Below are positions 1-64,000 of a stretch of DNA of 64,000 nucleotides, one piece after another. This stretch comes from Arthrobacter alpinus (lineage in GTDB: Bacteria > Actinomycetota > Actinomycetes > Actinomycetales > Micrococcaceae), in the NCBI RefSeq assembly GCF_001445575.1, contig NZ_CP013200.1:2356001-2420000 (forward strand), written 5' to 3'. Every line of letters begins with the position of its first letter. Position 1 is the first letter of the stretch. The position numbers and the translations under genes were made by a program. The notes below the pieces were generated by a model. That model was not told where the DNA came from, did no database searches, and worked only from the letters and a program-made list of their open reading frames with translations.

Positions 1-2
1 GA

Positions 3-1478
3 TCAGGAGAAATCCGCAGCGGCCTTCTGGATTTGCTCCAGCCACAGCTCACGGGCGGCCAACGCCTCGGTGGCCTTGGCGACCTTGCGGGCATCCCCGG
101 CCTTCTGCGCGGCAGCCAGATCGTCCTTCAGCCCTGCAATGGTGGCTTCGAGCTGGCTCAGCGCGCTGCTGGTGCGAGCCTTGGCTTCGGGATCGCTGCG
201 GCGCCAGTTGTCGTCCTCAGCGGAGCGGACAGCTTCTTCAACCTTGCGCAGGCCAGCCTCAACACGCGCCATGTCATTGCGCGGCACCTTGCCGGCTTCT
301 TCCCAGCGGTCACGGATGGACTGCAGCGCCTTCTTGGCGGCGTTGAGGTCCTTGATCGGCAGCAGTGCCTGAGCTTCGGTGATCAGCGCTTCCTTGACGA
401 CCAAGTTGGCACCGAACTCCTCATCCAAGGCGTTGTTGGTGGCCTGGCGGGCGGCAAAGAACTTATCCTGCGCACCGCGGAAGCGTGCCCAGAGTGCGTC
501 GTCGTCCTTGCGGCTGGCCCGCGGGGAGCTCTTCCACTGGTCCATGAGGCGGCGGTACTCGCCTGCAGCAAAGCCCCAGTCGGTGGAGGTGGCCAGTTCC
601 TCAGCAGCGGCGATCAACGCTTCTTTGGTGCTCTTGGCTGTCGCGTTGGTGCTGTCCAGCTGTGAGAAGTACGCGCGGCGGTGGCGGTCAAAGACTGTCC
701 GGGCGCTGCGGAAACGCTTCCACAGGCCTTCTTCCGTGGCACGGCCCAGACGCATTCCCGACTTCTGGGCGTTCTTCCACTGCTCGAACAGCTCGTTCAT
801 GCGTGCGCTGCTGATCTTCCACTGAATGGTGGCGGGATCCTCGGCAGAAATGGTCTCGGCCTCGGCCACAATCGCTTCACGGGCGGCAAGTTCGACGGCG
901 CGAGCCGAGTCGTGTGCCGAGCGCTCCTGCGCAGCCAGTGCCTTGATGTTCTCTTCAAGGGTGACTAAACGAGCAAGAGCTGCGTTGACGTCGCCCACGG
1001 AGGTGCGCTCTCCCAACTGCTCGCGCAGGTGGGTCACGGTTTTGTTCATATCCGTGGTGGGGGCCTTGGCCTCAACACGCTGCTCGAGCAGAACAACCTG
1101 GGCCAGGATGTCATCAAACTTGCGCACAAAGTAGCTCAGGGCCTCGTCCTGCGTGGCGCCGGGGTACTGGCCAACAGGGAACTCTTCTCCGTCCAAGAGC
1201 AAGAAGACGTGGCCGTCTTCTTCGGCGCGGCCAAACTTGGCGGCTTCGGCCAAGTTGACGGCGGGAGCTGCCGGGGCGGGCACGGGGGCTGAAACTGCTG
1301 GCGCAGCCGGTGCCTTGGGGCGCGCGGCAAATGCGGCCGGGGAAGGTGAGGGAGCCGGAACGGCTGCCGGAGCAGGGGCGGGAGTTGCCGCCGTCGTGCT
1401 TTCTACAGTGGCATTTTCCGTTACGGGAAGCTCTGTTGTTGAGGCAAGTGTTTCGTCGGATTCTTGACTGTGTGTCAC
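3..1478 (-). CDS. DUF349 domain-containing protein
   Basis: A 491-residue protein of unknown biochemical role. About the first 80 residues are Pro/Ala-rich and look disordered. The rest is charged, helical sequence holding about three DUF349-like repeats, each with a Trp-centred core (for example LFEQWKNAQKSGMR and LMDQWKSSPRAS). It ends in a Lys/Glu-rich coiled-coil-like tail. It starts with GTG at 1478 and the stop is just inside the window edge, so the gene is complete. It points the same way as the cyclophilin gene, which lies upstream of it. The family assignment rests on the W-centred repeats; the function is unknown. Confidence 0.85.
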   Translation of the reverse strand: MTHSQESDETLASTTELPVTENATVESTTAATPAPAPAAVPAPSPSPAAFAARPKAPAAPAVSAPVPAPAAPAVNLAEAAKFGRAEEDGHVFLLLDGEEFPVGQYPGATQDEALSYFVRKFDDILAQVVLLEQRVEAKAPTTDMNKTVTHLREQLGERTSVGDVNAALARLVTLEENIKALAAQERSAHDSARAVELAAREAIVAEAETISAEDPATIQWKISSARMNELFEQWKNAQKSGMRLGRATEEGLWKRFRSARTVFDRHRRAYFSQLDSTNATAKSTKEALIAAAEELATSTDWGFAAGEYRRLMDQWKSSPRASRKDDDALWARFRGAQDKFFAARQATNNALDEEFGANLVVKEALITEAQALLPIKDLNAAKKALQSIRDRWEEAGKVPRNDMARVEAGLRKVEEAVRSAEDDNWRRSDPEAKARTSSALSQLEATIAGLKDDLAAAQKAGDARKVAKATEALAARELWLEQIQKAAADFS

Positions 1479-1599
1479 CGCTAAAAGTCTTTCGCTTGAT
1501 GGATGCTGGCAGATGGAACAAACGAATCTGGCCAGGACCGCTGTGGTGCTTTTCCCTGAGATGCGCGGCTGTGCCGCATCAGGGAAGGCCTGATGAAAA

Positions 1600-2424
1600 C
1601 TAGTTGAGCTTGAACGAGTCTATCGTCACCTTGGTGTTGGGTGCACCGTCAGATGCTCCTCCGGTGATCCCGTCCTTAGCAATGGCGGTGACAACGTCAA
1701 GGCCGCTGGTGACCTTTCCGACGATCGTGTAGCCACCGTCGGTCTGAGGCAAGTTGGTGTCTTCATAGGTAATGAAGAACTGGGTGCCGTTGCTGTAGGT
1801 GGTGTTAGCGCGCGCTACAGCGATGGTTCCGGCCGGGTACACGCCGTCCGCCGGGGTGTTTTCTACCGGACCCCACTGGTAGCTGGGATCGCCTGCGCCG
1901 TCGCCCTTAAGCGAGCCGCACTGGATCAGGCCGAAGTTGGGCGAGTTGGTGAGGCGGTGGCAGCTTTTGCCCTTCATGAAGCCGGAGTCGGCCAGAGACT
2001 TGAACACGGCGGCGGCCTGCGGAGCCTTGGTACCGTCAAGCTCCACACCTAGCGGCTTGCCATTGAGCGTCAAGGTGCCGGTGAATGTTTTGCCTGTGGC
2101 GGTGTCTGCCTTGGGAACCGTGGGGCTGTTGGTCTGTGCCGGGGCAGCCTCGGTGGCCGCAGCCGTTGGCGCTTCCGTTGCGCTAGCAGCAGGAGCGGAA
2201 CTGTTCGCGGAGGCACCCGGGTCAGCTACGACGTCGTCCGTCTGAGGAGTGAACACCGTCAAGGCCAGCACAATGGCCAGGACCACGGCGACGCCGATCG
2301 CGATGAAGGCGATGAGGTTGTCACGCTTACGCCGCAGGACCTGTTCCCGTTGGAAAGCCTGGTTGGCCTCCATGCGCGCCACACGGGCCTTGGTTTCGCG
2401 GGTGGACTTGTTGCTGTTGACCAA
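1600..2424 (-). CDS. Membrane-anchored peptidyl-prolyl cis-trans isomerase (cyclophilin type)
   Basis: It catalyses cis-trans isomerisation of X-Pro bonds, probably on the outer face of the membrane. A basic N-terminal stretch rich in Arg/Lys precedes one transmembrane helix (about residues 40-62), then a Ser/Ala/Thr-rich spacer, then a cyclophilin domain of about 160 residues with the HR pair (CHRLTN), NGTQFFITY and GGYTIVGKV. I chose TTG at 2424 as the start because a GGAAGAGG Shine-Dalgarno sequence lies 5-6 nt before it. A TTG six codons further upstream (2442) would put that site inside the gene. It is divergent from hisS. Confidence 0.9.
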   Translation of the reverse strand: MVNSNKSTRETKARVARMEANQAFQREQVLRRKRDNLIAFIAIGVAVVLAIVLALTVFTPQTDDVVADPGASANSSAPAASATEAPTAAATEAAPAQTNSPTVPKADTATGKTFTGTLTLNGKPLGVELDGTKAPQAAAVFKSLADSGFMKGKSCHRLTNSPNFGLIQCGSLKGDGAGDPSYQWGPVENTPADGVYPAGTIAVARANTTYSNGTQFFITYEDTNLPQTDGGYTIVGKVTSGLDVVTAIAKDGITGGASDGAPNTKVTIDSFKLN

Positions 2425-2656
2425 CGGTGCCTCTTCCTTCAAATGGAACTTCTCTGTTCACGCGGCGCTGTCGCGGCCGGGTAGGTTAGGGGTGTGCTGC
2501 CAAACCTTATAAAATGGCAGCCGGTGCCAGTTTACCCATGTAATGCACGCCCACTGGTGAGCATGACATGGCCGCGGCGCACCGTTACGTTTACCCGCCC
2601 CGCCGGGTCCTGCGAGCAACTTTGTGGACCCGGTGCATGTTAGGAGAGCAACACCC

Positions 2657-4003
2657 ATGGCACGCAACGCCTCCTTGTCCGGTTTTCCCGAGTGGCTTCC
2701 CGAGGAGCGCCTGGTGGAGGCGCATGTGCTGGACACTTTGCGCCGCACCTTCGAGCTGCACGGATTCAGCTCCATTGAAACGCGGGCTGTAGAAACCGTT
2801 GGCCATCTTCTGCGCAAGGGGGAGATCGACAAGGAAGTGTACGGGCTCTCCCGGCTGCAGGACGACGACGGAAACACCGCCGTGGCCTCCAAGGACGATC
2901 CCAACGCGCTGGCCCTGCACTTCGATCTGACGGTGCCCTTTGCCCGCTACGTTGTGGAAAACGCCGGCTACCTGTCCTTCCCGTTCCGCCGGTACCAGAT
3001 CCAGAAGGTGTGGCGCGGCGAGCGTCCCCAGGAGGGCCGCGCCCGCGAATTCACGCAGGCGGACATTGATGTAGTGGCCGACGGCGTCCTGCCCTTCCGC
3101 TATGACGTGGAACTTGCGCTGGTCATCGCCGAGGCGCTCTCGGCCCTGCCGATCCCCGCCTTCAAGCTGCGCATCAACAACCGCAAGCTGGCCGAGGGTT
3201 TCTACCGCGGCATCGGCCTGACCGATACCGCTGGTGTGCTGCGCAGCATCGACAAGCTGGAGAAGATTGGCGCGGAACGGGTTGCCGAACTGCTCAAGAA
3301 TGAGCTCGGTGCTACCGATGAGCAGGCTGCCAAGGCTCTGGCTCTGGCCTCCATCCGCACGGAAGACACTTCCTTCGTGGCTGCTGTGCGCGCACTGGGC
3401 GTCACCGACGAGCTCATGGAAGAGGGCCTGAACGAGCTCGAGCAGGTCATTTCTGCGGCCGTCAAGAGTGCACCCGGCTCCGTTGTGGCAGATCTCTCCA
3501 TTGCCCGTGGTTTGGATTACTACACGGGCACTGTTTACGAGACTGTGCTGGTGGGCCATGAGCAGTTGGGTTCCATCTGCTCCGGCGGTCGCTACGACGC
3601 CTTGGCCTCCAAGGGCAACCGCAAGTTCCCCGGTGTTGGGCTGTCCATTGGCGTCACCCGCCTCGTGGCACGGATCCTCAGCCAGGAATTCGCCAAGGCC
3701 TCACGCTCCGTCCCCACGGCCGTGCTGGTGACCTTGGTTGATGAGGACAGCTGGGGAGATGCCCAGGATGTGGCAACTGCCCTGCGCGCCCGCGGAATCT
3801 CCACGGAAGTTGCCGCCAAGGCGGATAAGTTCGGCAAGCAGATCAAGTACGCGGACAAGCGCGGCATTCCCTATGTCTGGTTCACCGACGAGTCCGGTGC
3901 GCACCAGGTCAAGGACATTCGCTCCGGCGACCAGGTCGAAGCGGACCCCGCCACGTGGATGCCGCCCGCCATCGACCTGACCCCGCAGATCATCGTGGCG
4001 TAA
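2657..4003 (+). CDS. hisS: Histidyl-tRNA synthetase
   Basis: A class II aminoacyl-tRNA synthetase that charges tRNA-His in the cytoplasm; 448 residues, normal for the family. Visible motifs are motif 2 (RYQIQKVWRGERPQEGR), the histidine-binding segment ARGLDYYTGTVYE, and GGRYD with GVGLSIGVTRL (motif 3). A C-terminal anticodon-binding domain follows. ATG 2657 is chosen because TAGGAGAG lies 8 nt upstream; the in-frame GTG at 2624 has no such site. It is followed by a 206-bp gap with an inverted repeat, then aspS. Confidence 0.97.
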   Translation: MARNASLSGFPEWLPEERLVEAHVLDTLRRTFELHGFSSIETRAVETVGHLLRKGEIDKEVYGLSRLQDDDGNTAVASKDDPNALALHFDLTVPFARYVVENAGYLSFPFRRYQIQKVWRGERPQEGRAREFTQADIDVVADGVLPFRYDVELALVIAEALSALPIPAFKLRINNRKLAEGFYRGIGLTDTAGVLRSIDKLEKIGAERVAELLKNELGATDEQAAKALALASIRTEDTSFVAAVRALGVTDELMEEGLNELEQVISAAVKSAPGSVVADLSIARGLDYYTGTVYETVLVGHEQLGSICSGGRYDALASKGNRKFPGVGLSIGVTRLVARILSQEFAKASRSVPTAVLVTLVDEDSWGDAQDVATALRARGISTEVAAKADKFGKQIKYADKRGIPYVWFTDESGAHQVKDIRSGDQVEADPATWMPPAIDLTPQIIVA

Positions 4004-4023
4004 GGCTCGATTCTCGGCTTCGC

Positions 4024-4090
4024 TGCATCGATCCGTGAGAAGTGGTCGTTATGGTGGGCGGATAACAGCCATTTCTCACGGATCGATGCA
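4024..4090. repeat. 22-bp inverted repeat in the hisS-aspS gap
   Basis: The arms are 4024-4045 and 4069-4090, matching at 21 of 22 positions (core GATCCGTGAGAA). They are separated by 23 bp. There is no T run after it, so it does not look like a simple terminator. It could be a short dispersed intergenic repeat or a cruciform. I saw no second copy in the window. Confidence 0.7.
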
Positions 4091-4209
4091 GGACCACTGG
4101 GTGGCAGAGCCCACTCGACCACGGGGATACTCAATCACCGGTAAACTTCATATCAAACACTTGTGCGGCCCGGAATCGCGGGCTGTTAACCACCATTGAA
4201 AGGAATGTT

Positions 4210-6012
4210 GTGCTGCGCACACATGACCTAGGCTCCTTGCGGGCTGAACATATTGGCCAAACCGTCACGCTTTCGGGCTGGGTTGCCCGTCGCCGTGATC
4301 ACGGCGGAGTGGCTTTCTTGGACCTGCGTGACGCATCCGGTGTGGCACAGATTGTGGTGCGTGAGGAAGAAATCTTCCACGCATTGCGTAACGAATTTGT
4401 TTTGCAGATCACCGGAACGGTCTCTCGCCGCCCGGAAGGCAACGAAAACGCGGCTCTCGCCACAGGTGAGATCGAAGTCATGGCCGATGAGGTTATCGTC
4501 CTGAACGAAGCGGCCCCGTTGCCGTTCCAGGTGGATGACCATGTTGAGGTGGGTGAGGAAGCACGCCTGAAGCACCGCTACCTGGACCTGCGCCGCCCGG
4601 GCATGCAGCGCAACATGCGCCTGCGCTCCGAAGCCAACCGTGTTGCCCGCAACTTGCTGCACGATCAGGGTTACATCGAGATTGAAACCCCCACACTGAC
4701 CCGCTCCACCCCTGAGGGTGCCCGCGACTTCGTGGTGCCGGCACGTCTGGCTCCCGGTTCCTGGTACGCACTGCCGCAGTCCCCGCAGTTGTTCAAGCAA
4801 CTCCTGCAGGTGGGTGGCTTCGAGAAGTACTACCAGATAGCCCGCTGCTACCGCGACGAAGATTTCCGTGCGGACCGCCAGCCCGAGTTCACCCAGCTCG
4901 ACATCGAAGCCAGCTTCGTTGACCAGGATGACATCATCGCCTTGGGCGAAAAGGTTGTCGCCGAGTTGTGGAAGCTGATCGACGTTGAGATCCCGATGCC
5001 GATCCAGCGCATGACGTACCGCGACGCCATGGCCCGCTTCGGCTCCGACAAGCCGGATCTGCGCTTCGGCCTGGAACTGAGCGACCTGACCGAATTCTTC
5101 AAGGACACCGACTTCGGCGTCTTCAAGGCTCCCTACGTGGGCGCCGTTGTCATGCCCGGCGGAGCCTCCCAGCCTCGCCGCCAGCTGGACGCTTGGCAGG
5201 AATGGGCCAAGCAGCGCGGCGCCAAGGGCCTGGCCTATGTCCTGATCAAGGAAGAGGGCGAGCTCACCGGCCCGGTTGCCAAGAACTTGACCGACACCGA
5301 GCGTGCCGGCCTGGCCGAAGCTGTTGGCGCCAAGACCGGCGACGCCATCTTCTTCGCCGCCGGCGAGGTTGCCCCTTCCCGTGCACTGCTGGGTGCCGCT
5401 CGTGTTGAGATCGGTCACCGCACCGGCCTGATCAACCCGAAGGATTGGGCGTTCGTGTGGGTTGTTGACGCTCCCATGTTCGAGCCCACCAGCGTTGCCG
5501 TTGGCTCCGGCGATGTGGCCCTGGGACACAGCGCCTGGACGGCCGTGCACCACGCGTTCACCTCACCCAAGCCTGAGTTCATGGACACCTTCGACACCGA
5601 TCCGGGCGAGGCCTTGGCTTACGCCTACGACATTGTCTGCAACGGTAACGAAATTGGCGGCGGTTCCATCCGTATCCACCGCCGCGATGTGCAGGAGCGC
5701 GTCTTCGGTGTCATGGGCATCTCCGAGGCCGAGGCCGACGAGAAGTTCGGCTTCTTGCTGGACGGCTTCAAGTTCGGCGCCCCGCCGCATGGTGGCATCG
5801 CCATTGGCTGGGACCGTGCCGTGTCATTGCTGGCCGGTGTTGACTCCATCCGCGACGTCATTGCGTTCCCGAAGTCCGGCGGCGGTTACGATCCCATGAC
5901 TGAGGCTCCGGCCCCGATCACGGCACAGCAGCGCAAGGAAGCCGGCGTTGACTTCAAGCCGGAGGCCAAGAAAGCTGACCCCGAAGCCAAGGGCGACACC
6001 GACGCCAAGTAG
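4210..6012 (+). CDS. aspS: Aspartyl-tRNA synthetase (bacterial type)
   Basis: A class II synthetase charging tRNA-Asp; 600 residues. An N-terminal OB-fold anticodon-binding domain (about 1-110, starting [22 protein letters not shown]) leads to the catalytic core with FLDLRDASG, the motif 2 stretch [20 protein letters not shown] and motif 3 [14 protein letters not shown]. The bacterial GAD insertion lies between them, and the Lys/Glu-rich tail is ordinary. The start is GTG 4210 behind GAAAGGAATG. I cannot judge whether it is the discriminating or non-discriminating form; gatCAB is not in the window. Confidence 0.97.
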
Positions 6013-6026
6013 TTTTGTGTGTGTCT

Positions 6027-6067
6027 AAAATGCCTGCCTTCCCGTTAGCGGGGAGGCAGGCATTTTG
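6027..6067 (+). terminator. Intrinsic terminator after aspS
   Basis: A near-perfect hairpin (AAAATGCCTGCC paired with GGCAGGCATTTT, GC-rich core, 6-nt loop) ends in TTTTGTTTTT. It lies 14 bp after the aspS stop and closes the hisS-aspS side. Confidence 0.9.
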
Positions 6068-6089
6068 TTTTTCACGAACGACGGCGGAT

Positions 6090-6463
6090 CCCTCACCCAA
6101 GCGATGGCTTGCGAGGGCGCAGTGTTCAGCACCGGCCATGTACCGAAGACGCCGAGGGCTTGCACCAGATCTACAGCGATCCCCGCAGGCTGGAGACACT
6201 TCCCCAGCCTGCGGCATGACGCTATGGAACAGACCCAGGTGATCGTGAGCCAGTTTATTGCCGTGTGGGACCGTGATGACGTGTGGGACCGTGATGAGCT
6301 GGGTCCGTGGGTGGTCAAGAATCCCAGTGATCAGAGCATCATCGGGTACGGTGGCTCCTCCGCCAAGCAGGACATCTTTTGGAACCTGGGATATCGTTTT
6401 GTTTTTGACGCCCAAGGCCAAGGCCAAGGCTTCGCAACGGAACTGGCACACATGATGCTCTGA
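6090..6463 (+). pseudogene. GNAT acetyltransferase remnant (frameshifted, truncated)
   Basis: The 3' two-thirds reads as a GNAT fragment in one frame: LGPWVVKNPS, QSIIGYGGSSAKQDIFWNLG, then the acetyl-CoA loop QGQGQGFATELAH, and it stops there, well short of a full domain. The expected upstream part (IYSDPRRLETLP) is in a different frame near 6170-6205, so there is at least one frameshift, and no good N-terminus is seen. A perfect-but-one 18-bp tandem duplication (6263-6280, 6281-6298) and a repeated CCAAGG near 6411-6428 also point to decay. Confidence 0.7.
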
Positions 6464-6497
6464 CCTTCTGGCAGCTTGCGCACGGAGGTGTTGCGTG

Positions 6498-7112
6498 CTA
6501 CCAATCCACTCCGGCTGCTCGGAGGATCGAGGTGATCTTCTCATCGTGTTCCGCTTCCCATTCATCAAGTGTTTGGGCTTGTTCTGCCTGAGCCTTGTCA
6601 GAGACGGCCTTAAGCACTGATTCGAGGATTTTCGCCGGCACGGCAACGATCCCTTCCTCATCCGCTACGAGGAAGTCGCCAGCATGCACCAGGACTCCGC
6701 CGCAGTTTACGGGTTGCTGCAACGGCAGGACTATGGCTTTCAGGCCAGGTTTAGGCACTACGGCACGGGCAAAGACCGGAAATCCCAGATCACGGATTTC
6801 CTGCACGTCACGGATGGCGCCGTCAACTATCAAGCCGGCGATCCCGCGCCGGTGCGCCACAGCACAGACGTTGCCTCCTGCGATCGCGTGGGAAGCATCA
6901 CCGCCATCGACCACGAGCACCGACCCGGCCGGGGCCCGGTGGATCGCCGCATGGAGCATCAGATTATCGCCGGGGGCGCACCGGACCGTATAGGCTGGCC
7001 CGCTCAGCCGAGCGCCATCCCACAGGGGGCGAATGTCAGGGGACAGGACCTGTGATCGGCTGACGTGTTCGGCGATGGCTGTGGGAGAAATGAAGTGCGT
7101 TGAATCGTTCAT
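6498..7112 (-). CDS. RraA-like / 4-hydroxy-4-methyl-2-oxoglutarate aldolase family protein
   Basis: A 204-residue protein of the RraA/HMG-aldolase fold. The signature is clear: GGNVCAVAHRRGIAGLIVDG followed by AIRD, which carries the metal- and oxaloacetate-binding Arg-Asp pair of the aldolase branch, and later ADEEGIVAVP. That suggests a divalent-metal-dependent aldolase/oxaloacetate decarboxylase rather than the RNase E inhibitor RraA, but the substrate is inferred from family only. It starts at ATG 7112 behind GGAAGGAAG. It is divergent from the GNAT gene and has no pathway partners next to it. Confidence 0.85.
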   Translation of the reverse strand: MNDSTHFISPTAIAEHVSRSQVLSPDIRPLWDGARLSGPAYTVRCAPGDNLMLHAAIHRAPAGSVLVVDGGDASHAIAGGNVCAVAHRRGIAGLIVDGAIRDVQEIRDLGFPVFARAVVPKPGLKAIVLPLQQPVNCGGVLVHAGDFLVADEEGIVAVPAKILESVLKAVSDKAQAEQAQTLDEWEAEHDEKITSILRAAGVDW

Positions 7113-7245
7113 TGTGCTTCCTTCCGGGAACGCGGAGTCTCGTGTATGAGATCCTACGGGTCCTCGCCATGGGCGTGCCCCGCCCCAGGGTAGAGCCCAG
7201 AGTTAGAGCGCAGGGTAGAGCGGAGGGCTGGGGCTCAGTTGCCGT

Positions 7246-7260
7246 TAAGCTGTTGCCATG
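7246..7260 (+). promoter_or_regulatory. -10 box with leaderless start (GNAT gene)
   Basis: TAAGCT at 7246-7251 is followed after exactly 6 nt by the ATG at 7258. No purine-rich ribosome-binding site lies between. Transcription would start at or next to the start codon. Confidence 0.55.
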
Positions 7261-8082
7261 ACAATTGCGGCAGCCGGACACCTTGACCATTTGGAGCAGC
7301 TCATGAACGCTGCGTGGCCGGCCCCGGATGCAGAAGACCTGGACGGTTGGCACCTGCGCTCTGCCGGCGGTGTCACTCAACGAGCCAACTCGGTGTGGCC
7401 CGTGTCAGCGCCCAGCGATAGTGCAGCTGCGCTGCGGTCCACGACGCGTTGGTACGCCGACCGCCGCCAACCGGTGATTTTTCAGCTGAGCCACCGTGCT
7501 GAAAATGCGGGTCTGGAAGCGTTGCTCGATCAGCAGTCCTATAGCAAGCAGTCGCAGACACTCATCATGACCGCCACGGCAGGACCCACGGCTGCACGCG
7601 CCTCAGCAGTCGAGGCCACAAATCCGCTACCGGCAAAGAGCACCATCACCATGAGCGATGCCCCCACGCAGGACTGGTTGGAACTGTGGTGGAGCGTTGA
7701 CGGCCGCGGCGGACCGCAGGAAATGGCTATAGCGCACAGCATTCTTATCGCCGCACCGGCGCTGTATGCCACGGCCCATGATGATCAGGGTGTTGCTGTC
7801 GGCACAGGTCGCCTCGCCATGCCGAACGTAGCAGGCTCCGAAGGTTGGGGTGGGGTGTACTCCATGGCCGTCCATCCCCAAGCTCGCCGCCGCGGCATCG
7901 CCACGGAAATTCTGGGTGCCCTGACAACGGCCGGTGCGGACAGGGGCTTGCACAGCTACTGGCTCATGGTGACAGCTGCCAACTCAGGTGCCCAGGAGCT
8001 TTACGCTCGTGCCGGATTCACCGAACAGGGCCGCTACCACTACCGCCAAGCGCCGCTGCGCCGAGCCTTGGGAGCCTGCTGA
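7258..8082 (+). CDS. GNAT family N-acetyltransferase
   Basis: A 274-residue acetyltransferase; the substrate is unknown. The N-terminal half (GWHLRSAGGVTQRANSVWP) resembles the degenerate GNAT lobe of two-domain family members. The C-terminal half is a full GNAT domain with motif A VYSMAVHPQARRRGIATEIL (about 200-220), which binds acetyl-CoA, and the motif B-like ANSGAQELYARAGF. The start has no Shine-Dalgarno but a well-placed -10 box. It is divergent from the RraA-like gene across about 145 bp that holds two copies of AGGGTAGAGC. Confidence 0.88.
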   Translation: MTIAAAGHLDHLEQLMNAAWPAPDAEDLDGWHLRSAGGVTQRANSVWPVSAPSDSAAALRSTTRWYADRRQPVIFQLSHRAENAGLEALLDQQSYSKQSQTLIMTATAGPTAARASAVEATNPLPAKSTITMSDAPTQDWLELWWSVDGRGGPQEMAIAHSILIAAPALYATAHDDQGVAVGTGRLAMPNVAGSEGWGGVYSMAVHPQARRRGIATEILGALTTAGADRGLHSYWLMVTAANSGAQELYARAGFTEQGRYHYRQAPLRRALGAC

Positions 8083-8137
8083 GACATGGGCTGCACAGGT
8101 CCGTGACACCACTACGTCCGCTGGAAATTCGCCGCAG

Positions 8138-8746
8138 TCAGCTCCCCGCGGGATCGGTGATGGTGATCCGGACGGCGCAAAAATCGCCGGCGGCCTTGGT
8201 CAGTACGGCCATGTTGGGGTCCGCCACGGCCAGCGGGGCCAACCGCGAGCGTTGAGCAACATCCCGGAGCGTAGGCGTCGCCAGGACCGATTCAACCAAA
8301 GGCTTGTCCCCGCCCGTGGCCAAATATTCAAAGCTCTGGCCCGAAAAAACCTTCGCGGCCTCGGCAGCCGCACGCTGCACCATGGCCGCCCCAGAATCGG
8401 CGCCGCGAGAACGCGAGCCCGCCGTACCAACCTTGTGTGCCACCAGTTTCCCGCCCACGGCAATACCCACCGCGTAGCCGCCGCGCCGCACCAGCACAAG
8501 AGCCAAGCGGCGTTCCTGAGCCGCGAGTGAGACCAGACGTTCCAGGCTCCCGGCGCCTCGGCCGGGCCTGCCATCGTCGGGCCACGGTGCGCAGAGCAGT
8601 GCGGTGGCGCCGTCGCGCATGGCCAGCAGCACGCCGTCGTCCGTGTCTGTGGTGGACGCCAATCCCCGGTGGGAAGCGGCGAAGCGATCCACCCACCCGC
8701 TCAAGCGGTCGGCGTGGACATGGGCAGTGCGTTGGGCTGAGTTCAC
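8138..8746 (-). CDS. acVLRF1-family (Vms1-like release factor) protein, apparently without the catalytic loop
   Basis: A 202-residue protein that looks like the actinobacterial branch of the Vms1/ANKZF1 peptidyl-tRNA hydrolases, which free nascent chains from stalled ribosomes. The matching landmarks, from memory of the family, are DRLSGWVDRFAASHRGLA, VLVRRGGYAVGIAVGGKLVAH and AAKVFSGQSFEYLATGGDK. The segment after KVGT, where I expect a GGxSQQRFxRRR-type catalytic loop with the key Gln, is short and different (AGSRSRGADSG). The start is GTG 8746, 31 bp from the divergent rarA start. Confidence 0.65.
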   Translation of the reverse strand: MNSAQRTAHVHADRLSGWVDRFAASHRGLASTTDTDDGVLLAMRDGATALLCAPWPDDGRPGRGAGSLERLVSLAAQERRLALVLVRRGGYAVGIAVGGKLVAHKVGTAGSRSRGADSGAAMVQRAAAEAAKVFSGQSFEYLATGGDKPLVESVLATPTLRDVAQRSRLAPLAVADPNMAVLTKAAGDFCAVRITITDPAGS

Positions 8747-8758
8747 GCTGCCAGACTA
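8744..8758 (-). promoter_or_regulatory. -10 box with leaderless start (acVLRF1-like gene)
   Basis: On the minus strand TAGTCT (8758-8753) is 6 nt before GTG 8746. There is no ribosome-binding site in the spacer GGCAGC. Confidence 0.5.
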
Positions 8759-8765
8759 CCGGGGA

Positions 8766-8780
8766 TAGCCTAGGAGAGTG
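8766..8780 (+). promoter_or_regulatory. -10 box with leaderless start (rarA)
   Basis: TAGCCT at 8766-8771 is 6 nt before the rarA GTG at 8778. The spacer AGGAGA resembles a Shine-Dalgarno but ends 1-2 nt before the start codon, too close to work as one. The box is 7 bp from the opposing -10 of the acVLRF1-like gene. Confidence 0.5.
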
Positions 8781-10235
8781 AGTGACCTCTTTAGTGCCCT
8801 TCGCGGGGACGATGACGCGGACGACGACGGCACCCTCGCCTTGGGCGGCGGGTCCTTTGGCGGCGGCAGTGCCGAGCCGGCGTCGCGCCCACGCAGCCCT
8901 CTAGCCGTGCGCATGCGGCCCCGCAGCCTCGATGAAGTGGTGGGCCAACAGCACCTGCTGGGTCCTGGCTCGCCGTTGCAAATGTTGGCCGCCGGCGGCA
9001 GCGCCGGGGGAGCGGCAGGGCCTGCCTCCGTCATGTTGTGGGGCCCTCCGGGAACAGGGAAAACCACGCTAGCCCATGTCATTGCCCGTGGTCCGGGGCG
9101 GAAGTTTGTTGAACTCTCCGCCATCACCGCTGGGGTCAAGGACGTGCGCCGGGTCATGGATCAGGCGCTGAATGACAGGGATCTGCACGGGCGCACCACC
9201 GTGTTGTTCCTCGATGAGATCCACCGCTTCAACAAGGCACAGCAAGATGCGTTGCTGCCGGGCGTGGAGAACCGCTGGGTGGTGCTGATCGCTGCCACCA
9301 CGGAGAACCCGTCCTTCTCCGTGGTGGCGCCGCTGCTCTCCCGCTCCATCTTGCTCACGCTCCAGCCACTGACCAACGCCGATATCCAGGACCTGCTGGA
9401 ACGGGCCGTGGAAGATCCGCGAGGGCTGGACAAGCTCGTGACCGTGACCGATGACGCCCTGGACCATCTGGTTCGGCTGGCCGCTGGCGACGCCCGCCGC
9501 GGCCTGACCACCCTCGAGGCTGCTGCTGGCGTGGCGTTGTCGGAGCTGGCAACGGATGCCGGGGATGAACCCGTGGTGATTGATTTGGCCATAGCCGAAC
9601 GCGCCATAGACGCGGCCGCCGTGCGCTATGACAGGGCGGGTGATCAGCACTATGACATCATCAGTGCCTTTATTAAATCCGTACGCGGCTCAGACGTTGA
9701 CGCCGCTTTGCATTACCTTGCCCGGATGCTGGAGGCGGGGGAGGACCCTCGCTTCATCAGCCGCCGCATCATGATTTCTGCTGCCGAGGACGTGGGAATG
9801 GCCGATCCCACAGCTTTGCAAACTGCTGTGGCTGCCGCCCAGGCTGTGGCGTTGATCGGCATGCCGGAGGCCCGGATCATCCTGGCCGAGGCCGTGGTGC
9901 ATGTGGCCACGGCGCCAAAGTCCAATGCCTCCTACAACGGCATTAACGCAGCTATCGCCGATGTGCGAGCCGGCAAGGGCACCATGGTGCCGGCGCCGCT
10001 GCGCGACGCCCACTATGCCGGTTCCGCCGGACTGGGACACGGCAAGGGCTACATTTACGCCCACGATGCCCCGCACTCCATCGCCACGCAGCAATACCCG
10101 CCGGATGACCTGGTGGGAAAGAACTACTACACGCCAACGGCCAACGGGCATGAACGCGATCTGGGTCCACGACTCACCAGGTTGCGGGAGATCATTCGCG
10201 GCTCGTCAAGTAGCACCCCACCCAAAAAGAGCTGA
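8778..10235 (+). CDS. rarA: Replication-associated recombination protein A (AAA+ ATPase)
   Basis: RarA/MgsA is related to clamp loaders and acts at stalled replication forks and gaps. The 485 residues show an N-terminal acidic/Gly-rich tail, the box [20 protein letters not shown], Walker [10 protein letters not shown] (89-97), Walker [11 protein letters not shown] (141-150), sensor 1 AATTENPSF, and the C-terminal tetramerisation region with [19 protein letters not shown] and YPPDDL. Family length and order are normal. The conserved MSDLF start supports GTG 8778. Confidence 0.95.
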
Positions 10236-10310
10236 CGGCAAAGGCCCAGAAGCAGGGCTGAGCCCAGCGCTCAAGGAACTCGTCTCGACGTCTGTCCTGC
10301 CCTGAAGTGG

Positions 10311-10316
10311 TAGAGT
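10311..10316 (+). promoter_or_regulatory. Possible rpsD -10 box
   Basis: TAGAGT fits TANNNT and would give a leader of about 200 nt before rpsD. No good -35 is seen. The leader includes a small hairpin (ACGGC, T5 loop, GCCGT) near 10373-10388. Confidence 0.35.
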
Positions 10317-10519
10317 TAAACCCGCACTGGCAAGCTCTGGCTCCATGCACAACATCCACGTACGGTTTGTACGGCTTTTTGCCGTGTATTTACAGTGCTC
10401 ATGGCCTTTTCAAGGAAATGTTGTCCATGCCCAGGTGCTGTAGCGAAGGGCCGCAGTAGCCCCAGCTCTCCACAATGGAGGCCAGACAAATACTTATTGC
10501 AAATATTGGAAGGACACAA

Positions 10520-11146
10520 GTGGCTAACAACACACGTGCCCGCCGTCAGGCTCGCCTTTCGCGAGCCCTCGGCATTGCTCTGACCCCGAAGGCAGCTAAG
10601 TACCTCGAGCGCCGCCCGTACGGCCCCGGTGAGCACGGCCGCGCCCGCAAGAAGCAGGACAGCGACTACGCCGTACGCTTGCGCGAAAAGCAGCGTCTGC
10701 GCGCCCAGTACGGTATCCGCGAAGCACAGCTGACCCGTGCCTTCGAAGAAGCCAAGCGCACCAAGGGCATGACCGGTGAGAACCTGGTTGAGATCTTGGA
10801 AAGCCGTTTGGACGCCTTGGTTCTGCGTGCAGGCTTCGCCCGCACCACCGCTCAGGCTCGCCAGCTGGTTGTTCACCGCCACATCATGGTTGACGGCGCC
10901 CGCGTGGACCGCCCGTCGTTCCGCGTTGCCGAGGGTCAGCTGATCCACGTGCACCCGCGCAGCCAGACCATGGTTCCGTTGCAGCTCGCTGCAGCCGGCG
11001 CTCACCGCGACGTGCTCCCCGCCGTCCCGGCTTACTTGGATGTGAAGTTGGAGAGCCTGCAGGCTCGCCTGGTTCGCAAGCCCAAGCGTGTCGAGGTTCC
11101 CGTAACCTGTGAAGAGCAGCTGGTTGTTGAATTCTACTCACGCTAA
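10520..11146 (+). CDS. rpsD: 30S ribosomal protein S4
   Basis: The primary 16S rRNA-binding protein that nucleates assembly of the small subunit body; 208 residues. The N-terminus (ANNTRARRQARLSRALG) lacks the four-Cys zinc site, so this is the zinc-free form. The S4 RNA-binding domain is seen as ESRLDALVLRAGFARTTAQA and QLVVHRHIMVDG. GTG 10520 follows GGAAGG by 7 nt and the family start fits; an in-frame ATG at 10475 would add 15 unrelated residues. It is a single-gene unit, away from the rpsM-rpsK-rpoA cluster, as in related actinobacteria. Confidence 0.97.
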   Translation: MANNTRARRQARLSRALGIALTPKAAKYLERRPYGPGEHGRARKKQDSDYAVRLREKQRLRAQYGIREAQLTRAFEEAKRTKGMTGENLVEILESRLDALVLRAGFARTTAQARQLVVHRHIMVDGARVDRPSFRVAEGQLIHVHPRSQTMVPLQLAAAGAHRDVLPAVPAYLDVKLESLQARLVRKPKRVEVPVTCEEQLVVEFYSR

Positions 11147-11192
11147 ATCTTCTTAGCATTGAGTAGAGCTCGATTCATTCGCAGCTTGAAAC

Positions 11193-11230
11193 ACAAAACA
11201 GCCCGTGGCCTCCGCCGCGGGCTGTTTTGT
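11193..11230 (+). terminator. Intrinsic terminator after rpsD
   Basis: A perfect outer stem (ACAAAACAGCCCG with CGGGCTGTTTTGT) with a GC core ends in a T-rich tract, 46 bp after the rpsD stop. Confidence 0.9.
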
Positions 11231-11350
11231 ACCCACCCAAGCCCACTTTTGGACTAAGGTACTTTGGGGAAAGATGTTGTTTCCGGCCCCGGCCAGAGCG
11301 CATCGGCCAAACGAGTCACAGACGAGTCAACGAATTGAGGCGGCACGCAT

Positions 11351-11725
11351 ATGAGCGGTGGCGACATTGCAGGACTGATAGCGGCAGGAGTCTTTGCCAT
11401 CCTAGTGGCGCTGCTGGCAGTGCCCATCCTCAAATTGGGCAAGGTGTTTGATGAGATTCGCGTGACCATCAAACAGATTGGTGACGGCACCACGCCGCTC
11501 ATCGATGAGGTCACCGCCACGGTTGCCACCACCAACACCCAGCTGGGCAAGGTGGATGGGATTTCCAATAACGTCTCCGACGCCACCGCCAACATCTCGG
11601 CGCTCTCCGCTCTCGTGGCCGCAACCATCGGTTCACCATTGATCAAGGTTGCCGCCTTCTCCTACGGCGTCCGCCAAGCCTTTGCCGGCCGCGGGAAACC
11701 CACGCGCGCACGGCGCAGCCGCTAA
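11351..11725 (+). CDS. DUF948 family membrane protein
   Basis: A 124-residue protein with one N-terminal transmembrane helix (about 5-27), a long amphipathic heptad-like region (FDEIRVTIKQIGDGTTPLID) and a basic C-terminus. This is the DUF948 layout; the function is unknown. It starts at ATG 11351 behind a GAGG-type site. The next small membrane gene starts 27 bp after it and alaS follows, so the three are probably co-transcribed. Confidence 0.85.
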   Translation: MSGGDIAGLIAAGVFAILVALLAVPILKLGKVFDEIRVTIKQIGDGTTPLIDEVTATVATTNTQLGKVDGISNNVSDATANISALSALVAATIGSPLIKVAAFSYGVRQAFAGRGKPTRARRSR

Positions 11726-11752
11726 GCGAAGCCCTTCCAAGGACAAACACCC

Positions 11753-11989
11753 ATGAAGAAAATCTTTTGGCTCGGCGTCGGCATCACCGTTGGCGTCATC
11801 GCAGCCCGAAAAATCACAGCAGCCAAGGGCGCGCTGGGACCAGCAGGTCTCAACCGTGCAGTAGGGGCAATGAGCGACGCCGTTCACGACTTCGCCGATG
11901 CTCTCCGTGAGAACATGAATGAACGTGAAAGTGACTTGCGGATCGCCCTCGGTGTGGACACGGATCCCTCCGCCACCACCCGCCGCTGA
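11753..11989 (+). CDS. Small conserved membrane protein (DUF6167-like)
   Basis: A 78-residue protein: an N-terminal hydrophobic segment (FWLGVGITVGVIAARKI), then an amphipathic helix with FADALRENMNERESDLRIAL. Its position between the DUF948 gene and alaS and its motif match a small actinobacterial family that I recall as DUF6167. No biochemical function can be read from the sequence. Confidence 0.75.
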   Translation: MKKIFWLGVGITVGVIAARKITAAKGALGPAGLNRAVGAMSDAVHDFADALRENMNERESDLRIALGVDTDPSATTRR

Positions 11990-12104
11990 TCCACAGCTGA
12001 TGCACCAACTGGCCGGCAGGTGCCCGGCCACCCCGCGCTGCGCGTCCAACGCCAGCGAATCAAAGTTTTTTGCCCGATAGAACTATGAAGGAGCCACCAG
12101 GCTA

Positions 12105-14786
12105 ATGAAATCGCACGACATTGCACGCCGCTGGGTAGATTTTTTCGCCAGCAAGTCACACACCCCCGTGCCCTCGGCCTCACTGGTGTCCTCCGACCCG
12201 TCACTGCTCTTCACGGTGGCAGGCATGGTTCCCTTCATTCCCTACCTGACAGCCCGCGAGGTGCCGCCGTTCAAGCGCGCCACCAGCGTGCAAAAGTGCA
12301 TCCGCACCGGCGACATTGAAGAAGTGGGCAAGACGGTCCGGCACGGCACGTTCTTCCAGATGTGCGGTAACTTCTCCTTTGGAGATTACTTCAAGGAAAC
12401 CGCCATTCCCTACGCCTGGGAACTGCTGACAAGCTCAATAGCCGACGGCGGCTTCGGCCTCCCAGCCGATCGGCTGTGGGTCACGGTGTACGAGGAAGAC
12501 GACGAGGCCCTGGAAATCTGGCGCGACAAAGTGGGCTTCCCCGAGGAGCGCATCCAGCGCATTGGCAAGGAAGACAACTACTGGTCCACGGGCCAGCCCG
12601 GCCCGGCCGGCCCGTGCTCGGAGATCTTCTATGACCGCGGCGCCGAGTACGGTGTTGAGGGCGGGCCCATCGCCGATGAAACCCGTTACATTGAAATCTG
12701 GAACCTCGTGTTCATGCAGTACCAGATTGACAACGTCACCTCCAAGGTTGACTTTGACGTGGTAGGCGAGCTGCCCAACAAGAACATCGACACGGGCCTG
12801 GGCCTGGAGCGTTTGGCCATGATTCTCCAAGGCGTGGAGAACATGTACGAGACCGATCAGGTCCGCCCCGTCCTGGACAAGGCCGCAGAGCTGTCCGGCA
12901 AGGAGTACACCTCCACCGAGGACCCGGCAGATCCGCACCACATTGACGATGTCCGCATGCGCGTTGTCGCCGACCACATCCGTTCAGCCTTGATGTTGAT
13001 TTCCGACGGCGTCACCCCCTCCAACGAAGGCCGCGGCTATGTGCTGCGCCGCCTGATCCGCCGTGCCGTGCGCTCCATGCGCCTCCTCGGTGTGGAAACC
13101 GCTGTGTTGCCGGAGCTGCTGCCAGTGTCCCGTGACGCCATGAAGGGCGCTTACCCCGAGGTTGAGACTGACTTCGCCCGGATCTCACGTATTGCTTACG
13201 CCGAAGAGAAATCCTTCCTGCGCACCATCGCCAGCGGCACCGCCCGTTTGGAAGAAGCCGTCAAGGAATCCAAGGCTGCCAACAGCAACCTCTCTGCCAC
13301 TGAGGCGTTCGCGTTGCATGACACCTACGGTTTCCCGATCGATCTGACCCTGGAAATGGCTGGCGAAGCTGGGCTGGCCGTGGATGAGGCCGGCTTCCGT
13401 GCCCTCATGCTCGAGCAGCGCCAGCGTGCCCAGAAGGATGCCAAGTCCAAGAAGAGCGGCCACGCCGACCTTTCCGTCTTCCACGAGCTGCTGGCTCAGG
13501 GCGAGACGGTGTTTACCGGTTACACCGAGCTGGAAGGTGAGGGCCGTGTGCGCTCCATCCTGGCTAACGGCGTCTCGGTGCAGCACGCCTCAACCGGCGA
13601 TGAAATCTCGCTAGTTCTGGACGCCACCCCGTTTTACGCTGAGGCAGGTGGCCAGAGTGCAGATACCGGCCTCATCACCGGTGACGGCTTCGTTGTCGAG
13701 GTGCTGGATGTTCAGAAGCCCATCAAGGGCCTGAGCGTCCACAAGGCCATTGTGCGCGAAGGCGAACTGCCAGCCGACGCCTTGGTGCGTGCCGCCGTGG
13801 ACCGGGAACGCCGCCACGCCGCCGAACAGGCGCACACCGGTACGCACATTGTGCACGCCGCCCTGCACCAGATCCTCGGCCCGGAAGCCACCCAGCGTGG
13901 CTCCTACAACAAAGCCGGCTACCTGCGCTTTGACTTTGCCTGGGGAGAAGGCCTGAGCACGGCAACGCGCTCGGAAATTGAAGAAGTGGCCAACATCGCC
14001 ATCCGCAACAACTACCGCGTGGACACCAAGGTCATGGACCTGGACGCCGCCAAGGCCCTAGGCGCAATGGCACTGTTCGGCGAGAACTACGGTTCCGAGG
14101 TGCGCGTTGTAGAGATCGACGGCGCCTGGTCCCGTGAGCTCTGCGGTGGCACCCATGTGGCAAGCACCTCTCGCATCGGCTCCCTGACCCTGCTCGGTGA
14201 GCAGTCAGTTGGTTCCGGAAACCGCCGTGTTGAAGCCTTTGTTGGTCTGGATTCCTTCCGCCATTTGGCCGCCGAGCGCGCCCTGGTCAGCTCGCTGACC
14301 GACATGCTCAAGGTTCCCTCCAATTTGCTGGCGGAACGCGTCTCCGCAACCCTATTGAAGCTCAAGAATGCGGAAAAGCAGTTGGAGCAGCTCCGCAAGG
14401 AACAGCTCAGCGCCGCCGCGGCCACACTGGTGGGCTCCGCTGTGGACGCCAACGGAGTTCGGGTGATTGCTCACGATGCCGGTGAAGTCAGCAGTGCTGA
14501 TGATCTGCGCGGGCTGGCCCTTGACCTGCGCGATCGTCTCGGCTCAGCGCCGTCGACCATTGCCGTGGCAGGTGCCAGCAATGGCCGCCCCATCATCTTG
14601 GTGGTCACCAACGAGGCCGCCCGCGAGGCAGGCGTCAAGGCCGGCAACCTGGTCAAGCTGGCCTCGGGCATCTTGGGTGGTGGCGGCGGTGGTAAGCCGG
14701 ACATGGCTCAGGGCGGCGGCCAGGACGTCAACGCTATCGGCGCCGCACTGGCTGCCGTCAGCGATGCCGTGGCGAATCGATCCTAG
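12105..14786 (+). CDS. alaS: Alanyl-tRNA synthetase
   Basis: It charges tRNA-Ala and clears mischarged Ser/Gly-tRNA; 893 residues. The catalytic core is at the N-terminus (FTVAGMVPFIPYL, RTGDIEEVGKTVRHGTFFQM). The editing domain holds zinc-type motifs HTGTH (about residue 577) and CGGTH (about 680), and the C-terminal DHHA1-type domain ends GGGGGGKPDMAQGGGQD. ATG 12105 lies behind AAGGAG with a 9-12 nt spacer. ruvX begins 7 nt after its stop, so it heads an operon running through the aro genes. Confidence 0.97.
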   Translation: MKSHDIARRWVDFFASKSHTPVPSASLVSSDPSLLFTVAGMVPFIPYLTAREVPPFKRATSVQKCIRTGDIEEVGKTVRHGTFFQMCGNFSFGDYFKETAIPYAWELLTSSIADGGFGLPADRLWVTVYEEDDEALEIWRDKVGFPEERIQRIGKEDNYWSTGQPGPAGPCSEIFYDRGAEYGVEGGPIADETRYIEIWNLVFMQYQIDNVTSKVDFDVVGELPNKNIDTGLGLERLAMILQGVENMYETDQVRPVLDKAAELSGKEYTSTEDPADPHHIDDVRMRVVADHIRSALMLISDGVTPSNEGRGYVLRRLIRRAVRSMRLLGVETAVLPELLPVSRDAMKGAYPEVETDFARISRIAYAEEKSFLRTIASGTARLEEAVKESKAANSNLSATEAFALHDTYGFPIDLTLEMAGEAGLAVDEAGFRALMLEQRQRAQKDAKSKKSGHADLSVFHELLAQGETVFTGYTELEGEGRVRSILANGVSVQHASTGDEISLVLDATPFYAEAGGQSADTGLITGDGFVVEVLDVQKPIKGLSVHKAIVREGELPADALVRAAVDRERRHAAEQAHTGTHIVHAALHQILGPEATQRGSYNKAGYLRFDFAWGEGLSTATRSEIEEVANIAIRNNYRVDTKVMDLDAAKALGAMALFGENYGSEVRVVEIDGAWSRELCGGTHVASTSRIGSLTLLGEQSVGSGNRRVEAFVGLDSFRHLAAERALVSSLTDMLKVPSNLLAERVSATLLKLKNAEKQLEQLRKEQLSAAAATLVGSAVDANGVRVIAHDAGEVSSADDLRGLALDLRDRLGSAPSTIAVAGASNGRPIILVVTNEAAREAGVKAGNLVKLASGILGGGGGGKPDMAQGGGQDVNAIGAALAAVSDAVANRS

Positions 14787-14793
14787 GGTTTTT

Positions 14794-15384
14794 GTGACGG
14801 AGCAGAATTACCCGCAAGGGGTCAAACTTGGTGTGGATGTAGGGATGGTTCGGGTGGGGTTGGCAAGCTGTGACCCCGACGGAATTCTGGCCACACCCGT
14901 GAAGACCCTGAGCCGGGACACAAAGAAGAACAGTGACATTAAAGTGGTGGTCAAAGAGGCCACCACCCGCGGCGCACAGCAAATCTTTGTGGGCCTGCCT
15001 CGCACCATGAAGGGTGAGGAAAAGGCCTCGGCGCACATGGCTCGTGGCTATGCCCAGCATCTTGCAAATATGCTGGCGGCCGCGGGTCAGAATGTCCCGG
15101 TGCGGCTTGTGGACGAGCGCTTGACCACTGTTAGTGCCCATCAAGCGCTGCGCCAAGCTGGTCTGGATAGCCGTGAACACCGTAAAGTAGTAGATCAAGT
15201 GGCGGCCGTTGAAATATTGCAGCATGCCTTAGATATGCAAAAAGCGCGCAATTCCGATGTCGGGGAGCTCGTGCGCGCAGTCAAATCAGGCGTTGTGGGG
15301 ACTGCCGATTCACCTGAAGACGAAGAGGGATTAACCATTATCAGCTCTAGTAATGCGCCCGTCGACATGCATGAGGCGCCATGA
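14794..15384 (+). CDS. ruvX: Putative pre-16S rRNA nuclease / Holliday junction resolvase-like protein
   Basis: YqgF/RuvX family, RNase H fold, 196 residues. Visible: the metal-binding start LGVDVGMVRVGLA, the strand VGLPRTM, the acidic VDERLTTVSA, and DQVAAVEILQHAL near the C-terminus. In bacteria it trims the 5' end of 16S rRNA; a junction-resolving role is older and less certain. The start is GTG 14794, 8 nt after the alaS stop codon. It overlaps mltG by 4 nt (ATGA), which suggests coupled translation. Confidence 0.9.
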   Translation: MTEQNYPQGVKLGVDVGMVRVGLASCDPDGILATPVKTLSRDTKKNSDIKVVVKEATTRGAQQIFVGLPRTMKGEEKASAHMARGYAQHLANMLAAAGQNVPVRLVDERLTTVSAHQALRQAGLDSREHRKVVDQVAAVEILQHALDMQKARNSDVGELVRAVKSGVVGTADSPEDEEGLTIISSSNAPVDMHEAP

Positions 15385-16730
15385 GTGATCTTTTCCGGGA
15401 CCGGTCAGGGCGCCGCAGCTCCGATGCGCAGTTCGGTCAGCAGTCTAGTGAGCCCGCGCAGTACGACGATGAGCAAGCCGCTGGCGAAACGTACTGGCCC
15501 GACGGCAGTGAAGACACCGCCTACACGGGTCATTCAGATTATGAACACTACGAGGAGCATGGGCAGCACCCGTCCTTCGAACATGTCGACGCAGAGCACG
15601 TAGAAGCTGAGCACGTAGAAGCCGAAGCGGCCCCTCTGCCCTCGCGCCGCAACAGCAGGGTCTCCAAACGGGTTCGTAAGCGCCGTCGCACGGCTGTCTT
15701 CCTGGTCATCTTGGTCCTGTTTGGTGCTGTCGTGTTCTTTGCCGTCCAAGCTGTAAAGCCCATGCTGGGCGGATTCTCCGTGCCCGACTATCCGGGTCCC
15801 GGTACCGGAACTGTGAAGATTGTGGTGCCGGCAGGTGCCACGGGACGCACTGTGGCCAGCGATCTCAAAGCCAATGACGTGGTAGCCAGTGAGCAGTCCT
15901 TCCTCGACGCGCTCAGCGCCGCGGATGGCTCGGCTTCCTTGCAGCCAGGCGACTTCACCATGAAGAATCAAATGAAGGCTTCTGACGCTGTTGCCATCTT
16001 GCTGGCTGTCAGCGATTCCAAGGTGCACTATGCCGCCGTGCCGCAGAACCTGCGCATCAACGAAGTCCTGGCCGAACTGGCCAAGAGCACCGGAATCCCC
16101 GTGGCCGAGTTCACAAAACTGGCCAACCAGCCGGCACTGTTCGGGCTCCCTGCCAAGGCTAAAAACCTGGAAGGCTACCTGGCTCCGGGGGAGTACCGCT
16201 TCCCGCTGGAATACGATGCCAAACAAATCCTGAGCGAAATGGTCGGGAAAACCATGAAGGCGCTCACCGAAACCGGCGTCACCGATCCCGTGGAGCAGTT
16301 CCGCATCCTGACGGTTGCCAGCATCATTGAATTTGAAGGCAATGAGGCGAACTACGCCAAGATTTCCGGCGCCATTGAAAACCGCATCAACAACCCCAAC
16401 GGTGAAACCGGGGGACGCTTGGAATCCGATGCAACCGTCGCCTACGGGTTGGGGTTGAAAACCTACAACATCACCGCCGCGCAGAAGGCTGATACGTCTA
16501 ATCTGTACAACACCTTCGCTAACCCGGGGCTTCCTGTGGGTCCCATTGGTTCACCGGCCGTGAAAGCCATTATTGCCGCTGCCCACCCGGAGAAGAACCC
16601 GTACTACTTCTGGGTGACTGTCAACCTGAAGACCGGCGAGACGCTGTACGCGGCTACCTTTGCCGAACACCAAGTCAACGTCGCCAAGTATGTTGCCTGG
16701 TGCGATGCCAATGCAGGGGCGTGCGACTAA
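15381..16730 (+). CDS. mltG: Endolytic murein transglycosylase MltG
   Basis: It cleaves nascent glycan strands at the membrane and so sets strand length. An acidic cytoplasmic N-terminus of about 100 residues is rich in His/Glu and has the short repeat AEHVEAEHVEAE. One transmembrane helix (about 105-125) and a periplasm-side YceG domain follow. In that domain VASIIEFEGNEANY carries the presumed catalytic Glu, with LESDATVAYGLG and NTFANPGLPVGPI. It overlaps ruvX by 4 nt and abuts aroE. Confidence 0.93.
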   Translation: MSDLFRDRSGRRSSDAQFGQQSSEPAQYDDEQAAGETYWPDGSEDTAYTGHSDYEHYEEHGQHPSFEHVDAEHVEAEHVEAEAAPLPSRRNSRVSKRVRKRRRTAVFLVILVLFGAVVFFAVQAVKPMLGGFSVPDYPGPGTGTVKIVVPAGATGRTVASDLKANDVVASEQSFLDALSAADGSASLQPGDFTMKNQMKASDAVAILLAVSDSKVHYAAVPQNLRINEVLAELAKSTGIPVAEFTKLANQPALFGLPAKAKNLEGYLAPGEYRFPLEYDAKQILSEMVGKTMKALTETGVTDPVEQFRILTVASIIEFEGNEANYAKISGAIENRINNPNGETGGRLESDATVAYGLGLKTYNITAAQKADTSNLYNTFANPGLPVGPIGSPAVKAIIAAAHPEKNPYYFWVTVNLKTGETLYAATFAEHQVNVAKYVAWCDANAGACD

Positions 16731-17669
16731 GTGCGCTCTCTTCCCCTACCGGAACCGCTGCCTGATATTCGTCGGGGAGCGGTTCTGGGGCACCCGATTG
16801 GGCACTCGCAGTCGCCGGCCATGCATAACGCCGCGTACACGGTGCTGGGTGCACCATTCGCCTACACCGCCTATGATCTGCAGGTGCCGCAGTTGGCCGC
16901 TTTCCTGGATCAGGTGCGTGCCCATGGCAGCTGGTTCGGGCTGTCCGTGACCATGCCGCTGAAGAATGCGGCCGTGGACCTCATGGACACCCTGACACCC
17001 GTGGCGGCGGCCTTGGGGGCCGTGAACACCATTGTGATCACCACGGACGACGCCGGACATGCTCACCTTTTGGGGGACAACACCGACGTGGCTGGGATCT
17101 ATAACTCTCTGCGCCACGCAGGCGTGGGGGAGCGGCCCCGGGCAGCCATCTTGGGTGGCGGTGGGACCGCGGTCTCAGCCATTGCCGCACTGGCGCATCT
17201 TCAAGCCGTGGAGATCACGGTGTTTGTCCGTAACTTGGAGAAGTCCGCTGGGACTCTCGAGGTGGCGGCGACTCTCGGTGCCGCCGTCGTGCTTGAATCT
17301 TTTGACGGTGCAGCAGCAAAACTTGCCGGCTATGACGTAGTCATCTCCACGCTGCCGCCCCACGGAGCCGACGCCCTCGCAGAAGAGTTTGCGGCCGCCG
17401 GAAACGACGTTGCGGGCGCGCTGTTGCTGGATGTTGCCTATGATCCGTGGCCCAGCGCCTTGGGTCAGGCATGGGAGGGAGCCGGCGGAACTGTTGTGGC
17501 TGGAATCGAAATGCTTTTGTATCAAGGTGTTGAACAAGTCAAGCTGTTTTCAGCGGCCGGAGGGTTCGGCGAACTGGACACAGTGCAAGTCAGGGACGTC
17601 ATCAATGTGATGTGCGACGCAATTGGCGTCCACAGGCGCGATTCCCATGAGCAGAACATGGCAGGATAG
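16731..17669 (+). CDS. aroE: Shikimate dehydrogenase
   Basis: It reduces 3-dehydroshikimate to shikimate with NADPH. The 312 residues show the shikimate-binding [17 protein letters not shown], catalytic Lys in MPLKNAA, NTDVAGI, the dinucleotide loop [14 protein letters not shown] and the C-terminal [11 protein letters not shown]. The GTG start directly follows the mltG stop with no spacer. It is the first of four contiguous shikimate-pathway genes. Confidence 0.93.
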
Positions 17670-17674
17670 AGAGT

Positions 17675-18874
17675 ATGTTGCGTTGGTTGACCGCCGGAGA
17701 ATCACATGGCCCGGCTCTTGTTGGAATTATTGAAGGCGTCCCCGCCGGTGTGGAGCTCACGAGCGCCCACATCCGGGACGCCCTTGCGCGCCGTCGTCTA
17801 GGCTATGGCCGCGGCGCCCGCATGAAGTTTGAGCAGGACGTGGTCACCATTTTGGGCGGTGTCCGCCACGGTCTGACTCAGGGTGGCCCCGTCGCCATCC
17901 AGATCGCCAACTCCGAGTGGCCCAAGTGGGAGCAGATCATGTCTGCTGACCCCGTGGATGCCGCTGAGCTTGACGGCCAGGCCCGTAACGCGCCGTTGAC
18001 GCGCCCGCGCCCCGGGCATGCTGATTTCACCGGGATGCAGAAGTACGCCTTCGATGAGGCCCGCCCCGTACTGGAACGTGCCAGTGCCCGCGAAACCGCC
18101 ACCCGGGTGGCCCTTGGTGCGGTTGCTGCACAGATGCTGGCCGCCGTTGGCGTGGAGCTGGTCAGCCACACCGTGCAAATTGCCGGCGTAGCGTCACCGG
18201 AAACCGCGGCGCTGCCGGTCCTTGCCGATGTTGTTGCCCTGGACGCCGATCCGCTGCGCTGCTTTGACGCAGCCACCTCCGCCGCCATGGTGGAAGAGGT
18301 GGACGCCGCCCAGAAGCAGGGTGAAACGCTCGGCGGTGTGGTTGAGGTGCTCGCCTACAACCTGCCTCCCGGACTGGGAAGCTACGTTCATTGGGACCGC
18401 CGTCTGGACTCCCGCCTGGCCGGTGCCCTGATGGGCATCCAGGCCATCAAGGGTGTGGAAGTAGGCGACGGCTTTGCTACGGCAGCCCGCCGCGGATCGG
18501 CCGCACACGATGAAATTGTCCGCGATGATTCCGGGCGCATCATCCGCACCTCCAACCGCGCAGGCGGGATCGAGGGTGGCATGAGCATGGGCGACGTCCT
18601 GCGGGTCCGCGCTGCCATGAAGCCCATCGCCACCGTGCCGCGCGCCCTGAAGACCATTGACGTGGCCACGGGTGAACCCGCCAAGGCACACCACCAGCGC
18701 TCTGACGTCTGTGCCGTTCCGGCGGCGGGCGTGGTGGCTGAAGCCATGACGGCTCTGGTTCTGGCCGAAGCTCTCGTCGAGAAGTTTGGCGGGGACTCCA
18801 TCACGGAGACCAAACGGAACATGGACAGCTACCTGGCAGCCATTCCTGCCAATCTGGATACTCAAGGCCGCTGA
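17675..18874 (+). CDS. aroC: Chorismate synthase
   Basis: It converts EPSP to chorismate using reduced FMN, the last step of the common aromatic pathway. The 399 residues carry all the family blocks: [18 protein letters not shown] at the start, the [13 protein letters not shown] flavin region, [27 protein letters not shown], and [17 protein letters not shown] near the end. Five bp separate it from aroE and its stop overlaps aroK by 1 nt. Confidence 0.97.
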
Positions 18875-19446
18875 TGATTAGGGGCCGGGATCCGGTTGGG
18901 GTGCCGGACTTTACGCCCCAACGTCCCATTGTCATGATTGGGCCCATGGCCGTGGGCAAGTCGGTCATTGGTGCCGAACTTGCCCGCGTGCTGGGCCTGA
19001 GCTTCGTGGACTCCGATCACAAGATTGTGGCCAAACACGGGACCATTCCGCGGATTTTTGCCGCCAAAGGTGAGCATCATTTCCGGCAGCTGGAAGCCAA
19101 GGCCATCGCCGATGTCCTGGACGCGCCGGCCCCGGCACCCGTGGTCCTGTCCTTGGGCGGCGGCGCCGTCCTGGACTCCGGAACCCAACAGTTGCTGGCC
19201 CGCACCACAGTAGTTTTCCTGCGCGCAGAACTGGACACCGTCCGGGAGCGCATTACCCGCAGTACCGGCCGGCCCCTCCTGGCGGCGGATCCCGTTGCCA
19301 CGTGGGAACGCCTCGCGGCCGTCCGCGGCCCCGTATACGCCAGACTGGCCGACATCACTCTTGATGTTGGCGACTCCAATGTGCCGCAGCTTGTTGAGCG
19401 GCTGATCCACCTGCTGGAAACAGAATCAAGGAAAGAGAATTCTTAA
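18874..19446 (+). CDS. aroK: Shikimate kinase
   Basis: It phosphorylates shikimate with ATP. The 190 residues contain P-loop GPMAVGKSVIGAELA, the substrate-binding DSDHKIV and FRQLEAKA (Arg), the LSLGGGAV loop and the lid Arg region STGRPLLAADP. The family Thr/Ser after the P-loop Lys is Ser here. The start overlaps the aroC stop (TGATG), and aroB follows after 3 bp. Confidence 0.94.
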   Translation: MIRGRDPVGVPDFTPQRPIVMIGPMAVGKSVIGAELARVLGLSFVDSDHKIVAKHGTIPRIFAAKGEHHFRQLEAKAIADVLDAPAPAPVVLSLGGGAVLDSGTQQLLARTTVVFLRAELDTVRERITRSTGRPLLAADPVATWERLAAVRGPVYARLADITLDVGDSNVPQLVERLIHLLETESRKENS

Positions 19447-20559
<1,113 letters not shown>

Positions 20560-20560
20560 C

Positions 20561-21061
20561 ATGGGATTGAAAGATTGGCCCTCCGCCGGATTCCCGGGCA
20601 CCGCCGTCAACCCCATGACGCTGATACCCGAGGTGGTGGACGAAGAATCGTGCACGCAGGCCCTGGCGGAATCCAATGACGCTGCGGATGCGGTATTTGT
20701 GCTGCTGGCTCGAGGGCTGATTGCCGAGGCTGCCGATGCGGCGGCCGACGCGCGCCTGAGCGATCCGGGCTCGGTGCGCCTGCAGGTTCTGGACGCCGAG
20801 ATTCTGCGCGCCAGCAAACACTACGACAGGGCCGAGCGGATCCTTCGCGCCCTGCTGCCCGAAGTTGCCGGCACTCCCATGGAACCGTGGGTGTTCCAGC
20901 AGCTGGGCAAGGTGCATTTCAGCAGCGGCGCATTTGAAACGGCTGCCAAGACGTTCGCCACCGCGCTGGAGTTGCGGGTAGCCTCGGGATCCGACGCCTC
21001 GGCCATCTACTCAGCCACGGTCTCCCTCAAGCGGGCACTGGATCTAGCCGAACGCTCCTAA
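20561..21061 (+). CDS. TPR-like hypothetical protein
   Basis: A 166-residue, mostly helical protein with tetratricopeptide-like pairs (ARGLIAEAADAAADARLSDP; HYDRAERILRALLPE; FSSGAFETAAKTFATALELR). It starts at ATG 20561, one base after the aroB stop, so it is the last gene of the alaS-aro run. A partner-binding role is possible from the repeat type, but nothing in the sequence names the partner. Confidence 0.75.
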   Translation: MGLKDWPSAGFPGTAVNPMTLIPEVVDEESCTQALAESNDAADAVFVLLARGLIAEAADAAADARLSDPGSVRLQVLDAEILRASKHYDRAERILRALLPEVAGTPMEPWVFQQLGKVHFSSGAFETAAKTFATALELRVASGSDASAIYSATVSLKRALDLAERS

Positions 21062-21090
21062 GCTCCCCACTCCCGTGGGCCCAGTCCTAC

Positions 21091-21204
21091 AACGCTTCAT
21101 CACCTTTCGGGCAATATTCGCGAACGCTCGATCACCTTTTGGGGTGTTTTCGGCAACGCTCGATCACCTTTTGGGCAATATTCGCGAACGCTCTATCACC
21201 TCAC
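21091..21204. repeat. 32-bp tandem repeat upstream of efp
   Basis: Three full units and a partial fourth begin AACGCT at 21091, 21123, 21155 and 21187, exactly 32 bp apart. The unit holds CGATCACCTTTTGGG; units 1 and 3 share GGGCAATATTCGCG and unit 2 differs in that part. It lies between the end of the aro operon and the efp promoter. Confidence 0.85.
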
Positions 21205-21277
21205 TGGCGGCAGGCCGGCGTCGTACTTCTCATAGTGGGCGGAATCATGCGGCGCGATGTCTGGGCATGCGGTAGTA

Positions 21278-21308
21278 TTGACAATGGATTTTTGATAATA
21301 CTTATACG
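21278..21308 (+). promoter_or_regulatory. efp promoter
   Basis: A perfect -35 TTGACA at 21278-21283 with an AT-rich spacer leads to TATACG or TTATAC at 21302-21308. The leader would be very short before AAGAGG and the GTG start. Confidence 0.6.
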
Positions 21309-21321
21309 CTAAGAGGCAACT

Positions 21322-21885
21322 GTGGCAACGACTAACGACATTAAGAACGGAACCGTTCTCAAGCTTGAGGGCCAATTGTGGAACGTCATTGAGTTCCAGC
21401 ACGTCAAGCCGGGCAAGGGTGGCGCATTCGTTCGCACCAAGATGCGCAACATTCTCTCCGGCAAGGTAGTCGATAAGACCTTCAACGCTGGCTTGAAGAT
21501 TGAAACCGCCACTGTTGATCGCTCCGACTTCCAGTACCTGTACCAGGACGGCGAAGACTACGTATTCATGGACAATGACAACTACGACCAGATCACTGTG
21601 CTGGCGAAGACGGTTGGCGAAGCCTCCAATTTCATGTTGGAAAACCTGAACGTGACTATCGCTTTGCACGAAGGCAACCCGCTCTACATCGAGCTGCCGC
21701 CGTCGGTACAGCTGCGCATCACGTACACCGAGCCCGGCCTGCAGGGCGACCGCTCCTCTGCTGGCACCAAGCCCGCAACCGTTGAGACCGGCTTGGAGAT
21801 CCAGGTTCCGTTGTTCGTTGACAACAACACCCTGGTCAAGGTTGACACTCGCGACGGCAGCTACTTGGGACGTGTCAGCGAGTAG
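21322..21885 (+). CDS. efp: Translation elongation factor P
   Basis: It relieves ribosomes stalled on polyproline. The 187 residues show all three barrels. The tip loop is [17 protein letters not shown], so the functional Lys (residue 33 or so) is present. There is no epmA/epmB or earP near, so the Lys may act unmodified, as reported for some actinobacteria. GTG 21322 follows AAGAGG. The stop overlaps nusB by 1 nt. Confidence 0.97.
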
Positions 21886-22334
21886 TGGCAAGCACTAAAG
21901 ACAACAATCCCTCGGGCAAACCGAATTCGGCACGTAGCAAGGCGCGTCGCCGCGCCTTGGACATCTTGTTCGAGGCTGAGCAGCGTGAAGTTAGCGCCAT
22001 GTCCGCCTTGACGGCCCGGCGTGAAATCGCAGACCAGATCATCAACCTCTACACGGTTGAAGTGGTCGAAGGCGTCACGGCTATGGCTGAGAGCATTGAC
22101 GAATTCCTGCAGACGTACTCTCAGGGCTGGACGCTTGAGCGTATGCCGGCCGTGGACAGGATTATCCTGCGCATTGGCACCTGGGAACTGCTCTACAACG
22201 ACGACGTCCCCGACGGCGTTGCCGTGAGCGAAGCCGTTGAGCTGGCCAAGATTCTCTCCACAGATGAATCGCCTCAGTTCATCAACGGTCTGCTGGGACG
22301 TCTCCAGCAGATCAAGCCGACACTCTTGGCTTAA
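21885..22334 (+). CDS. nusB: Transcription antitermination protein NusB
   Basis: It binds boxA RNA with S10 (NusE) in rRNA antitermination. The 149 residues begin with a Lys/Arg/Ser-rich tail and ARSKARRRALDILFEAEQR, then LERMPAVDRIILRIGTWELL and PDGVAVSEAVELAK, typical NusB helices. The start overlaps the efp stop (TAGTG), so the two are co-translated. Confidence 0.95.
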   Translation: MASTKDNNPSGKPNSARSKARRRALDILFEAEQREVSAMSALTARREIADQIINLYTVEVVEGVTAMAESIDEFLQTYSQGWTLERMPAVDRIILRIGTWELLYNDDVPDGVAVSEAVELAKILSTDESPQFINGLLGRLQQIKPTLLA

Positions 22335-22352
22335 GCGCTTAGCTCCTAAGCA

Positions 22353-22422
22353 AATGACCCGCAGCCTAGGCTCGGGTACACCGCGAATATGCGATGTACC
22401 CGAGCCCGAGCTGCGGGTCATT
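22353..22422. repeat. 70-bp near-palindrome between nusB and the PrsW-like gene
   Basis: The outer arms of 13 bp (22353-22365, 22410-22422) are perfect. After a 3 x 3 nt internal mismatch, inner arms of 16 bp (22369-22384, 22391-22406) match at 15 positions around a 6-nt loop. It sits between convergent genes and could act as a bidirectional terminator, but neither side has a T run. Confidence 0.8.
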
Positions 22423-22489
22423 GTGCTTAACCCAGCTTTTCGGGGAGGGGCTATTCCGGGAGGGGCCGGCCCCTCACCCAGCTGCGGCG

Positions 22490-23878
22490 TTAGCGGGGCT
22501 GGTGCCAGTTGTTCTGCGCCTGCAACTGTTGAGCATGCAGCTGTTGCGCCTGAAGCTGTTGAGCTTGTACGTTCTGCGCCTGCCACACGGCGTGCGAATG
22601 GCGGCCCAGCAGCTCTGTTCGGACGCCTGTGATCTTGTTCAACAGCGCCATCTCCAACTCTTGGCCGGCACTGAACCGGTTGGCTGCGGTGCTCCCAGCT
22701 CTGCCTCGGGCATCGACCAGGAGTCGTTGCCTGGTGAAGGCCAACCGCGTGGCCAAGCGGATGAATTCCTTCATGATGGGTCCGGCGGCAAAGGTTTTGG
22801 ACCATGTCAAGGCACGACGGCGGCCCGAACCCGTAGCGAGCATCGGCACCTCCTGCTGGGTGAACCAGCCGGACGGGACGTAGTCGGAAAGGCGCTTTCT
22901 GGTCAGTTTCGCTTCGGAACGACGCAGCAAGATGATGCCGACAATGCTCAGGATGAACAGGGGGACCTGCAGCACCACATAGGCCACGAAGAAGTTTCCG
23001 CCCAGAAACGCAGTTCCATTCCACAGTCCGTGCAGCAGCATGGCGGGAACCAGGCCCACTACCCAGGCGCCCAAGACCATCAGCGTGCCACCGTTGCGGG
23101 CCGCATAGCCAACGCAGACACCCAGGGTTGCGGTGAACATGACATGGGCAAAGGGGGACATCAGCCCGCGCATGATGAAGATGCCCACCAGCCCGCCCAC
23201 AGCACCGTCGGACTCGGATAGTGCCTGGCCAAAGTAGAGGATGTTTTCCGTGAAGGCGAAACCTGCGGCGATCATGCCCGCATACACCACACCGTCAATG
23301 GGTCCATCAAAGGTGCGCCGGCGCAGGAAGAACAGCAGCAGCACTCCTGCTCCCTTGCACAGTTCCTCCACGAGTGGTGCCTGGATAACCGCACCCACCA
23401 TGTCGGCGTCGGCCGTGGGGTTCGTGGTCATGAGCAGAGGCTGTACCCAGCTGCCAATCACCAGTGTGGTGATGACAGCCATCCCGGCGCCCCAACAAAA
23501 GCCGAGGATCAACGCCGTCTTGGGTTCCGGTTCCCACCGGTCAATCCACATCAACGTGGCGATGCAAATGGCCAGCGGAATCAGGGCCATCGCCCCACAG
23601 ATCAAAAAGACGTTGGCACCAATGGAAACGGCGAAGAACGCCAAGGTCACCAGTGTTACCAACGCAAGGACACAGAGCAAGATGATGTTGGTCACCTTCA
23701 CGGCCGTTCCGCGGGTTTTTATTTTCGCCGGGCCGGGGGCTGGGTGCGCCCAATAGTCCGGCGCGTAGTCCAAGGCAGTCCGCGGGGCCGCGACCTGGGG
23801 CAGGGGTGCTTGGGCATAGTACGGTTGCTGCTGCGGTGCGCCTGCAGCGGGGTTTTGCCAGTGGCCGGGTTCGCTCAT
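22490..23878 (-). CDS. PrsW-family intramembrane metalloprotease
   Basis: A 462-residue polytopic membrane protein. After a Pro/Gln-rich cytoplasmic N-terminus there are about eight hydrophobic segments. The protease motifs are present: EELCKG (E-E-x-x-K), FAFTENILYF, HVMFTATLG and HGLWNG. PrsW cleaves an anti-sigma factor in Bacillus; the target here is unknown and no sigma/anti-sigma pair lies nearby. The last ~35 residues are built on a repeated Q-A-Q-Q-L pattern. It is convergent with nusB. Confidence 0.88.
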   Translation of the reverse strand: MSEPGHWQNPAAGAPQQQPYYAQAPLPQVAAPRTALDYAPDYWAHPAPGPAKIKTRGTAVKVTNIILLCVLALVTLVTLAFFAVSIGANVFLICGAMALIPLAICIATLMWIDRWEPEPKTALILGFCWGAGMAVITTLVIGSWVQPLLMTTNPTADADMVGAVIQAPLVEELCKGAGVLLLFFLRRRTFDGPIDGVVYAGMIAAGFAFTENILYFGQALSESDGAVGGLVGIFIMRGLMSPFAHVMFTATLGVCVGYAARNGGTLMVLGAWVVGLVPAMLLHGLWNGTAFLGGNFFVAYVVLQVPLFILSIVGIILLRRSEAKLTRKRLSDYVPSGWFTQQEVPMLATGSGRRRALTWSKTFAAGPIMKEFIRLATRLAFTRQRLLVDARGRAGSTAANRFSAGQELEMALLNKITGVRTELLGRHSHAVWQAQNVQAQQLQAQQLHAQQLQAQNNWHQPR

Positions 23879-23891
23879 GCTCTCAAGCGTA
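23876..23891 (-). promoter_or_regulatory. -10 box with leaderless start (PrsW-like gene)
   Basis: On the minus strand TACGCT (23891-23886) is 7 nt before ATG 23878, with no clear ribosome-binding site at normal distance. Confidence 0.45.
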
Positions 23892-24008
23892 GGGCCATAG
23901 CTTGCCCGCTCAAAGATGCCGCGCGCAACAGCCTCTTACCGGTCCTGCCCGGCCAGTCACCGGCCGGCCGCTCCCGCACTCAGGCCCGGGAGGATGCGGC
24001 TGCTGTGG

Positions 24009-24014
24009 TAGTTT
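24009..24014 (+). promoter_or_regulatory. Possible pyr operon -10 box
   Basis: TAGTTT at 24009-24014 would start transcription near 24021 and give a leader of about 55 nt that contains the PyrR-type hairpin. No clear -35 is seen. Confidence 0.4.
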
Positions 24015-24043
24015 GAGGTGTACGCAATCAACCTTTTAATTCC

Positions 24044-24068
24044 GTCCTGTGAGGCGGGGAAAGGGGAC
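24044..24068 (+). promoter_or_regulatory. PyrR-binding RNA hairpin covering the pyrR ribosome-binding site
   Basis: The 25-nt element begins GTCCTGTGAGGCGGGG and ends GGGGAC, so the ends can pair GTCC with GGAC. TGTGAGGC matches the loop and upper stem of PyrR-binding RNAs. The Shine-Dalgarno AAGGGG (24061-24066) lies in the 3' side, 8 nt before ATG 24075. PyrR binding would therefore block translation, as described for mycobacterial pyr leaders. Confidence 0.6.
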
Positions 24069-24074
24069 GCGAGA

Positions 24075-24686
24075 ATGACTACTTCCTCTGCATCATCGCA
24101 GGGTAATGAGCAAAGCTCTGCTCCTGTAACTGTGTCCCGTGTAGTACTAAGTGCCGCGGACATAGAACGGGCGCTGACTCGTATCGCCTATGAAATCTTA
24201 GAAGCCAACAAAGGCTTGTCGGACCTGCTGCTCCTTGGCATTCCGCGCCGCGGCTTCCCGCTGGCTCAGCGTCTGGCCGCCAAATTGGCCGCCACCGATC
24301 CCACCGTGGATCCAGCCGCTATTGTTGGCCAACTCGATGTCACCATGTTCCGTGACGATCTGGCCCACCAGCCCACCCGAGCTCCCCAACGCACTCAACT
24401 GCCCGTCTCAGGCATCGATGGGAAAACCATTGTGCTGGTCGATGATGTGTTGTATTCCGGACGAACCATCCGGGCCGCCCTGGATGCCTTGGTGGACCTG
24501 GGCCGTCCCCGCGCTGTGCGCCTTGCCGTTCTGGTTGACCGCGGACACCGTGAACTACCCATCCGGGCAGACCACGTCGGCAAGAACCTGCCCACCTCCT
24601 CGAGCGAAAAAGTGCGTGTACACCTCGTTGAAATTGACGGCGGCATTGCTGCTAACGATGAAGTTGTGATTGAGGTTGGCGCATGA
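24075..24686 (+). CDS. pyrR: Pyrimidine operon regulator / uracil phosphoribosyltransferase
   Basis: It binds pyr mRNA in response to UMP/UTP and has UPRTase activity. The 203 residues show [17 protein letters not shown], the PRPP-binding loop [18 protein letters not shown] and [20 protein letters not shown] chose ATG 24075 because AAGGGG lies 8 nt upstream; an in-frame start at 24018 lies upstream of the RNA hairpin. It overlaps pyrB by 4 nt and heads the operon. Confidence 0.95.
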
Positions 24687-25705
24687 AGCACCTCCTGTCT
24701 ACAGAGCAGCTGAGCCTCGAAAATACTATTGCAATCCTGGACACCGCCCAGGAAATGAGTGCCGTGGGCCAACGTGAAATCAAGAAGCTCCCGGCCCTTC
24801 GCGGACGCACCGTGGTGAACCTCTTCTTCGAAGACTCCACCCGTACGCGCATCTCCTTCGAGGCTGCCGCCAAGCGCCTCTCCGCAGATGTCATCAACTT
24901 CAGTGCCAAAGGCTCCTCGGTATCCAAGGGCGAATCCCTCAAAGACACCGCCCAGACCCTTGAAGCCATGAGCGCCGACGCCGTGGTCATCAGGCACTGG
25001 GCCTCCGGTGCCCCCGCGCAGTTGGCCAACTCCGGCTGGATTGACGCTGCCGTCATCAACGCTGGCGACGGCACCCACGCCCACCCCACGCAAGCACTGC
25101 TGGACGCCTTCACCATGCGCGCCCACTGGTCAAAGATTCAGGGCAAGGCCTCGGTGGGAGCCGATCTAGCCGGCATGCGCGTGCTGATCGTCGGAGACGT
25201 GCTGCACTCGCGCGTGGCCCGATCCAACGTCTGGCTGTTGCGTACCCTTGGTGCCCACGTGACCTTGGTGGCGCCGCCCACCTTGCTGCCGGTCGGCGTC
25301 GAACATTGGCCTTGCGAGGTCAGCTACGATCTCGATGCCGCCCTGGAAAAGGGTGTTGACGCCGTCATGATGCTGCGTGTGCAGGCCGAGCGCATGAACG
25401 CGTCGTTCTTCCCTTCCACGCGTGAATACGCCCGCCGATGGGGGTTCGACGACGCCCGTCTCGCCAAACTGGATGCCCTGAACCTCAAGGACACCATCAT
25501 CATGCACCCCGGCCCCATGAACCGCGGCCTGGAGATTTCCTCCGCCGCCGCCGATTCGCCCCGTTCCACCGTGCTGGCTCAGGTCCGCAACGGTGTCTCG
25601 GTGCGCATGGCTGCCTTGTACCTCCTGCTTTCCGGGGAAATGCGCGAAACACCCGCTAAAATCGCCGTCCCCTCAACTCTGCCTTCAGTAAAGGACCCTT
25701 CATGA
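24683..25705 (+). CDS. pyrB: Aspartate carbamoyltransferase catalytic subunit
   Basis: The committed step of pyrimidine synthesis: carbamoyl phosphate plus aspartate. The 340 residues include the carbamoyl-phosphate loop [50 protein letters not shown] and HPGPMNRG. No pyrI regulatory gene is seen, as usual in actinobacteria. ATGA overlaps on both sides (pyrR, pyrC) show tight coupling. Confidence 0.97.
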
Positions 25706-27030
25706 CTTCCGTAAGTTACTTGATTCGTTCAGCGTCTTTGTTGGGCGAAGAGACCGCGGACATTTTGGTGCGCGATGGCGTTATTGCCGCCGTGGGGGAG
25801 AACCTCACCGCCGATGTGGTGGGCGATGCCACCGTGATCGATGCCAGTGCGCTGGTAGCCCTGCCCGGCATGGTTGACCTGCACACCCACTTGCGCGAGC
25901 CCGGCCGCGAAGATGCCGAAACCGTTGAAACCGGTACTCGTGCCGCCGCCTTGGGTGGCTTCACCGCCGTCCATGCCATGGCCAACAGCTCACCGGTGGC
26001 CGATACCGCCGGAGTGGTGGAGCAGGTTCACACTCTGGGGCGCGAGTCCGGCTGGGTTGATGTACGCCCCGTTGGTGCCGTGACAGTAGGCTTGGCCGGC
26101 ACCCAGCTGGCTGAGCTTGGCGCCATGGCAGATTCCCGTGCCCGCGTCCGGGTATTCTCCGATGATGGCATCTGCGTCAGTGACCCAGTCCTGATGCGCC
26201 GCGCCCTGGAATACGTCAAGGCATTCGACGGCGTGATCGCCCAGCACGCGCAGGAACCTCGCCTCACCGAAGGCGCCCAGATGAACGAAGGCGTGGTCTC
26301 GGCAGATCTTGGCCTGACCGGCTGGCCGGCCGTGGCCGAAGAGTCCATTATTGCCCGTGACGTCCTGCTGGCCCAGCATGTGGGCTCACGCCTGCACGTC
26401 TGCCACGTGTCCACAGCCGGTTCCGTGGAGATCATCCGCTGGGCCAAGGAACGCGGCATTTCCGTCACGGCCGAGGTCACTCCGCACCACTTGCTGCTGA
26501 CTGAAGAACTGGTTCGCAGCTACAACCCGGTCTACAAGGTCAACCCGCCCTTGCGCGCCGACGCTGATGTCCACGCCCTGCGTGCGGCTCTTGCCGACGG
26601 CACCATTGACATTGTGGGCACCGATCACGCCCCGCACCCCAGCGAAGCCAAGGAATGTGAATGGGCTGCTGCGGCTATGGGCATGACAGGACTGGAAACG
26701 GCCCTGTCGGTAGTGCAGGAAACCATGATTGAAACCGGCTTGATGACGTGGGCTGACTTTGCTCGCGTCACCTCCACCACCCCGGCCCAGATTGGCCAAG
26801 TGGCTGATCAGGGCCGTCCGCTGGAAGTAGGGGAGCCGGCAAATATTGTGCTGGTTGACCCTGCCGCGCGCTGGAACGTTGACCCGTATGCCATGGCTAC
26901 CAAGGGCCGCAACTCACCGTTTGCCGGTCTGGTCCTGCCCGGCAAGGTTGTTGCCACGTTCTTCCACGGCCACCCCACTGTTTTGGATGGCAAGCTGAAC
27001 ACCCCTTACCGGGCGGTGACGCAGCAGTGA
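25702..27030 (+). CDS. pyrC: Dihydroorotase
   Basis: A zinc amidohydrolase that closes carbamoyl-aspartate to dihydroorotate; 442 residues. Metal ligands are visible in [16 protein letters not shown], in the middle His residues ([20 protein letters not shown]) and in [15 protein letters not shown]. It overlaps pyrB by 4 nt and the next gene by 4 nt (GTGA). Confidence 0.96.
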
Positions 27031-27569
27031 GCAAGGAAGTCCTCATCGTCATCTCCGCGGGCGTACCCATGCTGATCATCTTCGGGCTGATGGCCTGGGG
27101 ATGGCGGAACAAGCTCAAGCGTCAAGGCACGCTGGCACACTTGCCAGAAGTGCCGGATGATCTGGGTGAGGCCATCATCAGCGTTCCGGGCCAATACGTG
27201 GTCACCACCTCGGCCGGCGATTGGCTTGATCGAGTGGCCGTCCAAAGCCTGGGGATCCGCACCCCGGCTGTGGTCCATGTGCACCCTGAGGGTGTGGTGA
27301 TTGAGCGAAAAGGTGGCCAAAACCTCTTCATCGCCCAAGACGCGCTCACCGAAGTGGATACCAAAGCCGGAATGGCCGGTAAATTTGTAGAGAAGGATGG
27401 GCTGGTTGTTATCAGCTGGCAACTAGCAGACGCTGCGGTGGATACCGGATTCCGGACCACCGAGGCAGGCGCCAAGCGTCCATTAATACTCGCATTGCAG
27501 GAACTGCAGGGATCGCAGGCATTGCCGCCTAATGACAGCGACACACATAGCAACGGAAAGAACAATTGA
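27027..27569 (+). CDS. Conserved membrane protein inside the pyr operon
   Basis: A 180-residue protein with one N-terminal transmembrane helix ([20 protein letters not shown]), a short basic stretch and a soluble domain of mostly beta character ([34 protein letters not shown]) that may be PH-like. A gene of this kind sits between pyrC and carA in many actinobacteria. Its start overlaps pyrC (GTGA) and its stop lies next to carA. The function is unknown; the strict operon position suggests co-regulation with pyrimidine supply. Confidence 0.75.
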
Positions 27570-27571
27570 GA

Positions 27572-28753
27572 ATGAGTGATGCAACTATGCCTGCACAGGC
27601 ACTTTTGGTCTTGGAAGACGGCCGCACTTTCCGTGGCACCAGCTACGGAGCGCAGGGCACGGCCCTGGGCGAGGCAGTCTTCACCACCGGCATGACCGGT
27701 TACCAGGAAACCTTGACGGATCCTTCATACGCCCGTCAGCTGATCGTTCAGACGGCACCGCACATCGGTAACACCGGTGTGAACAAGGCTGATAATGAAT
27801 CCACTCGGATCTGGGCCGCCGGTTACGTTGTTCGTGACGCCGCCCGCCGCCCGTCAAACTGGCGCAGCGAGGGAACGCTCGACGACGAGCTCACCACCCA
27901 GGGGATCGTGGGCATCCAGGGTGTGGACACCCGTGCCATCACCCGCCACCTGCGCGAGCGTGGCGCCATGAAGGCCGGGATCTTCTCCGGCGCCGACGCA
28001 TCTGCTCCCGAAGCTGAGCTGCTAGCTCAGGTTTTGGCGCAGCCGTCCATGGCAGGCTTGCGCCTGGCTGAAGAGGTCAGCGTCAAGGAAGCATACGTCG
28101 TCGAACCTTCCGCCCACGGGTGGGAGGGTGAGCCGCTGTTCACCATCGCAGCCCTGGATCTGGGTATCAAGGCCATGACGCCCACCCGCTTCGCCGAGCG
28201 CGGCGTGCGTGTGCACGTGTTGCCGGCAGCCACCACCTTCGAAGAAGCCTCCGCGCTGAACCCCGATGGTGTTTTCATCTCCAACGGCCCCGGCGACCCC
28301 GCCACGGCCGACCGCCAGGTTACTTTCGTCCGCAGCTTCCTGGACGCCGGCGTGCCGTACTTCGGTATCTGCTTCGGCAACCAGATCCTGGGCCGTGCCC
28401 TGGGTTACGGCACCTACAAGCTGCGTTACGGCCACCGCGGCATCAACCAGCCCGTCATGGACCGCAGCACCGGCAAGGTGGAAATCACCAGCCAGAACCA
28501 CGGCTTCGCCGTTGATGCCCCGCTGGATGGACCCACGCAGGCCCCCGAAGAGCGCTTCGGCCGCGTTGAGGTCAGCCACATCAGCCTCAACGATCAGGTT
28601 GTTGAAGGGCTCTCCTGCCTGGACATCCCCGCCTTCTCGGTGCAGTACCACCCGGAAGCCGCGGCGGGTCCGCATGACGCCGCCTACCTGTTCGACAGGT
28701 TCATCACTCTTATGACCGCCAGCAAGACCGCACAGAGCCAGGAAAACAAGTAA
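27572..28753 (+). CDS. carA: Carbamoyl-phosphate synthase small subunit
   Basis: The glutaminase subunit that feeds ammonia to CarB; 393 residues. An N-terminal CPSase domain ([18 protein letters not shown]) precedes a class I amidotransferase domain with the nucleophile in [16 protein letters not shown] and the His/Glu of [16 protein letters not shown] 27572 is taken as the start; ATG 27590 (MPAQALL) is possible. The GICFGN form instead of GICLGH is typical of actinobacteria. The stop overlaps carB by 1 nt. Confidence 0.95.
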
Positions 28754-31700
28754 TGCCAAAGAGGGAAGATCTCAAATCAGTCTTGGTCATTGGCTCCGGC
28801 CCGATCGTGATTGGCCAGGCTGCCGAGTTTGATTACTCCGGCACCCAGGCGCTGCGTGTTCTGAAGGAGGAGGGCCTGCGGGTCATCCTGGTCAACTCCA
28901 ACCCGGCCACCATCATGACCGATCCCGAGTTCGCCGACGCCACCTACGTTGAGCCGATCACCCCGGAGGTCATCGAGAAGATCATCGCCAAGGAACGTCC
29001 CGACGCCATCTTGCCCACACTGGGTGGCCAGACCGCGTTGAACGCCGCCATCGCGTTGGACAAGAACGGTGTGCTGGCCAAGTACAACGTCGAGCTGATC
29101 GGTGCGAACATCGCAGCCATCGAGCTCGGCGAGGACCGCGAAAAGTTCAAGGGCGTCGTTGAGCGTTGCGGTGCTGAATCAGCACGCAGTCACATCATCC
29201 ACACCATGGAAGAGGCGTACGTCGCCGCCGAAGACCTGGGTTACCCCATGGTTGTGCGCCCCTCATTCACCATGGGTGGGCTGGGCTCCGGCCTCGCGTA
29301 CACGCCGTCGGACCTGGAGCGCATTGTGGGCCAGGGCCTGCAGTACAGCCCCACCACCGAGGTTCTGCTTGAAGAGAGCATCCTCGGCTGGAAGGAATAC
29401 GAGCTGGAGATGATGCGCGACAAGAACGACAATGTCGTGGTTGTTTGCTCCATCGAAAACTTTGACCCGGTAGGTGTTCACACGGGTGACTCCATCACGG
29501 TGGCCCCGGCCATGACGCTGACGGACCGTGAATACCAGAACCTGCGTGACATCTCGATCGCCGTCATCCGCGAGGTTGGCGTTGACACCGGTGGTTGCAA
29601 CATCCAGTTCGCTATTGAGCCCGACACCGGCCGCGTCGTCGTCATTGAGATGAACCCGCGCGTGTCACGGTCCTCGGCATTGGCGTCGAAGGCAACCGGC
29701 TTCGCCATTGCCAAGATCGCCACGAAGCTGTCCCTTGGCTACACCCTGGATGAGATCCCGAACGACATCACGCAGAAGACGCCGGCCTCCTTTGAGCCCA
29801 GCCTGGACTACGTGGTTGTCAAGGTTCCGCGCTTCGCGTTTGAGAAGTTCCCGGCAGCGGACCCCACGCTGACCACCACCATGAAGAGTGTTGGCGAGGC
29901 GATGGCCATTGGTCGTAACTTCACCGAGGCCCTGCAAAAGGCCTTGCGTTCCTTGGAGCAAAAGGGCGCCAGCCTGGACTTCTCCTCGGTCAATGCTTTG
30001 GATGTCCCCGATCTGATCGAGGCCGCCAAGCGCCCCACCACCGATCGCCTCGCCCAGGTCCAGCGCGCCCTGCTTGGCGGCGGTACCATCGAAGAATTGT
30101 ACGCAGCCACCGGCATTGACCCCTGGTACCTGGATCAGCTGGTGCTGCTCAACGAGGTGGCGGCAACCATCCGCAAGTCCACCGCCCTGACGCCGGAAAT
30201 GCTCAAGCTGGCCAAGCGCCACGGCTTCTCCGACGCCCAAATCGGTGCCTTGACCAACAACTCCGAGGCTGTTGTCCGCGGTGTGCGCCAGGCCCTGAGC
30301 ATCCGCCCCGTGTACAAGACGGTTGATACCTGTGCGGCCGAGTTCAACGCCTACACCCCGTACCACTACTCTTCCTACGACGAAGAGGACGAGATTGCGC
30401 TGCACGAAAAGCCGTCAGTCATCATTCTCGGCTCGGGCCCGAACCGTATTGGTCAGGGCATCGAGTTTGATTACTCCTGCGTGCACGCTTCCATGGCACT
30501 GCGCAAGGCCGGCTACGAGACCGTCATGGTCAACTGCAACCCGGAAACCGTCTCCACAGATTACGACGTCTCCACCCGCTTGTACTTTGAGCCGTTGACG
30601 CTGGAAGACGTGCTGGAGGTCATTGCCGCGGAAGAGCGCACCGGCGGCGTTTTGGGCGTGTTCGTCCAACTGGGCGGCCAGACTCCGCTGAAGCTTGCTC
30701 AAGAACTGGCCGACGCCGGTGTGCCCATCTTGGGTACCTCCCCGGAAGCCATCGATTTGGCCGAGCACCGCGGCATGTTCTCGCGTGTGCTGGACAATGC
30801 CGGTTTGATTGCGCCGAAGAACGGCACGGCCGTGTCCTTCAATGACGCCAAGAAGATCGCCGATGAAATTGGCTACCCCGTGCTGGTCCGCCCGTCCTAC
30901 GTTTTGGGTGGCCGCGGCATGGAGATCGTCTACGACGAGGCCAACCTGTCCCGCTACATCAAGAACGCCACTGAAATCACCGAGGCCCACCCGGTCTTGA
31001 TTGACCGGTTCTTGGAAGATGCCATTGAAATTGACGTCGACGCACTCTTCGACGGCAAGGACATGTACCTTGGCGGCATCATGGAGCACATTGAAGAGGC
31101 CGGCATTCACTCCGGTGACTCCGCCTGTGTGCTGCCTCCCATCACCTTGGGCAAGGACGTGCAGGAGCGGGTCCGGAAGGCAACCCGCGCCATCGCCGAA
31201 GGTGTGGGTGTCCGCGGCCTGATCAACATTCAGTTCGCGCTGGCCGCTGACATCCTCTACGTTCTTGAGGCCAACCCGCGTGCCTCACGCACCGTCCCGT
31301 TCGTTTCCAAGGCAACCGGTGTGCAGATGGCCAAGGCCGCCGCGCTGATTGGTGTTGGCGTGTCCATCGCTCACTTGCGCAGCGTCCACCACATCCTGCC
31401 GGAAATTGGCGACGGCGGCACCCTGCCGGACTCCGCCCCGGTTGCTGTCAAGGAAGCTGTTATGCCGTTCAACCGTTTCCGCACCCCGGAGGGTCACGTT
31501 GTTGACTCCCTGCTGGGCCCGGAAATGCGCTCCACCGGCGAAGTCATGGGCATCGACAAGCACTTCGACACTGCCTTTGCCAAGAGCCAGGCGGCCGCCA
31601 ACGGCGCCTTGCCGATCGAAGGCAAGATCTTCGTCTCGGTGGCCAACCGTGACAAGCGCTCCATCATCATGGCCGTCAAGCGCCTTGCTGATCTGGGCTA

Positions 31701-32061
31701 CGAGATCGTCTCCACCGGAGGCACCGCGGACGTCCTGCGCCGCAACGGCATCGAGTCCACCATCGTGCGCAAGATTGGTGAAGGCACCTCGGAAACGGGT
31801 GAAGGCACCATTGTTGACTTGATCAACAACGGTGAGATCGCCATGATCTTCAACACCCCCAGCGGTGGCCAGGCACGCGGTGACGGCTACGAAATCCGTG
31901 CGGCTGCCGTCTCCATTGGCAAGCCGTGCATCACCACGGTGGCCGAGTTCAACGTGGCTGTCCAGGCCATGGAAGCACTGCGCACCTACGAGTGGGACGT
32001 CACCAGCCTGCAGGAACACGCCAAGGTTTTGGCAGCAGGTCAGGCAGCTCAGAATGCCTAA
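28753..32061 (+). CDS. carB: Carbamoyl-phosphate synthase large subunit
   Basis: It makes carbamoyl phosphate for pyrimidines and arginine. The 1102 residues show the duplicated ATP-grasp layout: first half with [20 protein letters not shown] and second half with [19 protein letters not shown]-terminal MGS-like allosteric domain ([20 protein letters not shown]) would bind UMP or ornithine. Length is normal. It overlaps pyrF by 8 nt. Confidence 0.98.
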
Positions 32062-32929
32062 CAATGTCAACAGCAGTGCTGTGAAGCACGACGGCGGGAG
32101 GGCACCTTTCGGTGCCCGACTAGCCGGTGCGATGGCTGCCCGTGGTCCGCTGTGTGTGGGTATCGACCCGCACCCGGGACTGCTGGCGGCCTGGGGCCTG
32201 GCTGATTCTGTGCAGGGCCTGCGCACGTTTTCTGCGACAGTTCTGGAAGCTGTTGCCCCTCTCGCTGCGGCCATCAAGCCGCAGGTGGCACTCTATGAGC
32301 GCCACGGTTCTGCCGGCCTCGCAGTTCTTGAAGAACTGTTGGCGGCCGCGCTCGAGGCCGATGTGCTGACCATTGCTGATGCCAAGCGCGGAGACATTGG
32401 CTCCACCATGGCCGGCTATGCCGATGCTTGGCTGCGCGATGGATCTGCTCTTGCTGCCGATTCTGTGACCTTGAGCCCGTACCTGGGTTTTGAGTCGCTG
32501 CGCCCGGCGCTGGATCTTGCGGCAGCCAATGGTCGGGGTGTGTTTGTTCTCGCATTGACGTCCAACCCTGAGGGCGCTTCTGTTCAGCATGTAGGCGGAA
32601 GCGAGTCGGTGGCCAAGCGCATTGTCGAAGCGGCCGCGCAGGAGAATCGCCGTTATGCCGAACAGGCTTTGGGTTCGGTTGGACTGGTTGTTGGCGCCAC
32701 CGTGGGTAGTGCTCTGAGTGAGCTGGGCATTGATCTGGCCGCGCTGCACGGGCCCATTCTGGCTCCGGGCCTTGGTGCGCAAGGTGCCACGGGGGCGGAC
32801 ATGCAGCTCACCTTCGGGGCTGCCTATCCTGTCGTACTGGGCACTTCCAGCAGGGGTATCCTCGCGGCCGGGCCGGATATTGCGGCGCTGCGGGCAGCTA
32901 CCACACAAACGCTGGCCGGGCTAAAGTAA
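32054..32929 (+). CDS. pyrF: Orotidine-5'-phosphate decarboxylase (type 2)
   Basis: It decarboxylates OMP to UMP. The 291 residues are longer than the E. coli type and match the actinobacterial Pyr[18 protein letters not shown] near the start, the catalytic Lys in [18 protein letters not shown], and [14 protein letters not shown] then GTSSRGIL near the end. ATG 32054 lies inside the carB end. pyrD and pyrE are not in the window. Confidence 0.95.
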
Positions 32930-33072
32930 CACCGGCACGCCAAGCTGTAACTCCCGCTCAGGCTGCGTCAAGTGCGCCAGCGGATTGATTTGCATCCCCG
33001 GTGCGGATAAGTTCGGAACTATTACTGTTTCGCCATCCGCGCCGGGGATATCCGTCATCAGGGAGCTTTTTC

Positions 33073-33393
33073 GTGAACTTGCCGCACCTCTCGCATGAAC
33101 AGCGCGCAGAAGCGCGGATTAAGGCCATTGCAGCCCGGGCGGTCAGGTCCCAGATAAAACTAGATTTAAAAACAGGGCAGGCCAGTGTGGCAGACGTGCT
33201 TGATGCGGCCGCGGCCGAGCCTGCCTTGGACAGACTTAGAGTTAGCGATTTATTGGAAGCCCTTCCGGGCATTGGAAAGGTACGTGCAACTGTGATCATG
33301 AGCGAGCTGGGGATAGCCCCAACGCGCAGGGTGCGTGGCTTGGGCGTGCACCAACGCCGAGCCTTGATTAGCTACCTTGGGAAAAAGTCATGA
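33073..33393 (+). CDS. mihF: Integration host factor, actinobacterial type (mIHF)
   Basis: A small nucleoid-associated DNA-binding protein unrelated to HU/IHF; 106 residues. The helix-two-turn-helix part reads [20 protein letters not shown] then [15 protein letters not shown], with the conserved GIGKVRA. GTG 33073 follows AGGGAG; in-frame sequence upstream is not conserved. It lies before gmk (4-nt overlap), the order found in many actinobacteria. Confidence 0.92.
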
Positions 33394-34031
33394 GCGACGT
33401 TTCCGTGCCAGCCGTGCCAGCCGTCCCAGCTGTGCCGTCTGAAAGTACCGTCCGCACCAAGCCGCGCAGCGGTGTGACGGTTCTGGCCGGGCCCACCGCC
33501 GTCGGCAAGGGCACTGTCTCAACGTTCATCCGGGACAACTACCCGGATGTGTGGCTGTCCGTTTCAGCCACCACCCGTCCGGCCCGTCCGGGCGAAGAAG
33601 AAGGCGTGCACTACTTCTTCCGATCAGCGGAGGAATTTGATTCCCTCGTGGCCGACGGCGAACTCCTCGAGTGGGCGGTTGTTCACGGCGTCAACCGCTA
33701 CGGCACCTTGCGCAGCACCGTCCAGGCTGCTGTGGCCGATGGAAAATCGGTGCTGTTGGAAATTGATTTGCAGGGCGCACGCCAGGTCAAAGAAGCCATG
33801 CCTGAGGCTGATTTTGTGTTCCTGGGCCCTCCCAATTGGGACGAATTGGTCCGCCGATTGGTGGGACGCGGCACAGAAACGGCCGAGGAACAGCACCGCC
33901 GCTTGGAAACCGCTAAACTGGAACTTGCTGCCGCCCCGGAATTTGATTACGTCATTGTCAATGACGATGTCAGCCGGGCTGCAGCCGCGCTTGTTGAACT
34001 GATGGGGCTCACCCCTCACCACACTGCTTGA
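33390..34031 (+). CDS. gmk: Guanylate kinase
   Basis: It phosphorylates GMP to GDP. The 213 residues contain P-loop [18 protein letters not shown], the GMP-binding [19 protein letters not shown] and [13 protein letters not shown], and the lid region [17 protein letters not shown] short N-terminal [10 protein letters not shown] tract, from a DNA micro-repeat, precedes the fold. It overlaps mihF by 4 nt. Confidence 0.96.
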
Positions 34032-34105
34032 GCCAGCAACGTGGGCCGTTAAACGTCTACATTGTTGGATCTGCAAGACACCCTTTCGATTTTTTGGAGA
34101 AGTAA

Positions 34106-34363
34106 TTGACTACACAACCCGAAGGCATCATCAATCCCTCGATCGATTCGCTGCTTGAAGCTGCCGATTCGAAGTACGGACTGGTCATCTTTGGTGCCAA
34201 GCGCGCACGCCAGATCAACGCTTACTACGCTCAGCTCCACGAGGGCCTGTTCGAGTACGTCGGCCCGCTGGTAGACACCAAGCTGAACGAGAAGTCCCTC
34301 TCCATCGCTTTCCGTGAAATCGACGAGGGCCTGTTGGTTTCCACCCCCGTCGAGACCGCGTAA
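34106..34363 (+). CDS. rpoZ: RNA polymerase omega subunit
   Basis: An 85-residue subunit that helps assemble RNA polymerase around beta-prime. [20 protein letters not shown] and [12 protein letters not shown] are the actinobacterial omega signature. The start is TTG 34106 behind TTGGAGAAG, unusual but well placed. It lies 74 bp after gmk and 22 bp before coaBC. Confidence 0.93.
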
Positions 34364-34385
34364 CGGCAGCTCGATCAAACCCACT

Positions 34386-35843
34386 GTGTCTACCTTGAAC
34401 ATTGTCCTGGGCGTAGGCGGCGGCATCGCCGCCTACAAGGCGGCCTTGCTGCTGCGCCTCTTTACCGAGGCCGGCCACCAGGTCACAGTCATTCCCACCG
34501 ACGCATCCACGAATTTTGTGGGTGTTGCCACCTGGGAGGCTCTGAGCGGGCGACCCGCCACCAACAATGTTTTTGACGCCGTGGATCAGGTCAACCACGT
34601 GAGGATCGGCCATGAGGCCGATTTGATCGTGGTGGCCCCGGCCACCGCCGATCTTTTGGCGAAGGCCGCTGGTGGACACGCCAACGATCTGTTGACCACC
34701 ACGTTGCTGATGGCCCGCGGCCCGGTGCTTTTTGCCCCGGCCATGCATACAGAGATGTGGGCGCATGCTTCAACGCAAGCCAATGTTGCCTCGCTGCGCT
34801 CTCGTGGCGTGCACGTTTTGGACCCTGCCGTTGGGCGCCTGACCGGCGTGGACTCCGGTCCTGGCCGGCTGCCCGAGCCGGAAGCGATTTTTGCCGCCGC
34901 CATGGCGTTGCTTGACGGCGACACCCCGGCAGTTTCTTCGGCTCAGCAAAGTCCTAAGGCACAGAACGACGCCGGGTCTTCGGGATCCGCTGAAACCGTA
35001 CCTAGCGCTGAAGATCAGTCGGGGACCGGGACTCTGGTTGAGGCATCCGCTGCCTCATCTACTGATTCTGAGTCTTCCGACGATGGCATCACTGCCAGTG
35101 AAGCTGAGCATTTTCTCCCTGGTCCGGTCCTCGTTCCTGTTCCAGATGGCCTGCTTTCCGGAATGCATGTCCTGATCACTGCCGGTGGAACACGCGAACC
35201 TTTGGATCCCGTACGTTTCCTGGGCAATAAGTCTTCGGGCAAGCAGGGTGTGGCTCTGGCGCAAGCAGCCTTGGCCGCAGGCGCTACCGTCACCTTGATC
35301 CACGCGCATTTGGAAGTGGCCCCTCCCGCGGGTGCCAAGCTGCAACCGATTGAGACGGCGCTTGAATTGCGGAAGGCAACGCTGGCCGCGGCGGCTTCTG
35401 CCGACGTGGTCATCATGGCCGCTGCCGTGGCGGACTTCCGCCCCGCGAACGTCTCCTCCGGCAAGATCAAAAAGCGTGACAACGTCGAGGACCCCGTCAT
35501 CACTTTGGTCCGCAACCCGGATATTTTGGTTGAACTCGTGGCCCACAGATCCGCGCAGAACCAACAACAGCTCATCGTTGGATTCGCCGCAGAAACAGGT
35601 GACGATGAAGCCGATGCGCGCAGCTACGCTGAGGCGAAACTGCGCCGCAAGGGCTGCGATTTGCTGGTTGTCAACGAAGTTGGGCCGGGAGATTCCGGCA
35701 GCGAGCGGGTCTTCGGTCAGGACACCAACCACGTGGAGATTTTGGCTCTTGACGGTGCCACCCCCGTGCAGTCCGGGGGCAGCAAGCGTGAGGTGGCAGA
35801 CGCCGTCGTGCGTGTCATTGCACAACGGCTCGGGCGAAGCTAA
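34386..35843 (+). CDS. coaBC: Bifunctional phosphopantothenoylcysteine decarboxylase / phosphopantothenate-cysteine ligase
   Basis: Two steps of coenzyme A synthesis. The CoaC half (FMN) shows LGVGGGIAAYKAA, the His in DQVNHVRIGHEAD and FAPAMHTEMW. The CoaB half starts at about residue 260 with LITAGGTREPLDPVRFLGNKS and has AAAVADFRPANVSSGKIKK. An insertion of about 70 Ser/Ala/Asp/Glu-rich residues (roughly 180-250) separates the halves, longer than the usual linker. GTG 34386 gives a 485-residue protein; the ribosome-binding site is weak, so coupling to rpoZ is likely. Confidence 0.94.
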   Translation: MSTLNIVLGVGGGIAAYKAALLLRLFTEAGHQVTVIPTDASTNFVGVATWEALSGRPATNNVFDAVDQVNHVRIGHEADLIVVAPATADLLAKAAGGHANDLLTTTLLMARGPVLFAPAMHTEMWAHASTQANVASLRSRGVHVLDPAVGRLTGVDSGPGRLPEPEAIFAAAMALLDGDTPAVSSAQQSPKAQNDAGSSGSAETVPSAEDQSGTGTLVEASAASSTDSESSDDGITASEAEHFLPGPVLVPVPDGLLSGMHVLITAGGTREPLDPVRFLGNKSSGKQGVALAQAALAAGATVTLIHAHLEVAPPAGAKLQPIETALELRKATLAAAASADVVIMAAAVADFRPANVSSGKIKKRDNVEDPVITLVRNPDILVELVAHRSAQNQQQLIVGFAAETGDDEADARSYAEAKLRRKGCDLLVVNEVGPGDSGSERVFGQDTNHVEILALDGATPVQSGGSKREVADAVVRVIAQRLGRS

Positions 35844-35913
35844 AAGCGCACCAGCAACACAATATGTATGACAAACCGTGTCTCACAGCAATGGGTGGCG
35901 CGCTATCCCAAAG

Positions 35914-35928
35914 TAAAGTAGAACAGTG
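35914..35928 (+). promoter_or_regulatory. -10 box with leaderless start (metK)
   Basis: TAAAGT at 35914-35919 is followed after exactly 6 nt (AGAACA) by GTG 35926. There is no ribosome-binding site. Confidence 0.6.
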
Positions 35929-37128
35929 ACTTCAGTGAACCCCCTGCGCCTATTTACGTCCGAATCCGTGACGGCAGGCCACCCCGATAAAATTTGCGAC
36001 CAGATCAGCGACGCCATTCTTGACGCGCTACTGGCCGAAGACCCGGACTCCCGCGTCGCCGTTGAGACCATGGCCACCACCGGCCTGGTCCATGTGGCTG
36101 GCGAGGTGACCACCAACGCCTATGTGGAAATCCCGGCCATTGTCCGCAACACCATCTTGGACATTGGCTACGATTCCTCAGCCAACGGCTTCGACGGCGC
36201 CCGCTGCGGCGTGTCCGTCTCGATCGGTCAGCAATCGCAGGACATCTCCGACGGCGTTTTCAACGCTCTGGAGGTCCGCGAAGGCACCGCCGTGGACAAG
36301 TACGACTCCCAGGGTGCCGGCGATCAGGGCCTCATGTTCGGCTACGCCAGCAATGAGACCGCCTCCTATATGCCCACTCCGATCTTCTTGGCACACCGGC
36401 TCTCCGAGCGCCTCACCGATGTGCGCAAGTCCGGTTTGCTGGAATACCTGCGCCCGGATGGCAAGACTCAGGTGACCATCGGGTATGACGGCGAAAAGCC
36501 CGTCTCTGTAGACACCGTTGTCATCTCCAGTCAGCACGCCGAAGGCACCATGCTGGATAAGCTGCGCGCCGATCTGGCTGAATTTGTTATTGCTCCGGTC
36601 ATGGAAGCCTCCGGTCTGGATGTTTCCGGCCTGAAGACGTACCTGAACCCGGCCGGCCCGTTCGTGGTGGGCGGTCCTGTGGGCGATGCCGGTTTGACCG
36701 GTCGCAAGATCATCGTTGACACCTATGGCGGAATGGCCCGTCACGGTGGCGGCGCATTCTCCGGCAAGGACCCGTCAAAGGTTGACCGTTCGGCCGCCTA
36801 CGCCATGCGCTGGGTTGCCAAGAATGTGGTGGCTGCAGGACTGGCCTCACGCGCGGAAATCCAGGTCGGTTATGCCATTGGCGTGGCCCGCCCGGTGGGT
36901 GTCTACGTTGAGACCTTCGGCACCGAAACCGTGGATCCGCGCCGCATCGAGGATGCCATTGCGGCCATCTTTGATCTGCGCCCCATGGCCATCATCGACA
37001 GCCTTGACCTCAAGCGTCCCATCTACGCCAAGACGGCCGCCCACGGTCACTTCGGCCGCGACGACCCCGATTTCACCTGGGAAAACCTCGATCGCGTCGA
37101 TGCTTTGAAGGCCTACTTCAACGCCTAA
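35926..37128 (+). CDS. metK: S-adenosylmethionine synthetase
   Basis: It makes SAM from methionine and ATP; 400 residues. Signature motifs are [20 protein letters not shown], the [12 protein letters not shown] loop (SQGAGDQG) and [19 protein letters not shown]. The gap of 82 bp to coaBC is too short for a SAM riboswitch, and the start looks leaderless. Confidence 0.97.
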
Positions 37129-37307
37129 TCGTTTCTGTTATCCACAGCTGAGCACAGCCCGCCGACTACTTTGTCAGTGGCCTGTGCTTAGCTTGTTTTA
37201 GGCCGAATTTTCCGGCCGAACTTTCAAGCCCCCAGGGGTAAACCCACTCGGGTGAGCCCTTGCGGTTTAGCCAGGCGGGTTTGCCGCACCAATCGCAGGA
37301 GGATGCC

Positions 37308-39530
37308 ATGGCTGATTCAGCTCACCATGATGGCCCAGGCGAGGGCGTGCAGCTGAGCCTGCTCAGTGGCTTTGTGGCCAAGGAGCGCGTGGCTGATCCG
37401 CATAGCGGCGTGGTGCTGGCCCCTGTTCTGCCCGTGGCACACGTTGTCATTGACTCTCCACTACCGCACCTTGACCGGATCTTTGACTACTCCGTTCCCT
37501 TAGAGCTCGACGCCGAGGCGCAGCCGGGCGTGCGGGTGCGCGTTAAATTCTCCGGCCAAGACCTCAATGGTTTCCTCGTGGCTCGCGTGGCAGTATCCGA
37601 GAGCGAGCGCTTAGTTCCGCTCAGCCGCGTGTATTCCGCTGTTCCCGTGCTGGCTCCGCAGGTGCTGGAACTGGCACATCAGGTGGCGGCCCGTTACTGC
37701 GGCACGGTTGCAGATGTGCTTCGTGTTGCCGTTCCTCCCCGGGTGGCCAGCCTGGAGAAGGTGTACCTGAAGAAGGCTGCCGAACGGGCGGCTGATGCTG
37801 CTTTGACAGTGGCCGCAGGGGCTGGCGCAGACTCTGGGGCTAGCCGAATCGGGGGAGCCGTGGCTCACGATCCCCATCTGGAACCTCTCCTAGAGCCACC
37901 TGCTGCTGCCAAGCCGGGTCATTCTCTGTTCGGTGATTACCCGCATGCAGAGGACTTCCTGACCCGGCTTGCCATGGGGGATTCCCCCAAGGCCGTTTTA
38001 GGGACCCTGCACGGATTCGGCCCCGTGTCGTGGCACCGGCAGCTTGCTCAGGTGGTGGCCTATTGTCAGCTCTCGGGTCGGGGAGCCATCGTGGTGGTAC
38101 CGGACCTGCGGGACCTTGAACTGTTGGACCACGCCTTCGCCCAGGTGCTACCAGAGGGCAGTTTCGTCAAGCTAACGGCCGACGACGGTCCTAGTCTCCG
38201 CTATGCCAACTTCCTCCGCGTCCTGTCAGGTGACGTAAAGATTGTGATTGGCACGCGCTCGGCTGCCTATGCACCAGTGGCGGATCTGGGCCTGGTTTGT
38301 TGTTGGGATGACGGCGATGAGCTCCACGTTGAACGCCGCGCCCCTTACCAGCACAGCCGCGATGTACTCCTACTTCGCTCAGGTATTGAAGATGCTGCGG
38401 TCTTGATGGCCGGGCACAGCAGAAGTAGCGAGTCGCAACGTCTCGTTGCGACTGGCTGGGCGCAGGACCTTGTCGCCGCCCGCCCTGAGGTTCGTAAGGC
38501 CACGGCCAGGGTCATCAGCACCTCAGACTCCTTCGAGCAAGAGCGCGATCCTGCGGCGGCCATGGCGCGTCTACCTCACCGGGCTTGGGAGACGGCTAAA
38601 GCGGCTCTGAAGTTTGGGCCGGTGCTGGTTCAGGTGGCCCGGACCGGATATGCGCCGGCACTTGCCTGTCAGCGCTGCCGTGAAGTGGCCCGTTGCCAGC
38701 ACTGCACCGGCCCGCTCATGCAGAGCCGTGCAGCTGGTTCAGCCTCCGTCGCGGTGACCTGCAAGTGGTGTGGGCAGCCCGAGAACGCTTTCAGCTGCAA
38801 CACCTGCGGGTTCAATCAGCTGCGGGCTATCTCGGTAGGTGCCTTGCGCACTGCCGAGGAGCTGGGCCGGGCATTCCCATCGGTGCCTGTTATTTCCTCC
38901 TCTGGGGACAACATTAAAACTATGGTTCCGGATAAACCGGCCATTGTGGTGGCCACCATTGGGGCCGAGCCGGTGGCTCCACACGGCTACGCGGCTGCGC
39001 TGTTACTCGATGGTGATTCCATGCTTCGGCGGGAGTCGTTGCGTGCGGGCGAGGAAACGCTGCGTCGGTGGATGAACGCGGCCGCCCTGGTCCGCTCCGC
39101 CAAGGACGGCGGAATCGTGGTTGTCACCGCAGATGAGTCTCCTGAAGTGGCTGCGCTGGTGCGCTGGGATCCCGCTGGGCACGCAGAACGAGAGTTCGCG
39201 CTGCGTCATCAACTCGGGTTGCCGCCGGCCATGAGGCTGGCCTCGTTGACGGGGCAAGAAAGCGATGTGGAGGCTTTTGTGGCTGCATTGAAGTTGCCGG
39301 ATGCTGTGCGCCGCATCGGACCCGCGCCCGTTGCGGCCGCGCACCTGAGTGCTTCGAGCGCTGGTGGTGCCGATGCTGAGGATGCCCCCGATTACCGGAC
39401 CATCTTGCTCTTTCCGTACTCCATGGCGGCGACCGTCACGGCCAGTATGCGGGCGTTGAAAGCGTCCAACGCTGCCCGCAGGATGGGCTCGCCCGTCCAG
39501 GTGCGATGCGATGGTTTGGACGTTCTCTAA
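37308..39530 (+). CDS. priA: Primosomal protein N' (PriA), helicase motifs degenerate
   Basis: A 740-residue replication-restart protein. The N-terminal DNA-binding domain (VVIDSPLPHLDRIFDYSVP) and the zinc-binding Cys cluster (CQRCREVARCQHC, CKWCGQ, CNTCG) are present. A Walker A motif is not: the segment after TLHGFGPVSWHRQ has no GKT/S, and DEEH is replaced by WDDGDE. This matches other actinobacterial PriA proteins, which are annotated as probably lacking helicase activity. ATG 37308 follows GGAGG by 5 nt; an in-frame TTG at 37260 has no such site. Confidence 0.92.
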   Translation: MADSAHHDGPGEGVQLSLLSGFVAKERVADPHSGVVLAPVLPVAHVVIDSPLPHLDRIFDYSVPLELDAEAQPGVRVRVKFSGQDLNGFLVARVAVSESERLVPLSRVYSAVPVLAPQVLELAHQVAARYCGTVADVLRVAVPPRVASLEKVYLKKAAERAADAALTVAAGAGADSGASRIGGAVAHDPHLEPLLEPPAAAKPGHSLFGDYPHAEDFLTRLAMGDSPKAVLGTLHGFGPVSWHRQLAQVVAYCQLSGRGAIVVVPDLRDLELLDHAFAQVLPEGSFVKLTADDGPSLRYANFLRVLSGDVKIVIGTRSAAYAPVADLGLVCCWDDGDELHVERRAPYQHSRDVLLLRSGIEDAAVLMAGHSRSSESQRLVATGWAQDLVAARPEVRKATARVISTSDSFEQERDPAAAMARLPHRAWETAKAALKFGPVLVQVARTGYAPALACQRCREVARCQHCTGPLMQSRAAGSASVAVTCKWCGQPENAFSCNTCGFNQLRAISVGALRTAEELGRAFPSVPVISSSGDNIKTMVPDKPAIVVATIGAEPVAPHGYAAALLLDGDSMLRRESLRAGEETLRRWMNAAALVRSAKDGGIVVVTADESPEVAALVRWDPAGHAEREFALRHQLGLPPAMRLASLTGQESDVEAFVAALKLPDAVRRIGPAPVAAAHLSASSAGGADAEDAPDYRTILLFPYSMAATVTASMRALKASNAARRMGSPVQVRCDGLDVL

Positions 39531-39621
39531 AACACCACGCAACACCTGCTCTAAGCACTTTCATACCACACTTATTAGAAGTTACTTTCTAGTAAGTATT
39601 GCGGTTGTATATCGGTGGGTT

Positions 39622-39636
39622 TAGGCTTGTTGTATG
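39622..39636 (+). promoter_or_regulatory. -10 box with leaderless start (HNH/DUF222 gene)
   Basis: TAGGCT at 39622-39627 is exactly 6 nt (TGTTGT) before ATG 39634, with no ribosome-binding site. Confidence 0.5.
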
Positions 39637-42156
39637 AGTATTCGGGAGGTGTTCCCCGGGGACCGGGGCGGTGAGGCTACACAGGATGTAGCGTCGCTGC
39701 TGGCTGGGATTACTCTTCCTTCTATTGAACCTTTTGGGTCTGACAATGCTGAGCTGGTGGGGTTGCCGGCACTGGCGTTGTACCCGCTCCCGGAGCCGGG
39801 GTCGGAATTGGGGCTGGTTGTGGAGTCACCGTCGGTGCTGTCTGTTGCTGAGGGGGTTCGTGATGCTGGGGTTGCGGCGTTGGTGGAGTTGAAGCGTCTT
39901 GAGGATGCTGTGGCGGGGTGTAAGGCACGGTTGGTGGCTAGGGTTGTGGGTGCGGCTGCGGTTGAGGCATCTGTGTGGGCTTTAGATGGGTTTCAGCGTG
40001 GGGTTGCCTCGGCGGGGTTGGCTACAGAGGTCGCGTTCGCGTTGGGGATTCCTGAGCCGAGCGCGGCGTCGTTGCTGGAGCACAGTGTGGTGTTGCTGAG
40101 TGAACGTCCCGCGGTGTTGGATGCTCTGGAAGCGGGGGAGCTTTCTTGGCGGCATGCGGTGAGTATTAATGATGAGATCGCGACTTTAGGGTCTATGGGT
40201 AGTGCCACGGCCGCCGATGTGGCGGTGTTGGAAGGGCGGTTGTTGTTTCTCGCGCCGGGGACCACAGCGTTTTCGTTTCTGGGTAAGGCTCGTCGGGCGC
40301 GGGAGAAGATGTTTCCGGAGAGTATCCCGGTCCGGGTTAAGGAAGCGTTCGCGAAGCGGAAGTTGGTGTGTTCGCTGGGTGCTGATGGGATGGCGTGGTT
40401 GGGGTTGCACATGCCGGCGGTGAGTGCCTCCGGGATTTATACGCGGTGTACTCGATTGGCGCGGGCGATTAAAGCTGATGGGGTCCGTGCTCAAGCTGTG
40501 GCTGATGCTGCTGGGACGGGTCAGGATTGTCGTGAGCATAGGACACTGGCGCAGTTACGGGCCGATGTTGCCGCGATCCTGCTACTGGGCCAAAACCTTC
40601 CGGAATCTGCCACACAGTTACTCAACGACGCCGAAGCTACCCTGCCCACCAACAACCCGGCCAACCCAGAAACCAACCCCGGAACCAGGGCTGGCACGAG
40701 CACGGGCACCGGAATGTCATCTGACCGGCGCGCAGAACGGGGCGCGAAGGGTGGCACGAGCACTGGTGCCGGGAATTCAACCAGCCAGAGCACTGGTGTT
40801 GATTGTGGGGCTGGAGCTGGGTCCGGGTCTGGTGTTGTTGGCGGGTTGGGTGGGCAGGGGTCTGCTTTCCGAGCCACGGTGCGCCGCGACGGAAAAGATC
40901 CTGAGCCTGATGTACCGCCTTGCTTCGGTAAGCATGCGCCCCTAGCTGATACCGCCACAAATCCTGATGTCGACATAACTTCTGACACCACTGGCACCAG
41001 TACTGGTGTCGTTATCACGTCTGATGCCACCGGGGGTATGGGTGGCAGTGTTCTTGACCTGGACGACGTTCCTGTCTGGGCCACAAGACCAACTCCTACT
41101 AGCGGTACCTCACCCAGTGGTGCTTCACCCGGTGGTGTTGCGGCTGGGGGAGTCTTGTCTAGCAGGGGCGGTGGTGAGGGGACACCACTGCCCACCACCA
41201 GCCCTGCCGCCCCCGCAACCGATCCCACCGCAGGAATAGTTTCCGCGGATGCTGCCACCGCCCACGCCCCCGCCGCAGGAATAGTTTCCGCGGCTGCTGC
41301 CACCGCCCTCTATTTCACCAGCGATGATGATCCTGCTGATCCTGTGGATTCAGATGGTCGAAACCTTATTGACCCGGCTGACCTTATTGACCCGGTTGAT
41401 GCTGTTGATGTGGTCGGGTTGGTGGGGGATGGTTCTGGGTTGGTGGGTGATGTGGTGGATGGGTTGGTCGAGGATCCGCAGGCGGATTATGAGCGGCAGT
41501 TAGTGGAGTTGGCGGCTCATGGTGTGATGGTTGATCCGCCGCTGCCGGATGCGTTGGTGTTGGTCAAGGTCCCGTTCTTGGGGTTGTTGGGGATCACGGA
41601 TGAACCAGCAGAGTTGGTGGGGCCTCAGAGTGGTCCTATTCCGGAGGACGTGGCGAGGAAGTTGTTGAAGAATTGTTCTTCGTTCTTGCGGGTCTTGACT
41701 GATCCGATCACGGGGGAGGCGTTGCCGTTGGAGCCGCAACGCTATATTTTGCGGGCGGCGGAACGAGCGGTCTTGCAGGGCCTTGCTGGGTGTTGTTATG
41801 TACCGAATTGTCCTCATCCGGTGTTGGATACGGAGTTGGATCATTTACGGGCTTTTGAATTTGGTGGGGCCTCGGTGATGGCGAATCTTCGCCCGGCGTG
41901 TAAACGCCATCACCTGATGAAGCACTTCAAGGATGATAAGAACCGGCGTGGGCGCCGGCGGTGTATCGATGAGCCTGAACGGCACGGGATCAAGCTCCGT
42001 GGCTGGACACCGCAAGCTACCCCGGATGGGCGGATCGGTTGGATCACCCCTGGTGGCAGGTACCGGCCACCGCTGAATACCGAACCCGAGCGGCCTGAGT
42101 ACCCCAAATGGCTCAAAAACCTCATCAACAAAACCACCAAAAAATCAGCAAGCTAA
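39634..42156 (+). CDS. DUF222 / HNH endonuclease domain protein (13E12 repeat family)
   Basis: An 840-residue protein. The DUF222 region (about 65-325) is helical and includes LEDAVAGCKARLVARVVGA and GELSWRHAVSINDEI. A low-complexity linker rich in Gly/Ser/Thr/Asp follows (about 330-610). The C-terminus holds an HNH-type motif: CYVPNC, LDTELDHLRAFEFGG, NLRPACKRHHLMKH. The family is abundant and multi-copy in actinobacteria and its role is unclear; a mobile nuclease is one idea. Codons end in T or G visibly more often than in neighbouring genes. It is convergent with the DUF5129-like gene, 17 bp away. Confidence 0.88.
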   Translation: MSIREVFPGDRGGEATQDVASLLAGITLPSIEPFGSDNAELVGLPALALYPLPEPGSELGLVVESPSVLSVAEGVRDAGVAALVELKRLEDAVAGCKARLVARVVGAAAVEASVWALDGFQRGVASAGLATEVAFALGIPEPSAASLLEHSVVLLSERPAVLDALEAGELSWRHAVSINDEIATLGSMGSATAADVAVLEGRLLFLAPGTTAFSFLGKARRAREKMFPESIPVRVKEAFAKRKLVCSLGADGMAWLGLHMPAVSASGIYTRCTRLARAIKADGVRAQAVADAAGTGQDCREHRTLAQLRADVAAILLLGQNLPESATQLLNDAEATLPTNNPANPETNPGTRAGTSTGTGMSSDRRAERGAKGGTSTGAGNSTSQSTGVDCGAGAGSGSGVVGGLGGQGSAFRATVRRDGKDPEPDVPPCFGKHAPLADTATNPDVDITSDTTGTSTGVVITSDATGGMGGSVLDLDDVPVWATRPTPTSGTSPSGASPGGVAAGGVLSSRGGGEGTPLPTTSPAAPATDPTAGIVSADAATAHAPAAGIVSAAAATALYFTSDDDPADPVDSDGRNLIDPADLIDPVDAVDVVGLVGDGSGLVGDVVDGLVEDPQADYERQLVELAAHGVMVDPPLPDALVLVKVPFLGLLGITDEPAELVGPQSGPIPEDVARKLLKNCSSFLRVLTDPITGEALPLEPQRYILRAAERAVLQGLAGCCYVPNCPHPVLDTELDHLRAFEFGGASVMANLRPACKRHHLMKHFKDDKNRRGRRRCIDEPERHGIKLRGWTPQATPDGRIGWITPGGRYRPPLNTEPERPEYPKWLKNLINKTTKKSAS
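41229..41308 (+). repeat. 45-bp tandem duplication inside the HNH/DUF222 gene
   Basis: Two copies of a 35-bp block starting CGCAGGAATAGTTTCCGCGG (41229 and 41274), with one mismatch, lie 45 bp apart. They encode the repeated AGIVSADAATA / AGIVSAAAATA in the linker. Confidence 0.85.
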
Positions 42157-42173
42157 CCCGCTTCATTGGTTGC

Positions 42174-44681
42174 CTACTTGGTTGGATTTCGACCAAGTGT
42201 TGCATCAAGCAGGGCCCTTGTACGCCGGTTGACGTCAGTGTCGCGAATGGACAGCATCTTCACCAGGAGTTCGAGTTTCTTGACGTCGGCCACATACTCC
42301 TCACCAAGGCGCTGTGACAGAGAACGTGCGGCCAGGTCATCGGCCATACGCCACGCCATGGCCAGTGCGCCTTCAAAAATACGCTGATCAGATTCGGCAG
42401 ATGTGGCCGCCGATCCCGAACCGAGCATTGCCACGGCGTTTAGCCGCGAATCATCCAATCCCAAGGCGAGCTCATTGAGTTGGGTGCGCACATGTCGCAG
42501 CGTTGCTGAATTGCGGCCAAAACGTCCAAGCTTCGTGGACATGACTCCGCCGTAGCTGATCGCCATGATTAAGGTGACGCTGCCCAAGGCAATAGTCAAG
42601 GCCAGCAATACAAAGAGCCAGAAGGCATTTACTGCCGGTTGCAGATAACCATTGTCTTGGATCCCCAGAGCTAGATTCTCGATGGTCCGCGCCACGGTAA
42701 TGTCACCAATGCCGGAGAAGTAGTAACTGCCGTGGTCCCAAGTCTTGTTGCCCAGGCTATTGAATTCTCCCTCTGCCACGGCACCAGTTATCGGCGTCGG
42801 GATGGAAAAGTGGTCCTCGCCCAACTTCCATACCGGAATGATGACATGGTTCTCCCCGAGCTCTGCCGTTGACTGCTCCAGAAGTTGCGGGAATTCTGCC
42901 TTCACCCGCCACAAGGCATCCACCAAGACTTGGGGGTCCTGGTTCTGAACGAAGGCGGAATCGCCTGCCAGTATTTCCTGCTGGATACCCAAATAGTCAG
43001 TAGCGCTGCGGACTGCAACGGTGATGTCCACTTGCTGCGTGAACTTGTCGTCAAAATGCCGGCGTATTTGAGCTTCGTCCAAGCCAGTGGTTTCCCCGTC
43101 GAAAACCAGGGAATGCAGAGGCAGTTTGCCGTTGAGCTCGTTGCTGTTCCGTGACGGCAAGTTTCCAACAACTACTGCACTGGCGATGACTGCGACTAGC
43201 ACAATTCCAACACCTCGGAAAAGCCAGGGGGTGCTCCTGGCAGCCCACAGTAGGGTGGAAGGCTTCGGAACAAGCATCAGCCAACTGAATTCTCGTGGAG
43301 CCGGCACAGGTAATTCCGTGGTCCCGGGCAAGGGTCCGCACAGTGCGTGGGCCGCAGCGTTGGCATCTCGCAGGGCTGTTAAGGTTCGTTTTGAACCTGT
43401 GGGCGAGAGCCCCAACCCTGACCGCAAGGCCGAGTACTCGTCAATTTTCTTATCAGGCTCAGGCATCCAGACACGTGCCGTTCGATGCCGGCGGAGTGAC
43501 CGGTCCACGGCCAGTGCACTCTTTTCCAGCTCGTTCTCCGCTGACCGCCAGGCCTGAATGGTTTCGGGGTTTCCATGATCGTTGGTGAGAATACGCAGCA
43601 GCGATTCCAGCGCGTCATTGAGGCGGCGCACGCGTTTTTCGGCGACGGCACCTGGCGACCGTGTGCTCAGCCGGGCCAGCAGCTCCCTGGTAGCGAAGAT
43701 CATGGGGGCCGCCAAACGGTCCAAGACACGCTGGCGTCCTGAAAGAGTTCCCAAGACGGCGCCCGCGGACATGAGGGCATTTGCTTGAACCACCAAACGC
43801 GCGGCTTCGGCTTCGAAAGATGCGACGAGGCTGGCCGTGGCAGGCTGCAGCGCGGATTTGGCGCTGTAGACCGCATCGATGACAGCGTTTTCTGTTCGGG
43901 CCAGCTGCAGCGATGCGTCCCGAACCACGCGCCACGATGAGGTAAACCCAGCCGTGCGCTGCTCCATGGGGGTGGCGAGATAGCTCACCTCCAGCGCCTC
44001 CAGTTCAAGGACCACCTTTGCCAGTTTCCGCTGGGCTTTGGTCAGCCTGCGGAAGATCAATTCACGCCGTTGACGCCGGGAGAGTGAGAATGCCAAGGCA
44101 ATGATCGTTAAGCCAAAACCGATGACCACTCCCATGAGCCAGAACAGAGGGGATTGAAGAGGCCCTTTATCGAGAACCTCGGCCGCACGCTGTGCCGCCG
44201 CAGCCACCGCTTTGGGGCCGTGACCAAGGCCCACGTTGTCCATGAAGGCGTTGCGGATCTCTAAGGTGTTGTGCAGGTCTTTGCCATTGTCGCCGCTGGC
44301 AGGATAGATCCCAACGCCTGCAAACCGGCGATTATTGATGCTCGTAGTCGGGTCGTCGTCGATGATGGTCGACAAGATGACGTCAGCGCCTAGGTCCTGG
44401 CGGCCCTTCTTCTCGTCGTGGCTCAGAATCCGGGGTGTGACGAGTATTCGCATCGGCTGCCAGGTTTTGATGCCTTCGCCCACAACTGCGTTCACACTCG
44501 CCTGGGAAATGTTGAGACCGTGCTGGCCTTCAACCACAATCTCGAGCTGGGCGGTGGGAGTTGCGGTGATTGCTTGGTAGCCCTGGACAGTAAAGAAAAC
44601 TGTTCCGATTCCCAGCAGAAGAGCCAGCCAAGGAAAGCCGAAACGGGGCTTCTTATGGATCCGGATCAGCGGTGGTGTCAT
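42174..44681 (-). CDS. Large membrane protein, DUF5129-like
   Basis: An 835-residue protein with hydrophobic segments near residues 17-37, 190-215, 500-525 and 700-730. The first extracytoplasmic part (VVGEGIKTWQPMRILVTPRI) and the third (HFDDKFTQQVDITVAVRSA) could be TPM/Psb32-like domains, and long helical cytoplasmic parts lie between. I recall similar Micrococcaceae proteins labelled DUF5129. The start is set at ATG 44681, which overlaps the glycosyltransferase stop by 4 nt (ATGA). The function is unknown; coupling to that gene suggests an envelope role. Confidence 0.65.
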   Translation of the reverse strand: MTPPLIRIHKKPRFGFPWLALLLGIGTVFFTVQGYQAITATPTAQLEIVVEGQHGLNISQASVNAVVGEGIKTWQPMRILVTPRILSHDEKKGRQDLGADVILSTIIDDDPTTSINNRRFAGVGIYPASGDNGKDLHNTLEIRNAFMDNVGLGHGPKAVAAAAQRAAEVLDKGPLQSPLFWLMGVVIGFGLTIIALAFSLSRRQRRELIFRRLTKAQRKLAKVVLELEALEVSYLATPMEQRTAGFTSSWRVVRDASLQLARTENAVIDAVYSAKSALQPATASLVASFEAEAARLVVQANALMSAGAVLGTLSGRQRVLDRLAAPMIFATRELLARLSTRSPGAVAEKRVRRLNDALESLLRILTNDHGNPETIQAWRSAENELEKSALAVDRSLRRHRTARVWMPEPDKKIDEYSALRSGLGLSPTGSKRTLTALRDANAAAHALCGPLPGTTELPVPAPREFSWLMLVPKPSTLLWAARSTPWLFRGVGIVLVAVIASAVVVGNLPSRNSNELNGKLPLHSLVFDGETTGLDEAQIRRHFDDKFTQQVDITVAVRSATDYLGIQQEILAGDSAFVQNQDPQVLVDALWRVKAEFPQLLEQSTAELGENHVIIPVWKLGEDHFSIPTPITGAVAEGEFNSLGNKTWDHGSYYFSGIGDITVARTIENLALGIQDNGYLQPAVNAFWLFVLLALTIALGSVTLIMAISYGGVMSTKLGRFGRNSATLRHVRTQLNELALGLDDSRLNAVAMLGSGSAATSAESDQRIFEGALAMAWRMADDLAARSLSQRLGEEYVADVKKLELLVKMLSIRDTDVNRRTRALLDATLGRNPTK

Positions 44682-45811
44682 CGTGGCGGGCTCAGCTCCT
44701 GCGCAATGGCAAGCAGTTCCTGGGCGGAGGAATCCCAACTGAACGTGGCCGCCTGGGCCACGGACGCGCTCGAACAAGCAGCCCATTCAGCGGGGTCAGC
44801 CAAGGAGCGCACGGCAACGGCAAAGTCGTGCGCTGAATCGGCTGGCACATACTGTGCTGCCTTACCGCCCACTTCGCGGAAAATCGCGGTATCAGCCACC
44901 ACCACGGGTGTTCCCAGTGCCATGGCCTCCACCAACGGTAGTCCGTAGCCTTCGGCTTTGGACAGTGTGACAAGGGCCGTAGTGCGCAGCAGCAGCTCAT
45001 CATATTCGGCATCGGTTACGCCGTTATGGAACACCACCGACGCACCCGCAGGCACCAGCGCCGCCAACTCCGCGCGCCGCTCAGGCGTGATCCGGCTGAG
45101 TAGGTTAAGCGTGAAATCAGGCAGTTCGGCCATGCCACGGATTAGCGTTTCGACGTTCTTATAGGGCATGAACGAGCCCATGTAGGTCAGCGTTTTCTCC
45201 GGTGTCACCCCAGGATCCCGCGGCGTCCTCTCGCCCTGCGGAGCGTTGCCAATGATCCGCACCGGCCGCTTGGTGAGTTTGTGCTGGCGCATCAGTGAAA
45301 GCGTGGTGTTGCTGATGGTGGCCACCACGTTAGCGCGATTCAACAGCATCCGCTGCGGCCAATACGCCTTGTGGTACAGCCGCCACAGCACGCGCACCGG
45401 CGCCGGTAGAAATCCGGGAGGTGCCGGGTGCTCGTAGTAAATCAGGTCATGCAGCGTCAGGACGAGGGGGTATTTCCGTCCCCAGCTGCCCATGGTTTGC
45501 ATGGGGCAAAACACCAGATCGGCTCCCAGTTTATTGACGTGCCGGGACACGAACAGCTCCAACGGGCTCAGCGGCGAATTGATCTTCACCCACGGCAAAT
45601 CCGGCAGCAGTGCCAGTTGGCGTTCGTCATGGATGAGCATCGTTACCTGCGCATAAGGTGCGACGGCGGCCATGAGGCTTGCGCCGTAACGGCTGATCCC
45701 GTCGTGGTGATCCATGCGCGTGAAGCGGGCATCCATGACGATCTTGGGTTTAGCTGACGTGCCCTGATAGCCGGACGATTCTGGCGTGTTGGCCGCGGTG
45801 GGGGTGCTCAA
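44678..45811 (-). CDS. Glycosyltransferase, GT4-like
   Basis: A 377-residue glycosyltransferase of GT-B fold. It shows the N-terminal acceptor domain (VMDARFTRMDHHDGISRYG), a linker NRANVVATISNTTL, the donor-binding YMGSFMPYKNVETLI and the E-x7-E-like SKAEGYGLPLVEAMALGTPV. Donor and acceptor cannot be named; a cell-surface polymer or mannosyl transfer is plausible. The start is TTG 45811, which overlaps the stop of the hydrolase gene (TTGA). Its own stop overlaps the next gene. Confidence 0.87.
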   Translation of the reverse strand: MSTPTAANTPESSGYQGTSAKPKIVMDARFTRMDHHDGISRYGASLMAAVAPYAQVTMLIHDERQLALLPDLPWVKINSPLSPLELFVSRHVNKLGADLVFCPMQTMGSWGRKYPLVLTLHDLIYYEHPAPPGFLPAPVRVLWRLYHKAYWPQRMLLNRANVVATISNTTLSLMRQHKLTKRPVRIIGNAPQGERTPRDPGVTPEKTLTYMGSFMPYKNVETLIRGMAELPDFTLNLLSRITPERRAELAALVPAGASVVFHNGVTDAEYDELLLRTTALVTLSKAEGYGLPLVEAMALGTPVVVADTAIFREVGGKAAQYVPADSAHDFAVAVRSLADPAEWAACSSASVAQAATFSWDSSAQELLAIAQELSPPR

Positions 45812-46737
45812 GGGGCGGGGTGCCTTTCAAGAAATGCTGTGATGGCGATTGCTGCCGGCTGGGGTGTTTCGTAGTGAATGAGGTGGCCCACCCCGTCAAT
45901 GACGAGAAGTTCGCCCTGGGGGAGGATCTCCAGCAGTTTGTGCTGGTTGGGAAGGGTGGCGATTTCATCCTGTGCTCCGGCAATCAGCAAGGTGGGGAGC
46001 GTGAGAGCAGTAGCCACTTCACGCACGGTGCCACTGACGGAGGCTTGAAATGACTCCAGCAGCATGTCCCGATTGGCAAAGCCGCTGAAATACGCGTGGT
46101 GTTGCCCATGGATGAAAGCCAGCAACGCCTTGTCCCGCGTCTTGGCCATGGTCACACTCATGACGTGCACAATGAGCTTGCTGCGCAAGAGGGTATTGCC
46201 CAGCGGCGCCGGGAGCTTGGCCGATGCCCAGTAATAAAAGACCGCGAGCTTGGTCATGATGCCCTTGGGCCCCTCTAAAGCGGGGGAGGCGATCGGGTTC
46301 ACCAAGATGAGCGGATAGACCCGGTCCGGGTGAGCGGCCACAAAGTGGCTGACCACAATAGACCCAAAGGAATGTCCCAACAGGACGGTGTCCGGTCCAA
46401 GATCCAGCGCGTCCAGGAAAGAGGCAAGGAACGCCACATATCCGGGAATATCATGCTGGCCGGAAGCAAACGCTGGGGAGATTCCAAAACCAGGAAGGTC
46501 CGCCATGATGATCCGGTGCTCCGGCAGTAACTCCACCACACGCTCAAGCCCATGGTGGTCGCCACGGAAACCATGCACCATGACAATGGTCCGGCTGACA
46601 GCGGACGGCTCGGTGGCGGCGTACTCCCAGTAATGAACAGGGGTGCCCGCAACATTCAGGACATGGGCACTGACCCGGTCCGCCACATCAACAGCGATGG
46701 GTGAGGTGGGCGCCGTCGTACTGTTCTTGGCAGACAT
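45808..46737 (-). CDS. Alpha/beta hydrolase
   Basis: A 309-residue hydrolase. The oxyanion region MVHGFRGDHHGLE, the nucleophile elbow LLGHSFGSIVV, the Asp-bearing TLLIAGAQDEIATLP and the His in IDGVGHLIHYE make a full triad. The substrate is unknown. One base separates it from the upstream aldo/keto reductase gene and it overlaps the glycosyltransferase, so the four genes form one transcription unit. Confidence 0.88.
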   Translation of the reverse strand: MSAKNSTTAPTSPIAVDVADRVSAHVLNVAGTPVHYWEYAATEPSAVSRTIVMVHGFRGDHHGLERVVELLPEHRIIMADLPGFGISPAFASGQHDIPGYVAFLASFLDALDLGPDTVLLGHSFGSIVVSHFVAAHPDRVYPLILVNPIASPALEGPKGIMTKLAVFYYWASAKLPAPLGNTLLRSKLIVHVMSVTMAKTRDKALLAFIHGQHHAYFSGFANRDMLLESFQASVSGTVREVATALTLPTLLIAGAQDEIATLPNQHKLLEILPQGELLVIDGVGHLIHYETPQPAAIAITAFLERHPAP

Positions 46738-46738
46738 G

Positions 46739-47572
46739 TCAGTTCACAACATTCGGATTTGAGCCAGAACGGCGGTCCTGATCCAAGCCATCGATGGCAG
46801 TGAACTGCGTATCAGAGAGTGAAAAGTCGAAAACGTTCAGGTTTTCAGCGATTCGGGCTGCCGAGCTGGCCTTGGGGATCACCAAATGACCGGACTGGAC
46901 ATGCCAGCGCAGCACCAGCTGAGCCACCGATTTGCCGGTCTCCGCCGCCAGCGCGAGCAGCACTGGATCGCTCAACAGTGCGCCGCGGGCCAAGGGGCTC
47001 CACGCCTGAGTGGCGATGCCGAGCTCCGCGTGAAGGGCGCGCAAGCTGTGCTGGGCCAGCCACGGATGGAGCTCAATCTGGTTCACGGCTGGCACCACGT
47101 CGGTGGCATCCAGGAGCTGTTCCAGATGCTCCGGCTCGAAGTTGCTGACACCGATGGCACGCACGCGGCCCTCGTGATAGAGGGATTCCAACGCCTTGTA
47201 GGTGGGGATGAACAAGTTCTTCTCGGGGCACGGCCAATGAATGAGGAACATGTCCACAAAGTCCAGCCCCAAGCGCTCCATGCTGGCGTCAAAGGCAGCC
47301 AACGTGGAATCGTAGCCGTGCTCGGTGTTCCAAACCTTGGAGGTGACGAACAAGTCCGTGCGCGGCGTGCCAGCGGCGACGGCGTTGCGGATCGCGGTGC
47401 CCACGCCTTCCTCATTGCCGTACAGGGCGGCGGTATCCACGGTCCGGTAGCCGGTGTCCAGGGCGGTGGAGACCAGGTCTGCGCAGTCCGCGGAGGGAAC
47501 TTTGTAGACGCCGTAGCCGAGCACATCAATGTCGACACCGTTGTTGAGCGTGTATTTGGGGGAGCGTTGCAT
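46739..47572 (-). CDS. Aldo/keto reductase
   Basis: A 277-residue NADPH-dependent reductase of the AKR5-like bacterial group. The tetrad residues can be seen in TVDTAALYGNEEG (Asp, Tyr), FVTSKVWN (Lys) and FLIHWPCP (His). The C-terminus binds NADPH through LVIPKASSAARIAEN. ATG 47572 (MQRSPKYTL) fits the family start. A TAAAGT box lies 7 nt upstream. It heads the operon with the hydrolase, glycosyltransferase and DUF5129-like gene. Confidence 0.9.
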   Translation of the reverse strand: MQRSPKYTLNNGVDIDVLGYGVYKVPSADCADLVSTALDTGYRTVDTAALYGNEEGVGTAIRNAVAAGTPRTDLFVTSKVWNTEHGYDSTLAAFDASMERLGLDFVDMFLIHWPCPEKNLFIPTYKALESLYHEGRVRAIGVSNFEPEHLEQLLDATDVVPAVNQIELHPWLAQHSLRALHAELGIATQAWSPLARGALLSDPVLLALAAETGKSVAQLVLRWHVQSGHLVIPKASSAARIAENLNVFDFSLSDTQFTAIDGLDQDRRSGSNPNVVN

Positions 47573-47585
47573 ACCAACAACTTTA
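47570..47585 (-). promoter_or_regulatory. -10 box with leaderless start (aldo/keto reductase operon)
   Basis: On the minus strand TAAAGT (47585-47580) is 7 nt before ATG 47572, in the 25-bp gap after the regulator gene. Confidence 0.45.
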
Positions 47586-47597
47586 CCCAGTCTGAGG

Positions 47598-48608
47598 TTA
47601 GAGCCCGTCCAAGCCATTGAGGAAGCCAAAAATCGGGTCGCTGGAGGGGCTGGACAATTCCACCAGTTCCCGCGCCGTGGTTTCATCCAGAATCAGATCC
47701 GTGACCAGGCCAGCGGCGAGTGCGCCGCGCAGTCCCGTGATTTTCTTGGTGCCAGAGACGACACAGATACGACGCCGGATCTTGCGAAGGCTTTTTAGGT
47801 CCGGACCGCTGGAGCGAGAGTTGAGCACAATGCCGTCGTCACTTCCGTCCGAGCGGAAGAAGACAGTGGCCACATCTCCTGCCACACCGCTGGCTTCTAG
47901 GGCATCGAGATCGGTGGAATCGAGGTAGCCGCCGCTGTAGACGTGGCTGGGGATTTCGGCATCCATGGAGCCGACACCGAATATGGCAATGGTCATTCGT
48001 TCCTGCAGGTCAAGGATGCGCCGGACGCTGCGTTCCTGCCACATCAGGTTCTTGGTCTCGGCGTGGTCAAAGAAGGCTGGCACGGGAAACTGCTCCACCT
48101 TGGCTCCGTACGCCGTGCCAAAGCGGCGGATGATCTCTGAGGCGTAGGTAATGCCGGAAGTTTGGGTGTTGCCTGCCCCGTTGAGTTGGACAATGGTGCT
48201 GCCGTGGGTTGTCTTGCGGGTCAGGTGGCGGCTGACGGTGCTGACAGTGGAGCCCCAGGCCACGCCGATCACGGCATTGGAGTCCACCAGCGGGCCAATG
48301 GTGCGTGCGGCCTGCATGCTGACCCTGTCGAGGACTTCAACTTCACTAAGCATGTCGGAGACCGGAACAACATGGACCTCTACTTGGTAGCGCTTGCGGA
48401 TGGCGCGTTCCAATTCCGGTGCCCGATCCGATGGTGTCTTGATTTGAATCTGTACCAGGCCGCTGTCACGGGCCATTGAGAGCAGTCTGGACACCGTGGA
48501 CCGGGAGGTCCGGAGCTCCCTGGCAATGGCATCCATGGTCTGATCCTGCAAGTAGTACATTTGTGCAGCTCGGAGGGCATCTTGCTGTTTTGTTCGCTTG
48601 GAACTCAC
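47598..48608 (-). CDS. SorC/DeoR-type sugar-binding transcriptional regulator
   Basis: A 336-residue regulator: an N-terminal helix-turn-helix (QTMDAIARELRTSRSTVSRL, about 23-43) and a C-terminal SorC-like effector domain (VIGVAWGSTVSTVSRHL; VSGTKKITGLRGALAAGLV) that usually senses a phosphorylated sugar. It is divergent from glpD, with a palindrome in the shared region, so it probably controls glp genes in response to glycerol 3-phosphate or a related compound. That effector is an inference. The start is GTG 48608. Confidence 0.88.
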   Translation of the reverse strand: MSSKRTKQQDALRAAQMYYLQDQTMDAIARELRTSRSTVSRLLSMARDSGLVQIQIKTPSDRAPELERAIRKRYQVEVHVVPVSDMLSEVEVLDRVSMQAARTIGPLVDSNAVIGVAWGSTVSTVSRHLTRKTTHGSTIVQLNGAGNTQTSGITYASEIIRRFGTAYGAKVEQFPVPAFFDHAETKNLMWQERSVRRILDLQERMTIAIFGVGSMDAEIPSHVYSGGYLDSTDLDALEASGVAGDVATVFFRSDGSDDGIVLNSRSSGPDLKSLRKIRRRICVVSGTKKITGLRGALAAGLVTDLILDETTARELVELSSPSSDPIFGFLNGLDGL

Positions 48609-48625
48609 GGTTCATTGACCCTTTC

Positions 48626-48639
48626 TGCACGTTCGTGCA
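48626..48639. promoter_or_regulatory. Candidate operator for the SorC/DeoR-type regulator
   Basis: A perfect palindrome TGCACG-TT-CGTGCA lies between the regulator and glpD. It overlaps the expected -35 region of a possible glpD promoter with -10 TAAAAT (48651-48656). Confidence 0.55.
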
Positions 48640-48727
48640 AACATGTTGACTAAAATTTCCACTTGCTCCAACAATAAAGGGAAGAAGCGCATAGAGCGCA
48701 ATTAATCTGGACTCGAAAGAGGTCGTC

Positions 48728-50521
48728 GTGGGACTCCTAGGCAACGCAGGCAAGAACAATTCAGCGGACCAAAACCCAACGGTTGTGCGAGCTCAAGTTG
48801 AGGCCCTGAAGGAGCGCCCGCGCGCCAGTGTTTTGATCATTGGTGGTGGCATCAACGGTGTTGGAACGTTCCGTGACTTGGCCCTTCAGGGCGTGGATGT
48901 GGCACTCGTAGAGCGCGGCGACTACTGCCAAGGCGCCTCCGGGGCGTCCTCCCACATGATCCACGGCGGCATCCGCTACCTTGAAAATGGCGAGTTCCGC
49001 CTCGTCAAGGAATCGGTCGTTGAGCGCAACGGGCTGCTGAAGATCGCCCCCCATTACGTCAAGCCGCTGCAGACCACCATCCCCATCTTCAGCACCTTCT
49101 CCGGCATCCTCAGCGCCCCCATGCGGTTCCTGACACACAAGCAGGGAAAGCCACAGGAGCGCGGCGCGTTCTTGATCAAGGTCGGCCTGACCCTCTACGA
49201 TGCCTTCTCACGAGACGGCGGTACTGTTCCGCGCCACGATTTCAAGGGTCGCAAGAAGGCGCTTGCCGAGTTGCCCCAGCTGCCCTCGAATCTCAAATAC
49301 GCAGCCACGTACTACGATGCTTCCGTGCACAACCCGGAGCGTCTGACCTTGGATGTCCTCCAGGACGGCGAGAAGGCCGGCTTGGCTGGTGCCGCGCAGT
49401 CCGTCACCGCCGCCGATGCCAAGGCTCGTGCCACCAACTACCTGGCCGCTACTGCCGTCACGGACGACGGCGTTGAACTCACCGATCAGCTCACGGGTGA
49501 GACGTTCACGTTCAAGGCCGACGTCATTGTCAACACCACAGGCGCCTGGGTGGATATGACAAATAGCGTCATGGGGGCAGCCACCCAGTTCATGGGCGGC
49601 ACCAAGGGCTCACATATCGTCTTGGATCACCCCGGGCTGCTGGCAGCGTGCAACGGCCGCGAAATCTTCTTCGAACACACCGATGGGCGGATCGTCCTGA
49701 TTTACCCCATGGGTGACAGGGTTCTGGTTGGCACCACCGACGTCAACGCTGACATGACCCAAGATGCGGTCTGCACCGAGGAAGAGATTGACTACTTCTT
49801 CGACCTCGTTGGCCATGTTTTCCCCAACATCTTGGTGACCCGCGACGAGATTGTTTACAGCTTCGCCGGTGTTCGCCCGTTGCCGCGCCACGACGCAACG
49901 GCTCCGGGATTCGTTTCCCGCGACTACAGGATTGAGCGCGCCGAACGCACCATTGCCGGGGCCTCCGTTCCTGTGCTGAGCCTGGTTGGCGGCAAGTGGA
50001 CCACATTCCGCGCCTTGTCTGAGCACATGACGAACGACGTGCTGGCGATCTTGGGCGCACCCCGCAAGACGTCCACGGCCAAGCTGGCCATTGGTGGCGG
50101 CGTGAACTTCCCCGCCACCAATGCCGGCATCGAAGCCTGGATTTCCTCACACACGAGCGGAACGGTCGACGCCGCCCGGGCTGGGGTCCTGCTGACCCGC
50201 TACGGAACGCGCGCCGAGACCGTCATGGCCTACCTTGCCGAAGGAAAAGACACGGTGTTCGATTCAACCAATGAACTCAGCGACCGTGAGGTTGCCTTCA
50301 TGGTGGAGAACGAACAAATCGGACACCTCATCGACGTCATGATCCGCCGCACCTCCCTGGCCTTCCGAGGCCTGGTCACCAGTGAGCTGCTGGCCGAGAC
50401 CGCTGCTGTGCTGGCAGGGTTGCTGGGATGGAATGAGGCAAAGGTGGCGCAAGAGATCGGCCACAGCGTAGATATTCTGGCACGCTTCCATGGCGTCCAG
50501 GTACAAAGCTTGATTGCCTAA
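48728..50521 (+). CDS. glpD: Glycerol-3-phosphate dehydrogenase (FAD, aerobic type)
   Basis: It oxidises glycerol 3-phosphate to DHAP at the membrane and passes electrons to quinone. The 597 residues show the FAD-binding VLIIGGGINGVGTFRDLALQ, YCQGASGASSHMIHGGIRYL and the later DRVLVGTTDVNADM and SFAGVRPL, and a C-terminal helical domain. The start is GTG 48728 behind AAAGAGG. It is first in glpD-glpF-glpK and is divergent from the SorC-type regulator. Confidence 0.96.
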   Translation: MGLLGNAGKNNSADQNPTVVRAQVEALKERPRASVLIIGGGINGVGTFRDLALQGVDVALVERGDYCQGASGASSHMIHGGIRYLENGEFRLVKESVVERNGLLKIAPHYVKPLQTTIPIFSTFSGILSAPMRFLTHKQGKPQERGAFLIKVGLTLYDAFSRDGGTVPRHDFKGRKKALAELPQLPSNLKYAATYYDASVHNPERLTLDVLQDGEKAGLAGAAQSVTAADAKARATNYLAATAVTDDGVELTDQLTGETFTFKADVIVNTTGAWVDMTNSVMGAATQFMGGTKGSHIVLDHPGLLAACNGREIFFEHTDGRIVLIYPMGDRVLVGTTDVNADMTQDAVCTEEEIDYFFDLVGHVFPNILVTRDEIVYSFAGVRPLPRHDATAPGFVSRDYRIERAERTIAGASVPVLSLVGGKWTTFRALSEHMTNDVLAILGAPRKTSTAKLAIGGGVNFPATNAGIEAWISSHTSGTVDAARAGVLLTRYGTRAETVMAYLAEGKDTVFDSTNELSDREVAFMVENEQIGHLIDVMIRRTSLAFRGLVTSELLAETAAVLAGLLGWNEAKVAQEIGHSVDILARFHGVQVQSLIA

Positions 50522-50546
50522 GCCCTAGGGGGGCGAAGGGGGCTCA

Positions 50547-50577
50547 AGAGGGCCAGCCAAAATGGCTGGCCCTTCTC
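50547..50577 (+). terminator. Hairpin between glpD and glpF
   Basis: GAGGGCCAGCCA pairs with TGGCTGGCCCTTC around a short A-rich loop, 25 bp after the glpD stop. It has only a short pyrimidine tail, so it may attenuate rather than end transcription, setting glpD apart from glpF-glpK. Confidence 0.7.
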
Positions 50578-50604
50578 GTAAAAACTAACCAATTGGAGTC
50601 AAAG

Positions 50605-51354
50605 ATGTCTCTTGGAATAGTGTTCCTGTCCGAGGTGATGGGAACAATGCTGCTCACTCTGTTGGGTTGTGGTGTTGTTGCAAACGTCGCACTCAAGGGA
50701 ACCAAAGGCAATTCCGGCGGTTTTCTACTGGTCAACTGGGGCTGGGGCTTGGCAGTCTTTGCCGGTGTCTTCGTTGCCGCTAAATCGGGTGCACACCTGA
50801 ACCCTGCAGTGACAGTGGGTCTGCTGGCCAACGGCAAGGCCGAGTACGCACCCGGCGTGGCCGTGAACTTCGCGTCAACCATGACGTACTTTGGTGCGGA
50901 AATGGTGGGTGCCATTATCGGTGCCGTGGTGTGCTGGTTGGCATACAAGCAGCACTTCGATGGCGAACCCGATGCAGCTACCAAGCTGGGCGTATTCTCC
51001 ACTGGCCCGGCCATTCGCAGCTATGGCTGGAATGTCGTCACTGAAGTCATCGGCACCTTTGTCCTGGTCTTCGTGATCTTGCACTTTTCCAATGGTCCGG
51101 CCGCACTTGGCCCGCTGCCCGTAGCACTGCTCGTTGTAGGTATTGGTGCCTCACTTGGTGGGCCCACCGGTTACGCCATCAACCCGGCCCGTGACCTTGG
51201 CCCGCGTATTGCACATGCTTTGTTGCCCATCAAGGGCAAGGGTTCCAGCGACTGGAGCTACGCGTGGGTTCCGGTTGTTGGTCCCCTTCTTGGTGGTGCC
51301 TTGGCTGGTCTGATGAGCCAATGGATGCCTGATCTGATTGCTGCCGTCGCTTAA
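50605..51354 (+). CDS. glpF: Glycerol uptake facilitator (aquaglyceroporin)
   Basis: A 249-residue MIP channel with six membrane segments and two half-helices. The first NPA box is AHLNPAVTVG and the second is YAINPARDLGPR. The Asp after NPAR is the mark of glycerol-conducting members. ATG 50605 follows GGAG by 7 nt. glpK starts 53 bp after it. Confidence 0.94.
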   Translation: MSLGIVFLSEVMGTMLLTLLGCGVVANVALKGTKGNSGGFLLVNWGWGLAVFAGVFVAAKSGAHLNPAVTVGLLANGKAEYAPGVAVNFASTMTYFGAEMVGAIIGAVVCWLAYKQHFDGEPDAATKLGVFSTGPAIRSYGWNVVTEVIGTFVLVFVILHFSNGPAALGPLPVALLVVGIGASLGGPTGYAINPARDLGPRIAHALLPIKGKGSSDWSYAWVPVVGPLLGGALAGLMSQWMPDLIAAVA

Positions 51355-51407
51355 CTTCTGCTCGCTTCTGAAGTGCCAAAGAAAGTGCCAAAGAAAAGGA
51401 AACAAAG

Positions 51408-52922
51408 ATGTCTCAGTATGTAATTGCCATTGACCAGGGAACCACCAGCAGCCGCGCCATCGTGTTTGACCATGACGGCAACATTGTCTCCACCGGACAG
51501 CTGGAGCATGAGCAGATTTTCCCGAAGGCTGGCTGGGTTGAGCACAACGCAACCGAGATCTGGAACAACACCCGCGAGGTGATTGGCACCGCGCTGGCCC
51601 AGGCCAACCTGACACGCCACGATATTGTGGGCGTGGGCATCACCAACCAGCGTGAAACAGCCGTGGTCTGGGACAAGAACACCGGTGTGCCGGTCTACAA
51701 CGCCATCGTGTGGCAGGATACCCGCACGCAGAGCATTGTGGATGAACTGGCCGCAGATGGTGGCGTGGAGCGCTTCAAGGCCAAGGTCGGCCTGCCGCTG
51801 GCCACGTACTTCTCCGGAACCAAAATTAAATGGATTCTGGACAACGTCGAAGGTGCCCGTGAAAAGGCGGAAGCTGGCGATCTGCTCTTTGGTAACACCG
51901 ATTCCTGGGTGACCTGGAACCTGACCGGTGGAACCGATGGCGGCGTGCACATCACCGATGTCACCAATGCCTCGCGCACCATGTTCATGGATCTGGAAAG
52001 CCTCACATGGGACGAAGAAATCCTGGGCATCTTCGGTGTGCCGAAGTCCATGATGCCGGAGATCAAGTCCTCCTCCGAGGTCTACGGCCACGTGCACGGC
52101 AGCCAGCTGCTGCGCGAAGTTCCCGTTGCCGGCATCTTGGGTGACCAGCAGGCTGCAACGTTCGGTCAGGCTGCATTCAACCAGGGCGAAGCCAAGAACA
52201 CCTATGGCACCGGCTGCTTCCTGATCTTCAACACGGGTGAAGAAATTGTCCACTCGAAGAACGGGCTGCTGACCACCCTCGGTTACAAGCTTGGCGACGC
52301 CGCTCCGCACTACGCGTTGGAAGGCTCCATAGCCGTCACCGGTTCACTCATCCAGTGGTTGCGCGACAACATCGGCATGATTAAGTCCGCTCCCGAAGTT
52401 GAGGAGCTGGCCGCAGCGGTCGAGAACAACGGTGGCGTCTACATCGTCCCCGCATTCTCGGGCCTGTTTGCACCGTACTGGCGTGCGGATGCCCGCGGTG
52501 CCATCGTGGGTCTGACCCGCTTTGTGAATAAGAACCACATTGCCCGGGCCGCCTTGGAAGCCACTGCGTTCCAGACCCGCGAGGTGCTGGACGCCGTCAA
52601 CGCCGACTCCGGTGTTGACCTAACTGAGCTCAAGGTCGACGGCGGCATGGTCGCCAATGACGCGCTCATGCAGTTCCAGGCTGACATCCTCGGTGTCCCG
52701 GTTATCCGTCCTAAGGTCACCGAAACCACAGCCTTGGGTGCAGCGTATGCAGCCGGTCTGGCCGTGGGCTTCTGGAAGGACCTGGGCGAGTTGTCCAACA
52801 ACTGGTCCGAGGACAAGCGTTGGGAACCGCAGATGGAGGCCGCTGAGCGCGATCGCCAGATGCGCCTCTGGAAGAAGGCCGTCACCAAGTCCATGGACTG
52901 GGTTGACGAGGACGTCCTCTAA
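51408..52922 (+). CDS. glpK: Glycerol kinase
   Basis: It phosphorylates glycerol, trapping it in the cell. The 504 residues show [34 protein letters not shown], the glycerol-binding [19 protein letters not shown] and the FGGY signature near [21 protein letters not shown] 51408 follows AAAAGGAAAC. There is no EIIA-type regulator nearby, so inducer control by the divergent regulator is more likely. Confidence 0.97.
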
Positions 52923-52948
52923 TACGGGGCAACGGCATTAAATGCTTG

Positions 52949-52995
52949 ACGGCGGGGCGCCACGTAACTGTGGTGTCCCGCCGTCGTGCTTTTAA
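52949..52995 (+). terminator. Intrinsic terminator after glpK
   Basis: ACGGCGGGGCGCCAC pairs with GTGGTGTCCCGCCGT (two wobble or mismatched positions), followed by CGTGCTTTTA. It closes the glp operon. Confidence 0.8.
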
Positions 52996-53111
52996 CTTCT
53001 GTGCTGCGCACAACTGGACATGAGTTCGGCGCCAGTGGACAACATGCACAAAACCCACGGCGGGTTCGGCGCATAGGGGAGCAGTCCGGCGTCGAACACC
53101 ACGTTTCAGCC

Positions 53112-53142
53112 TTGGTACTTAGTTTTTTAAGTGCGGTAAAGT
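53112..53142 (+). promoter_or_regulatory. Promoter of the leuS leader
   Basis: A possible -35 TTGGTA (53112-53117) and -10 TAAAGT (53137-53142) are 19 bp apart. The -10 is exactly 6 nt before GTG 53149, so the leader peptide would be read from a leaderless transcript. The rest of the 52996-53111 stretch shows nothing I can name. Confidence 0.5.
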
Positions 53143-53148
53143 AAAGGG

Positions 53149-53175
53149 GTGCATACATTTCTCCTTCTTATTTAG
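53149..53175 (+). CDS. Putative leucine leader peptide upstream of leuS
   Basis: Nine codons read M-H-T-F-L-L-L-I-stop, with three consecutive Leu codons (CTC CTT CTT) just before the end. A GC hairpin with a T run starts 21 nt after the stop, and leuS follows. This is the layout of a classical attenuation leader: low charged tRNA-Leu would stall the ribosome on the Leu run and change the RNA fold so that leuS is transcribed. The start codon has no ribosome-binding site and probably lies at the 5' end of the RNA. Confidence 0.7.
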   Translation: MHTFLLLI

Positions 53176-53196
53176 CCGCAATTTATAAAGCGGTGC

Positions 53197-53224
53197 GCCC
53201 CTTGCCATGTCGAGGGGCTTTTGT
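53197..53224 (+). terminator. Attenuator terminator in the leuS leader
   Basis: GCCCCTTG pairs with CGAGGGGC (one wobble) around the loop CCATGT, followed by TTTTGTGTG. It lies before leuS and after the leader peptide. CCGC (53176-53179) and GCGG (53190-53193), or GGGGTGC (53146-53152) with GCGCCCC (53195-53201), could form alternative pairings. Confidence 0.7.
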
Positions 53225-53278
53225 GTGTAAACGGTCAGAAGGATCAAGAAGCCAACAATGATTGAAAAGGCAGGGTAC

Positions 53279-55783
53279 GTGAGCGTGCAGTCTCAGACTG
53301 AAGAGAACAGCGAAGAAGGCGTCTACAGTTTCGCCTCGATGGAAGCCAAATGGCCGGCCATCTGGGACGAGCTCAAGGTCTTCACCCCCCTCGACGACGG
53401 CTCGAAAGAACGCCGCTACGTCTTGGACATGTTCCCGTACCCCTCGGGCGACTTGCACATGGGCCACGCCGAGGCGTTTGCCATGGGAGACGTTGTCTCG
53501 CGTTACTGGCGCCAGCTGGGCTACGACGTGCTGCACCCGATTGGCTGGGACTCCTTCGGCTTGCCCGCTGAGAATGCTGCCATCAAGCGCAATGCGCACC
53601 CCAGCGAGTGGACGTACGCCAACATTGACACGCAGGCGGAGTCGTTCAAGCGCTACGCCATTTCCGTGGACTGGTCACGCCGTTTGCAGACCTCAGACCC
53701 CGAGTACTACCGGTGGACGCAGTGGCTGTTCAAGCGCTTCCACGAGAAGGGCCTGGCATACCGCAAAAACTCACCCGTGAACTGGTGCCCCACGGACCAG
53801 ACAGTGCTGGCCAATGAACAGGTTGTCAACGGCGCCTGCGAACGCTGCGGCACCATTGTCACCAAGAAGTCCCTGAACCAGTGGTACTTCAAGATCACCG
53901 ACTACGCCGACCGCCTGCTGGACGACATGGACGCACTCAAGGGCCACTGGCCGGACCGCGTGCTGGCCATGCAGAAGAACTGGATTGGCCGCTCCGAAGG
54001 CGCCCACGTCACGTTCGTGATTGAAGCAGCTGGAGAAGAGAAGGCACAGCAGGAACTGACAGTCTTCACCACCCGTCCGGACACCCTGTACGGAGCAACG
54101 TTCTTCGTGGTCGCCGCCGACGCGCCCCTGGCACTGGAGCTGGTGACTGCCGAGCACGCTGAAGCGCTGAGCGATTACCGCGAGCAGGTCAAGGCTCTGA
54201 GCGACATTGAACGCCAGTCCACCGACCGCCCCAAGTCGGGTATCTTCACCGGCCGTTACGCCGTCAACCCGCTGACCGGTGAGAAGCTGCCCGTCTGGGC
54301 CGCCGATTACGTGCTGGCCGATTACGGCACCGGCGCCATTATGGCCGTGCCTGCTCACGATCAGCGCGACCTCGATTTCGCCAAGGCCTTCGACCTGCCC
54401 ATCCGCGCAGTGCTGGACACCGGCATGGAAGATCCCGCCGAGACCGGCATCGCCTCCACAGGCGAAGGCACGCTCATCAACTCCGGCGAGTTGAACGGCC
54501 TGTCCAAGGCCGAGGGAATCCCTGCCGCGATTGAAGTTCTGGAAAAGTTGGGCACGGGCGAGAAGTTCATCAACTTCCGCCTGCGTGACTGGCTGCTGTC
54601 CCGGCAGCGTTTCTGGGGCACACCCATCCCGATCATTCACTGTGCCGACTGTGGCGAGGTCCCGGTTCCAGACGATCAGCTGCCCGTCCGCCTGCCGGAT
54701 AATCTGCGCGGCGAGGATCTGTCCCCGAAGGGCACCTCACCGTTGGCTGCCGCCGCGGACTGGGTCAATGTTGAGTGCCCCTCCTGTGGCAAGCCCGCAA
54801 AGCGCGACACCGACACCATGGACACGTTCGTGGACTCATCCTGGTACTTCCTGCGCTTCACCTCGCCGGACTACACCGAGGGCCCGTTCGATCCGGCCAA
54901 GGTCAACGACTGGATGCCCGTAGGCCAGTACGTGGGTGGCGTTGAGCACGCTATTTTGCACCTGCTCTACGCCCGCTTCTTCACCAAGGTCATCCACGAT
55001 CTGGGCCTGCTCGAAGCCACCGAACCCTTCAGCGCGCTGCTGAACCAGGGCCAGGTACTCAACGGCGGCAAGGCCATGAGCAAGTCCCTTGGCAACGGTG
55101 TTGATCTGGGGCAGCAGTTGGATAAGTACGGGGTGGATGCCATTCGCCTCACCATGGTCTTTGCTGGGCCTCCCGAGGACGACGTCGACTGGGCGGATGT
55201 TTCGCCGTCCGGCTCGGCCAAGTTCCTGGCCCGCGCATGGCGTCTGGCCCGCGATGTAGCCAGTGAACCGGGCGCCCCGGCCACCAGCGGCGACGCCGCA
55301 CTGCGTTCCCTGACGCACCGCACGGTTCACGACACCAAGGTCTTGCTGGAAGGCCACAAGTTCAACGTTGTGGTCGCCAAGCTCATGGAATTGGTCAATG
55401 CGACCCGTAAGGTCATTGACTCCGGTGCCGGCGCTTCCGATCCTGCGGTGCGTGAAGCTGCCGAGGCAGTGGCCATTGTCCTGAGCCTGTTTGCGCCGTA
55501 CACGGCAGAAGACATGTGGGACACCTTGGGCCACCCGGCCTCGGTTGCCAACGCGGGCTTCCCTGCCGTCGATGAGGCATTGCTGGTGGAACAGAGCATC
55601 ACCGCGATCGTTCAGATCCAAGGCAAGGTCAAGGACCGTCTCGAGGTGTCCCCGGACATCACCGAAGAGGAGTTGCGTGAACTGGCTTTGGGCTCTGCCG
55701 CCGTTCAAAAAGCACTTGATGGCCGTGGCATCCGCACTGTGATCGTGCGTGCGCCTAAGCTGGTCAATATTGTTCCTGCCTAA
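53279..55783 (+). CDS. leuS: Leucyl-tRNA synthetase
   Basis: A class I synthetase charging tRNA-Leu; 834 residues. The HIGH-type motif is LHMGHAEA (about 58-65), the CP1 editing domain includes [13 protein letters not shown], two zinc-type Cys pairs (CADC; CPSC) are present and the KMSKS-type motif is AMSKSLGNG (about 600). GTG 53279 (MSVQSQ) fits the start of Arthrobacter LeuS proteins; an in-frame ATG at 53258 behind AGAAGGATC would add seven residues and is also possible. Confidence 0.97.
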
Positions 55784-55818
55784 TTAGCGAAGAGTCACTG
55801 CGCTTAGCATCACAGCGT

Positions 55819-55856
55819 AAAAGTGCCCTCGCCCTCACCGGGGCAGGGCACTTTTG
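55819..55856 (+). terminator. Intrinsic terminator after leuS
   Basis: AAAAGTGCCCT pairs with AGGGCACTTTT, with a second GCCC/GGGC stem inside, 36 bp after the leuS stop, ending in a T run. Confidence 0.92.
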
Positions 55857-55892
55857 TGTTGTCGGCCGGCATGCTTTTTTGAAGGTGCATTC

Positions 55893-56927
55893 GTGAAGGG
55901 GATGACTGCAGTGAATGACACACCGACTGCTCTGAACTGGCTAAGGAATCAGGTTGGCCGAATACGCCCCAAGCCCAGCAACCCCTTAAACCCTAAAAAA
56001 ACTGGGCTTTCGCCAGAGCCGGTAGCCCCGCCTGCGCCCAGCGTCGCCATTGTCACCGATTCCGCGGCAGCACTCCCGCCGGAATGGATTGGCGAAATTG
56101 CCGACTCCGGGGTGCTCACCGTGGTGCCCATCCCGGTCATTATCGGCGAGAACGTGTATTCCGATGATGATGCGGAACTGGAAGTTCACATATCGCTGGC
56201 GCTGGCATCCGGCAAACCCATCAAAACTTCGCGACCGTCTCCTGGCCAGTTTGAACGCGCCTACAAGGCTGCGGCCGATGCCGGATTCGCGCAGATCGTT
56301 TCGCTACACCTGTCAAAGAAACTCTCGGGAACACTGGAAGCAGCCCAGCTGGCGGCAGACCGGTCCCCGATCCCCGTGCACGTGGTGGACTCTGCAACGG
56401 TGGGTATGGGGCAGGGCAGGGGAGTCCAGGCTGCAGTGGAATCGTCGCTGCGTGGCGATGATGCCCCAGCCGTTATTGCCGCAGCCACCACGGCCTTTGC
56501 GGCCACAGCCGTCTACTTCTATGTGCCAAGCCTTGAGCAATTGCGCCGGGGTGGACGCATCAGCCTTGCCTCGTCCTGGTTTGGGACAGTCCTGGACATC
56601 AAACCCATCCTCGGGATCAAGGATGGTGCCATCGTCCCGCTCGAAAAGGTGCGCACGGCAGCCAAAGCCATCGCCCGGCTTCAGGCTTTGGCCGCGGCCG
56701 ACATTACGGCTCGGGGGGCCGCCGGGACAAGGATCAGCCTGCACCACTTCGGCAACGCGGACCAGGCCCGGGCCCTCGGTCGGGCCTTGGAAGCCGGCGC
56801 GCCGGGACTAGCAGATGCCACCTTGACCCGGCTGCCTGCCGTCCTGGCTGCTCACGCGGGTCTGGGCGTGCTGGTGGTAGTGGTTTCAGATGCGGTTGTT
56901 CCTCCACAGCCGGACCCGGAGCTCTGA
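55893..56927 (+). CDS. DegV family fatty-acid-binding protein
   Basis: A 344-residue DegV protein, a cytoplasmic fatty acid carrier that in Gram-positives can feed FakA kinase. After a basic N-terminal tail of about 45 residues come VAIVTDSAAALPP (Ser/Thr loop), KTSRPSPGQFERAY, HLSKKLSGT, VDSATVGMGQGRGV and VPSLEQLRRGGRIS. No fakA is nearby. GTG 55893 follows GAAGG by 7 nt; ATG 55902 and GTG 55911 are other choices. Confidence 0.9.
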   Translation: MKGMTAVNDTPTALNWLRNQVGRIRPKPSNPLNPKKTGLSPEPVAPPAPSVAIVTDSAAALPPEWIGEIADSGVLTVVPIPVIIGENVYSDDDAELEVHISLALASGKPIKTSRPSPGQFERAYKAAADAGFAQIVSLHLSKKLSGTLEAAQLAADRSPIPVHVVDSATVGMGQGRGVQAAVESSLRGDDAPAVIAAATTAFAATAVYFYVPSLEQLRRGGRISLASSWFGTVLDIKPILGIKDGAIVPLEKVRTAAKAIARLQALAAADITARGAAGTRISLHHFGNADQARALGRALEAGAPGLADATLTRLPAVLAAHAGLGVLVVVVSDAVVPPQPDPEL

Positions 56928-56975
56928 CTCGCCACAGAAGGCCCTAACGGCCGTGCTTGCGGGTGCTATGAGGCC

Positions 56976-56990
56976 TACGGTTGGGCCATG
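56976..56990 (+). promoter_or_regulatory. -10 box with leaderless start (comEA)
   Basis: TACGGT at 56976-56981 is exactly 6 nt (TGGGCC) before ATG 56988, with no ribosome-binding site. Confidence 0.5.
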
Positions 56991-57911
56991 AAAGAGCGCA
57001 ATGCAGCAAATCAGCGGTGGGAATCCTTAGGTGGAAGCGCCCGCAGTGGCGGTGGTGCTGATAGCCCCGGAAGGTTCGACGGCGGCCCAGGTGGTGCGCA
57101 GAGCGTTGTCGCCAGTGCTGCCCGCCCTAGCGCTGCCGGCCGCCGTGGCCCAGCCAGCTGGCTGGGGCCCCGATGGGTTGTTCCGGTGCGGTCCTTGGTG
57201 GTGGTCCTAGCTATGGTGGCTGCCGCATTGGGTGTCTTATGGATTGAATCGGCGGGAGTCCAGAATGCGTCGGCGCAACTTGCCATCGAAACAGGCGGCA
57301 AGGTGGCAGTTCCGCCACTGGAGGCCTCCGCTGGAACCCAACCGTCTGGCCACGGTAGCCCCGATCCGCCGGAGATGTCCTCACCAGGAGCGCCTACTCC
57401 GCCAGCCAATGGGGCTTTGCCATCCAGCGCCACAGTAACTCAGGGAGTGCTTGTGGTGCACGTGGCAGGAGCGGTCAAGAACCCGGGAGTGTACAGAGTA
57501 GGACCGGGCAGCCGAGTCTTTGACGCTGTGAACGCGGCGGGGGGAGCCTTGCCCGCGGCGGAATTGGCCGCCTTGAATCTGGCGGCCCCCTTGGCCGACG
57601 GTCTGCAGGTGTTTGTGCCCACCAAGGAAGAGGCCGCAAAGATGGTGCCGCATCCCGGTGCCGTGTTAGCGCCGGATTCCGTGCCCGGATCAGCGGCGAA
57701 TTCTCACCCTGGGAACGGGCTGCTCAATCTCAACACCGCATCGGCAGCAGAGCTGGACGCGCTTCCGGGGGTGGGCCCGGTATTGGCCGAACGGATCGTT
57801 ACCTGGCGCACCGATCACGGGCCCTTTGCTTCGGTGGACGCCCTGGATGCAGTGTCCGGAATTGGGGCGAAAATGATGGCGAGTCTCCGTGATCTGGTAA
57901 CAGTGTCATGA
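56988..57911 (+). CDS. comEA: ComEA family DNA-binding protein
   Basis: A 307-residue membrane-anchored DNA receptor. A Gly/Arg/Ser-rich cytoplasmic start, one transmembrane helix (about 68-87) and a Pro-rich spacer lead to an SLBB domain (VVHVAGAVKNPGVYRVGPGS) and a C-terminal double helix-hairpin-helix (LNLNTASAAELDALPGVGPV, GIGAKMMASL). In competent bacteria it binds incoming DNA and hands it to ComEC, whose gene overlaps by 4 nt. Natural competence is not shown by this alone. Confidence 0.92.
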   Translation: MKERNAANQRWESLGGSARSGGGADSPGRFDGGPGGAQSVVASAARPSAAGRRGPASWLGPRWVVPVRSLVVVLAMVAAALGVLWIESAGVQNASAQLAIETGGKVAVPPLEASAGTQPSGHGSPDPPEMSSPGAPTPPANGALPSSATVTQGVLVVHVAGAVKNPGVYRVGPGSRVFDAVNAAGGALPAAELAALNLAAPLADGLQVFVPTKEEAAKMVPHPGAVLAPDSVPGSAANSHPGNGLLNLNTASAAELDALPGVGPVLAERIVTWRTDHGPFASVDALDAVSGIGAKMMASLRDLVTVS

Positions 57912-59785
57912 GAGTCCGGGAACCGCGCTGGGCTCGTTTCGCCAGAGCAGCCGTGGGTGAGGTAGAGCCCGCGGCGCCCAAACCACTTCACCTGCGCTTG
58001 CGGCTACACCTTGCGGATTTGCGCCGACGGATTGCCGAGGCGCAAGTCGGCCAAGCAGAGGTCGCTGTGCATCGCAGGCCTGACGCCCGGCTTCTGCCAG
58101 CAGTGGTTGGGACCTGGGCCGCAGCAGCCGTAGCCGTGGTCTTGCCGGGGGAGATGCTTGTTGGCTGTGCGGTGTTGCTCGTTGCAGTTTTGTTGGCAGG
58201 ATTCTCGGTGGTCAGGATACGGCGCAGCTTTGGGCTGCGAGCTGGCCAGCAATCTCCCGGTGGATGGACAGGCCGTAACCGCCCCGGCAGGTGCAGAGTC
58301 AGCCGTTGTGGCAGTGCGTCCGCTCTGCTGCTGGCAGCTGCTCCCACGCTAGTGCTCACCACGGTCTGCATTGTGGCGGTGCTGGCATCGGTGGCCCTGC
58401 GCTCGTGGAGTACTGCGGAGTCGCCTCTTGAGCAGGCCATGGCGCGGGGCCAGGACATGGTGCTCACCTTGAGCCTGAAGAACTCACCCCGGCCACTGGG
58501 CATGGAAAACGGTCCGCAGCGGGTGGCCTTCGATGCGGTGGTGCTCACGGCCAGCGCCAAGGGGCAGCTCATGGCTGGCAGACTGCCCGTCCGGGTTGTG
58601 GCGTCCATGGCGTGGGCGAGCCTGCAAGCAGGCGACAGGGCTGTCACCGCAGGCATCATTGTCCCTGCCGGTGAGCGCGATTCAGTTGCCGGACTTCTTC
58701 GGCCGTCCACTGTTCCGCAGGCCGTGAAAGCCGCCGAGGGAGGTTCGCAAGCGGCGGTCGCAGCCATTCGCACGTCCTGGATCTCCGCCGTCCATGAAGT
58801 GTGGGACAAAGGCTCCAGCGACACAGCCGGGCTCCTGCCCGGGATGGTTATGGGTGACCGTGCCGGCATGGACAAAAGTCTTGATGGGGCCATGAAAACT
58901 GTTGGTCTCACACATTTAACTGCCGTCAGTGGCGCGAACTGTACGCTGGTTTTGGCATCGCTCATGCTGGGGCTGCGGTCGCTGCGCGTGCCGCGTGGCA
59001 TTGCCTTTGCCGCCTCGGGTGCAGGGCTGCTGGGATTTGTTATGGTGGTTGGCCCGGACCCCAGCGTCTTGCGAGCTGCTGTCATGGGGATCATTGGCGC
59101 CATGGCCGTGTTGGGTGGCCGCCCCAAACGAGTGGGGGCTCTCCTGTCACTTTCCGTCGTGGTGCTGTTGCTCGGTGATCCCTGGCTCGCCTCAGATTAC
59201 GCCTTCATTCTCTCGGTTCTGGCCACGTTGGGGCTGCACTTGGTGGGCCAACGTTGCGTACAGTGGCTGGCTGTCATGCTGCCGCTGTGGCTCGCACAGG
59301 CAATTGCCATTCCCCTCGCTGCTCAGCTGTTCTGCGCCCCTGTCATTGTGCTGCTGCAAGCCAGACTGACGCCCTACACCATTCCGGCCAATATGTTGGC
59401 GGCCCCAGTCGTGGCTCTCGTGACCACTGTGGGCACACTCGGCATGGTGGTGGCCGCTGTGATCCCGCCGCTGGCTGCGGTGTGTGCGGCAATCAGCGGG
59501 GCAGGTGCCTGGTGGGTGGCGGCGGTGGCTCGCACCATGTCGACGCTGCCAGCTGCGAGTCTGCCCTGGCCTTCCGGGGTGCAGGGGGTGGTGCTGATGT
59601 CGCTGTTGAATGCCGCGCTGCTCGCGGCTCTGTTTGTCATGGTGGAGCGGCAACGCGCCATGACCGTGGCGCTAAAATTGCGTTCGTTGTTACCGGCCGG
59701 TTGGCGAGATCACTGGTTTATGATCGCGGTGGTTCTGGCTGCCGGAACAACAGCATGGTGGAGCGCGGCGGTACTGCAACTATGA
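57908..59785 (+). CDS. comEC: ComEC/Rec2 family DNA-uptake channel protein
   Basis: A 625-residue polytopic membrane protein. The competence domain is clear: PGMVMGDRAGMDKSL, then KTVGLTHLTAVSGANCTLV, and repeated transmembrane segments after it. It ends after the last helix, so the C-terminal metallo-beta-lactamase nuclease domain found in longer ComEC proteins is missing. The start overlaps comEA (ATGA). It would pass single-stranded DNA through the membrane. Confidence 0.9.
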   Translation: MRVREPRWARFARAAVGEVEPAAPKPLHLRLRLHLADLRRRIAEAQVGQAEVAVHRRPDARLLPAVVGTWAAAAVAVVLPGEMLVGCAVLLVAVLLAGFSVVRIRRSFGLRAGQQSPGGWTGRNRPGRCRVSRCGSASALLLAAAPTLVLTTVCIVAVLASVALRSWSTAESPLEQAMARGQDMVLTLSLKNSPRPLGMENGPQRVAFDAVVLTASAKGQLMAGRLPVRVVASMAWASLQAGDRAVTAGIIVPAGERDSVAGLLRPSTVPQAVKAAEGGSQAAVAAIRTSWISAVHEVWDKGSSDTAGLLPGMVMGDRAGMDKSLDGAMKTVGLTHLTAVSGANCTLVLASLMLGLRSLRVPRGIAFAASGAGLLGFVMVVGPDPSVLRAAVMGIIGAMAVLGGRPKRVGALLSLSVVVLLLGDPWLASDYAFILSVLATLGLHLVGQRCVQWLAVMLPLWLAQAIAIPLAAQLFCAPVIVLLQARLTPYTIPANMLAAPVVALVTTVGTLGMVVAAVIPPLAAVCAAISGAGAWWVAAVARTMSTLPAASLPWPSGVQGVVLMSLLNAALLAALFVMVERQRAMTVALKLRSLLPAGWRDHWFMIAVVLAAGTTAWWSAAVLQL

Positions 59786-59948
59786 AGAGGGGACGCCAGG
59801 GCCGGCGGGCTGCAGTGACGCTCAAACGCTCTGAGGCGAATCCTGCCGTGCAGCGGCATGTGAGTTGGGCGCCGCCGCACCGCTTGGGAATCACAGCGGT
59901 CAGTGGCACAGTAGATGGTGTGAATAATGCATGGACAGGAAGCCTTCA

Positions 59949-60956
59949 GTGAGCCCCGCACCCAGAACTTCCCAGCGGCCTTCCGGAGGCTCCGATTGGC
60001 GGGATGTTCCCTTGGCTCCCGTGGTGCTGCTCTTTGGTCCTGAGGACTTCATCGCCAGCCGAGCCACCGACGATGTTCGCCGGAAGTTGCGGGCACAGGA
60101 CCCGGCTATTGAACTTACCTCTATCGACGCTGCCCAGTACACGGCAGGGCAGTTGGGGATGGTGGCGAGCCCGTCCCTCTTTAGCGAACCTAAGCTCATT
60201 GAAGCCACGGCCTTGGCGACCATGAATGACGATTTCCTGCAGGATGTGCTGGCCTACATCAAGGACCCTGCCCCGGATGTCACACTGCTGTTGGTGCACA
60301 GCGGTGGTACCCGCGGGAAGAAGCTCCTGGACGCCTTGAAGGCGCTCGGTGCTCCTCGCATTGAATGCTTGCCGTTGAAGAAAGATGCGGAGAAGTCACA
60401 ATTTGTCAGCGCAGAGTTCTCACTGAACAAGCGCAGAATCGATGCGCAGGCCGTCCGGGCCCTGGTCGCAGCCGTTGGCGCTAGCCTTTCGGAATTGGCG
60501 GCAGCCTGTTCGCAGCTGATCGCTGACACCACTGGCATGGTCAGCACCGACGACGTCGACAAGTACTACGGTGGTCGTGTGGAAGCCACAGCCTTCCGCG
60601 TGGCGGATGCTGCCCTCGCCGGCAACGCCCCCGTGGCACTGTCCACTCTCAGACATGCCCTCGCCACAGGTGTTGACCCGGTGCCTCTGGTGGGAGCGCT
60701 GGCCATGAAGGTTCGGCAGGTCGCCAAGGTATTTTCGCTCCGTGGCAGTTCCGCCCAGCTCGCCGGGCAGCTCGGGATGAGCCCTTGGCAGGTTGATTCG
60801 GCACGCCGCGATGCCGGACATTGGAGTGGACCGGCGCTGGTGACTGCCATCAAGGTGCTGGCCGAAGCCGACGCGCAGGTTAAGGGTGAGGCGAAGGATC
60901 CGGTGTACGCGGTGGAACGCGCCGTGATTGTGATTGCCACGGCAGCTAGGCGCTAA
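59949..60956 (+). CDS. holA: DNA polymerase III delta subunit
   Basis: The clamp-loader subunit that opens the beta ring. The 335 residues show APVVLLFGPEDFIASRATDD, FSEPKLIEAT, LLVHSGGTRGKKLLDALKA and the C-terminal collar region LVGALAMKVRQVAKV. GTG 59949 follows AGGAAG by 6 nt and is preferred to ATG 59931, which has no site. It follows comEC by about 160 bp, the usual order in bacteria. It is followed by a 208-bp gap before gadB. Confidence 0.92.
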   Translation: MSPAPRTSQRPSGGSDWRDVPLAPVVLLFGPEDFIASRATDDVRRKLRAQDPAIELTSIDAAQYTAGQLGMVASPSLFSEPKLIEATALATMNDDFLQDVLAYIKDPAPDVTLLLVHSGGTRGKKLLDALKALGAPRIECLPLKKDAEKSQFVSAEFSLNKRRIDAQAVRALVAAVGASLSELAAACSQLIADTTGMVSTDDVDKYYGGRVEATAFRVADAALAGNAPVALSTLRHALATGVDPVPLVGALAMKVRQVAKVFSLRGSSAQLAGQLGMSPWQVDSARRDAGHWSGPALVTAIKVLAEADAQVKGEAKDPVYAVERAVIVIATAARR

Positions 60957-60981
60957 ACCACTAACCCGTAGGAGGAAATCC

Positions 60982-61029
60982 GTGGTACCCAGCACTGGGG
61001 AGGGCACGGCTTGGCCGTGGAGTCGCTGA
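60982..61029 (+). other. Possible 15-codon small ORF before gadB
   Basis: GTG 60982 opens a frame MVPSTGEGTAWPWSR with a strong Shine-Dalgarno (AGGAGGAAATCC). It ends at TGA 61027-61029, 135 bp before gadB. A small hairpin (CACGGC with GCCGTG) lies within it. It may be a real small protein, a leader, or chance. Confidence 0.35.
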
Positions 61030-61164
61030 AGTGGAGGCGGGTCTTGTGGAGCGCGTGTCCGCTCTGACACACTGACCTAAAGGACCATTCAACCCGTTTC
61101 CTGCCAATGGCAGTCGGAACTTGGCGGCGTGGTGGGTGAAGCTTCAACCTAGGAACGGGACTCA

Positions 61165-62529
61165 ATGATTGACAATGAATTGACGCCCGTTTTTGACCGT
61201 GGACCACGCGCCACTGCTGCCGTGCGTAACCGGCTGGGGGTCGGCTCCTTGTTGCCTGAGACTGCTTATCAACTGGTGCACGACGAAGCGCTCCTAGACG
61301 GAAATCCACGGCTCAACCTTGCCACCTTCGTGACAACATGGATGGACGATCACGCGAATCGGCTCTATGCCGAGACGTTCGATAGGAACATGATCGACAA
61401 AGATGAGTACCCCTCCACTGCGGCGGTCGAGGACCACTGCTGGAAGATCCTTGCCGGGCTCTGGAATGCTCCAGATGTGACTTCGGCGATCGGTACCTCA
61501 ACAACGGGATCCAGCGAAGCCTGCATGTTGGGTGGGCTTGCCTTCAAACGGCGTTGGCAGCACCAGCGCCGTGCCGCTGGAAAAAGCACCCAGAAACCTA
61601 ACTTAGTGATGTCCAGCGCCGTACAGGTCTGCTGGGAGAAATTCTGCAATTATTGGGACGTTGAGATGCGTCTGGTCCCCATTAGCGAAGAACACCGCGT
61701 GCTTGACGGGCATGACCTCGAGAATTACATCGATGAGAACACCATCGGGGTTGTCGCCATTATGGGAGTGACTTACACCGGCATGTACGAACCGGTGCGC
61801 GAGATCGCAGCAAAACTCGACGAGATTGAACAAACCACCGGCTTGGATATTCCGATTCACGTGGATGGGGCTTCGGGGGCCATGATCGCACCCTTCCTGC
61901 AACCCGATCTAGAATGGGATTTCCGGTTGGGGCGGGTGCACTCGATTTCGACGTCGGGCCATAAATACGGCGGGGTATACCCCGGTCTGGGTTGGGTGGT
62001 CTGGCGGGATGAGAAGTGGTTGCCGGAAGATCTCATCATGCGGGTGAGCTATTTGGGCGGAGACATGCCCACCTTTGCGCTTAACTTCTCACGGCCTGGG
62101 GCCCAAGTGTTGTTGCAGTACTACATGTTCTTGCGGTTGGGTGTGGATGGCTACACCGAGATGCAGCAAGGATCCCAAGATGTTGCAGTGATGCTCTCGC
62201 GCTCGATTGCTGCACTGGGGCCGTTCGAGTTGTGGAATGACGGCACCGACATCCCCGTCTTTGCCTGGTCGCTGAAAACCGGCTACACCGCTAACTGGGA
62301 TCTCTATCATCTTGCAGACCGGCTCCGCACCCAGGGCTGGATTGTCCCTGCCTACCCGATGCCCGACGGTTTGGCGTCACTGACGGTGCAACGCATTGTG
62401 GTGCGTAGCGATCTTTCACTGGATATGGCTGCCAAGTTCCTGATCGACTTCAAAACCGAGGTGGCTTACCTCAGCTCAATTACCACTGTCATGCCCCCGG
62501 CGCCAGGCCATCCAGGATTCTTGCACTGA
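61165..62529 (+). CDS. gadB: Glutamate decarboxylase (PLP-dependent)
   Basis: It converts glutamate to GABA and CO2 using a proton, a common acid-stress step. The 454 residues show GTSTTGSSEACMLGGLA, IHVDGASGAMIAPF and the PLP-Schiff-base site STSGHKYGG with Lys267. The C-terminus ends in PGHPGFLH; an autoinhibiting His tail of the E. coli GadB kind is possible. ATG 61165 follows AGGAACGGG. No gadC antiporter is next to it, so GABA export or use is not explained here. Confidence 0.94.
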   Translation: MIDNELTPVFDRGPRATAAVRNRLGVGSLLPETAYQLVHDEALLDGNPRLNLATFVTTWMDDHANRLYAETFDRNMIDKDEYPSTAAVEDHCWKILAGLWNAPDVTSAIGTSTTGSSEACMLGGLAFKRRWQHQRRAAGKSTQKPNLVMSSAVQVCWEKFCNYWDVEMRLVPISEEHRVLDGHDLENYIDENTIGVVAIMGVTYTGMYEPVREIAAKLDEIEQTTGLDIPIHVDGASGAMIAPFLQPDLEWDFRLGRVHSISTSGHKYGGVYPGLGWVVWRDEKWLPEDLIMRVSYLGGDMPTFALNFSRPGAQVLLQYYMFLRLGVDGYTEMQQGSQDVAVMLSRSIAALGPFELWNDGTDIPVFAWSLKTGYTANWDLYHLADRLRTQGWIVPAYPMPDGLASLTVQRIVVRSDLSLDMAAKFLIDFKTEVAYLSSITTVMPPAPGHPGFLH

Positions 62530-62583
62530 CACCGGGGCCAATGAGTACTTGGCCCGCAAGCCCACGCCAGGGCCAATTAAACA

Positions 62584-62620
62584 ATGAAGGACCCTCGCCA
62601 TAATGGCGAGGGTCCTTCAT
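62584..62620. terminator. Bidirectional terminator between gadB and rpsT
   Basis: A perfect 17-bp inverted repeat (ATGAAGGACCCTCGCCA with its complement) around TAA lies between these convergent genes. T-rich sequence follows on the plus side and an A-rich run precedes it, so it can serve both. Confidence 0.88.
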
Positions 62621-62647
62621 TTGAGTTGCGAAGCGGGTCAGCTTAGC

Positions 62648-62908
62648 TTAGAGGGCGTTAACCTTCGCAGCGAGACCTGACTTGCGGTTGGCAGCGTTGT
62701 TGGCGTGCAAGACGCCCTTGCTGACAGCCTTGTCCAGCTTGCGGCCGGCATTCACCAGTGCGGCTACTGCTGCATCCTTGTCGCCTGCGATTACTGCCAC
62801 GTTTACTGCACGGACAGCAGTCTTGACGCCTGAACGAACGGCGAGGTTGCGCTGACGCGACTTCTCGTTGGTCAGGATGCGCTTCTTCTGAGACTTGATA
62901 TTAGCCAC
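62648..62908 (-). CDS. rpsT: 30S ribosomal protein S20
   Basis: An 86-residue, Lys/Arg/Ala-rich helical protein binding 16S rRNA. ANIKSQKKRILTNEKSRQRN and KGVLHANNAANRKSGLAAKV are the family ends. The start is GTG 62908 after AGAGAG; in-frame codons upstream are not conserved. It is convergent with gadB. Confidence 0.95.
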   Translation of the reverse strand: MANIKSQKKRILTNEKSRQRNLAVRSGVKTAVRAVNVAVIAGDKDAAVAALVNAGRKLDKAVSKGVLHANNAANRKSGLAAKVNAL

Positions 62909-63087
62909 GATGTATAACTCTCTTTTGATACGTAAATTCGGTCGTAGAGGGCGTAGCTTGGCCGTCGACAGCGGCGTGGGGATGCTCGAATTATGGTGAA
63001 CGTCGGGCCAAGCTGTTGCATCCGCCGACCTGCACGGATACACACAGTCAAAAGTTTATCAGATCAGCGGCGCGGCCCTGGTTCGGA

Positions 63088-63705
63088 CTACTTCCAGCCG
63101 TGTCGCCGTTGTAGGCCGGTGGCCACGGCGCCGAAACGCTTCTTATCGAGAACAGCTCCTTCACGGCGCAGGTCCGCGGCGGAGACCTGCAGAACCCGGT
63201 CCAGTTTCACTTCACTGTCACGGCCTTGTTTGTCCCAGGAGCCCGTGCCAATGTCGATGTAGTCGTTGTCGCCGCGATGATCATCGCTGTGATCTTTGCT
63301 GGTCATCATCAGTGCCAGCAGATATTTCCCTGTTTTGCCCACAATGAGCACGGGGCGGTCCTTGCCTTGGCTGTGGTCTTCCTCATACGGCACCAACGTC
63401 CACACAATTTCGCCAGGGTCCGCCGCGCCGTCGGGCTTGGGGGAATACGCCACAGTCGCCGTGCCGCGGAAGTCTCCCGGATAGGGTGCGCTGAGCCCGC
63501 TGGTGGGGGTACCCGACGTCGGACGGTTTGTGGAGCGGGACGCTGGCCTGCCGCTGGAGGAAGCCGAGGGTTTGGACCCAGAGGGTTTGTTGCCGGGCCT
63601 GGTTTTGGGTGCGTTATTCCTTGGCTGGGAGGTTTTCCCAGGGCTGAAGAGTGCGCCCGCCAGAGACCGGAGGAACTTGAAAATGTGCTCGGAAGTCGAT
63701 GCCAT
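63088..63705 (-). CDS. MazF/PemK-type protein with a long N-terminal extension
   Basis: A 205-residue protein. The last ~110 residues are PemK/MazF-like: GEIVWTLVPYEEDHSQGKDR, PVLIVGKTGKYLLALMMTSK and RDSEVKLDRVLQV, which would make it a sequence-specific mRNA endoribonuclease. The first ~95 residues start with a short hydrophobic helix (FKFLRSLAGALF) and a Ser/Pro/Arg-rich tail. No antitoxin gene is next to it, so it may be a housekeeping relative rather than a classical toxin. ATG 63705 fits a TACCCT box 7 nt upstream. Confidence 0.8.
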   Translation of the reverse strand: MASTSEHIFKFLRSLAGALFSPGKTSQPRNNAPKTRPGNKPSGSKPSASSSGRPASRSTNRPTSGTPTSGLSAPYPGDFRGTATVAYSPKPDGAADPGEIVWTLVPYEEDHSQGKDRPVLIVGKTGKYLLALMMTSKDHSDDHRGDNDYIDIGTGSWDKQGRDSEVKLDRVLQVSAADLRREGAVLDKKRFGAVATGLQRRHGWK

Positions 63706-63718
63706 GGTTTCTAGGGTA
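63703..63718 (-). promoter_or_regulatory. -10 box with leaderless start (MazF/PemK-type gene)
   Basis: On the minus strand TACCCT (63718-63713) is 7 nt before ATG 63705, with no ribosome-binding site. Confidence 0.45.
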
Positions 63719-63881
63719 ACGAATAGGAGGGTGCTTATATGTGGTGCGTTCTCTCGTGGCGCGGTAAACGTGGGAGACTTGATGGCAATGAGTGTCCGCC
63801 CGTGCAACGCGCGGTCACAACCCTGCACGGTTCGGCGCATCAGCCGCAATCCCTGCGTTCATGCAACAGTAAGGAACCCTA

Positions 63882-64000
63882 GTGTCACCCATGGCCCGCA
63901 CTGCCCCGGTGCCCGCCCAGACCGATCCGGCGATCATCAGGAACTTCTGCATCATCGCCCACATCGACCACGGCAAGTCCACCCTGGCCGATAGGATGCT
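63882..64000 (+). CDS. lepA: Elongation factor 4 (LepA), N-terminal part
   Basis: The gene runs off the right edge after 39 codons. The visible part ends in [19 protein letters not shown], the G1 P-loop of the LepA back-translocase GTPase (HIDHGKST, where EF-G and others differ). GTG 63882 follows AAGGA by 6 nt; ATG 63891, three codons on, is an alternative. It is divergent from the MazF/PemK-type gene. Confidence 0.92.

Follow-up and report, generated by a model that had tools for sequence, protein, structure and literature searches.

A putative leucine-sensing attenuator upstream of leuS in Arthrobacter alpinus with a conserved hairpin abutting the terminator

Results and discussion

Organization of the leuS locus

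The window, a 64,000-nt stretch of Arthrobacter alpinus DNA, contains the leucyl-tRNA synthetase gene leuS downstream of glpK, and a short leucine-rich ORF, two hairpins (designated P1 and P2), and a T-rich tail were located between the two genes (Table 1). The closest named relative judged by LeuS was Arthrobacter silviterrae (91%). The GTG start codon assigned to leuS is preceded by GGCAGGG, which was kept in all 23 loci of the same genus, and an alternative in-frame ATG at 53258 was present in 19 of these 23 loci. A strong terminator-like hairpin with an 18-bp stem was found downstream of glpK in the terminator scan; leuS probably has its own promoter because the upstream gene carries this hairpin of its own.

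The preliminary description of this DNA had assigned a leucine leader peptide and attenuator to positions 53112..53278. Both lie inside these limits, although position 53112 itself belongs to the upstream promoter area and not to the leader. The ORF running from GTG to TAG, the GC hairpin behind it (P2), the T run, and the succession to leuS were recovered exactly as described, to the base. The leader peptide has eight residues (MHTFLLLI; nine codons with the stop codon TAG at 53173-53175). P1, which had been missed, opens with the last base of this stop codon, and two bases separate it from P2, which reads GCCCCTTG-CCATGT-CGAGGGGC.

No Rfam family was matched at the leader site, and the only hits were two weak matches (E-values of 0.7 and 0.99) at 52934-53000. 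The Rfam T-box model gave no match in 52000-54500 at E-values up to 1. The 80-nt leader folded better than its dinucleotide shuffles (z = -2.92), with two of the 200 shuffles doing as well.

Table 1. Features of the glpK-leuS region, in window coordinates
Feature	Position	Strand	Details
glpK	51408-52922		Gene upstream of the leader
Terminator-like hairpin	52947-52986		Downstream of glpK; 18-bp stem
-10 box TAAAGT	53137..53142	+	6 nt upstream of the start codon; predicted +1 at 53149
Leader ORF	53149..53175	+	GTG CAT ACA TTT CTC CTT CTT ATT TAG (M-H-T-F-L-L-L-I-stop); kept in relatives
P0, possible helix GCAUACA/UGUGUGU	53151..53157 with 53222-53228	+	From the fold of the 80-nt leader
Control codons CTC CTT CTT	53161..53169	+	At -14, -11, and -8 from P1
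P1 hairpin	53175..53194	+	Arms 53175-53179 (GCCGC) and 53190-53194 (GCGGT); 10-nt loop; -6.1 kcal/mol
P2 intrinsic terminator hairpin	53197..53218	+	8 bp; -13.2 kcal/mol; terminator scan agrees
T-rich tail TTTTGTGTGT	53219..53228	+	Most frequent 10-mer 3' of P2 (46/157 leaders)
leuS, leucyl-tRNA synthetase	53279..55783	+	GTG start; TIGR00396 leuS_bact, 957.7 bits (cut-off 548.4)

Distribution of the leader among relatives

Upstream ORFs with at least three leucines in five codons were searched for in 80 named leuS loci and 30 loci from relatives. A covariance model (R1) was built from 24 leaders, and a wider model is referred to as R2. R1 gave one match per genome in all 23 genomes of the genus and, under stricter filters, matched 104 of 197 genomes of the family, corresponding to 18 of 32 genera. 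Of the 148 aligned leaders, 147 were located within 450 nt of leuS, and the remaining one (L168) precedes leuA. The leucine run had been judged hard to explain by chance, and its conservation had been proposed as a check; it was kept in close and distant relatives alike, which bears out that judgement. The strict filters left 93 of the 197 family genomes without a match, and the leader may therefore be dispensable or replaceable. The phylum search using R1 detected the leader in at least 17 of 296 genomes, which is a floor because only 13 candidates were scored per genome. The class search using R2 yielded matches in 47 of 98 genomes; the fetched stretch contained leuS in 40 and only ilvB or cimA in six, and no leuS was found in the stretch of one match (L249).

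Leader-bearing loci were identified in Arthrobacter, Pseudarthrobacter, Nocardioides, Marmoricola, Microlunatus, Actinomadura, Nonomuraea, Thermoactinospora, and Actinophytocola. Neither the ORF/promoter scan nor R1 detected a leader in the examined loci of Kocuria, Yaniella, Acaricomes, Microbacteriaceae, Nocardia, Thermobifida, and Nocardiopsis. The scan candidate from Subtercola was judged false; in all, three of the 59 scan candidates (L041, L046, and L062) were rejected by eye. The leuS locus of Glutamicibacter (L010, about 1255-1345, ATG at 1271) carries an ORF with a single leucine (MNSQHNLA) and a terminator-like hairpin, perhaps representing a decayed leader when inspected by eye.

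Predicted leaderless transcript

The spacing of the -10 box places the putative transcription start at the start codon of the leader, from which we infer a leaderless RNA in A. alpinus. This is in line with the earlier suggestion that the start codon lies at the RNA 5' end, and the predicted start does not fall past 53175. Among 168 unique leaders (from 173, including 26 class-level ones whose search pattern required a -10 box), TANNNT was found 12 nt upstream of the start codon in 131, 13 nt upstream in 35, and was absent in 2; these counts are partly ascertained, because the box lies within the region covered by the models and was demanded by one filter. The scan performed with no promoter requirement detected a leucine-rich ORF together with TANNNT in 48 of 110 loci, at a distance of 12 nt in 44, 13 nt in 3, and 14 nt in 1.

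Leucine control codons

Codon positions were anchored on the P1 column of the model and not on leucine. Among 140 unique leaders, leucine was encoded at -14 in 124, at -11 in 118, and at -8 in 136, leaving 16, 22, and 4 leaders, respectively, with another residue. The codon at -8 was CTT in 117 and CTA in 12 leaders (together 129 of 140), both of which are rare in the leuS genes of the leader-bearing named loci (2.1% and 0.1%, respectively, of 1659 leucine codons). CTC and CTT accounted for 285 of the 378 leucine codons over the three positions, compared with 17% in the leuS genes. This suggests that the leader would sense the tRNA whose anticodon is assigned to CTC and CTT. The +1 frame at the -8 position also reads leucine in 98 of the 140 leaders; thus, part of the CTTA conservation is possibly at the RNA level.

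Conserved hairpins P1 and P2

Both hairpins were supported by compensatory changes in two alignments (A2 and A3), which were fitted to the structure in a manner that favours support for P1 and P2. P1 showed two-sided changes in 6 of 7 pairs in A2 and 4 of 7 pairs in A3, with 95.9% and 93.6% of the cells paired, respectively; the corresponding paired cells of P2 were 99.4% and 100%. Taken together, the two hairpins comprise 14 pairs, of which 11 showed compensatory changes in A2 and 8 did so in A3. The covariation score was 0.282 in A2 (0.131 when shuffled and at most 0.075 when slid) and 0.257 in A3 (0.142 and at most 0.097), and these scores were reached by none of 500 shuffles.

The position of P1 was also conserved. 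Among the 147 leaders obtained from the 148 matches by excluding one with no ORF, the stop codon began 2 nt upstream of P1 in 116 and 7 nt inside P1 in 23, while it was found elsewhere, between -6 and +25 relative to P1, in the remaining 8. The gap between P1 and P2 was 0-2 nt in 152 of 157 leaders (the 168 unique leaders excluding 11 unreadable ones), though the P1 loop ranged from 3 to 53 nt.

The tail TTTTGTGTGT was near-invariant in many family leaders, for which a pause-like step is one guess, and the 17-mer GAGGGGCTTTTGTGTGT had one exact occurrence in the A. alpinus genome. The fold of the 80-nt leader further contained P0, which pairs the head of the leader with the tail; such pairing possibly hides the start codon once the RNA has been terminated. 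P0 exceeded shuffles in its own genus only (mean z = -1.86, n = 21). Leaders from elsewhere gave no such excess, whether they had a GTGTGT tail (64 leaders, z = -0.04) or a different one (72 leaders).

Search for an antiterminator

An antiterminator was described earlier as not obvious, and we likewise found no conserved one that takes up a terminator arm as in trp-type attenuators; even in a large set of sequences, the textbook structure could not be seen. The best rival pairing named at that time (GGGGTGC with GCGCCCC) was not confirmed, since it involves positions 53146-53148, upstream of the predicted +1, and was not kept in the 5' ends of relatives inspected by eye.

Helices of at least 4 bp touching a P2 arm were listed for 113 leaders (134 of the 147 were parsed, and 113 remained after redundancy removal) as possible pairings. 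The leucine codons could pair with the P2 3' arm in up to 78 of the 113 leaders, AGCC with GGCU (4 bp) in 88, the P2 3' arm with bases past the tail in 56, and the 3' arms of P1 and P2 with each other in 38; pairings onto the tail involved the P1 5' arm in up to 48 and the leader head in 40. Each of these helices requires bases of the P2 3' arm or beyond, and therefore none of them can form before P2. The pairing of the leucine codons (CUNCUU) with the P2 3' arm (GAGGGG) was rejected because the ribosome would cover the bases involved and a CUG codon disrupts the helix. A second start codon behind GAGGGG was also considered, and it was missing in some Streptomyces-type tails (L166, L167, and L243).

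When the P1 5' arm was masked, the P2 5' arm was still free in 108 of 132 leaders; of the 147 leaders, 13 had no terminator by the pattern of this test, and 2 were duplicates or had no leucine. Comparison with loop shuffles showed no excess pairing of the P2 5' arm with either the loop or the 3' arm of P1 (mean z = +0.40 over 157 leaders). A pair extending P1 towards P2 was rarer than in shuffles (28 observed versus 36.0 ± 2.6), a comparison among related sequences and hence not a strict test. The two hairpins of Corynebacterium glutamicum share a GCC (PMC11857589, available text), whereas P1 and P2 had no overlapping base in 146 of 157 leaders.

Comparison with known leaders

The leuL2 leader of Streptomyces lividans TK24 encodes 12 residues (MRAVRLLLSEPR) before leuS, and it is reported to be leaderless, with a hairpin and uridines behind it (PMC8079986), which supports the original reading of the present element as a leader-peptide attenuator. 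It is the same element as the window leader. The model that matched Streptomyces-type leaders was built on Micrococcaceae and other leaders, including that of the window, and seven of its eight matches in one genus of the same class (f18/g51) carry MRAVRLLLSEPR before leuS, while the eighth differs by one residue. The window leader differs from leuL2 in being shorter (8 residues), with its TAG touching P1, and the available text on leuL2 (PMC8079986) contains neither P1 nor the distance from the leucine codons to P1 described here.

Attenuators of leuS were predicted in 2005 for S. avermitilis and S. coelicolor (Seliverstov 2005, PMC1262725). As described in the accessible part of that paper, they likewise consist of a leader peptide with leucine codons and a terminator before leuS, but they were called classical, with an antiterminator hairpin, whereas no conserved base-stealing one was found here. 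The ilvB leaders of Mycobacterium tuberculosis, in which replacing the LVVI codons with Ala abolishes induction (PMC13236596), and of C. glutamicum, in which the antiterminator of ilvBNC adjoins the terminator (PMC11857589), have control codons, a stop codon, and a hairpin preceding the terminator in common with the leuS leader, judging from the portions of these accounts available; they differ in their branched-chain codons and in the genes that follow. The LEU element before leuA comprises a leucine leader and a pseudoknot (PMC1262725), and leuL1 of S. lividans has no typical terminator (PMC8079986). In having a terminator, the leuS leader is unlike the LEU element. Canestrari and colleagues (2020) are said to have described leaderless polycysteine short ORFs of mycobacteria as amino-acid-responsive attenuators; these resemble the present leader, itself predicted to be leaderless, in being leaderless short ORFs but encode cysteine, precede other genes, and are referred to in a citing paper as translation attenuation.

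No report of a leuS leader outside Streptomyces was found in the open-access full-text literature searched, and leuS was not mentioned in the available portions of PMC4833913 and PMC2965389. The leuS leader attenuator itself was already known from Streptomyces; the covarying P1 and the strict geometry between codons and hairpin are added here, and the Streptomyces leader is extended to Micrococcaceae and many other families of Actinomycetes. The missing components of actinobacterial attenuators are an old puzzle (PMC1262725, available text) that becomes directly testable by point mutations. The element also bears on the regulation of transcription by ribosomes that start on leaderless RNAs.

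Proposed mechanism and alternatives

Judged by its sequence, the element is in all likelihood a leucine-sensing attenuator of leuS, and more of the leucine-charging enzyme would very probably be made when leucine is short. As an explanation of the whole, we consider a ribosome-mediated leaderless attenuator in which P1 opposes P2 to be reasonably probable. When Leu-tRNA is sufficient, the ribosome would proceed to the stop codon and cover the P1 5' arm, leaving P2 free to form and ending transcription before leuS. When Leu-tRNA is scarce, the ribosome would be held on the leucine codons, and P1 would form wholly or partly. P1 would then stand right at the foot of P2, which has to close at the polymerase exit, and would thereby hinder P2 and allow readthrough into leuS. 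The weakest step is that P1 would oppose P2 by crowding rather than by base-pair theft; given the conserved abutment of the two hairpins, crowding at the base of P2 is the simplest link.

The footprint of a ribosome extends to about +15 from its P site. With the A site at -14, -11, -8, and TAG, the ribosome would cover 0, 2, 5, and 11 nt of P1, for which the mean stability of the P1 region over 157 leaders was -21.1, -16.1, -9.3, and -5.1 kcal/mol, respectively. P1 was preferred as the antiterminator because it would be present with an early-waiting ribosome and mostly absent once the ribosome has finished, and because the same logic has been proposed for ilvB1 of M. tuberculosis (PMC13236596, available text) and a similar one for ilvBNC of C. 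glutamicum (PMC11857589, available text). Against this role, a ribosome at -8, which holds the best conserved and rarest codon, would already cover five conserved nucleotides of P1, and nothing would be left of the window P1, which has only 5 bp; moreover, the two hairpins draw on separate bases. We regard the case for P1 as the antiterminating element as evenly balanced.

The main rival retains the same attenuator but has P1 favour termination, either as a pause hairpin that slows the polymerase inside P2 or by stacking, so that a stall on the rare last leucine codon would remove P1 and the polymerase would run through. We kept this reading as a serious though rather unlikely one. The near-invariant leucine at -8, with its mostly rare codons, fits it better than antitermination by P1, and it agrees with the compatibility of P1 and P2. 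A pyrimidine-G step, which is part of the polymerase pause consensus, was present 10-12 nt past P1 in 120 of 157 leaders by raw count. However, the removal of P1 would free no antiterminator partner, as the masking test and the loop shuffles indicated for the P2 5' arm, and P1 would be lost to an even greater extent once the ribosome reached the stop codon.

An improbable alternative to attenuation with P1 opposing P2 is that Rho is denied access to the leader by the stalled ribosome, with P1 and P2 mainly guarding RNA ends. It requires no antiterminator, and in M. tuberculosis, Rho and translated uORFs reportedly shape premature termination, but the strong P2 hairpin and U-rich tail, whose conservation extends well outside the family, argue against it. 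A leucine run arising by chance ahead of an ordinary 5' terminator, or of one serving the upstream gene, is refuted by the conservation of the leader and by the separate hairpin behind glpK, even if a lone nine-codon ORF with three leucines is weak evidence by itself.

Related leaders before ilvB, cimA, and leuA

Matches of R2 were also observed before genes other than leuS. Eight loci with the P1/P2 layout and branched-chain codons precede ilvB (L255-L259, L261, L277, and L279), as assigned by tblastn to L261, which is itself an acetolactate synthase locus by NCBIfam. Attenuators of ilvB are already known, and the shared layout may reflect a common design. Six further loci with this layout precede the citramalate synthase gene cimA (L260, L262, L272, L275, L276, and L278), as assigned by tblastn to L275 (TIGR00977), with the leaders near oriented position 200. 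The literature search yielded no relevant paper on a leader-peptide attenuator of cimA. TANNNT at the leaderless spacing was found in one of the nine ilvB and cimA leaders read and in none of the cimA leaders among them. We tentatively propose, as a possibility that we hold to be somewhat doubtful, a class-wide design that would be leaderless in front of leuS and employed again for ilvB, cimA, and at least one leuA. No antiterminator would take a terminator arm; instead, a hairpin at the stop codon would abut the terminator base, and a ribosome standing on a rare codon 8 nt before this hairpin would gate it.

The five readable cimA leaders all contain Ile-Ile (MTYSLIIS, MQSALIIT, MAQALIIG twice, and MAQTLIIE). 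The leucine leader of L168 (MSQNLLLT, oriented about 1501-1609) shows the P1/P2 layout before leuA (TIGR00973), unlike the LEU element. The ilvB locus of the A. alpinus genome (G000:C1:1846158-1846296; L280 and L281) gave a weak match (E-value of 1.3, model positions 33-102) with the leader MQRELLAVIS; its last control codon, ATT, is located 8 nt before a P1-like stem recognized by eye (GCGCGUG/CACGUGC), which is followed by a terminator. The leuA gene of the same genome (L287, about 605-680) is preceded by a leucine leader of the LEU-element type (MRTGMLLLSCRGEASNPLM), with TAGGGT 12 nt before its GTG.
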